From positions 41,070 through 74,527 of the forward strand of contig CALRCE010000002.1 in the NCBI GenBank assembly GCA_943354505.1: 33,458 bases of DNA. The letters are read 5' to 3'. The translations under genes and the position numbers were made by a program. Shown here one piece after another: positions 1 to 33,458 of the stretch. Within the stretch, counting starts at the first letter, position 1, and the number at the start of each line of letters is the position of its first letter. This DNA comes from Candidatus Peribacteria bacterium. Lineage in GTDB: Bacteria; Patescibacteriota; Gracilibacteria; UBA1369; 2-02-FULL-48-14. The notes under the pieces were generated by a model, which did not search any database, was not told the DNA's origin, and saw nothing but the letters and a program-made list of their open reading frames with translations.

Positions 1-2246
1 ACGTGGGGAAGGCCAAGAATCTGAATCGCCGTGTGCGATCCTACTTCCGCAAACAGCAAAACCGCCCCATGCGCACGCAAAAATTGGTGGAAGCCATCGC
101 AGACCTAGAATGGATCGAAGTGGGCAGTGACCTCGAAGCTCTTTTTCTCGAAACGAATCTCATCAAAGAATTTCGTCCCAAATACAACGTCTTAATGAAG
201 GACGACAAGAATTTTATCTACATCAAAATCACCAAAGAAGATTTTCCGCGCATTCTCTTGGTGCGTCGCGTCGACAAAGACGGAGCGCGTTACTTCGGCC
301 CAAAAACCGCCACCGGAAATGTGCGTAAAACTTTGATGCTGCTCCAAAAGCTCTTCATGTACCGCAGTTGCGATCTCGGACTCGAGTGGCATCCCGAGCA
401 AAACGATCCTAAAACAGGCCAAACCACCGTGACGAAAAAAACCATTGCCTATCCGTGTCTCGACTACCACATCAAACGCTGTGCTGCGCCCTGCATCGGC
501 AAAATCAGTCCGGAAGAATATAAAAAATCCATCGAAAAAATCGGATACTTTTTGGAAGGCAAATCCAGCGAAATCGAAAAGCAGCTCAAGACTCAAATGG
601 CCGAACTCGTCGCTCAAAAACAATTCGAACGGGCCGCTCTGCTCCGCGATAAACTCGTCGCACTTCAAGATCTCATGAATCCGACTAAGCAAGTCGTGAC
701 CTCTCCGGACCAAGAAAACACAGACGTCTTCGACTTTGTTTTGGAAGGCGGAAAAGCCTACTTCAACCTTTTCATGCTGCGTGAAGGCAAGCTCATCAAC
801 CAAGAAAACTTCATCGCGGACGCCTTTGGTTTTGAACCCGGTGAAGAAGAACAAGCCGTGGAAGTGATGGAAAGTTTTTTGTATCAATATTACGGCAAAG
901 CCACGGACTTCCCGCAAACCATTCTCATTCCTCACGAATTTGAAGAAGAAGATTTTCTGGAAGAGTGGCTCACGAACCAAGCGGGTCGCCGAGTCTACGT
1001 GAAAGTTCCCGAGCGTGGAAAGAAGCATCAACTCCTCGAACTTGCCGAAAAGAACGCGCGCAGTTTCCAAAAACAACACAAGGCGCGCTGGGAAGGTTTT
1101 GAAGAACAAGATGAAGAAGCCTTGGAAGAACTCGCCAAGCACCTCGACCTTCCGAAAAAGCCCAAACGCATGGAGTGCTACGACATTTCTCACCTCGGTG
1201 GTTCGGACACGGTGGCCAGCATGGTCGTCTTTGAAAATGGAAAGTCCAAACCCAGCGACTATCGAAAATTCCATCTCAAAACTTTGGCCAACGGCGAAAT
1301 CGACGACTTCAAATCCATGAAAGAAATTCTCTACCGCCGCCTCTTGTACCTCACCAAAGCGCCCAAAGGCATCGTTTTTAAAAACGCGGCAAAATCGCAC
1401 AAAAAAGGAATTGAAACCTTGCTCGGAGAATGGCGCAAAGAGCCGCAAGAAGTTGGCGAAGAACTGAAAGAATTCTCCGTCGCCCTCAAAGAAAAAAAAG
1501 TCGTGGGACTGCTCCGCCTCACCGAAGGCGCCAACAAAACCCTGCTTCAGAAATCGCTCTTTGTTTCACCCACTCAGCGCGACCAAGGCATCGCCAAAGC
1601 GCTCATGCGTTGGACCTACGACAAACGCAAAGCCAAACGTGTTTATCTCAGTTGCGACGACAGCACCTTCAGCTTTTACGACGATTTTGGTTTCGAAGCC
1701 GTCAAGCAACTCCCTGAAGAATTCGTGACGCAGCTCCAAACCGAAGCTCACATGGCGCTCAAAAAACATCTGCTGGCCTACGATCCTTCCAAGCACCACG
1801 ACAGCTCCTTCGAATCCAAACCCAATCTCATTGTGATCGACGGAGGCAAGGGTCAGCTCAGTCACGCCATGGAAAGCGGCGAAGCCCTCGGTTCCACCAT
1901 TCCCATGATCGGACTCGCCAAACGTGAAGAAGAAGTGTTTGTGCCAGGAAAATCTTTTCCTTTACTCATTCCTAACGATTCCAAAGCCTCGCTCCTTTTG
2001 CAACGCATTCGCAACGAAGCCCATCGCTTCGCCATCACCTTTCAACGCTCCACCCGAAAGCAATACCTAACCGCTTCCGCCCTCGACAGCATCAAAGGCC
2101 TCGGCGACGTAGCCAAAATGAAACTTCTCGAACACTTCGGCTCTGTGGAGCAAATCAAACTCGCCACTCCTGAAGAACTCGAAGCCTTGGTGGGGAAGAG
2201 CTTGGCAAACAAAATCTCAAGCGAGCTGCTCTTAAACTTGAATTAA
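1..2246 (+). CDS. uvrC: UvrABC excinuclease subunit C with inserted GNAT-like domain (5' end outside window)
   Basis: UvrC makes the two incisions around a DNA lesion in nucleotide excision repair, working with UvrA and UvrB. The window opens inside the N-terminal GIY-YIG domain (VGKAKNLNRRVRSYF follows a tyrosine codon split by the window edge), so the GTG at position 3 is not the start. Counting from that codon as residue 1, a UVR (UvrB-binding) motif lies near residues 190-225. The RNase H-like nuclease begins near 388 (ECYDISH), and helix-hairpin-helix motifs follow from about 693. The four residues matching the known catalytic set are visible: D394, D435, D613 (VIDGGKGQL) and H673. About 155 residues (452-606) are inserted between D435 and D613, where ordinary UvrC proteins have a short loop. 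The insert looks like a GNAT acetyltransferase, making this protein much longer than the usual ~600 residues. The stop codon (2244-2246) overlaps a possible promoter for the next gene. Confidence 0.96.
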   Translation, partial: VGKAKNLNRRVRSYFRKQQNRPMRTQKLVEAIADLEWIEVGSDLEALFLETNLIKEFRPKYNVLMKDDKNFIYIKITKEDFPRILLVRRVDKDGARYFGPKTATGNVRKTLMLLQKLFMYRSCDLGLEWHPEQNDPKTGQTTVTKKTIAYPCLDYHIKRCAAPCIGKISPEEYKKSIEKIGYFLEGKSSEIEKQLKTQMAELVAQKQFERAALLRDKLVALQDLMNPTKQVVTSPDQENTDVFDFVLEGGKAYFNLFMLREGKLINQENFIADAFGFEPGEEEQAVEVMESFLYQYYGKATDFPQTILIPHEFEEEDFLEEWLTNQAGRRVYVKVPERGKKHQLLELAEKNARSFQKQHKARWEGFEEQDEEALEELAKHLDLPKKPKRMECYDISHLGGSDTVASMVVFENGKSKPSDYRKFHLKTLANGEIDDFKSMKEILYRRLLYLTKAPKGIVFKNAAKSHKKGIETLLGEWRKEPQEVGEELKEFSVALKEKKVVGLLRLTEGANKTLLQKSLFVSPTQRDQGIAKALMRWTYDKRKAKRVYLSCDDSTFSFYDDFGFEAVKQLPEEFVTQLQTEAHMALKKHLLAYDPSKHHDSSFESKPNLIVIDGGKGQLSHAMESGEALGSTIPMIGLAKREEEVFVPGKSFPLLIPNDSKASLLLQRIRNEAHRFAITFQRSTRKQYLTASALDSIKGLGDVAKMKLLEHFGSVEQIKLATPEELEALVGKSLANKISSELLLNLN
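1356..1820 (+). other. GNAT acetyltransferase-like domain inserted in UvrC
   Basis: Within uvrC, residues 452-606 do not belong to the UvrC family. They carry the marks of a GNAT N-acetyltransferase: a beta strand VVGLLRLTE, then LFVSPTQRDQGIAKALM, which matches motif A (acetyl-CoA pyrophosphate loop, Q/R-x-x-G-x-G/A), then a strand AKRVYLSC and finally FYDDFGFEAV, which matches motif B. The reading frame is uninterrupted on both sides and the UvrC catalytic residues flank it intact, so this is an in-frame domain insertion and not a gene fusion at an end. The substrate cannot be told from sequence. Confidence 0.75.
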
Positions 2247-2264
2247 GAGGAATGGTGCTATAAC
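2238..2264 (+). promoter_or_regulatory. possible promoter for the SLH protein gene
   Basis: TTGAAT (2238-2243) and TATAAC (2259-2264) are separated by 15 bp, shorter than the usual 17. The ATG follows 27 bp after the -10 element. The -35 lies in the last codons of uvrC. The short spacer makes this only a candidate. Confidence 0.35.
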
Positions 2265-2291
2265 CTGAACACAGAAGTAAACCACCCCTTC

Positions 2292-4280
2292 ATGTCGCCA
2301 CATATCACTAGAGGTTTAGCAATCCTTTTCACGCTGGTGTTTTTGACTTCACCCTTTTACTCCGTTCCACTGAGTCTTGCCGTCACGACAGCGAGTGTGA
2401 CCGGTTACACTTCACCAATGGTGGTAGGGACTCCTGATGATATGGAATTGGAGTTCACGATAGACACGACCGAACTGACGTGGGCCAACGACGACTATTT
2501 CTACATCACTTTAACGTCGCAAGAATTGGCTCTCAATGGGTGGAGCGATTTAGACATTGCCGTTGAGTTTGATGAAGACTCCACCAACAATGGAGTCGGA
2601 GAAACGCCCATCAATGAAGGGGGTATAGGCAGCAGAGGAGAATATTTTATTGATGAATTCGTTCTCAATGTTTACTGGGACGAAGACGCTTGGGCGGCCG
2701 ACACGGGGGACACTATTCGAATAGAAATCACAGATTTGGTCCCTCAATACGACAACGATAGTGCTACGATTGTTTTCGATGCATTCACGGCTATTGAAGG
2801 GACTTGGCCTGTTGACCAAGTGACCATCCCCGTAGACCCCGCCGATGCCGATGCCACCGTCACTTTGGGCGACAACGCAACGGTCGGAACGGCTGGAGAC
2901 ACAACGGTTGAGTTCACAATTCCGCTAGACTTGGACGTCTACGATTATGTCCTTATCGAGTTTCCTGACCAAATGGATACCAGTGCCGTTGCTTACTCTT
3001 CAAAAACCTTTGCAGGAGCAGGGGATTTTGAATGTGCTTCATTGACCTCTCCTCAGGTCAGATGTGATCCTACGGGTGCAATCACAGCAGGAGAGGGCGA
3101 GATTATTTTATCTGGTATCTATGTCACCTCCGATGATTCGAGTAATACGTACGAACTCGACATATACGAGAATGGAACGTGGTTTATGGCCTTGGATGAA
3201 ACAGTACCCACCACAAACGGTGTGGCGGCTGATGCCAATGCCAGCGTCACCTTAGGAGACAATGCAGTGGTTGGAGCATCGGGAACAACCACTGTCACTC
3301 TGACCATACCCGTCGAGGTTTCTTCGGACACAGGAGTAGAAATTGAGATCATGTCCTTTCCTGATTTTATCGATGTGTCTGGAGCAACATTTTCATCGGA
3401 AACATTTGGTGGAGTGGGCACTTTTTCAGAATGTTCACCTTCAGGTCAAACCATACGTTGTGTGGTGGATGGAACAATTTCTGCAGGAACGGGGGCCATT
3501 CGTCTGTCAGGCATCGTTGCGCTTTCGGCAGGAACCGAGGACGTGAATGAAGTTCTCATTTATAACGAAGACGACTCCAGCATCGCAGACGATCTCTCAG
3601 TGGCTTTGACCAATTCCCGAGTGGCAAGTTCTTCGGGCGGTGGATCAACCACTGCTGCATCCAACTCTACAGACGACGAAGAGGAGGAAACAGACGATTC
3701 TTCCGCCACAGAAGACTCCACCTCGGACTCATCCGAATCCACCGAAAACGATACCAGTGAGACCTCTGAAGATTCCCCCTTCACCGATTTAGACGAAGAC
3801 AGCCCTTACTTTGAGTCAGTGATGCACCTCTACGAACTGGGCATCATCACGGGTTATTCAGACGACACCATTCGTGTCATGGACACCATCAACCGCGCGG
3901 AACTGATGACGCTGCTTGTACGAAGTTTAGACGCTTACGTTTCCTCTTCCGAAAGTTGCTTTAAAGATGTGAATGAGGAATGGTTTGCGGAATACGTTTG
4001 CTACGCCTACGAACAGAATTGGGTGGATGGATATTCCGACCGCTCCTTTAAACCGGGCGACGCCGCCAACACCGTTGAAGTCATCAAAATGATTCTCAAC
4101 GTGAACGGAGTAGAAGTAGACGATAGAGAATCCGGAGAATCCTGGTACACTCCCTACGTTGAAGTAGCACAAGATCTGGACTTGGTTTCCGACAATCTTA
4201 ATTATTCTAACGAAGCTTCTCGTGGTTTCGTCTTCACATTTTTATCCGATCTACTCACTCTAATTCCAAACACTCCATGA
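2292..4280 (+). CDS. secreted S-layer-type protein with repeated beta domains and three SLH motifs
   Basis: A 662-residue exported surface protein. A signal peptide occupies about residues 1-30 (hydrophobic core LAILFTLVFL, likely cut after SLA). A first, divergent beta-rich domain covers about 33-180. Two clearly related repeats follow at about 187-310 and 313-440: both begin with VTLGDN and contain a pair of cysteines about ten residues apart (near 248/258 and 381/390), probably a disulfide. A Ser/Thr/Asp/Glu-rich linker (445-495) leads to three C-terminal SLH motifs (about 497-545, 556-605, 616-660) expected to anchor the protein to a cell-wall polymer. The second SLH motif carries two further cysteines. 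No Shine-Dalgarno sequence precedes the ATG. The stop overlaps the start of the next gene as ATGA. The biological role of the repeats is unknown. Confidence 0.85.
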   Translation: MSPHITRGLAILFTLVFLTSPFYSVPLSLAVTTASVTGYTSPMVVGTPDDMELEFTIDTTELTWANDDYFYITLTSQELALNGWSDLDIAVEFDEDSTNNGVGETPINEGGIGSRGEYFIDEFVLNVYWDEDAWAADTGDTIRIEITDLVPQYDNDSATIVFDAFTAIEGTWPVDQVTIPVDPADADATVTLGDNATVGTAGDTTVEFTIPLDLDVYDYVLIEFPDQMDTSAVAYSSKTFAGAGDFECASLTSPQVRCDPTGAITAGEGEIILSGIYVTSDDSSNTYELDIYENGTWFMALDETVPTTNGVAADANASVTLGDNAVVGASGTTTVTLTIPVEVSSDTGVEIEIMSFPDFIDVSGATFSSETFGGVGTFSECSPSGQTIRCVVDGTISAGTGAIRLSGIVALSAGTEDVNEVLIYNEDDSSIADDLSVALTNSRVASSSGGGSTTAASNSTDDEEEETDDSSATEDSTSDSSESTENDTSETSEDSPFTDLDEDSPYFESVMHLYELGIITGYSDDTIRVMDTINRAELMTLLVRSLDAYVSSSESCFKDVNEEWFAEYVCYAYEQNWVDGYSDRSFKPGDAANTVEVIKMILNVNGVEVDDRESGESWYTPYVEVAQDLDLVSDNLNYSNEASRGFVFTFLSDLLTLIPNTP

Positions 4281-4717
4281 ACCTCACTCAACTCCAAAAC
4301 GAACTCAAAACCGCCATGCTGGCTCGCGAAGAACTCAAGACTTCGGTACTCCGCATGCTCAAGGCCGAAATCATGAAGATCCAAACGGATGGCTCCGGCA
4401 CCGAAATCACCGAAGAACTCATCCAAAACACTATCCAAAAACTGGTTAAACAACGCAAAGACGCGGCTCAGCAATTCCGTGACGGAGCTCGCCCCGAACT
4501 CGCCGAAAAAGAAGAAGCCGAAATCACCCTACTCATGGTTTATTTGCCGGAACAAATGTCCGAAGACGCCATCCGTGCTGAAGTTCGCGCCACCAAAACA
4601 GCCCTCGGCGTCACCGACAAAAGCGGCGTGGGCAAATTGATGGGAACCCTCATGGGCAAACTCAAAGGCAAGGCGGACGGGGCACTCATTAAGAAGATTG
4701 TCGAGGAGGAGCTTTAA
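4277..4717 (+). CDS. yqeY: GatB/YqeY domain protein
   Basis: A 146-residue protein of the YqeY family, related to the C-terminal domain of the GatB amidotransferase subunit and thought to bind tRNA; its precise role is not settled. The typical signature is visible: an N-terminal helix with LREELK-like spacing (AREELKTSVLRMLKAEI), then RKDAAQQF, EITLLMVYLPEQMS, and a C-terminal GKLMGTLMGKLKGKADGALI that matches the family end. Length is normal. Its ATG overlaps the stop of the SLH-protein gene (ATGA), which suggests translational coupling. Its TAA stop shares the four bases TTAA (4714-4717) with the stop of the convergent membrane-protein gene. Confidence 0.9.
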   Translation: MNLTQLQNELKTAMLAREELKTSVLRMLKAEIMKIQTDGSGTEITEELIQNTIQKLVKQRKDAAQQFRDGARPELAEKEEAEITLLMVYLPEQMSEDAIRAEVRATKTALGVTDKSGVGKLMGTLMGKLKGKADGALIKKIVEEEL

Positions 4718-4974
4718 TTGATCTTAAGCCACCATTTCTTGACCACGGGAATACTCAGCGTGGACAAAAAGAATCCCGTGCTCGGCACGATGGCATTCAC
4801 AAAAGGATTGCCAATCCCAGTTGTCCAAAACACCAGCAGCATCACGCCATAGGTCAAAACCAAGACCAAACCCTTGCGAGTCCAACTCGTTTCCCACGCT
4901 TTATCCGCCTCCACTTTTTTATTGCGAGCTTTGAGTGCGTCGATTTCGGATTGAAGTTCTTCAAGAGAAGCCAT
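4714..4974 (-). CDS. small two-helix membrane protein downstream of tRNA-Leu
   Basis: An 86-residue protein that I do not recognise by family. It starts with a charged coiled-coil-like stretch (SLEELQSEIDALKARNKK), then W-rich basic residues (AWETSWTRKG) and two hydrophobic segments at about 34-52 and 58-76 separated by GIGNPF, so it is probably a small inner-membrane protein with both ends on the same side. I chose the ATG at 4974 because a longer reading frame to 5022 would run into tRNA-Leu. The start is only 18 nt after the encoded CCA of that tRNA on the same strand, so the mRNA is probably released by tRNA 3' processing. The stop overlaps the convergent yqeY stop. Confidence 0.65.
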   Translation of the reverse strand: MASLEELQSEIDALKARNKKVEADKAWETSWTRKGLVLVLTYGVMLLVFWTTGIGNPFVNAIVPSTGFFLSTLSIPVVKKWWLKIN

Positions 4975-4992
4975 AGGACTTTGTTTGAAGGT

Positions 4993-5081
4993 TGGTGCCG
5001 AAAGTGGGGGTCGAACCCACACTCCCGATGAAGGGAACGGGATTTTGAGTCCCGCGCGTCTGCCAGTTCCGCCATTTCGGC
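4993..5081 (-). tRNA. tRNA-Leu (anticodon CAA)
   Basis: The reverse strand folds as a class II tRNA. The 7-bp acceptor stem GCCGAAA / TTTCGGC is perfect. The anticodon stem CGGGA / TCCCG closes the loop CTCAAAA, giving anticodon CAA, which reads UUG. A long variable arm (about CGTTCCCTTCATCGGGAGT) and a T arm GTGGG-TTCGACC-CCCAC follow. The discriminator is A, and the CCA end is encoded at 4993-4995. The long variable arm confirms leucine. Confidence 0.97.
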
Positions 5082-5130
5082 ATTTTTTCGCCTAGCAAAC
5101 ACTCCGTGTCCGCTTGCGCGGCAAAAATTA

Positions 5131-5145
5131 CACTAAATTTTAGTG
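5131..5145. promoter_or_regulatory. perfect 7-bp palindrome between tRNA-Leu and the DsbA-like gene
   Basis: CACTAAA-T-TTTAGTG is a perfect inverted repeat lying in the divergent region between tRNA-Leu (minus) and the thiol oxidoreductase (plus), about 50 bp upstream of each gene. It could be an operator for a dimeric regulator or a small hairpin; the sequence alone does not decide. Confidence 0.4.
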
Positions 5146-5194
5146 CAAAACAAGAAGCAATATGTTACGCTGCCGGCACACTTATCCACCCACT

Positions 5195-5905
5195 ATGTTC
5201 TCTAAGTCCAACAACACCCAAACACTTTGGGTCGGTCTCAGTTTCTTAGCCGTCGGTCTCATCCTTGGGATGCTCCTCAGCAATGGAGCGCTCACTCAAA
5301 ATACAGGCGACACTCAGCAAGATCCCACCGATCAAGTCGACCCAGACAAGCTCGAAACCGTTTCGGTCAGCGAAGACAACGACGCTTCGATCGGTGAAGC
5401 CACTGCTCCCGTAACCATTGTGGAATTCAGTGACTTTCAATGTCCTTACTGTGATAGCTTTTACACCAACTCCTTGCCTTCCATTCTTTCGAACTACGTG
5501 GACAAAGGCATTGTACGCATCGTATTCCGTGATTTCCCATTGCCCAGTCATCCTCAAGCCAGCCTTGCCGCTCAATCCGCCGAATGTGTGAGAGCGAAAA
5601 CCACCGATGAAGACACGAATGCAGCCTACTTTGCGATGCACGATCTTCTCTTCGAAAACCAAATGAACTGGTCCGGAAAATCCGATGCAAAAGAAATCCT
5701 TGTTGCACTCGCTAAGGACAACTTGAACACCGACATTCAGACCTGTCTCGACACCGAAGAAATGAAAGCCGAAGTGGAGGCCGACTATGTTGCGGGTAAA
5801 AGTTATGGTATAAGTGGCACTCCTTCCTTCTTCATCAATGGAAAGAAGTTGGTGGGCGCTTGGCCTTATGCCGTCTTTGAAAAAGTCATCGAAGCCGTCC
5901 GCTAA
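5195..5905 (+). CDS. membrane-anchored DsbA-like thiol oxidoreductase
   Basis: A 236-residue protein with an N-terminal transmembrane anchor (about residues 9-28, LWVGLSFLAVGLILGMLL) and an extracytoplasmic DsbA/thioredoxin-4 type domain. The active site is the CPYC motif in FSDFQCPYCDSFY, and the cis-proline loop appears as SGTPSFFING near the C-terminus. Such proteins form or rearrange disulfides in exported proteins, which fits the cysteine pairs in the nearby SLH protein. Two further cysteines (AECVRA, TCLDTE) are present in the helical insert. A longer frame begins at 5162, but the ATG at 5195 gives the normal anchor, so I chose it. Family members are often annotated as DsbA or as Thioredoxin_4 domain proteins; no gene symbol is secure. 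Confidence 0.88.
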   Translation: MFSKSNNTQTLWVGLSFLAVGLILGMLLSNGALTQNTGDTQQDPTDQVDPDKLETVSVSEDNDASIGEATAPVTIVEFSDFQCPYCDSFYTNSLPSILSNYVDKGIVRIVFRDFPLPSHPQASLAAQSAECVRAKTTDEDTNAAYFAMHDLLFENQMNWSGKSDAKEILVALAKDNLNTDIQTCLDTEEMKAEVEADYVAGKSYGISGTPSFFINGKKLVGAWPYAVFEKVIEAVR

Positions 5906-5939
5906 AGCGAGGAAAGTTCAAATTCTAATCTGAAATTCT

Positions 5940-7334
5940 ATGTTTTTTGATGAGGTATCCCTAGAGCTCGAAGGCGGAAAAGGCGGAAACGGTGCACTCT
6001 TCTTTCATCGTGAAAAATACGTGGCAGAGGGCGGACCCGATGGAGGAGACGGCGGAAACGGAGGGAATCTCATCCTAGAAGCGGATGAAAACTACAACAC
6101 GCTGCAACACTTCATGGGGAAGAAGCATTACAAAGCTCCCAATGGTGAAAACGGTTTTAAGAATGATATGGCCGGTCACGCCGGAGAAGATCTGATTCTG
6201 CACGTTCCCGTCGGAACCATCGTGCACGATTCCAAAACAGACGAAGTGATCGCCGACCTCAAAAAGAACGGCATGAAGCTTCGAATTTGTGCGGGTGGCC
6301 GTGGCGGTTACGGGAACGGTCACTTCGGTTCCAGCACCCGTCAGGCTCCCATGTTCGCTGAACTCGGAGACATCGGTGAATACCATTCGGTGCGTCTCGA
6401 ACTTCGACTCGTGGCGGACGTGGGATTGGTTGGGTTTCCTTCGGCCGGAAAATCCACCCTCATTTCTCACGTGTCCTCGGCCAAGCCCAAAGTGGCGGCT
6501 TACCCTTTCACGACCCTTATTCCAAACTTAGGAGTGGTGCATCTTTCCAAATTCGGAGGCAGCGACACCCAAAGCTTTGTGATTGCCGACATGCCGGGAA
6601 TCATCGAAGGCGCTTCCGAAGGGAAGGGACTGGGCGACACCTTTTTGAAACACATCTCCCGCACCGCGACCTTGGTGTTTGTGCTCGATCCCTTCTGTTA
6701 TGAGAACCTGACCTTGGTGCAGCAGTTTGAAATTTTGCAAAAAGAACTCAAGGCTCACAATCCCGAACTCGTCAAAAAAGACTTCCTCGTGGTGATGAAT
6801 AAGATCGATTCCATCCCCGAAACGGATCGGGCAGAACTTCAAAAAGAATTCCTCAAAGCCTACCCCAAACTGAAGACAAAATTCCGCCCAATCTCAGGAG
6901 TCAGCGGAGAAGGGTTGGAGAAATTGGTTTTTGAACTCGAAAAAACAGTCACGAAGAATCGTGAAAAGAATCAAGAGTTGGACATTAATAAATCGGAAGA
7001 AGAATTCATGGAGTACACCCCCACTCAGTTTGTGGATGAGAACAGCTTTGATGTGGAAGAAATGTACGAGGTGGATGCTGCAAGTTTTCAGGAACTCGTG
7101 CTCGGCCAAGTCATCGACAACGAAACGCTGCCCAAAAGACAACTCTTCAAAGTCACCGGTCAACGTGTGGAACAAATCTCTCGCATGACCAGCCCTGAGT
7201 ACCCCGACGCCATCATGCGCATGTTGGATGTGCTTAAAAAAATGGGCATCCACAAGGTTCTTCTCCGAAAAGGCGCCTCCAACGGCGACTTCCTCAAAAT
7301 TGGACCTCGTTTCTACGAGTTCCACGAACTTTAA
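5940..7334 (+). CDS. obgE: GTPase Obg
   Basis: A 464-residue ribosome-associated GTPase needed for late 50S subunit assembly. The glycine-rich Obg fold is at the N-terminus (EGGKGGNGALFFHREKY, GGPDGGDGGNGGN). The G domain has P-loop GFPSAGKST, switch II DMPGIIEGA and the NKID specificity motif. A C-terminal OCT domain starts near residue 385 and ends in KIGPRFYEF, as in other Obg proteins. Length is typical for members with an OCT domain. The start has no Shine-Dalgarno sequence; a TCTAAT hexamer ends 10 nt before the ATG, suggesting a very short or absent leader. pth follows after 17 nt, and rplU lies just beyond. Confidence 0.97.
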   Translation: MFFDEVSLELEGGKGGNGALFFHREKYVAEGGPDGGDGGNGGNLILEADENYNTLQHFMGKKHYKAPNGENGFKNDMAGHAGEDLILHVPVGTIVHDSKTDEVIADLKKNGMKLRICAGGRGGYGNGHFGSSTRQAPMFAELGDIGEYHSVRLELRLVADVGLVGFPSAGKSTLISHVSSAKPKVAAYPFTTLIPNLGVVHLSKFGGSDTQSFVIADMPGIIEGASEGKGLGDTFLKHISRTATLVFVLDPFCYENLTLVQQFEILQKELKAHNPELVKKDFLVVMNKIDSIPETDRAELQKEFLKAYPKLKTKFRPISGVSGEGLEKLVFELEKTVTKNREKNQELDINKSEEEFMEYTPTQFVDENSFDVEEMYEVDAASFQELVLGQVIDNETLPKRQLFKVTGQRVEQISRMTSPEYPDAIMRMLDVLKKMGIHKVLLRKGASNGDFLKIGPRFYEFHEL

Positions 7335-7351
7335 ACCTTTTCATCTTTGGT

Positions 7352-7885
7352 ATGAAAGTCATCTGCGGCCTCGGCAACCCAGGATCAAAATACGAAAACA
7401 CCCGACACAACATCGGCTTCCGTGTCGTGGACTCTTTTGCAAAAGCCAACGACTTCCCTGAGTTCGAACTCAAAGGGAAGGGTCTAGTGAGCGAAAAAGG
7501 ACAAGGTTTTAAAAAGGTGATTCTGCTCAAGCCTCAAACCTTCATGAATCTTTCGGGCGAAGCCGTGCAGAAACTCTTGCAGTTTTACAAAATCGAAGCC
7601 AAAGACCTCATCGTGGTTTACGACGACGTGGATTTGCCCCTCGGCACGCTCCGTTATCGAGAAAAGGGTTCGGCAGGCACCCACAATGGAATGAAATCCC
7701 TCATCCAGTGCCTCGCCACTCTCGACTTCCCACGACTTCGAGTGGGCATCGAATCCCGCGGCACCACCGCTCCCGAACAAGTCCCTCTGGACGCCTTTGT
7801 CCTGGCGCCCTTCTTAAAAGAAGAGGAAGAAGCCTTGAAAATCGCCATCGAAGAAGCCTGTCAAAAGCTGGATCAACTCCTTTAG
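7352..7885 (+). CDS. pth: peptidyl-tRNA hydrolase
   Basis: A 177-residue Pth that recycles peptidyl-tRNAs released from stalled ribosomes. The family landmarks are in order: GLGNPGSKYENTRHNIGF at the N-terminus with the catalytic histidine in RHNIG, KPQTFMNLSG, VVYDDVDLPLG, and GSAGTHNGMKS, where one extra threonine sits in the usual GGHNG-like loop. The end is slightly shorter than in E. coli. It lies 17 nt after obgE on the same strand and is probably co-transcribed with it. Confidence 0.95.
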   Translation: MKVICGLGNPGSKYENTRHNIGFRVVDSFAKANDFPEFELKGKGLVSEKGQGFKKVILLKPQTFMNLSGEAVQKLLQFYKIEAKDLIVVYDDVDLPLGTLRYREKGSAGTHNGMKSLIQCLATLDFPRLRVGIESRGTTAPEQVPLDAFVLAPFLKEEEEALKIAIEEACQKLDQLL

Positions 7886-7950
7886 GCAAAATACCCTTGC
7901 CAATACGAAGATTATTCCTTAAAGTAGCCCAGCACTTATCTAATCTATCT

Positions 7951-8385
7951 ATGTTCGCAGTTGTCTATTTTGGAGGAAAACAATACAAGCTTCGTGAAAA
8001 AGATGAACTTGATGTTGAAAAATTGGATCTTGAACCCGGAAAGAACTTCAAGATTGAAGACGTGCTCCTCATGGCAGAAGAAGATGGCAGTGAAGTGAAG
8101 ATTGGAATGCCTTTTGTATCTGGAGCTCACGTGGAATGCCAAATCATGGAACAAGGACTCGGAGAGAAAATCCGTGTCTTCAAGTTCAAGGCTAAGAAGC
8201 GTTACCACCGCACTCAGGGTCACCGCCAAGCTTTCACCACCATCAAGGTATTGAAGATTTCTGCCGTAGAAAAGAAAGCTTCTGCAGCAAAAGAAGAAAA
8301 GATGGAAGCTCCTGAAACTACAGCTGAAAAGAAGGCTCCTGCAAAGAAGCCAGCTTCTAAAAAGACTGCAAAGAAAGACGAGTAA
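7951..8385 (+). CDS. rplU: ribosomal protein bL21 with lysine/alanine-rich tail
   Basis: A 144-residue bL21. The core (MFAVVYFGGKQYKLREKDE through HRQAFTTIKVLKI) is the full bL21 fold of about 105 residues, with the typical KKRYHRTQGHRQ 23S rRNA-binding stretch. A further ~40 residues form a charged, alanine/lysine-rich tail (AKKPASKKTAKKDE) that ordinary bL21 lacks. The frame is open much further upstream, but that part overlaps pth in another frame, so the ATG at 7951 is the start. Candidate promoter elements TTGCCA (7897) and TAAAGT (7920) are spaced by 17 bp. A hairpin terminator follows. rpmA, normally next door, is 20 kb away. Confidence 0.95.
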   Translation: MFAVVYFGGKQYKLREKDELDVEKLDLEPGKNFKIEDVLLMAEEDGSEVKIGMPFVSGAHVECQIMEQGLGEKIRVFKFKAKKRYHRTQGHRQAFTTIKVLKISAVEKKASAAKEEKMEAPETTAEKKAPAKKPASKKTAKKDE

Positions 8386-8398
8386 TCGGATAGACCCC

Positions 8399-8426
8399 TT
8401 GTCAAAAATGAATAGAGGTGAATAAT
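8399..8426 (+). promoter_or_regulatory. possible promoter overlapping the rplU terminator
   Basis: TTGTCA (8399-8404) and AATAAT (8421-8426) are spaced by 16 bp. The -10 element occupies the loop of the rplU terminator hairpin. The next gene's GTG lies 24 nt downstream. Confidence 0.5.
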
Positions 8427-8439
8427 ACACCTCTATTTT
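8411..8439 (+). terminator. intrinsic terminator of rplU
   Basis: A perfect 10-bp stem, AATAGAGGTG (8411-8420) with CACCTCTATT (8428-8437), closes a 7-nt loop and runs into a short T tract. It follows the rplU stop by 26 nt. A promoter for the next gene seems to overlap it. Confidence 0.7.
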
Positions 8440-8450
8440 AAAATCTTAGC

Positions 8451-9209
8451 GTGGAAACAAAGGATGCACCGATACGAGCTGAATACGGCAAGGCCGGAGA
8501 AAAGTTGTTGGGCTTATTGAACCTGTTGGGAGAAGAAAGAACGGACGAAACCGATCGACGGATACGACTTTTCTTCAAAGCGATTGAAGCGGTGGATCGG
8601 TGTCACGACGCCCTTCAAACATCTGAAGAACGTAAAGCCTTGAGAAGAGAACTAGCTACCTTTTTTGAAGGAACAACAGCAAATATTCCGGCAGAACTCA
8701 TAGAGCCGCTTCATGAACTCTCCACGTTGATCAACAGTCTTGGGAAGACTCAGGAGTTTTTAAGGTGTGTTGAGCTTATTTTCTTAAAAGGAGAACTTCT
8801 GCGAGTGCAAAAAGACGTTCACGACTCAGTCACTTTGATTCTAGAAGAGGGGGCTTGCACCGCAGAACTCTTGATGATGACCCTCGGTACAAGGGATCCA
8901 GAATTCGAATCCTACATGAAAGAAATTGGCGCTCTGGGCAAACTGTGCGACGACATCATCGATTTAGAAGACGATTTGAAGACTGGAGAAAGAGTTTACG
9001 ACAAACCTTATTCATTCTACGGTGCGGCACTGTCTAAAGCCGTTTTAAACGCTTTGAAAATTCTCTGGAATCATCCTCGTTACGCTAGACCTTTATTTTT
9101 GATCCAATTTATCCCTTCCTTATTACGATTGATTAAGAAAAAAATGTTCACTCGATGGGGAAGCGACATACAAAACTTGCCCCTTTACCCGGGAGGCTCT
9201 CAACCGTGA
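8451..9209 (+). CDS. all-helical protein, possibly class I isoprenoid-synthase fold
   Basis: A 252-residue, mostly helical protein that I cannot assign firmly. The one suggestive segment is GKLCDDIIDLEDDLKTGE near residues 164-181. It is followed by RVY and resembles the second Asp-rich, Mg-diphosphate-binding motif of trans-prenyltransferases and squalene/phytoene synthases. An equivalent first Asp-rich motif is not clear, and the only other acidic cluster is near residues 29-36. A hydrophobic C-terminal helix (RPLFLIQFIPSLLRLIKKK) may touch the membrane. The start is a GTG with no Shine-Dalgarno sequence. The last 62 nt overlap the convergent histidine-kinase gene, so the last 20 residues (GSDIQNLPLYPGGSQP at the end) are encoded on the opposite strand of the kinase's 3' end. 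Function stays open. Confidence 0.6.
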   Translation: METKDAPIRAEYGKAGEKLLGLLNLLGEERTDETDRRIRLFFKAIEAVDRCHDALQTSEERKALRRELATFFEGTTANIPAELIEPLHELSTLINSLGKTQEFLRCVELIFLKGELLRVQKDVHDSVTLILEEGACTAELLMMTLGTRDPEFESYMKEIGALGKLCDDIIDLEDDLKTGERVYDKPYSFYGAALSKAVLNALKILWNHPRYARPLFLIQFIPSLLRLIKKKMFTRWGSDIQNLPLYPGGSQP

Positions 9210-10251
9210 CTTCTCCGCCGTGGGCTTCCATCAACTCTTTAACTATTGTTAGTCCAATTCCAATTCCACCCGATTGGCGACTTCGTGAAGGATCAGCACG
9301 ATAAAAACGCTCAAAAATAAAAGGCAACTCGGCTTTTGGTATTCCCGTGCCATGGTCTTGGACCGAAAGAAAAACCTGACTATCTTTCTCTTCAAGTGTG
9401 ACCTTCACAGCTTGCTTGGGTTTTGAATGTTTGAGTGCATTGTTGAGCAAGTTCAAGAGAATCTGATGATAACGGTCAGGATCTACGGGATGAGTACCTC
9501 CCTTGAGAAGATATACGGCTTCTAAAGTCACTTTTGCAGCTTTAAAACTCGCATCCGCCTGTTTCAGGATTTTTTCCGTCAAATTCTGAAGATCCACTTG
9601 GCTTTTACTCACATGAAACTGAGGTTCTTGGATCATAGAAAGAGTTCGGACTTCTTCCACCATAATTTTCAGTCTATCGGTTTCTTCTTTCATGAGAACT
9701 AAAGTTTCTCGCCGTTCCTCCTCAGGAATCACCTTGTCCAAAAGGGCTTCCAAATATCCGCCCACATTGGTGAGTGGTGTTGCCAGCTCATGACTCACAT
9801 TGGTGATGAGTTGGCGCTGCAAGTAGCGGTTGTCGTTCAAAGCTTCAGCCATGATGTTGAGCGATTCCGTTAGATCACCCAATTCGTCCTCTGTTTTTTT
9901 GGGGACACGTTGTCCGTAGTTCCCTTTGGCAATTGCTTTGGTTGCCTTGATCACATCGCGGATAGGTTCAGTGATGTATTTTGTGAAAACGAGGCTAATG
10001 AAGATAGCCAAAGCGCCTGCTGCCAAAATGGTATAAAAAATCGAATTTTGTAAAACCTCCAAAAAGTTAAGTCCAGGTTCAAAGTCATCGGCTGTGGGCG
10101 GGAACTCAAAGCCATGCTCACGAATCGCTTCATAAAGTTCGTTGAAATGAGCGACAACTTGCCATTTTATGAATCCTTCCAGCAAACTCAAAGTCAACAG
10201 AATGATGGCGATGTAACTGAGCAAAAGCTTGGTTCTAAGACTGAGTTTCAT
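9148..10251 (-). CDS. sensor histidine kinase
   Basis: A 367-residue membrane sensor kinase. Two transmembrane helices (about 9-25 and 71-90) flank a small external loop of ~45 residues. A HAMP linker follows (91-143, ITEPIRDVIKATKAIAKGNY). The HisKA domain has the phosphoacceptor H154 in NVSHELATPL. The HATPase domain has N box NLLNNALKHS, G1 box DHGTGIP, F box FERFYRAD and G2 box GGIGIGLTIV. All catalytic motifs are intact. The ATG overlaps the end of the response-regulator gene by 17 bp, so the two form one operon. The small external loop offers little room for ligand binding, so a membrane or partner-protein signal is plausible; the secreted repeat protein encoded upstream is one candidate. 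Confidence 0.95.
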   Translation of the reverse strand: MKLSLRTKLLLSYIAIILLTLSLLEGFIKWQVVAHFNELYEAIREHGFEFPPTADDFEPGLNFLEVLQNSIFYTILAAGALAIFISLVFTKYITEPIRDVIKATKAIAKGNYGQRVPKKTEDELGDLTESLNIMAEALNDNRYLQRQLITNVSHELATPLTNVGGYLEALLDKVIPEEERRETLVLMKEETDRLKIMVEEVRTLSMIQEPQFHVSKSQVDLQNLTEKILKQADASFKAAKVTLEAVYLLKGGTHPVDPDRYHQILLNLLNNALKHSKPKQAVKVTLEEKDSQVFLSVQDHGTGIPKAELPFIFERFYRADPSRSRQSGGIGIGLTIVKELMEAHGGEVTVESLPGKGASFVCRFPIE

Positions 10252-10942
10252 GTTCTAGGAATTTATAACCCACACCAAAAACCGAAGCAATAAAGCGCGG
10301 TTTTTTAGGGCTTTCTTTTAATTTTCTTCTCAAATTTTTGATGTGTGCATCGATCGTACGGTCATAGACCAAATGATGAGTGGAGTCATAGATTTCGGTT
10401 AAGAGTTGATCTCGTGAATACACACGTCCAGCATGAGAGGCTAAAAGATACAAAAGCTTGAACTCCAAAGAAGAAAGGGCAAGAAGCTCTCCATCCAGCT
10501 CGACGCACATTTTTTCAGGACTGAGAGAAAGTCCTCTCACTTGAATAAGTGCGGCCTCTATTTTTTCTTGCGAAAGAGATGGGACTCTTCGAAGCACTGA
10601 TTTAACGCGTGCTATGAGTTCTTTAGGACTGAAGGGTTTGCTGACATAATCGTCAGCCCCCAATTCCAGTCCAACAACCTTCTCAATTTCATCTGACTTC
10701 GCACTCAGAATGATCACGGGAATGGAAATTTTAACGCGAAGTTGCCTCAAAACATCCAAGCCTTCTAAGCCAGGAAGCATACGATCTAAAATAAGAAGAC
10801 TAGGCTTTGTTTTTAAAGCCAGTTCGAGTCCCTCTTGGCCATCCGAACAGGTGAGGACTCTATAATTCTCTTTCTCTAAATAAAGCCGAACCAAGTCGGC
10901 TATTTTTTGATCATCTTCGATGACAAGAACAAGTGGATTCAT
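10235..10942 (-). CDS. OmpR-family response regulator
   Basis: A 235-residue DNA-binding response regulator. The receiver domain has the acidic pair near residues 10-11 (VIEDDQ), phosphoacceptor D53 (LLILDRMLPG), the conserved threonine/serine position (ILSAKS) and the lysine in SKPFSPKEL. The C-terminal winged helix of the OmpR/PhoB type covers about 140-230 (SSLEFKLLYLLASHAG, YDRTIDAHIKNLRRKL, FGVGYKF). I chose the ATG at 10942, because the longer frame to 10987 runs through a 12-bp hairpin and lacks receiver-like sequence. A TATACT hexamer ends 9 nt before this ATG. The kinase gene overlaps its 3' end. Confidence 0.95.
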   Translation of the reverse strand: MNPLVLVIEDDQKIADLVRLYLEKENYRVLTCSDGQEGLELALKTKPSLLILDRMLPGLEGLDVLRQLRVKISIPVIILSAKSDEIEKVVGLELGADDYVSKPFSPKELIARVKSVLRRVPSLSQEKIEAALIQVRGLSLSPEKMCVELDGELLALSSLEFKLLYLLASHAGRVYSRDQLLTEIYDSTHHLVYDRTIDAHIKNLRRKLKESPKKPRFIASVFGVGYKFLEHETQS

Positions 10943-10957
10943 AACGGCAAAAGTATA

Positions 10958-10993
10958 ACGGGAGTGGGGACACCATGCTAGCCCCACTCCCGT
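10958..10993 (-). terminator. strong hairpin between the secreted-protein gene and the response regulator
   Basis: A perfect 12-bp GC-rich stem, ACGGGAGTGGGG with CCCCACTCCCGT, closes a 12-nt loop. It sits just after the stop of the secreted-protein gene and 15 nt before the response-regulator ATG. Only a weak T run (TATACTTTT) follows on the minus strand, so it may terminate partially, or protect the upstream mRNA, and thereby set expression of the secreted protein above that of the two-component system. Confidence 0.65.
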
Positions 10994-11002
10994 GACAAAG
11001 GA

Positions 11003-11605
11003 TCACTCTTGATCAGAAGAGTCATCCTCGTCGTCATCAGTCTCAGGATCTTCTCCATCAAAAGAATGAGGACCTCCAGGATGGAAGCCTTTTCCAATGA
11101 AGAACTCATCATCTGCACGGTCTTGAAGCATTTCTACAACGTCTTGGTCGTCGGAGGTCAACGTGATAACCACGCCGTTCTCAGTGTTTTCCACCGTTCG
11201 ATCAATGTTGAGATCTTCAAAACTAGGGTGCATAGGTTCATCTGGCATATTCTGTAGCTTTTCAACCACAGCCGGATCGTCGGAAGTCAGCTGAATTTGC
11301 ACTCCATTGTCGAGCAAAGTGATCTCACGGGTCACCTCGTCGGCAAAAGGAGCATCTTCAGGAGCTTCATCCGGCATTGCCTGGAGTTTTTCGAGAGTAT
11401 CCGCGTCATCAGTAGTCAAAGTGATGAGGACACCATTATCGATGTCTTCGACAGTTCTCTCGACATGCTCGTCGAAAGCCATAGGACCTGGTCTATGTTG
11501 TTCAGTAGTTGTCTCAGCATAGGCAGCTTGACTGGCAACAACACTGGCGGTGCCACTCACCAGAAGACCTAGGGCTAAAAGTTTTTTAATGTTTTTTCTT
11601 TGCAT
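11003..11605 (-). CDS. small secreted protein with three 43-residue repeats
   Basis: A 200-residue exported protein I do not recognise. The signal peptide (1-30) has a basic start, core LLALGLLVSGTASVVA and a probable AYA cleavage site. Three units follow with an exact period of 43 residues, starting near 45, 88 and 131. Each reads roughly V-x-R-x-(V/I)-x-(L/I/T)-(D/E)-NGV-x-I-x-LT-(S/T)-DD, then a helix ending LEKLQ or VEMLQ and an acidic MPDE-like tail. Each unit thus looks like a small beta-hairpin plus helix module. The C-terminus is strongly acidic (DPETDDDEDDSSDQE). No cysteine is present. It precedes the two-component genes on the same strand, separated by a strong hairpin. A role as signal partner or as regulated output is only suggested by context. 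Confidence 0.8.
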   Translation of the reverse strand: MQRKNIKKLLALGLLVSGTASVVASQAAYAETTTEQHRPGPMAFDEHVERTVEDIDNGVLITLTTDDADTLEKLQAMPDEAPEDAPFADEVTREITLLDNGVQIQLTSDDPAVVEKLQNMPDEPMHPSFEDLNIDRTVENTENGVVITLTSDDQDVVEMLQDRADDEFFIGKGFHPGGPHSFDGEDPETDDDEDDSSDQE

Positions 11606-11680
11606 TCGTCTAAGGGGTTAATGAGCGAGTTTTGAATTTGTCGACCGGCGCTGCCCAAATTCATGATCACTTTAGGATCC

Positions 11681-11735
11681 ACTTGTGACAATGAAATGAA
11701 GAACTTGTGAAAAAAGTGTGAACTTGTGGTATAAA
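11681..11735 (+). promoter_or_regulatory. MFS-gene promoter with three ACTTGTG direct repeats
   Basis: ACTTGTGA occurs at 11681-11688 and 11703-11710, and ACTTGTGG at 11722-11729, with start-to-start spacings of 22 and 19 bp. The last copy runs directly into an extended -10 element, TGG followed by TATAAA (11730-11735). A TTGTGA at 11705-11710 could act as -35 with a long 19-bp spacer. Repeats positioned on a promoter like this usually bind a regulator; which one is unknown. Confidence 0.55.
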
Positions 11736-11756
11736 CAGTCATCACCGCGAAAAAAT

Positions 11757-13169
11757 ATGGAAACGCTGCAACACATTTCAAAAAGTAAAAAGATTTGGGT
11801 CATGGTCGCCGTCATGTCTGCGATGTTTCTTGCAGCACTCGATCAAAATGTGGTCTCCACAGCCATGGCCACCATCGTGAAAGAATTCGACGCTTTGGAA
11901 CACCTCAGCTGGGTTTTCACCGCCTACATGCTCACTTCCACCATTTCGGTGCCCATCTACGGACGCCTTTCAGACATTTATGGCCGTAAAGGATTTTTTC
12001 TAACGAGCATCGTTATCTTCTTAGTGGGCTCCGCCCTCTGTGGACTTTCTCAAGACATGAATCAACTCATCTTCTTCCGTGCCATTCAAGGAATAGGGGG
12101 AGGAGCCTTGATGACGAATGCTTTTGCCATCATTGCGGACTTGTGGACTCCCGAAGAACGTGGACGTTGGCAGGGACTCATGGGCGGAGTGTTCGGACTC
12201 TCTTCAGTTTTTGGACCTTTACTCGGAGGCTGGCTCACGGACCACGCCTCGTGGCGCTGGGCCTTCTACATCAACATGCCGCTTGGACTTTTGGCTCTGG
12301 TCGCCATTGTTGTGCTCATGCCAAAAATCAAATCCACCATTAAAGACAAATCCATCGATTACCTCGGTGCCATTTATTTAACTCTGGGATTAACATCTCT
12401 CCTCCTAGGGGTGACGTGGGGCGGAAACGTTTATCCGTGGAATTCAGTTGAAATCATTCTTTTATTGGCCTTCTCTTTCGTCACACTGAGCTTCTTTGCC
12501 TCTGTCGAAAGCTTCGTAAAAAATCCAATCCTGCCTTTAGAACTTTTTAAAAATTCGACCTTCAACGTGAGCATCGCCCTTGTTTTCTTGGTGGGAATGG
12601 GAATGTTCGGAGTCATTTCTGTCATTCCTCTCTTTGCTCAAAAAGTAATCGGAGTGAGCGCCACCAATTCGGGAGCCATCATGTTTCCAATGATGGGAGG
12701 AATGATCGGAGCAAGCATTTTTGGGGGTCAGTTGCTCAGTAAATTTAAAAAATACAAAGCACTCGCAGTTTTAGGAGCAGGAATCACTTGGTTTGCGATC
12801 AGTTGGCTGTCCACCATGAACGGTCAGACCACCCAGGCAGCCCTCAGTTTTCGCATGATCTTCGTGGGAATCGGAATGGGACTTTCAATGCCCGTTTTAA
12901 ACATCGCCATTCAAAACGCCTTCGACCGCAGCAAAATTGGAGTGGTGACCGCTTCAACTCAACTCTTCCGCAGCATTGGAGGAGCCATTGGGGTCGCTGT
13001 CGCGGGCAGCATTCTCAACACCGTTCTTGCTAAAAATGGAGGCGACTTGGGTGCCGCAATACCCAAAACTTTCTTTTTTGCTTCGTTCTTCATGCTCGCG
13101 GCCTTTCTCCTGAGTTTCTTCTTAAAGGACAACACGCTCCAGCCCATGGATAAGATTGAAGGAAGATAA
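11757..13169 (+). CDS. MFS multidrug-type transporter (DHA2 family)
   Basis: A 470-residue major-facilitator transporter with about 14 predicted membrane helices, as in the DHA2 drug:H+ antiporters (EmrB/QacA relatives). Diagnostic stretches include LAALDQNVVSTAMATI in helix 1 (antiporter motif D1), the loop YGRLSDIYGRK (motif A) and RAIQGIGGGAL (motif B), plus the helix-5 antiporter signature around GPLLGGWLTDHASWRWAFYINMP. It probably exports hydrophobic compounds. The frame is open from 11718, but that region holds the -10 element, so the ATG at 11757 is the start. It is transcribed away from the secreted-protein gene. Confidence 0.93.
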   Translation: METLQHISKSKKIWVMVAVMSAMFLAALDQNVVSTAMATIVKEFDALEHLSWVFTAYMLTSTISVPIYGRLSDIYGRKGFFLTSIVIFLVGSALCGLSQDMNQLIFFRAIQGIGGGALMTNAFAIIADLWTPEERGRWQGLMGGVFGLSSVFGPLLGGWLTDHASWRWAFYINMPLGLLALVAIVVLMPKIKSTIKDKSIDYLGAIYLTLGLTSLLLGVTWGGNVYPWNSVEIILLLAFSFVTLSFFASVESFVKNPILPLELFKNSTFNVSIALVFLVGMGMFGVISVIPLFAQKVIGVSATNSGAIMFPMMGGMIGASIFGGQLLSKFKKYKALAVLGAGITWFAISWLSTMNGQTTQAALSFRMIFVGIGMGLSMPVLNIAIQNAFDRSKIGVVTASTQLFRSIGGAIGVAVAGSILNTVLAKNGGDLGAAIPKTFFFASFFMLAAFLLSFFLKDNTLQPMDKIEGR

Positions 13170-13182
13170 TTCCGCCGTTTCC

Positions 13183-13211
13183 TTGACTTTGAGAAAAAAA
13201 TTTGTTCTAAT
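13183..13211 (+). promoter_or_regulatory. promoter for the DEAD-box helicase, near-leaderless
   Basis: TTGACT (13183-13188) and TCTAAT (13206-13211) are spaced by 17 bp. The ATG at 13221 follows the -10 after only 9 nt, so the transcript would start at or within a few bases of the start codon. Confidence 0.55.
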
Positions 13212-13220
13212 ACCCGAGAT

Positions 13221-14522
13221 ATGGAAAACAACACACCCGAAAAAAACACAACTGAAGAGTCAGTAGGAACCTTTGAGACCCTAGGATTGCACCCCAAACT
13301 TCTCGACGCACTTTCCCGCCTTAAACTCACAACCCCAACCCCGATTCAGCACCAAGCCATCCCTTTGGCGACGGCTGGAAACGACATGATCGGCATTGCT
13401 CAAACAGGAACAGGGAAAACCCTCGCTTTCGGTTTGCCAATGCTTCAACGTCTGATGGGAACAGGCCAACAAGGCCTCGTTTTAGTACCCACCCGTGAAC
13501 TGGCCATGCAAGTGGAAGAAGGTCTTTTAAAAGTAGCCGGTCCTTTTGGACTTCGCACCGTTCTTTTGATCGGAGGAGCCCCCATGTTCAAACAGAAACG
13601 ACAACTGCAAGGAGTAGTGAACATCATCGTGGCCACTCCGGGACGCTTGATCGATCACCTCAAACAACGCACACTCAACCTTTCTAAAGTTTCCATTCTT
13701 GTTTTGGATGAAGCCGATCGCATGCTCGACATGGGATTCGAACCTCAAATCCGCGAAGTGATGAAAGGAGTGCCCAAAGAACGTCAAACCTTGATGTTCT
13801 CCGCCACCATGCCTCACAACCTCACCGATTTGGCACATTCTTTCATGAAAAGCCCCCTCCGCATTGAAGTGGCCCGTGCCGGAACCGCAGCTGAACAAAT
13901 CGAACAAGCCTTCCTCGTTTTGCCCAAAGAAGACAAAATCAAAGAACTCCGGGACTTGCTCACCAACTTCAAAGAAACCGTACTCGTCTTCAGCCGAACA
14001 AAACACGGAGCCACCAAGCTCACTCGTGCTCTCAATGACGCCGGCTTCACGGCCGCCGAAATTCATTCCGATCGAAGCCTTGGTCAACGCCGCGCCGCTT
14101 TAGATGGGTTCAAGTCAGGACGTTTCCGAATTCTCGTAGCCACCGACATTGCGGCGCGTGGAATCGATGTGAAAGAAATTGGAATGGTGGTGAACTTCGA
14201 TCTCCCTGAAAATGCAGAAGATTACGTGCATCGCATCGGACGAACTGGACGTGCCGGACATGAAGGAGTGGCTCTTTCTTTCGCAACTCCCGATCAAAAA
14301 CGGGACCTCGAACTCATTGAACGTTTGATTCGCCAAGAACTCAACATTCACTTCCGTGTGCCTTTCGACACACGCGGTGGAAGCGGAGGAGGAGGACGCG
14401 GGCGTTCTCGTGGAGCCAATTTCCGTCGCAGTTCCAGCGGAGGCTTCTCAGCAGGAGGAGGTTCCAGGCCTTCTCGTTCGCCTAGAAGTGGAGGCGGAGG
14501 ATTCCGTGGACGAAGGCGCTAA
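13221..14522 (+). CDS. DEAD-box ATP-dependent RNA helicase with RGG-type tail
   Basis: A 433-residue RNA helicase of the RhlE/CsdA type. Motifs in order: Q motif (TTPTPIQHQAIP), motif I AQTGTGKT, Ia PTRELAMQ, Ib TPGRLIDH, motif II VLDEADRMLDMGF, motif III FSATMP, motif IV VLVFSRTK, motif V ATDIAARGIDV and motif VI HRIGRTGRAG. The last ~50 residues are glycine-, serine- and arginine-rich with RGG and RGR units, a typical nonspecific RNA-binding tail. Likely roles are ribosome assembly and unwinding of structured RNA in the cold. Its stop shares the bases CTAA (14519-14522) with the stop of the convergent membrane protein. Confidence 0.95.
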   Translation: MENNTPEKNTTEESVGTFETLGLHPKLLDALSRLKLTTPTPIQHQAIPLATAGNDMIGIAQTGTGKTLAFGLPMLQRLMGTGQQGLVLVPTRELAMQVEEGLLKVAGPFGLRTVLLIGGAPMFKQKRQLQGVVNIIVATPGRLIDHLKQRTLNLSKVSILVLDEADRMLDMGFEPQIREVMKGVPKERQTLMFSATMPHNLTDLAHSFMKSPLRIEVARAGTAAEQIEQAFLVLPKEDKIKELRDLLTNFKETVLVFSRTKHGATKLTRALNDAGFTAAEIHSDRSLGQRRAALDGFKSGRFRILVATDIAARGIDVKEIGMVVNFDLPENAEDYVHRIGRTGRAGHEGVALSFATPDQKRDLELIERLIRQELNIHFRVPFDTRGGSGGGGRGRSRGANFRRSSSGGFSAGGGSRPSRSPRSGGGGFRGRRR

Positions 14523-14842
14523 ACCTGAGTTTTTCTTCGAATCCAAATGTGGTCCACACCGACTGCAGCAAAATAAGGAAGCACTGCAAAGACTCCAAAG
14601 GCACTCAGCCAAGTCCAAATCGTTACCATGGGTCCGTAGTAGTCGTCACCAGGAAAAAGAAACTCCCAGTCCTCATCAACGAGAGCACAGAACGAAAAAT
14701 AGTTTCCTTGGGATGAATCCCAAATGAAGGTTTCGCAAGGGAAGACTTCGAAGTGACTGAGGCTAAAAAAGAGTGCCAAGACCACAAAGAAACCTATAAA
14801 AAGCCAGATACGTCGTTTTTTAAATAAAGTGATCAGCTCCAT
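14519..14842 (-). CDS. small membrane protein of unknown function
   Basis: A 107-residue protein with two hydrophobic helices, about 12-29 (IWLFIGFFVVLALFFSL) and 73-94 (TIWTWLSAFGVFAVLPYFAA). They are joined by a polar, acidic external loop containing two cysteines (PCETF and FCALV) that could form a disulfide. The N-terminus is basic (KKRRIW), which places it inside the cell; the short tail WIRRKTQV is basic as well. I recognise no family. Its TAG stop overlaps the TAA stop of the helicase gene, and it is transcribed towards it. Confidence 0.7.
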   Translation of the reverse strand: MELITLFKKRRIWLFIGFFVVLALFFSLSHFEVFPCETFIWDSSQGNYFSFCALVDEDWEFLFPGDDYYGPMVTIWTWLSAFGVFAVLPYFAAVGVDHIWIRRKTQV

Positions 14843-14881
14843 GCCTCGAGTATGAAGGCTGTGCGGAGCTTTTGCAATGGC

Positions 14882-14909
14882 TTGCTTTAGAAGCTGTTAA
14901 AGTTTTAAT
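14882..14909 (+). promoter_or_regulatory. possible pyrD promoter
   Basis: TTGCTT (14882-14887) and TTTAAT (14904-14909) are spaced by 16 bp, and the pyrD ATG follows 11 nt after the -10, leaving a leader of a few bases at most. Confidence 0.45.
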
Positions 14910-14920
14910 CTAGAGCAGTC

Positions 14921-16003
14921 ATGGAACCCGTCATAAAAATCAGGAATAAAATCTTCGCTTTGGCCTATCGAAATATATTTAAGCCCGTGGCGTTTGCGAT
15001 TGATCCAGAAAAAGTCCACGACTGGGCAACGCTTGTGGGGCGATTTCTGGGCTCGAACCCAATCACACGTGCCTTCACTCGTTTAATGTTTGACTACTCT
15101 CATCCAAGCTTGGAGCAGGAGGTTTTAGGGATCCACTTCAAAAATCCCATAGGGCTCTCCGCAGGCTTTGATAAAAACGCACAACTCACCGCTCTCATGC
15201 CTTGCGTGGGGTTTGCTTACGAAGAAGTGGGCTCCATCACGGGGGAACCTTGCGAAGGGAATCCAAAGCCACGATTGTGGCGCCACAAAGACCTCAAGAG
15301 CATTCGTGTTTACTACGGTTTGCTCAACGACGGTTGTGAAAAAATCGCAGCCCGTCTACAAAAAGCCCGCTTCACTTCACCGGTAGGAATCAGCATCGCC
15401 AAAACCAACAATCCAGAGACCTGTGAAACGGATGCAGGCATTGAAGATTACGTGAAAGCCTTCAAGGCTTTCGCCCACATCGGAGCCTACACCACCGTCA
15501 ACATCAGCTGCCCTAATGCTTATGGAGGACAGCCCTTCACGGACGCCAAAAAATTAAAAGCCTTGCTCCAAGAACTGGATAAAATCCCAACAAAGAAGCC
15601 TGTCTTTCTAAAACTCTCCCCCGACCTTTCTGAAGGCGAGCTCAATGAAATTTTAGACATCAGCAGAGCTCATCGCATCGATGGATTCGTGTGCACCAAT
15701 CTCACAAAGAAGCATCACTTCGGGGATGGAGGCCTCAGCGGAAAAGCCGTGGAAGCCTTGGCCAACGCACAAATCCGAACCGTCTATCAAAAGATGAAAG
15801 GAAAGACCGTGATCATCGGCTGCGGTGGAATTTTTTCAGCCGAAGACGCTTACGCCAAACTCAAAGCCGGAGCCTCTCTTTTGCAACTCATCACCGGGAT
15901 GATTTATGAAGGGCCTCAGCTCATCAGCGAAATCAATCAAGGTCTGGTGGAACTGATGAAAAAAGAGGGAGTTTCTTCCGTTTCGGAAATCAAAAGAACC
16001 TAA
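14921..16003 (+). CDS. pyrD: dihydroorotate dehydrogenase, class-2-like with cysteine base
   Basis: A 360-residue flavoenzyme that oxidises dihydroorotate to orotate in pyrimidine synthesis. The N-terminal helical extension (KPVAFAIDPEKVHDW) and the core NPIGLSAGFDKNAQLT align with the quinone-linked, membrane-associated class 2 enzymes. KLSPDLSEGEL, the GGLSG loop and IIGCGGIFSAEDA complete the FMN barrel. Two deviations stand out. The catalytic base position, serine in class 2 enzymes, is cysteine here (C197 in VNISCPNAYGG), as in class 1. And the usual NRMGFNN-like loop is reduced to YYGLLNDG. The physiological electron acceptor is therefore uncertain. The stop shares CTAA with that of the convergent symporter gene. 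Confidence 0.9.
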   Translation: MEPVIKIRNKIFALAYRNIFKPVAFAIDPEKVHDWATLVGRFLGSNPITRAFTRLMFDYSHPSLEQEVLGIHFKNPIGLSAGFDKNAQLTALMPCVGFAYEEVGSITGEPCEGNPKPRLWRHKDLKSIRVYYGLLNDGCEKIAARLQKARFTSPVGISIAKTNNPETCETDAGIEDYVKAFKAFAHIGAYTTVNISCPNAYGGQPFTDAKKLKALLQELDKIPTKKPVFLKLSPDLSEGELNEILDISRAHRIDGFVCTNLTKKHHFGDGGLSGKAVEALANAQIRTVYQKMKGKTVIIGCGGIFSAEDAYAKLKAGASLLQLITGMIYEGPQLISEINQGLVELMKKEGVSSVSEIKRT

Positions 16004-17382
16004 GCCCTTTTCTTGGTACACCATAGAGTTGCGACTCCAAGCAAACTCACAGCAATCCCAATGTACATGGGCTCAATTCCCATTCGATACACGGGCCAAC
16101 CAAATTCAACATTCATCCAACCTTCCGCAAGCCAAAGGGAGGAAGCCAAGGCCGTGCAGCACATCACCACCAACATAGAGCGATCCGAAAAGCGTTTCTT
16201 GCTGAACAAAATAGTGAGAATAGGAACCAACATCGTCGCCACCCCAACGGTGCCCAAAGCATAAATGATGCCGATCACCGATTCAAAGAAGTAAATGAAG
16301 ACCAAACAGGTCAAGAGGGTGAGAACGATCCCCGCTCGGGTCAGTGTTTTAAGCTCGGTCAATTTGAAGCGAGCCTTTAAAAAGTCCACAGAAACGACAC
16401 TGCTGCTGGCGAACAAAAAGGCATCCACCGTCGACATGATGATGGAGAGGATGCCCACCAAAAAGAGACCTCGCATTCCCACCGGCAACACCGCATTCGA
16501 GAGGGTGAAATAAGCCATTTGAGGATCCGCATCCGGGAAGGCAGCTCTGGCGTATAAACCGGTGGCCAAAGTCATCATGTCAAAAATCAACCAACAGACA
16601 ATGGAAATAAAGACCCCTTTCTTAGCCACTTCTCCAGACTTTGCCGCGTAGCAACGTTGATAAAAGCTAGGATCCACAAAAGTCCAAAACGCAATGAAGC
16701 CCCACACCACAATGGTTTGCCAACTCAATTCCCCTTGAAAAGTGAGATGCGTAGCCGGCAAGTGGGCTTGGAGGAATTCCCAGCCTCCGTAGTGCAAGAC
16801 GCTCATCACGGTCAACACGGCAAAACCAAGGAACATGAAGATGAATTGAAAAGCATCCGTACGAATCACAGCCTTAAAGCCTCCCACCCAAATGTAGAGG
16901 GCACTCACACAAAGAGCGAAGAGCAGTGCAGCATTGAAGCTGATTCCAAAAAAATCTCTAAAAATAAGACCCAATGACAGCACGTAAGGAGCGGGGGAGC
17001 TCATGATGAAACTCATCAACGCAGCGAGCTTTGCACTTTTAGGCCCCACCTTCTCTTTGAATTGATCCGCGACCGTGGTCAGCTTGCTGGCATGCACTTT
17101 TTTCGCAATCAAAAAAGCAAATAATAGATAAACGACGTACCAAACGAGACCGTTCACAACCCAAGCCACCACTCCATTGTAAAAAACAAATTCCCCAACG
17201 CCCAAAATGGCTCCGTACCAAGTCGTCACCAAACTCATCACAAACAGCGGCAAGGTCAAACGACGAGAGGCCAAAAGATAACTTTCGTCGTCCATTTTTT
17301 TGCGTGAAAAGGCCAAGCCAATTCCAAAGAGAACTAAAAAGTAGGCGGCGACAATGCCAGTGTCAAGCGTCGAGAGATCCAT
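16000..17382 (-). CDS. sodium:solute symporter, probable thiamine transporter
   Basis: A 460-residue protein of the sodium:solute symporter (SSS) family with about 12-13 membrane helices (for example GIVAAYFLVLFGIGLAFS at the N-terminus). Family marks include a cytoplasmic loop with YLLASRRLTLP, GAILGVGEF in the region equivalent to the Na+/substrate core, and WVGGFKAVIRTDAFQ. The gene overlaps the end of the thiamine pyrophosphokinase gene by 20 bp and so lies in an operon preceded by a TPP riboswitch. SSS members under TPP riboswitch control (ThiV in comparative-genomic studies) are predicted thiamine importers; the same role is inferred here. The TAG stop overlaps the pyrD stop. Confidence 0.88.
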   Translation of the reverse strand: MDLSTLDTGIVAAYFLVLFGIGLAFSRKKMDDESYLLASRRLTLPLFVMSLVTTWYGAILGVGEFVFYNGVVAWVVNGLVWYVVYLLFAFLIAKKVHASKLTTVADQFKEKVGPKSAKLAALMSFIMSSPAPYVLSLGLIFRDFFGISFNAALLFALCVSALYIWVGGFKAVIRTDAFQFIFMFLGFAVLTVMSVLHYGGWEFLQAHLPATHLTFQGELSWQTIVVWGFIAFWTFVDPSFYQRCYAAKSGEVAKKGVFISIVCWLIFDMMTLATGLYARAAFPDADPQMAYFTLSNAVLPVGMRGLFLVGILSIIMSTVDAFLFASSSVVSVDFLKARFKLTELKTLTRAGIVLTLLTCLVFIYFFESVIGIIYALGTVGVATMLVPILTILFSKKRFSDRSMLVVMCCTALASSLWLAEGWMNVEFGWPVYRMGIEPMYIGIAVSLLGVATLWCTKKRA

Positions 17383-18043
17383 AAGAACGAAGGTTAAGGG
17401 TAGACGAAAGGAGAGCGCTCACATGCTCAATAGGAACGATGGCGATGAGGCCTTCTTCCGTTTGTTCAATGTGAACATGAGTTTCAGTGGTTTCATTGGA
17501 CGTGCCAATCATTTGGCCTTGCTCCATAGTCAGGCCGTCGAGCGGATATTTAAGGCCCTCGGAACTGAGCAGCACCGTGCGTTTGAGAGGATAAAGTGAA
17601 AAACGTGTGCCCAGCGGAAGTTGAACGCGGAAACTTTTTGGAAGGCGAACGATGACATCTTCTTTCGAAAAGAAAACGATTTGTTTGTGAGCGTATTTCT
17701 CCATCACATGAAGAATCTCCAAGGTGTGGTCAAAACGCTTCCCGATGAAACCCAAGGCCAAATAAAGAGGGGCCTCCACTTCGTTTAAACACTTCTCCAA
17801 ATCCGTGGAATCTTGCTCTTCAATGTGCACCACACGACTCTCACGTTCAAAAAAATCACGGTCTCTCAAAGAATCCATGTCTCCGATCACCGCATAAGGA
17901 AGCACCGAAAAATCATGCAAAACATTTGCGCCCCCATCGGCGGCGATGAGAGGGTGGGCGTCGGAGTACAAACTGCGAAACTGCTGTTCAGACAGCTCGC
18001 CGTCTCCGACCAGAAAGACGGGGGATTGAAATTGAAAAGTCAT
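17363..18043 (-). CDS. thiN: thiamine pyrophosphokinase
   Basis: A 226-residue enzyme that transfers pyrophosphate from ATP to thiamine, giving the cofactor TPP. The catalytic N-terminal domain shows AADGGANVLHD and YAVIGDMDSLRDRD, then QDSTDLEKCLNE, the conserved acidic and threonine residues that bind metal and ATP. ALGFIGKRFDHTLEIL matches the usual GA-x-GGR-x-DH segment. The C-terminal thiamine-binding beta domain includes LSSEGLKYPLDG and the TSNE segment. Length is normal. Directly upstream lies a TPP riboswitch, and the symporter gene overlaps its 3' end. Salvage of imported thiamine is the natural reading. Confidence 0.95.
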   Translation of the reverse strand: MTFQFQSPVFLVGDGELSEQQFRSLYSDAHPLIAADGGANVLHDFSVLPYAVIGDMDSLRDRDFFERESRVVHIEEQDSTDLEKCLNEVEAPLYLALGFIGKRFDHTLEILHVMEKYAHKQIVFFSKEDVIVRLPKSFRVQLPLGTRFSLYPLKRTVLLSSEGLKYPLDGLTMEQGQMIGTSNETTETHVHIEQTEEGLIAIVPIEHVSALLSSTLNLRSYGSLDA

Positions 18044-18044
18044 T

Positions 18045-18125
18045 GCGTGTTTCCTTTCGCCGGTGTGAACCGTGGCAAGTTATGAGGGTATGTTCTCAGC
18101 CCCGACCGGGCACCCCTAACAGCGC
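18045..18125 (-). promoter_or_regulatory. TPP riboswitch controlling thiN and the symporter
   Basis: On the minus strand, AGGGGTGCCCGG, the hallmark GGGGCTGAGA, ACATACCCTCATAACTTG and CACCGGCGAAAGGAAA follow the order of the TPP (THI-box) aptamer. P1 can form between GCGCTGTT (18118-18125) and AACACGC at the 3' end, with one bulged base. The start codon of thiN is one base beyond P1. The only Shine-Dalgarno-like sequence, AAAGGAAA, lies inside the conserved aptamer core, so TPP binding would block translation initiation directly without a separate expression platform. Confidence 0.92.
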
Positions 18126-18129
18126 CTGA

Positions 18130-18159
18130 AGCATACCGCTTCCTAGAAATACTTTGCAA
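18130..18159 (-). promoter_or_regulatory. promoter of the riboswitch-thiN operon
   Basis: Reading the minus strand, TTGCAA (18154-18159) and TATGCT (18130-18135) are spaced by 18 bp. A transcript starting about 7 bp further on would begin right at the 5' strand of the TPP aptamer. The -35 lies inside the end of the FAD oxidoreductase gene. Confidence 0.6.
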
Positions 18160-19426
18160 TGCCATGTGAAAGGGCATAAGTGACCGGTGTTCCCAGCAGA
18201 GTTTGAAGACGAGAACCAATCACAAATTTTCGTCTCGGTGAAAAATCTTCATCAAATTCGTGCCGGTTTTTTAAAATGGTGTCGGCCGCATAAGTGCCGA
18301 GCGCCGCAGCCCAAGGCAGACCCGTCGCGGCTCCCACGTAATAAACCGCCTTATTATTCCCATCGGGACCCAAAACTGGAAGCAGGTCTTTGCTCACGCC
18401 CAACATTCCCGGCCACACACTTCCCAGTTCAAAATGCAGCTCGGGAAACTTCTTATGAATGTAAGCCTTCAAACGTTTCGCAAAGCGTTCGTTCGTAGTA
18501 CTCAACTCATGAGCATAAGTATAGAACAAGTCCCCTCCACCGATCAGGAGTCGATTGCCCCCAGTGAGTCTGAAATAGTTGTAAACAAGATCCGTGTCCC
18601 AAACCATGAGTGGACCTTGAGGAAACAGCCTTTTGACCTGATCCGCATTCAAGGGCTTTGTGATGCCCAAAAAAGTTTGTACGTGATAAATCTCTTTTTT
18701 AAGCACATCCAATTCAGGGATGAATCGATCCGTACAAACAAAGATGTGTTTTGCAGTAATTTCACCTTTTTGCGTGAAAACTTTTTGACCGTCAATTCTA
18801 TCCACTTTTGTATCCTCAAAAATTAGCACGCCGGCTTTTTTGAGGACTTTTTTCATGCCTTGGCAATAAAGATAGGAATTCATTCCAAAAGTCTCTGGAT
18901 AACGCACAGCACCGGCATACAAGTTGGACCCAACAAGCTCTCGAACAGCCACTGAATCAAAGAGTTCACTGGGATAGCCCAATTTTTTGCGAGCCTCATG
19001 CTCTTTTTGTACGTGGCAAAAACCAGATGCAGTGTTGGCGATGAGCAAAGAATCCTGAATGTGATGGTCACAAGGAATCTGATTCTGCTCGATATTTTTT
19101 CTAATCTTTTCAACCCCACTTTGAACAAATTGCCAAATCTTTTTTGCCTTCTTAGGTCCGTAGCTGCTGAGCAAAGAACTGAGTTCAATTTCAGAGTCAG
19201 GGGTGATGAACCCCGAGGTTTTCCCACTGGCTCCTGCTCCGCAAAAGTCACGTTCGAGCAAAACGACAGGGACACCGGCCTCATTGAGAGCTTGAGCACA
19301 CGAAAGTCCAGCAACGCCTCCGCCCACCACGACCACGGTTGTTTCAAGTTTTCCAGAAAACGCTGGGTCACGAGGAGTAGGCTTCAGGCCATACCAGTGA
19401 ACAGAATTAGAAATCTTTTTGACCAT
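18143..19426 (-). CDS. FAD-dependent amine/amino-acid oxidoreductase (DAO family)
   Basis: A 427-residue flavoprotein. The Rossmann FAD motif is VVVVGGGVAGLSCAQALNEAG followed by the acidic strand end LLERD. Next comes GAGASGKTSGF, the FAD-contact loop seen in gamma-glutamylputrescine-oxidase-like proteins. The C-terminal FAD-binding GAATGLPWAAALGTYAAD closes the family signature. The N-terminal NSVHWYGLKPTPR also resembles PuuB-like oxidases. The substrate is unknown, and the distance from thiN (separate promoter) gives no reason to call it ThiO. I chose the ATG at 19426; an upstream ATG at 19483 would extend into the cysteine-rich frame that belongs to the preceding lipoprotein gene. It follows that gene on the same strand. 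Confidence 0.87.
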   Translation of the reverse strand: MVKKISNSVHWYGLKPTPRDPAFSGKLETTVVVVGGGVAGLSCAQALNEAGVPVVLLERDFCGAGASGKTSGFITPDSEIELSSLLSSYGPKKAKKIWQFVQSGVEKIRKNIEQNQIPCDHHIQDSLLIANTASGFCHVQKEHEARKKLGYPSELFDSVAVRELVGSNLYAGAVRYPETFGMNSYLYCQGMKKVLKKAGVLIFEDTKVDRIDGQKVFTQKGEITAKHIFVCTDRFIPELDVLKKEIYHVQTFLGITKPLNADQVKRLFPQGPLMVWDTDLVYNYFRLTGGNRLLIGGGDLFYTYAHELSTTNERFAKRLKAYIHKKFPELHFELGSVWPGMLGVSKDLLPVLGPDGNNKAVYYVGAATGLPWAAALGTYAADTILKNRHEFDEDFSPRRKFVIGSRLQTLLGTPVTYALSHGIAKYF

Positions 19427-19454
19427 AAAAATTCGTTTTTGGAAAAGAAATCTT

Positions 19455-19584
19455 TTACAGTTGACGTTCGGTACAAACTCCACTCACACACGCTGCTTCG
19501 TAGTTTGGACAGTCGAGCATGCAGCCGCCTTCTCTTGACTCAGAGGGAAGGGATTCGTAAAGACGGTTTTCACATGTAGCCCCC
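19455..19584 (-). pseudogene. displaced cysteine-rich C-terminal part of the lipoprotein
   Basis: In the frame reached by deleting one base from the G5 run, the minus strand reads ATCENRLYESLPSESREGG, then CMLDCPNYEAACVSGVCT and ends ERQL-stop. The five cysteines in C-x3-C, C-x4-C type spacing look like a genuine small disulfide-stabilised domain, not random sequence. The FAD oxidoreductase ATG follows 28 nt after its stop. It was too short to stand as its own gene with a convincing start; a 55-residue frame with ATG at 19622 is possible but overlaps the lipoprotein. Confidence 0.6.
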
Positions 19585-20040
19585 TTGAGGCTCTGGCAAA
19601 GCCTGCACTTCCTCTTGAGCATCAATCAAGTCAAACATGAACTGTACGAATTCAGCCCTATCCGAGCTGGTGTCCGAACAAGACCATTCGGCACTTTGAG
19701 TGGAGCCAGCCATCTGCACCTCAAGGGAGTAGTGAATGCACGGAGCCATGATGACGCTCACTCCATTTGGATCCACGACGGGTTCCGTGAACACATTCAA
19801 CTCTTCAACCTTCGCTTGAATGCTCGCAATCTGGTCCTCGCTCAAAATCAAGGAAACCGTAATGGGATCATCCACCACCATGTCTTTGGTGTAAGTGTCG
19901 TCAAAAGTGTTGAGTTCATTGTCGTTGGGTCCGTAACCAAATTTGAAGTCGATACCAAACGCTTCTCCAGAACTTTGAGGATTCGTCGAACAGGCCACAA
20001 GTAAAACGCTCAAGAACAGACCAAAGTAGATTTTTCGCAT
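19570..20040 (-). CDS. lipoprotein, probably frameshifted near its C-terminus
   Basis: A 156-residue exported lipoprotein. The signal peptide MRKIYFGLFLSVLLVACS carries a lipobox (LVAC), so Cys17 would be lipidated. The mature part has no family I recognise; it has a beta-type stretch (VVDDPITVSLILSEDQIASIQAKVEEL) and two cysteines in APCIHYSLEV and AEWSCSDT that may pair. The frame stops at PQGGYM, just after a run of five G (19580-19584 as C on the plus strand). Removing one G would continue the protein for about 39 residues in a cysteine-rich frame that ends at 19455. The gene is divergent from the aminotransferase-like gene and precedes the FAD oxidoreductase. Confidence 0.75.
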   Translation of the reverse strand: MRKIYFGLFLSVLLVACSTNPQSSGEAFGIDFKFGYGPNDNELNTFDDTYTKDMVVDDPITVSLILSEDQIASIQAKVEELNVFTEPVVDPNGVSVIMAPCIHYSLEVQMAGSTQSAEWSCSDTSSDRAEFVQFMFDLIDAQEEVQALPEPQGGYM

Positions 20041-20180
20041 GAGTGGAGAATAAGGACACGAGGAGGATAAGCCAAAGAGCCAAAAAAGTCCATTTCTCGC
20101 ATCCTAAAATTCCTAGATTGACTCAGGTGTTGGAAAGTGAGAATGTGTCTACAATAAGCCATTATTCCAATAATCAAAGA

Positions 20181-22043
20181 ATGGTAGCAAGCCCCACGAT
20201 AAGAAGATTGGGAGGAGAAGAAGCGCCTTTGATCGTGGACGGACTTCAGTCCCGAGAAGCAGACCGAAGAAGAGAAAGTCGTAGCCAGACCGTGACAGAG
20301 ACCAGAACGAGTTTTCGTCGCGTACTGGATGCAGCTCAAGCTCCATCAAGAGTCGAAAAAGTGCTTGAAACGGGAGAGCAACCCATTGATGAAATTCGGG
20401 ATGCAATTCAACTGCGCATCGCTGAAGCAGTCTCAGATGACGATCCAAAGGATTGCCATTTCTTTTCTATGGATGCACTTTCTGTCATTCGTGGAATGGT
20501 GAGAGAGCTCATGTCCAAAGGCTGGGTGCCCTCGATTCGACACAGCATCTACGATCGTTTCGGAACGCCGCTCTACCCTCTCAATGAAATCGGAGAATCA
20601 GAACCGCTCGCGGAAGGAGGAAGATTCATCGCTCTGACGCGAATGCCAAGAGGATTCATTGCCAGCTCCTTCAGAAAACCACGGACACCTGGGTATGTGG
20701 CTGAGCTCGCCAACACTAAACAATTGAAGTTTGGTCCCGAAGTGGCCGACACAGGATACATCGCAGTGGCCATGTGCAACGTAGCGGACAAAGACTCAGT
20801 CACGCTTGAATCGATCCCAAAAAAAGACGGAAACAACTGGGACACTCCTCAAACCATACCCAACATCAACTACGAATGTCCTCCTTTGGAAGGCATCAAA
20901 CAATACGGCACAGGTTTATTCGAAGGGATGAGTGTAGAACGCAACCAGGAAGGAGAAGTGGCGGTCTTCCGTTTGAGAGACCATTGGGAAAGAATGAACA
21001 AGGGCGGACTCAAATTGGGCATGCCAGAAATTCCTTTCGAACTCTTTGAAAAGATGGTCCAAGACGTGATTCAAGCAAACTGGGAATACATTCCTGAATG
21101 TGGAAAAGGAAGAATGTACTTGAGGCCAAACTGGTTCGATCACGGAGGGGCACTCAGAGTTAAAAATTCAGGCCGCTTTGCCCTCACCATTTCAGCGATT
21201 CCCATTGCCAGCGCCGAAGGTTACTTCACAAAAGGCAGAAAAAAATTCTTCATGGCCAAGGGAAGGGCTCGCGTGGCGGAAGGAGGTGCCAGTGGCACTT
21301 TAAAGTTGGACGGAAATTACGCCACCACCATCAAGTTGATTGAAAACGCAGAAGCAAAAGGAATGGCGGGAGTGATTTTTACGAACTCCACGGGAGCCAG
21401 AGTCGAAGAGACCAACGCTTCCAGCGTGATCTTCATTAAAGTGGAATACGGTCAAGGTGCAGGTGGCGAAAAACGCATCAAAAAAATAAGAATCATCACG
21501 CCTTCACTCGATCACGGGACCATTTTAAAGAGCAACACACGAGATGCGATCCTTGAAGACGCGAGAGCGAGAGGAGTGGTCGATCAAGATCCAGACGCTA
21601 AGATCGAATGGACGGTGGAAGAAACCGATGTCTCTCCCGATCAAGTGCGAGCGTGGGCAGAGGAAGCGAGAGACAATCCAGACGAAAAAGGCTTTGAAGC
21701 CATTGCCGTTGGAACCGCCGCCGTGATCTCGGCTATTCACGAAATTCAAGTGGGAAGCGTGGATCCTGAAAGTTTAGATCTTTCAGAAGACGGAGACTTG
21801 ATCCAAATCACCCAGCCCACCGCTAACCCAACAGAAGAAGGCAGAGGAGCAGCAAGCCAACTTATTTTTGAAGCCTTGGCGGGATTCAAATCGGGAGAGG
21901 CACAAAGTGAATTACGAGAGATTTATAAACAAACTCCGGCTAGCAATGCCAATTACGCAGATCTTGGAAAACGATTGGGAGTGGTAGAAAACTATTTAAG
22001 TATCGTCGAAGCCCCAAAGGATAGGCAGCGAGTAGCGGCCTAA
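20181..22043 (+). CDS. enlarged class IV aminotransferase (branched-chain aminotransferase-like)
   Basis: A 620-residue protein with a PLP fold-type IV core like IlvE. From about residue 242 it shows YGTGLFEGMSV, then the conserved arginine stretch FRLRDHWERMNKGGLKLGMP, MYLRP, and VAEGGASGTLKLDGNYATT with the probable PLP lysine at about 375. Next come EETNASSVIFI, LDHGTILKSNTRDAIL and GTAAVIS near 511. The N-terminal ~240 residues are far longer than in ordinary enzymes of ~350 residues and match nothing I know. About 100 extra residues follow the core. GTG at 20043 is possible, but it lies 2 bp from a divergent start. The ATG at 20181 has a TACAAT hexamer at 20150 before it, so I prefer it, with modest certainty. 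Substrate is not certain. Confidence 0.75.
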   Translation: MVASPTIRRLGGEEAPLIVDGLQSREADRRRESRSQTVTETRTSFRRVLDAAQAPSRVEKVLETGEQPIDEIRDAIQLRIAEAVSDDDPKDCHFFSMDALSVIRGMVRELMSKGWVPSIRHSIYDRFGTPLYPLNEIGESEPLAEGGRFIALTRMPRGFIASSFRKPRTPGYVAELANTKQLKFGPEVADTGYIAVAMCNVADKDSVTLESIPKKDGNNWDTPQTIPNINYECPPLEGIKQYGTGLFEGMSVERNQEGEVAVFRLRDHWERMNKGGLKLGMPEIPFELFEKMVQDVIQANWEYIPECGKGRMYLRPNWFDHGGALRVKNSGRFALTISAIPIASAEGYFTKGRKKFFMAKGRARVAEGGASGTLKLDGNYATTIKLIENAEAKGMAGVIFTNSTGARVEETNASSVIFIKVEYGQGAGGEKRIKKIRIITPSLDHGTILKSNTRDAILEDARARGVVDQDPDAKIEWTVEETDVSPDQVRAWAEEARDNPDEKGFEAIAVGTAAVISAIHEIQVGSVDPESLDLSEDGDLIQITQPTANPTEEGRGAASQLIFEALAGFKSGEAQSELREIYKQTPASNANYADLGKRLGVVENYLSIVEAPKDRQRVAA

Positions 22044-22070
22044 GGAGTCCAAGCGCTCAGAATCTAGAGC

Positions 22071-22099
22071 TTGACAGATGATATCTATTGTTTTATAAT
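22071..22099 (+). promoter_or_regulatory. consensus sigma-70-type promoter
   Basis: TTGACA (22071-22076), a 17-bp spacer and TATAAT (22094-22099) match the consensus at all twelve positions. It drives the peptidoglycan hydrolase gene, whose ATG at 22122 would have a leader of about 16 nt. It is the strongest promoter in the window by sequence. Confidence 0.88.
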
Positions 22100-22121
22100 A
22101 GCGGCCCATTATGCTATCTTA

Positions 22122-24443
22122 ATGCGAAATCCTTTCCCTGAACTCCAAGACGCAATACAGCGAGCAGCGAAAAATGAAAAACTCAGAAAGGGTCTTCGTG
22201 AAGCGGGCAATTTAGGCGAACGGGGTGTCAAAACGGGTTGTAACCTAATAAAGCACTACAAGCTACGTTTACTTCTATTAGCCTGCCCTTTGCTTTCTTC
22301 GGACCAAGGCCCTGTACGGGACGAGATCGGTATAGTGGACGAAACAAATAGCCCCGCTGGAGTTTTTGATAATTATCAGCAAGAAGCTAAAAAAGACATT
22401 AAAAAGGCTTTAGAAGAAAAGAAAGGAAAACTTTCAGAAGAAAGCACCATTTTACAAGAAGCCTTGGATTACCCCGAAGACGAACTGATGGCACTCGCAA
22501 TCAAAGAGAGCAGATTGGATCCAAAGGCTAGAAATGGAGGCTATCTTCAGTTGACTCAAAGTGCCATTTCAGATCTTGAAAGGGTGTTTAAACATAGAGA
22601 TTTCTCTCTCAATGCTGGCCCAGAACAGAATATCGAACAAGGAGCGATGTATCTTGCACTGATTCAAGAAAAATACATTTCAAAACACCCGCTCGCAAAG
22701 GATATGAGTGAGGCAGATCAACGAGCCTTGGCTCACTTTTTCTACAATATGGGCCCAACGGCCGGTGTAAGGCTTTGGGAAGAAACGGGTGCTAAAACTT
22801 TGGAAGAATTTGAAGCCGGCATCGTAGAAATCTTGGGAAACAGGATGAGCAACTGGAACGCGATAGGCATCGACATCGTCGGACCATCCTCAACCGATAC
22901 GGTTGAAGACCCCAATTATCATGTGGAGTATAAACAATCCGGTGCAGAAGCCATTTACCTTGAAAAAACGGAAGGTAAGAAAACAGGTTACGAGGCAATT
23001 CTTAAAGAGCCTTTCTTCAAGGGTTCACACTATCCAACCGTTGAAAAAGTAATCATTTCTTTACGTTACCTCCATCTGACAGATGCAATTGCAGATGAAC
23101 TCAAAGATCCAAACTCTCGAGAAACTTATCTCGCAGAAATGTTTGGTGAAACCGAACAGACGCAGGAAAAACCAAGTTTCACCTCTAGAACGGTTCGAAA
23201 AGGAGAAAGCCTCTGGACCTTAAGTCAAGAATCGGGCGTGAGTGTCGACTACCTCAAGGGGCTGAATAAACTTTCTAGTGATTCTCTTGAAGAAGGCAGT
23301 GTCCTTAAAGTACCAAGCCCAAGTCTTCTAGCTAGAAATTACTTGTACAACACTAAAATTGGTTCACAAAAGAGAACTTGGATACAAGTGAGTCCGGGGA
23401 AAGGATTCTACTCGACATTGGTTGAAAACGATGGGTACAAAAAATATTTATCACAGTCAGCTCCCATCGAGCAGGAGGACATAGAAGAAGTGGTGTTCAT
23501 GTTCAATAAGACCTTCAATCCAGAGTTTGCTACGGTAGAAAGCACTCGAGACATTCCACTTGGCACTTTAATTTGGATCCCCAATGTTCAGTATTTCATT
23601 GACTATTTTAAGGACACGGTAGGGAAGAAAGACACTCCAGAGGCCGATCCCGACGACGAAAGTGAAGAAGCCTCAGCTGGATTTGGAACCATTCCTTCAG
23701 GGCCACTCAACTCGAAAGTGGCGGGTCAGTATGTAAAAAAGTCTGGATCTCATTGGGTTCTTGATACAGCAGAAACAAGAGAAGGCGCTCAAGCGTTCCC
23801 TAAGAAATCTTGGGGAGACCATCCCACTTGGACCGTGGCAGGAGATCTAAAGCGAAGGCGTTTTGGAGGGAATGATGGATTAAAAGAAGTGAGGTGGATC
23901 GTTTTACATGCCACGATTTCTTCGGACTCACATTCCACAGTGAATCGTGAATTGGCTCACTTTGCAGTAGAAAGAGATGGGACCATTGAATACATCGTGT
24001 CAGTGAATAAAGCGGACAAGGCGAGTGATAAAATCCCACCGCATGCAGGGAAATCGTGTTGGGATGGGGTGCAGGATCTCAATCGCTATGCAGTAGGGAT
24101 TGAAGTGGTGGCGAACGGTGGGCAAAATTGGAGCGCGGCTCAATACGATTCAGTTGGAGACTTAGTACATTGGCTCGGAGGTTACTATGGACTCGAAGAG
24201 CGCGACGTGCTGACCCACAAACAAATCGCAGCAGATCCTCGTTATGGACGCGGGCGCAAGTCAGATCCTTACGCGGACAGCGCAGCTACTTTTTGGGCAA
24301 ATTTGGATCTGCCTAATAACTCGAACGAATTGGATCTCTGTGTTGCACGTGGAACCACAAAAGCAAACACGAGCGCAATTAAAAGCGATGGCAATCACAC
24401 AGGAGTGTGGATGGGTTTACAAGCAGCAGAGACAAACTTCTAA
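22122..24443 (+). CDS. modular peptidoglycan hydrolase: transglycosylase-like, LysM and amidase domains
   Basis: A 773-residue cell-wall enzyme. After a short N-terminal region with a hydrophobic segment (KLRLLLLACPLL, about 47-58) that may anchor it, a lysozyme-like lytic transglycosylase domain spans about 115-245. Its catalytic glutamate is probably E129 in LAIKESRLDP, and GGYLQLT and FFYNMGP are also typical. A LysM glycan-binding repeat follows at about 354-398 (RTVRKGESLWTLSQESGV). The C-terminal amidase_2 domain (588-728) has the zinc ligands near H596 (VLHATI) and H699 (THKQIA) with D715, plus H641 in PPHAGKSCW. It would cut both glycan strands and the stem-peptide link. A longer frame starting at 22071 actually begins at the -35 box, so the ATG at 22122 is used. 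Confidence 0.9.
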   Translation: MRNPFPELQDAIQRAAKNEKLRKGLREAGNLGERGVKTGCNLIKHYKLRLLLLACPLLSSDQGPVRDEIGIVDETNSPAGVFDNYQQEAKKDIKKALEEKKGKLSEESTILQEALDYPEDELMALAIKESRLDPKARNGGYLQLTQSAISDLERVFKHRDFSLNAGPEQNIEQGAMYLALIQEKYISKHPLAKDMSEADQRALAHFFYNMGPTAGVRLWEETGAKTLEEFEAGIVEILGNRMSNWNAIGIDIVGPSSTDTVEDPNYHVEYKQSGAEAIYLEKTEGKKTGYEAILKEPFFKGSHYPTVEKVIISLRYLHLTDAIADELKDPNSRETYLAEMFGETEQTQEKPSFTSRTVRKGESLWTLSQESGVSVDYLKGLNKLSSDSLEEGSVLKVPSPSLLARNYLYNTKIGSQKRTWIQVSPGKGFYSTLVENDGYKKYLSQSAPIEQEDIEEVVFMFNKTFNPEFATVESTRDIPLGTLIWIPNVQYFIDYFKDTVGKKDTPEADPDDESEEASAGFGTIPSGPLNSKVAGQYVKKSGSHWVLDTAETREGAQAFPKKSWGDHPTWTVAGDLKRRRFGGNDGLKEVRWIVLHATISSDSHSTVNRELAHFAVERDGTIEYIVSVNKADKASDKIPPHAGKSCWDGVQDLNRYAVGIEVVANGGQNWSAAQYDSVGDLVHWLGGYYGLEERDVLTHKQIAADPRYGRGRKSDPYADSAATFWANLDLPNNSNELDLCVARGTTKANTSAIKSDGNHTGVWMGLQAAETNF

Positions 24444-24475
24444 GTAGGTATGATTAAGAATGGACCATTTTAAAA

Positions 24476-24772
24476 ATGTTTTCACTCCGACTACATGCCG
24501 ATGGAGGTCTAGTCACCTTAGACTACCAAAGACCTCAAATAGGAAATATTCCACCAGGGCTCCATCGCACCTTAGGAGTGATCCTGAGGTCGGACGACTT
24601 TGATTTTGGGCAGGAAACCCGTCTGGAAGTTGTGAGGGTGTTGAGAGGTTGCATCGAGATGGCAGGGAAGAAGCACAACCCAGGGAATGAGTGGACGGTC
24701 ACTCCCGGAACCCCATTGGTTTTCTCAGCACCAAGGTTCACGGTCTATAAAAGCCATTATCCGAGGACTTGA
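24476..24772 (+). CDS. small PpnP/DUF1255-like cupin protein
   Basis: A 98-residue protein. The segment RTLGVILRSDDFDFGQETRLEVVRVLRG, with a later PGTPLVFSAPRFTVYKS, has the order of the small cupin family that includes the pyrimidine/purine nucleoside phosphorylase PpnP (about 95 residues): the GVMLPGEYEFGT-like strand, the sequence around VVSG and the F-x-VP strand. The N-terminus is atypical, and another frame (MDHFKNVF from 24460) is visible just before, so a frameshift or altered start is possible. It follows the hydrolase gene by 32 nt. Assignment rests on pattern only. Confidence 0.5.
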   Translation: MFSLRLHADGGLVTLDYQRPQIGNIPPGLHRTLGVILRSDDFDFGQETRLEVVRVLRGCIEMAGKKHNPGNEWTVTPGTPLVFSAPRFTVYKSHYPRT

Positions 24773-24790
24773 ATTGCGTACTGGTTTTAA

Positions 24791-25243
24791 TTAGAATCTT
24801 AGTGCTTTCGGGATTTTCCCGCGACCCTCCCAGCAATGGGAGGGGAAATTTTTCAAATAAAGCTTTTGGAATCCGCCCTGAACCCGTTGAAAGTCCATTT
24901 GATCGACTTCTCCTAATCTCCGATGAAGCCTTCTGTAGTCGATAGCTCGAGCCTGATGAAGGCAAGCAGTGATATCCTTACCAGCCTGCTTGTAATTCAC
25001 ATACCAACTTCCAATATGAACTTGAGTGGTCAAAGGTATAACGAAGTAAAATCCACTGGATAGTTTTCTAAAAACCAATACTGGTCGAGTGAAATCTTTA
25101 CTTTTTCCATTGATTTCATAGCCAACATTTTCACCGAGACTTGCCCACCACACTTCACCTTCAGATACAAAAGGAGGTCGATGAATGATAGAGTCCAGTT
25201 TTTCTTTTAGTCCAATCCATTCCAGAAATCTTTTTACATGCAT
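24791..25243 (-). CDS. PemK/MazF-like toxin family protein without an evident antitoxin
   Basis: A 150-residue protein. After the helix HVKRFLEWIGLKEKLDS it has GEVWWASLGENVGYEINGK, RPVLVFRKLSSGFYFVIPLT and ACLHQARAIDYRRLHRRLG. These match PemK/MazF-type RNases, in the variant with an N-terminal helical lead that is common in CPR and other genomes: the beta barrel, the R-P-(V/A)-L-V strand, the P-L-T strand and the Q-x-R-x-D-x-R-R segment all appear. I start it at the ATG at 25243, because a TATAAT element lies just upstream (25266-25271) and the longer frame to 25321 would include it. The C-terminus is encoded by two hairpins and is probably non-essential. No small antitoxin gene is seen on either side. 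Confidence 0.72.
   Translation of the reverse strand: MHVKRFLEWIGLKEKLDSIIHRPPFVSEGEVWWASLGENVGYEINGKSKDFTRPVLVFRKLSSGFYFVIPLTTQVHIGSWYVNYKQAGKDITACLHQARAIDYRRLHRRLGEVDQMDFQRVQGGFQKLYLKNFPSHCWEGRGKIPKALRF
24825..24850 (+). terminator. terminator after the PpnP-like gene, inside the convergent toxin gene
   Basis: CCCTCCCA-GCAA-TGGGAGGG is a perfect 8-bp stem with a GNRA-type tetraloop, followed by GGAAATTTTTC on the plus strand. It lies about 50 nt after the PpnP-like stop and within the last codons of the convergent PemK-like gene. A second hairpin, CGGGA-TTT-TCCCG, is at 24809-24821. Confidence 0.6.
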
Positions 25244-25466
25244 AATAAAAATTAAAGCATTCAGAATTATAAAGGATGCCCACACGAAAAGTCCTGACAA
25301 AAACATGAATTGCGCGCGCAAAGATCGTAGGAACCAGTTGAGACTTGATCATGAAATATCCCTAAAGTACAATTTACCCACTATTGGCTTCGGCCTCCGA
25401 GGCCCTTTCTTTCGAGAGAGGGCCGTTCTATTGTATGCAATTCTTAGTTACTAGATGACTTTGATT
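25244..25466. other. gap upstream of the PemK-like gene with a UUCG hairpin
   Basis: No gene is supported in these 223 bp. A 10-bp stem with one G-U pair, GGCCCTTTCT (25401-25410) with AGAGAGGGCC (25415-25424), closes a TTCG tetraloop. An alternative small hairpin GGCCT-CCG-AGGCC (25392-25404) overlaps its 5' arm, so the two are mutually exclusive. No T tract follows on the minus strand and only a weak one on the plus strand. A TATAAT at 25266-25271 (minus strand) is the likely -10 of the PemK-like gene. Confidence 0.5.
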
Positions 25467-26030
25467 CTAAAGGCATGCGCACCAAACTTCTTGTTCATTA
25501 ACTGGTTGAACAAGGTCTTGTAATCCCCACCGATCACGCAGTTTATTTTTGAGTTCTTGAGCTTCCTGTTTTGGAATTTTATTCATGCCATCGTAAAACT
25601 GTTTGTGGGCATGCCAAGCAAGAAATCTATGGTTGCCATCAATTACATCATGTGTTGATCTTGTCTTTAGCAAGACAATAGGTTTTGGGAAAAGACCATG
25701 TTCCGTTAAATAGCGAAAGGCATTTAAGAACCTAGCTTGGCCATTTTCTATCTTGGAATAGGGATTCTCAATCCCTGAAACGTAAGCAGCAAACAATTGA
25801 TTCCTGATGTTACTGCTATCAACAGATAATTCAATTTCAAGTAAATTAATTTTCTTTTTCTCCCACTTTAAAGTTCTCCAAAATTCTATTGGACGTCCTG
25901 CTAAAATCAATCCCCATCTAGTAGAAATCATATCGGGAGGCCAGCCTATGACTTTGGCAAAAGGCTCAAGCCAGTCCATGATTATTTCATCTGGAAAATT
26001 AGGCAGATCCTTTTTAATTACGTCAAACAT
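25467..26030 (-). CDS. ParB-like domain protein behind tRNA-Gln
   Basis: A 187-residue protein whose central part, LLKTRSTHDVIDGNHRFLAWHA, has the I-D-G-N-H-R motif of ParB/sulfiredoxin-like folds, where the region binds nucleotide or DNA. The N-terminal half (PDEIIMDWLEPFAKVIGWPP) is helical. The usual helix-turn-helix of chromosomal ParB is not visible, so it is more likely a relative seen beside mobile or defence genes than a partition protein. It begins 22 nt after the encoded CCA of tRNA-Gln on the same strand, with no promoter of its own visible. Its neighbour downstream is the PemK-like toxin. Function is uncertain. Confidence 0.65.
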   Translation of the reverse strand: MFDVIKKDLPNFPDEIIMDWLEPFAKVIGWPPDMISTRWGLILAGRPIEFWRTLKWEKKKINLLEIELSVDSSNIRNQLFAAYVSGIENPYSKIENGQARFLNAFRYLTEHGLFPKPIVLLKTRSTHDVIDGNHRFLAWHAHKQFYDGMNKIPKQEAQELKNKLRDRWGLQDLVQPVNEQEVWCACL

Positions 26031-26052
26031 GCTTTCCGTTTCTAGTCAAACT

Positions 26053-26127
26053 TGGCTGGGGAGGAAGGGATCGAACCTTCGTATGGAGGCTTCAAAGGCC
26101 CCTGCCTTACCACTTGGCTACTCCCCA
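26053..26127 (-). tRNA. tRNA-Gln (anticodon TTG)
   Basis: The minus strand folds as a standard tRNA: acceptor TGGGGAG / CTCCCCA, D arm GCC-AAGTGGTAA-GGC, anticodon stem GGGGC / GCCTC with loop CTTTGAA giving anticodon TTG (reads CAA), and T arm GAAGG-TTCGATC-CCTTC. The U1-A72 end pair is typical of tRNA-Gln, the discriminator is G, and CCA is encoded at 26053-26055. Confidence 0.97.
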
Positions 26128-26194
26128 ACGCGTGCACAAAAAGTGCGGTGACAATCTAAACAATGCGCACCTGCAAGTCAATTGTTTGTGATCC

Positions 26195-27649
26195 TCAATT
26201 CAGGTCGTTCTGAAGGTCTACGATCTGCCCTTCGAGCGCAGCTTGAACTTGGCTCATGTATTCGGCAGGCACATCTTCCAAATTGAGCTCTTCGAGAGGC
26301 AAGTACTTGAGAGGATCCACGCGAATGCCATCCTGCCACACTTCAAAGTGCAGGTGAGGGCCGGTGGTGCGAGCTCCAGAACCAACACTGCCGGGACTGG
26401 CTCCACTGTAGCCCACGAGTTGGCCACGGGTCACATAATCTCCAATGGCAACGGCAGGGGCTGAGATGTGCCCATAAAGCGTCATGACTCCCATGCGATG
26501 GGCGATGGTGATGTAGGCATAACGCGTGGACTGCGGATCATAGACCACACTTTGAACGATGCCTTCGGCAGGCGCTAAAATTTCAGTGCCTTGATTGGCT
26601 CGAATGTCGAGAGCGTAGTGATCCACTCCAAAGGTGGCCTGATAGGCGCTGTCGTGGAAGAAGGCAGTGAGCCCTTTGCCGGGAGAAACAGGCCAATCCA
26701 ATTCCAAGTTGGAAGAAGCATCCGTGACACTGAATTGAAGGGACATGTCGGATTGAATCTGAGCAATCACGGCTTTTTGATCCTCAGAAAGCAGGGCGCT
26801 GGAGTCGGACAGTTTCTTTTCCAGCATCTCAATGTTGCTTTGATAAATGCGGATTTCACTCGACAAATCTCCTTCTCGATCGTCCGCTGAGCCGAGCATC
26901 GCTTCCAAAATGGATTGTTCCGCCACAGTCTCGTCTAAGATTTCGATTTGATGATTCCGCTCGGTCTCTAAGTTGATGAGCTCTCCAGAGAGTTTGCTGT
27001 CGCTCAAGTCGAGTTCATCTTGTTTGGTGTGAATCTCATCCCAGGTTTCAGCCAATTGCACGCTGAGCTGCGTCACCGTTTCGATGTGACTCTTGGCTTC
27101 TTTCGCAATCGTGTTGAGATAGGTGATTTCTTGAAGGGTTTCTGAAACAGATCCGGAACTCGCCAGCACTTTAACAGGATTCACCCCTTCTTCGGTGTAA
27201 TAAATGCCGCGTTTCATGTAAAGCAGCGTCATGAGTCCGCTCACAATCTGCTTCTCTTCCTCCATTTGCTGCTCCAAGTCCTTCACTTCTTCCTGCAAAC
27301 TTTGGAGTTCCATGTTATTGGACTCTTTTTGCGATTTCACATTCAGAATTTGTCGGTTCGTGTCTTTGATCTGTTCATCTAAGTTTGCAATGATCACATT
27401 CAAGTTGTTGATGGCATCGATGGCCTCCTTTAAATTTTCTTCCGCACTCGCCAAATTGTCCTCCAAAAGAGTGTAGCGGTACTGAATCTGAGCCACTTTT
27501 TGTTTGAGCTGAACCAACAGCGTGCTCTGTTCCAAAATACTGGACATTTCATCTGTCGTAACACCAGTATTTTCCTCCGCTCGTGCCAGCGGAGCCAGCA
27601 TGGCGAGCAGAAGACCGAGAAGCATGAGAATGGCGAAGGCTTTTTTCAT
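26195..27649 (-). CDS. secreted M23 metallopeptidase with coiled coil (EnvC-like)
   Basis: A 484-residue exported cell-wall protein. A signal peptide spans residues 1-24 (AFAILMLLGLLLAMLAPLARA). A long coiled coil (about 35-300) follows, rich in Q, E, K and L, and then a LytM/M23 endopeptidase domain at about 340-450. Zinc ligands are visible as DHYALDIRA (H and D) and HLHFEVW, with YGHIS in between. The domain order is that of EnvC/NlpD-type regulators of septal peptidoglycan hydrolysis, but here the metal ligands are present, so the enzyme may be active itself. It has its own extended -10 element (TGT-TATAAT, 27667-27675). Its partner at the septum is not shown. Confidence 0.92.
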   Translation of the reverse strand: MKKAFAILMLLGLLLAMLAPLARAEENTGVTTDEMSSILEQSTLLVQLKQKVAQIQYRYTLLEDNLASAEENLKEAIDAINNLNVIIANLDEQIKDTNRQILNVKSQKESNNMELQSLQEEVKDLEQQMEEEKQIVSGLMTLLYMKRGIYYTEEGVNPVKVLASSGSVSETLQEITYLNTIAKEAKSHIETVTQLSVQLAETWDEIHTKQDELDLSDSKLSGELINLETERNHQIEILDETVAEQSILEAMLGSADDREGDLSSEIRIYQSNIEMLEKKLSDSSALLSEDQKAVIAQIQSDMSLQFSVTDASSNLELDWPVSPGKGLTAFFHDSAYQATFGVDHYALDIRANQGTEILAPAEGIVQSVVYDPQSTRYAYITIAHRMGVMTLYGHISAPAVAIGDYVTRGQLVGYSGASPGSVGSGARTTGPHLHFEVWQDGIRVDPLKYLPLEELNLEDVPAEYMSQVQAALEGQIVDLQNDLN

Positions 27650-27666
27650 TCGTTTATAATCTGTTA

Positions 27667-27675
27667 ATTATAACA
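27667..27675 (-). promoter_or_regulatory. extended -10 element of the M23 peptidase gene
   Basis: On the minus strand TGTTATAAT matches the extended -10 (TGnTATAAT). It lies 16 nt upstream of the peptidase ATG, giving a leader of about 10 nt. The -35 would fall in the end of mutY and is not clear. Confidence 0.5.
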
Positions 27676-27686
27676 CGAATTCAGCT

Positions 27687-28742
27687 TTAATAAAAGCCTC
27701 CCTTCAGGTATTTTTCGAGTATCTTAACGTTGGCGGCCGGAAAGGCCATGGTTTTGAGTTCTTCAGGTCGAACCCAACGGAATTCTGTAGCGGCCGTGAG
27801 TGCACCCACTTCTCCAATAGGTTCCGCAAGAAAACAATGCAAATCCACCAAATAACGAGTGTAGGCGTGTTGTAAATTCATGAAGAAACAGAGGTTTTTC
27901 ATTCTCAATCCGGTTTCTTCCAAAACCTCGCGACTCAAAGCTTCTTCGATGCTTTCGCCAGCCTCCACTTTTCCACCTGGGAACTCCCAAAGGCCAGCCA
28001 TCAGTCCTTTTTGATGTCGTTTTTGAATAAAAATTTTCCCATCCTTCTCTAAAATCGCAATCGCCACTTGAATTTTAACCTTAGCTTGAGCCGGCCCCTT
28101 GTTGGGAAGCAGTTCCACGTTGCCCGCCGCCAACGCTTTGCAAGAAGCCTTGAGGGGGCAAGCCGAACACTTAGGACTTTTAGGCGTGCAAACGAGGGCA
28201 CCCAACTCCATCATTGCTTGATTGAAATTCCGGGCTGAGCCATGAGGAAGCAGTTCTTCCGCCCTCTTCCAAAAATAAGGAACATTTTTCCGAACGTCCT
28301 CGTGAAAATCATCCAAACGGCTGAGCACGCGAATCACATTGCCATCCACAATAGGTTTATTTTGCTCAAAAACAATGCTGCTGATCGCACCAGCCGTGTA
28401 GCGACCAATTCCAGGCAACGCCAAAATAGCCTCGTATTCTTGTGGGAAAACGCCGCCGTGTTTCTCCACGACGAGGCGCGCCGCTTTTTGTAAATTTCTA
28501 GCTCGAGAGTAATATCCCAATCCTTCCCACAGCTTTAAAAGTTTGTCTTCATGCACCTCCGCCAAAGCCTTCACAGTCGGAAGAGCCGCGATAAAACGTT
28601 CAAAATAAGGGAGTACGGTCGTGACCTGCGTTTGCTGCAGCATGATTTCCGAAATCCAAACCTGATAAGGGTCGTAAGTCCGACGCCACGGCAAGTCCCG
28701 CTGCTCTTTTCTAAACCAAGTGAGGAGTTCATCCTGAAGCAT
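27687..28742 (-). CDS. mutY: A/G-specific adenine glycosylase
   Basis: A 351-residue base-excision-repair enzyme that removes adenine mispaired with 8-oxoguanine. The helix-hairpin-helix LPGIGRYTAGAISS is followed by VDGNVIRVLSRL with the catalytic aspartate. The Glu of ISEIMLQQTQV sits where the catalytic glutamate is expected. The [4Fe-4S] cysteines are C-x6-C-x2-C-x5-C (CTPKSPKCSACPLKASC). The C-terminal NUDIX-like domain retains the full MutT signature GGKVEAGESIEEALSREVLEETGL, which is unusually complete for MutY, whose C-terminal domain normally only recognises 8-oxoG. It is transcribed away from rpmA. Confidence 0.95.
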   Translation of the reverse strand: MLQDELLTWFRKEQRDLPWRRTYDPYQVWISEIMLQQTQVTTVLPYFERFIAALPTVKALAEVHEDKLLKLWEGLGYYSRARNLQKAARLVVEKHGGVFPQEYEAILALPGIGRYTAGAISSIVFEQNKPIVDGNVIRVLSRLDDFHEDVRKNVPYFWKRAEELLPHGSARNFNQAMMELGALVCTPKSPKCSACPLKASCKALAAGNVELLPNKGPAQAKVKIQVAIAILEKDGKIFIQKRHQKGLMAGLWEFPGGKVEAGESIEEALSREVLEETGLRMKNLCFFMNLQHAYTRYLVDLHCFLAEPIGEVGALTAATEFRWVRPEELKTMAFPAANVKILEKYLKGGFY

Positions 28743-28758
28743 ATCTTGATTTTACAGA

Positions 28759-28923
28759 AAATTCAGAGGTCTTTATAGGCCAATACGAGCATGAAGAGAA
28801 GCCGGGCGACGAAGTCGGGAGACCGCAGGTGCCTTTTGGCCCGCAAAGCGGCGGGTCCCGTTTCAAGGAGACAGGCTTCTCTTCAAGGCTCTGAAAGGGG
28901 TTTGAGTAAAGACCTCTGAATTT
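28759..28923. repeat. 165-bp inverted-repeat-bounded structured element
   Basis: A 17-bp perfect inverted repeat (AAATTCAGAGGTCTTTA at 28759-28775 with its complement at 28907-28923) bounds an 11-bp inner inverted repeat (GAAGAGAAGCC, 28793-28803, with 28874-28884). Inside are a CGGGA/TCCCG stem (28816-28820/28856-28860) and small hairpins CGAC-GAA-GTCG (28807-28817), GCC-TTTT-GGC (28831-28840) and CCGC-AAA-GCGG (28841-28851). A CAG flanks both sides (28755-28757, 28924-28926), a possible 3-bp target duplication. It lies in the divergent mutY/rpmA region. It could be a miniature mobile element, a structured RNA, or a 5' leader structure of either gene. No coding frame is convincing. Confidence 0.7.
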
Positions 28924-28927
28924 CAGC

Positions 28928-28956
28928 TTGCAAAATCCAAAAATTACCCTTAAAAT
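28928..28956 (+). promoter_or_regulatory. rpmA promoter
   Basis: TTGCAA (28928-28933) and TAAAAT (28951-28956) have a 17-bp spacer. The rpmA ATG follows 38 bp later and has no Shine-Dalgarno sequence. The promoter begins 5 bp after the inverted-repeat element. Confidence 0.65.
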
Positions 28957-28994
28957 CCATCCGCTCAACGTAGCAAACTTATCTTTTCTCCCAT

Positions 28995-29273
28995 ATGTCA
29001 CACAAGAAAGCCGGAGGTTCGAGTAGAAACGGACGCGATTCAAATGCAAAACGCTTAGGGGTTAAGCGCTTTGGTGGAGAAAAGGTAACGACAGGTAGCG
29101 TTTTGGTTCGTCAAAAAGGAACCAAATGGCATGCCGGTGAAAACGTTGGAGTAGGACGAGATTTCACGCTCTTCGCACTCGCTGAAGGAACTGTGACTTT
29201 TGCTGAAAAACGTCGCGTGAAGTTCAACGGAAACAGCAAGTTCGACACCATCGTCAGCGTTCTTTCAAAGTAA
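28995..29273 (+). CDS. rpmA: ribosomal protein bL27
   Basis: A 92-residue bL27 of the peptidyl-transferase centre. [28 protein letters not shown] is the conserved N-terminal tail, whose mature end reaches the P-site tRNA; no pre-peptide as in Firmicutes is present. [29 protein letters not shown] completes the core. It is separated by 20 kb from rplU and obgE, with which it usually forms one cluster. Confidence 0.97.
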
Positions 29274-29284
29274 TTGATTTTCTC

Positions 29285-29317
29285 TTAAGGAACCCGTATC
29301 CTTTTAGGGATTTTTAA
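29285..29317 (+). terminator. possible terminator after rpmA
   Basis: TTAAGGAACCC with GGGATTTTTAA can form an imperfect stem (with G-U pairs and one mismatch) just after the rpmA stop, and the 3' arm contains a T run. It is weak. Confidence 0.35.
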
Positions 29318-29329
29318 CGTTTCACGCCT

Positions 29330-29590
29330 ATGAAAACCACGCTCAATCCTTTAGCCGCGGCTCTCGCAATGGGAATCGCTTGGTCCCTTGGTCTTTTTGT
29401 AATGACTCTCATCGCCGTTCAAACCGGCTTCATGGGCAACGCTCTTCACCTGGTGGAGGATGTTTATCCTTGGTACGTCGTTTCCAGCAAAGGAGCCTTC
29501 ATCGGTCTCGTGTGGGGATTCATGGATGGATTCGTCGGAACCTACATCCTCGTTTGGCTCTACAACTTTTTTGTTAAAAAACTCAAATAA
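29330..29590 (+). CDS. small membrane protein of the bacteriophage-holin-like family
   Basis: An 86-residue protein with hydrophobic segments at about 8-31 (AAALAMGIAWSLGLFVMTLIAV) and 53-80 (GAFIGLVWGFMDGFVGTYILVWLYNFF). The G-x-x-W-G-(F/L)-x-D-G-F pattern with a C-terminal WLYN resembles short proteins that databases call 'bacteriophage holin', found in many CPR chromosomes. Nothing else phage-like is nearby, so the name should not be read as a lysis function. It is followed after 2 nt by an unknown cytoplasmic protein and probably shares its transcript. Confidence 0.7.
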   Translation: MKTTLNPLAAALAMGIAWSLGLFVMTLIAVQTGFMGNALHLVEDVYPWYVVSSKGAFIGLVWGFMDGFVGTYILVWLYNFFVKKLK

Positions 29591-29592
29591 CA

Positions 29593-30264
29593 ATGTCTCT
29601 TGAGTCCTTCTTTGGTTTAGACACGCAGGGAGGAGCTCCGGGCAGCTCGGAATCACGCGAAGCGTTTCAAGAAATGATGCGCGAAAGCGCAAAAGCCGCT
29701 GCCGCCATCGGGGCCCATCAGGCTGCACAAAAGAAACAAGAAGATAAACTTGCGAAGATTTTGATGCATTATTTTAAAGACGCCAAAAAATCCGACATTG
29801 TTTTTTTAGTCATCAAGCTTTTACAAGAAAATGTGCCAGGAGCCTTCATCCTTGCCGTGCTCTCGATCTCGGACACCGAAATGGAACACGAACTCAGCAA
29901 AGACTTCGACGAAGGAAACGTGGAAGAATCGGCTTTAGCCTCTTTTGCCGGAGAAGCCTTTATCCCCGACTCCATCAAGAAAACCATCAATGCCTGGGGG
30001 GACGCCATCTTAAAAGCAGGACTGCTCTTACCCGGTAAAACCCTTCAAGGAGTACTCACTCCGGATCAAAAATTGAAGTCACTCGTCTTAGATCTTTTGC
30101 AGTTTTCTCTCGAAGAATACTTCCATAGACACGGGCTCGCATTCTCTGAAGATAAAATTCGAGAAGTCGCTCTGCTCAGCATCCAAACCGTGCTCGTTAA
30201 ACTAAGAGCCGCAAATCAAGAAAAGTCCGACATCGAGCTCATAGAAACGCCCCTCACCGAATAA
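29593..30264 (+). CDS. unknown alpha-helical protein
   Basis: A 223-residue protein I do not recognise. It has no signal peptide or membrane segment. The N-terminus is low-complexity (DTQGGAPGSSESRE), then a helix rich in alanine and glutamine (SAKAAAAIGAHQAAQKKQ), followed by regularly spaced amphipathic helices such as DIVFLVIKLLQENVPGAFIL and KLKSLVLDLLQFSLEEYF. The C-terminus is acidic. It starts 2 nt after the holin-like gene and ends 10 nt before gnd, so it is probably read through into the pentose-phosphate operon, but it has no enzyme motif. Confidence 0.7.
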   Translation: MSLESFFGLDTQGGAPGSSESREAFQEMMRESAKAAAAIGAHQAAQKKQEDKLAKILMHYFKDAKKSDIVFLVIKLLQENVPGAFILAVLSISDTEMEHELSKDFDEGNVEESALASFAGEAFIPDSIKKTINAWGDAILKAGLLLPGKTLQGVLTPDQKLKSLVLDLLQFSLEEYFHRHGLAFSEDKIREVALLSIQTVLVKLRAANQEKSDIELIETPLTE

Positions 30265-30274
30265 CCCTCCCCAA

Positions 30275-31666
30275 ATGGCATCTCACATTGGAATCATGGG
30301 CCTCGGCACCATGGGCAGTGCCTTGGCACGCAACGTCGCTTCGCGTGGATACAAGGTGAGCGTTTGGAACCGATCTCACGAAAAAGTCACCGAGTTCATC
30401 ACTAAATACGGGGATCAGTCTTTTTACGGCGCCGAGCACATTGAAGATTTTGTCGAAAGCTTAGACGCTCCACGAAAAATAATCCTCTTGGTTCCTGCCG
30501 GTGCCGCCACCGAAGACGCGCTCCAAAATGTCGTTCGCGCCTTGAGCGAAGGAGACTGCATCATGGATGGAGGGAACGCTTATTTTAAAGACACGGAACG
30601 CTTCCAAAACCAACTCAAGGAACAAGGAATTGTCTTTCTGGGTTGCGGTGTTTCAGGAGGAGAAGAAGGCGCACTGTACGGTCCCAGTCTCATGCCGGGT
30701 GGGGAGCGACAAGCCTTTGAGTATTTTGAAGAAATCCTTGGCAAAATCGCCGCCGAAGATTTTTCTGGCAAAGCCTGCGTGGCCTACATGGGCAAAGCCG
30801 GGGCCGGTCATTATGTGAAAATGGTTCACAACGGGATCGAGTACGCCGAAATGCAAATGCTCGCCGAAGCCTACGACTTACTGAAACGGATTTATAAACT
30901 CCCTCACGACGAAATTACAGAAATTTTTAGAGGTTTTGACCAAGGTCCCTTGGATTCTTTTTTAACGCACATCGCCGTAGACGTCTTGGAAAAAAAAGAA
31001 GGAGCCACTCCACTTTTGAACCTCATCATGGACAAGGCGGGTCAAAAAGGCACGGGACTCTGGACCAGCCAAGAAGCACTCACTTTAGGAATTCCAACTC
31101 CTGGGATCACCGGGGCTGTTTTTGCACGCGGATTGTCTTCTCTTAAAGACTTAAGAACAGAATTGGCTCTCAAAATACCCACTCAAGAGTTAGCTCCCGT
31201 CATCACGAGTGCCGACTTTGTGAAAGACTTAGAATCCGCTCTTTACTTGAGTCGTATCCTCAACTTTGTTCAAGGTTTGGAATTGCTTCAAGCCGCAAAC
31301 ACAGAGCACCACTACGAACTCAACTTTCCAGAAATCCTTCGTGTGTGGCAAGGAGGCTGCATCATTCGTGCGACCGCGCTCAAAGACTTGCATGAAATCC
31401 TCAAACAAGCCCCGAACGAATCGATTCTAAAATCCACGTGGTTTCAAAAGAAAGTTCAAGAACACTTCCAAAGTCATCGTCGCGTGGTCGCCACCGCCGC
31501 CTCACACGGAGTGCCCCTCTTCACTTTGAACGCGAATCTTTCTTACCTCGAAGCACTTCGCAGTTCTGTCTTGCCGGCCAATTTGATTCAAGGCCTGCGA
31601 GATCGTTTTGGAGCCCACGGCTTTGAGCGAGTGGATGAGCCCGGTAACTTTCATGGCCAATGGTGA
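30275..31666 (+). CDS. gnd: 6-phosphogluconate dehydrogenase (decarboxylating)
   Basis: A 463-residue enzyme that converts 6-phosphogluconate to ribulose 5-phosphate with NADP+ reduction. The Rossmann motif GLGTMGSALARNVASRGY is followed by WNRSHEK, typical of NADP+ binding. IMDGGNAYFKDT, GVSGGEEGALYGPSLMPGG and HYVKMVHNGIEYAEMQ match the substrate and catalytic segments (the lysine in VKMVHNGIEY acts as general base). KAGQKGTGLWTSQEAL and the C-terminal VLPANLIQGLRDRFGAH are diagnostic. Length matches the long, dimeric type. zwf overlaps its end by 7 bp. Confidence 0.96.
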   Translation: MASHIGIMGLGTMGSALARNVASRGYKVSVWNRSHEKVTEFITKYGDQSFYGAEHIEDFVESLDAPRKIILLVPAGAATEDALQNVVRALSEGDCIMDGGNAYFKDTERFQNQLKEQGIVFLGCGVSGGEEGALYGPSLMPGGERQAFEYFEEILGKIAAEDFSGKACVAYMGKAGAGHYVKMVHNGIEYAEMQMLAEAYDLLKRIYKLPHDEITEIFRGFDQGPLDSFLTHIAVDVLEKKEGATPLLNLIMDKAGQKGTGLWTSQEALTLGIPTPGITGAVFARGLSSLKDLRTELALKIPTQELAPVITSADFVKDLESALYLSRILNFVQGLELLQAANTEHHYELNFPEILRVWQGGCIIRATALKDLHEILKQAPNESILKSTWFQKKVQEHFQSHRRVVATAASHGVPLFTLNANLSYLEALRSSVLPANLIQGLRDRFGAHGFERVDEPGNFHGQW

Positions 31667-33117
31667 AAGAAAAACAAATTCCATTCCAAACGGCAAAGGT
31701 TCCTTTCACACTCGTTATTTTTGGCGCCTCGGGCTCTCTCGCAAAACTCAAACTCTTCCCGGCCCTCTACGAATTGGTGAAGGAGAAACGTCTCACCAAA
31801 GAATATAAAATCGTCGGTTATGCACGCACGCCCATGAGCAACGAGGCCTTTCGAAATTTCTTTGCCGACGCCATCCGTTCTCAAGACAGTGCCGTCGACG
31901 AGAAAACCCTAAAGGACATCTTAAAAAATGTGTTTTATTTTTCAGGAGCTTACGATCAAAAGGAAGACTACGAACGATTCAAAAAAGAACTCAAAAAAAT
32001 CGAAAAAAGCTCCAGTAGAATTCGTGCCGCTTACTTCTCGGTACCGCCCACAGTTTTTCCGGATATTTTTCAAAATCTTTCCAAAACCAACTTCAACACA
32101 CCCAAGGCCACCTTACGTTTGGTCACCGAAAAACCTTTTGGATCCGACCTTAAAAGTGCAAAGAAACTCAAGAAATCTCTCGACGTTAATTTCAAAAGTG
32201 ATCAGATTTTCTTGCTCGACCACTACTTGGGCAAAGAAGCGGTGAGCAATCTGCTTTCACTCCGTTATGCCAATTCCATTCTCACGTCGCTTCTCAGTTC
32301 CGAATACATCGCCAACATTCAAATTTCAGCCCTCGAAAGCAAGGACATTGAAGGCCGTGCGAACTACTTTGATCACGTGGGAACGATTCAGGATATGATC
32401 CAGTCTCACTTGTTGCAAATGCTGGCCTACTTCACGATGTACGCCCCAAAAGAAAAGACGGCCAAGGCCATTCACCACGAAAAGGCCAGAGTTTTGAAAG
32501 GGCTCTCAATCAAAGATCCTCATCACGCGGTGATCCGAGGTCAGTATCAAGGCTACAAACAAGAAAAAAACATTCCAAAAGACTCCCAAACAGAAACCTA
32601 CGCCGCGCTCAAATTGTCTCTCAAACACGGCCTGTGGAAAAAGGTGCCCATCTACATTCGCAGTGGGAAATCACTCAAAACAAAGTGGACGGGAGTCGTT
32701 GTGGAATTCAAACCCAGAAGAGCGCAGCGTCAAACTCCGGGTTTGCCGCCCAATCGCATCGTGATCCAAATCCAGCCCTACGAAAAAATCGAATTTCATT
32801 TGCTCACCAAGTTGGGAGGAAAGACCTTTGATTTTCACGAACTCACCACCGGCAGACCCATTTATTGCAGTGGAGATTGTTTGGTGGAGCATGGGCGTTT
32901 ATTCCTGGATGTACTAGAAAATCGCCAAGATCTTTTCCTCAATTTTGAAGAGATTTTTGAAGCCTGGCGCGTGATCGATCCCGTTCAAAAAGCCTGCAAC
33001 TTAATGAAAGAAGACCACTGCCAACTCTTCAGCTATACCAAGGGCAGTTTAGGCCCAAAAACAGCTGACGACCTCTTGAAGAAAGATGGATTCAAATGGT
33101 TTAACCCCGAAGCATGA
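31660..33117 (+). CDS. zwf: glucose-6-phosphate 1-dehydrogenase
   Basis: A 485-residue enzyme opening the oxidative pentose-phosphate pathway. The coenzyme motif is GASGSLAKLKLFPALYEL, where the usual GASGDLAKRK has serine and leucine at two positions. RLVTEKPFGSDLKSAKKL and FLLDHYLGKEAVSN carry the substrate-binding and catalytic residues (DHYLGKE). FDHVGTIQDMIQSHLLQ and IYIRSGKSLKTKWT follow as expected. Length is normal. The start overlaps gnd by 7 bp and the stop overlaps pgl as ATGA, so the three genes are translationally linked. Confidence 0.96.
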   Translation: MVKEKQIPFQTAKVPFTLVIFGASGSLAKLKLFPALYELVKEKRLTKEYKIVGYARTPMSNEAFRNFFADAIRSQDSAVDEKTLKDILKNVFYFSGAYDQKEDYERFKKELKKIEKSSSRIRAAYFSVPPTVFPDIFQNLSKTNFNTPKATLRLVTEKPFGSDLKSAKKLKKSLDVNFKSDQIFLLDHYLGKEAVSNLLSLRYANSILTSLLSSEYIANIQISALESKDIEGRANYFDHVGTIQDMIQSHLLQMLAYFTMYAPKEKTAKAIHHEKARVLKGLSIKDPHHAVIRGQYQGYKQEKNIPKDSQTETYAALKLSLKHGLWKKVPIYIRSGKSLKTKWTGVVVEFKPRRAQRQTPGLPPNRIVIQIQPYEKIEFHLLTKLGGKTFDFHELTTGRPIYCSGDCLVEHGRLFLDVLENRQDLFLNFEEIFEAWRVIDPVQKACNLMKEDHCQLFSYTKGSLGPKTADDLLKKDGFKWFNPEA

Positions 33118-33458
33118 GCGTCACGATTCATCCCTTTATGAGTGAGACCGAATTCTGGGCGACTGCCTTGAAGTCGACTTTAAAAACCATCGAAGAAGCC
33201 CTCACGACACACGGCCACGCGCGCATTGGTTTAGCCGGAGGCAGCACGCCAAGACACCTCTACGAACTCCTGTCGAAAGAAACTTTACCGTGGAATCAAA
33301 TCACATGGATTTTGTTGGATGAACGTTACGTGCCTGCAGAGGACGAAGAAAGCAATCTGAGAATGATTGAACATGCCCTCTTTAAGCCAGCCGAAATCGC
33401 TGAAGAAAATCGTGTTTCTTTCGATACAAGCTCAACACCCTTGGAAGCGAGCAACTCC
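33114..33458 (+). CDS. pgl: 6-phosphogluconolactonase (3' end outside window)
   Basis: The first 115 codons of a lactonase that hydrolyses 6-phosphogluconolactone. GLAGGSTPRHLYELL and WILLDERYVPAEDEESNLRM are the two conserved segments of the Pgl/SugarP_isomerase family. The ATG overlaps the zwf stop (ATGA). The gene runs off the window end, so its full length and any fusion are not seen. Confidence 0.93.
   Translation, partial: MSVTIHPFMSETEFWATALKSTLKTIEEALTTHGHARIGLAGGSTPRHLYELLSKETLPWNQITWILLDERYVPAEDEESNLRMIEHALFKPAEIAEENRVSFDTSSTPLEASNS

Follow-up and report, generated by a model that had tools for sequence, protein, structure and literature searches.

Between mutY and rpmA, in a window of 33,458 nucleotides from a Candidatus Peribacteria genome (the window being the whole stretch of DNA analysed), lies a 165-bp sequence made of nested inverted repeats. 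The original prediction hesitated between a non-autonomous mobile element and a structured RNA, and added that both neighbouring genes might be affected. Which of these descriptions fits? The features of the locus are as follows.

27687-28742, minus: mutY
28759-28923, plus (strand of the conserved tip): whole element, from inverted repeats, folding, blastn and a covariance model
28759-28775, plus: outer stem, left arm AAATTCAGAGGTCTTTA, perfect inverted repeat
28787-28803, plus: inner stem, left arm GAGC-a-TGAAGAGAAGCC, matching the one stem that other copies have
28807-28870, plus: conserved tip CGACGAAGTCGGGA...CGGGTCCCGTTTCAAGGAG, common to all copies
28808-28816, plus: minihairpin GAC-GAA-GTC
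28822-28830, plus: minihairpin ACC-GCA-GGT; TCC-GAA-GGA or TCC-GCA-GGA in other copies, the stem pair being swapped on both sides
28842-28850, plus: minihairpin CGC-AAA-GCG; CGC-GAA-GCG or CGC-GGA-GCG in most other copies
28874-28891, plus: inner stem, right arm GGCTTCTCTTCA-ag-GCTC
28907-28923, plus: outer stem, right arm TAAAGACCTCTGAATTT, perfect inverted repeat
28928-28956, plus: rpmA promoter-like boxes TTGCAA-17-TAAAAT, also in the congener, which is without the element
28995-29273, plus: rpmA

Two perfect nested repeats of 17 and 11 bp had been predicted. Both exist: the outer arms (28759-28775 and 28907-28923) are 17 nt long and 100% complementary, and the inner arms (28792-28803 and 28874-28885), also 100% complementary, are 12 nt long rather than 11, with GAGC (28787-28790) and GCTC (28888-28891) lengthening the inner stem past a bulge. 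The claim that such repeats and hairpins exceed chance holds on either strand, since relative to 200 dinucleotide shuffles RNA folding gives z of -6.8 and -7.7 for the two strands, and DNA folding gives -6.7. Inverted repeats scoring at least 16 in 1.105 Mb of the genome are mostly this element or similar hairpin elements, and 2 Mb of order-1 Markov sequence held 0 above 16. The element has no Rfam match at gathering scores, with chance matches only at E up to 10. Elsewhere in the window, a TPP riboswitch on the minus strand (18035-18127) scores 54.7 bits, against a gathering score of 54.3.

The element does adjoin the rpmA boxes, at 4 bp from the -35-like box (TTGCAA, 28928-28933) and not the 5 bp given earlier. 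An effect on mutY or rpmA finds no support: the element lies immediately upstream of promoter-like boxes that the congener keeps without it.

Copies of the element and the sites they occupy

The proposed search of the genome and its relatives did return further copies. By blastn, six further loci of this genome have only the middle ~62 nt in common with the mutY-rpmA copy; there the tip is directly flanked by an inverted repeat of 17-23 bp, 84-100% complementary, whose sequence is specific to each copy. A covariance model trained on the seven copies of this genome (L001 to L007, L001 being the mutY-rpmA copy) recovers exactly those seven here, with E of 1e-12 or better. It finds one copy in the same-genus genome G001, the congener (C9:15503-15592, E 5e-6), and one in G004, of another genus of the same family (C2:5885-5977, E 9e-9). 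In 86 further relatives it finds nothing. The exact tip pattern has two matches in 84,980 species, both due to chance by their context, and none in viral contigs.

Each copy, 98-165 bp long, is a hairpin with a conserved tip of ~62 nt and an almost perfectly paired stem of 17-23 bp. The two-tier stem of L001 recurs in the G001 copy (L159), with a second, outer stem of 20 bp; L003 and L006 have one extra hairpin in the tip, and L007 is without the middle hairpin. The genes on either side of a copy may be divergent (L001, L006), convergent (L004) or tandem (L002, L003, L005, L007), which does not fit a terminator or a dedicated regulator. A terminator was rejected also because no T tract follows the stem.

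We compared orthologous sites using one genome per species, so that presence and absence are read between species. At three sites the congener has a clean short gap at the same place. The mutY-rpmA gap measures 90 bp and has no hairpin in G001, against 249 bp here. The stop and start codons of an M23 peptidase gene and yidD overlap in three relatives, and a 104-bp copy separates the genes here. A pair of pilin genes overlaps in G001 and G002 and contains a copy here (L007), with the second gene open in frame; the copy at L019:10420-10519, in the N-terminal end of the pilin-like gene, would add some 31 residues before the prepilin-like segment if translated as predicted. The congener is without a hairpin at the L001, L002 and L007 sites, and has a different long hairpin at the L004 site. 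Two sites, the CNNM-L,D-transpeptidase gap and the gap upstream of ftsE, have long hairpins of different families in both species, and either are favoured sites or have undergone replacement. Upstream of ftsE the hairpins are unrelated (L221:8018-8105 in this genome, G000, with a 26-bp perfect stem; L159:1464-1619 in G001), and G005 and G002 have none. The copies may be old.

Dispersal in seven copies, whatever the orientation of the genes around them, and absence from the congener's orthologous sites thus favour the non-autonomous mobile element of the original prediction. Far from being unique and without covariation, the element has seven copies here and strong covariation in its stem.

Evolution of stem and tip

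The compensatory changes that had been called for are there. In a MAFFT alignment of the seven copies (covariation was also computed on nine), 19/19 stem pairs have changed on both sides. Stem covariation is 0.551, against 0.194 in shuffles (0/500 as high) and 0.07-0.21 when partners are slid. The tip evolves otherwise: its identity is 64-98% among the copies of this genome, and that of the stem is 19-51% for most pairs of copies (66% and 71% in two pairs). L004 and L005 have tips 98% identical and stems 26% identical, and L002 and L004 have stems 71% identical and tips 84% identical. Hence, tip and stem have different histories. A TGAA motif, spotted by eye, is common to 6/7 stems. Guide-like stems were rejected, as the arms have no further matches across 366 kb. 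At the empty sites the congener is too diverged for stem to be told from target DNA.

A series of GNA MINIHAIRPINS makes up the tip. Perfect 9-nt hairpins, with three base pairs and a C-GNA-G triloop, occur 18 times on the tip strand of this genome's copies and 0 times on the opposite strand, for an expectation of 0.26 per strand in all copies together. All four letters are found at N; L002 has four minihairpins, with loops GCA, GAA, GTA and GGA, and the mutY-rpmA copy has two, plus CGC-AAA-GCG. The middle minihairpin reads ACC/GGT or TCC/GGA according to the copy, which is a paired change. Across 1.1 Mb, at least three such minihairpins within 70 bp are found only in copies of this element; the G001 and G004 copies have no perfect 3-bp GNA minihairpin. 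The motif was spotted post hoc and the copies are homologous, so that the 18 are not independent and make a strong lead rather than a proof. In DNA, d(GCGAAGC) and GNA triloops closed by C-G are described as extraordinarily stable minihairpins (PMC4686876, which refers to Hirao 1994 and Yoshizawa 1997). The minihairpins suit DNA at least as well as RNA.

This genome and the congener both contain hairpin families of similar build, whose tips are conserved and whose stems covary. The hairpin families found in this and related genomes, and one other cluster of repeats, are listed here.

L077:15829-16134, L085:11230-11535, L150:10165-10470, L151:4858-5160 and L153:3685-3952 (G001): 306-bp composite, in which an invariant outer repeat CGTGAATCTTGAAAC surrounds two hairpins, alpha and beta, whose tips are conserved and whose stems covary
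L133:3632-3755, L209:432-554 and L224:3988-4111 (G000): second hairpin family of this genome (zeta), inner arm CAAAAGG fixed, outer arm variable on both sides
L088, L090-L097, L099, L100, L105, L109, L112 and L113: gamma hairpin family, order-wide, in many copies, with ends like TAGGRACCTCTGAAAAAC
L187:8460-10051 (G000 C5, contig end): inverted repeats clustered in 1.6 kb, their arms 13-18 bp long, which do not resemble the hairpin elements

At L209, two convergent genes that adjoin directly in the congener are separated by the zeta copy, which has TA on both sides; its CTTTA and TAAAG flanks suggest a TA target. Mean differences within the G001 composite rise from 0.00 (outer repeats) through 0.09-0.10 (tips) and 0.16 (unpaired spacer) to 0.26-0.27 (paired arms). 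The arms therefore diverge faster than the unpaired spacer with pairing kept, the reverse of what simple stabilising selection on structure predicts. Such changes could be explained by joint paired changes through fold-back synthesis, or by diversifying selection. The idea that the stem is an inverted copy of target DNA was set aside, and survives only within the doubtful proposal of fresh stems given below: copies of the beta and alpha stems of G001 show clear homology and mirrored changes, and most stems of our own family have the TGAA motif. G.U and A.C mismatches stand at 5:1 in the stems of our element, too few to decide, and at 6:5 on one strand of the composite (counted by hand).

Less likely readings: structured RNA, classical MITE and tip-only mobility

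One might explain the covariation, the conserved and directional tip and the folding z of about -7 by a multi-copy structured RNA, a cis element or small RNA whose tip binds a protein and whose stem is selected to pair as RNA. We find this unlikely. The occurrence of copies in every gene orientation and their absence from the congener's orthologous sites leave no conserved regulatory target, GNA triloops are known for their stability in DNA, and Rfam has no counterpart. The RNA option of the original prediction retains its covariation and its strong folding, but the mutY-rpmA copy lies upstream of the rpmA promoter and outside its transcript.

A classical MITE, excised at its terminal inverted repeats and moved in trans by a DDE transposase, would account for the size, inverted repeats and dispersal of the element, and the gamma and zeta families do look MITE-like. 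It is nonetheless quite improbable, being strained by the variable ends: terminal repeats conserved between copies were looked for and not found. The CAG reported at both ends of L001 does exist, but direct repeats of this sort do not recur consistently in the family, TATGG flanking only L002 and CAG only L001. With neither conserved ends nor a consistent target duplication, the element is not classed as a MITE. DDE_Tnp_1 (PF01609), the one DDE family searched for, is absent from the seven genomes searched, this one included and several of them bearing gamma.

That only the ~62-nt tip moves, by inserting into the loops of existing hairpins such as terminators, is very improbable: it would agree with the different genealogies of tip (L004/L005) and stem (L002/L004) and with the different long hairpin of the congener at the L004 site, but 1.1 Mb of sequence has hardly any stems of 17-23 bp that are not capped by such a tip, and the congener's L001, L002 and L007 sites have no hairpin at all.

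A proposed folded single strand among known hairpin systems

The reading that we favour, with moderate confidence, is a non-autonomous, palindromic mobile element of the RPE/REP/MITE kind that acts as a folded single strand. Its design is unusual: the sequence-specific, conserved part is the tip of the hairpin, and the stem has only to pair. We propose that one strand, exposed at the replication fork or by cruciform extrusion, would fold into the hairpin, and that a host or foreign enzyme would recognise the folded tip and then copy or insert the hairpin. The arms might be kept complementary by fold-back (template-switch) synthesis, which would copy one arm onto the other; alternatively, only well-paired copies might be able to move. 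For neighbouring genes, the element would be mostly neutral parasitic DNA. Copying by reverse transcription was rejected, since no reverse transcriptase (RVT_1) was found.

Among the closest known systems are Rickettsia palindromic elements, which are dispersed long stem-loops of 105-146 bp that lie in gaps or, in some cases, form in-frame fusions with genes (PMC2229807). Our element shares the long stem-loop, the size (~100-150 bp), the several copies and the presence both in gaps and, in one case (L007, by predicted translation), in frame in a gene. The likeness is one of description, and RPE families are described with terminal inverted repeats, whereas here the ends vary and the tip is conserved. 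REP/BIME sequences and REPINs, which go with RAYT (Y1) transposases, are also folded intergenic hairpins, tagged with CGTC or GTAG and short: a REP measures 20-40 bp, its stem has 5-13 bp and its tag is terminal (PMC3733652, PMC2817692). The tip starts with GACG, the complement of the CGTC tag, but stem length and architecture are unlike REP: stems are long and variable and copies few. There is no Y1 gene in G001, although it has one copy of the element. This genome has one, an IS200-type gene of 147 aa (L154:1462-1902, G000 C6) with its own GGGCGTAAGCCC / GAGCGTAAGCTC hairpins at the ends, unrelated to the element. Bacterial MITEs such as Correia, ERIC and RUP (PMC10969869) are likewise small, dispersed, non-coding, non-autonomous and intergenic, with inverted repeats, and differ in the conserved terminal repeats, consistent target duplication and DDE_Tnp_1 transposase that we did not find. 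Shared structure with compensatory changes also likens the element, by description and at 98-165 bp, to much smaller repeats. These are the cyanobacterial SDR4, SDR5 and SDR6, reportedly presented by Elhai et al. in 2008 as mobile repeats of 21-27 nt whose structure is backed by compensatory changes.

It is usually by their conserved ends that small palindromic repeats of bacteria are recognised as families. Our element inverts this pattern, with free ends and a fixed tip, and a sequence search consequently misses most of each element. The same arrangement hints that folded single-stranded DNA is itself what is recognised. With several hairpin families and no DDE_Tnp_1 detected in a genome of 1.16 Mb, the mover is directly testable. 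Genomes across the class are likewise small, mostly 0.6-2 Mb, which suggests a candidate-phyla lineage. We may go one step further, to a tentative and rather doubtful proposal, that the folded tip, a C-GNA-G array in single-stranded DNA, is the sole inherited unit, and that every new copy gains a new and perfectly paired stem through fold-back synthesis where it inserts. If true, this would be a new mode of hairpin mobility.
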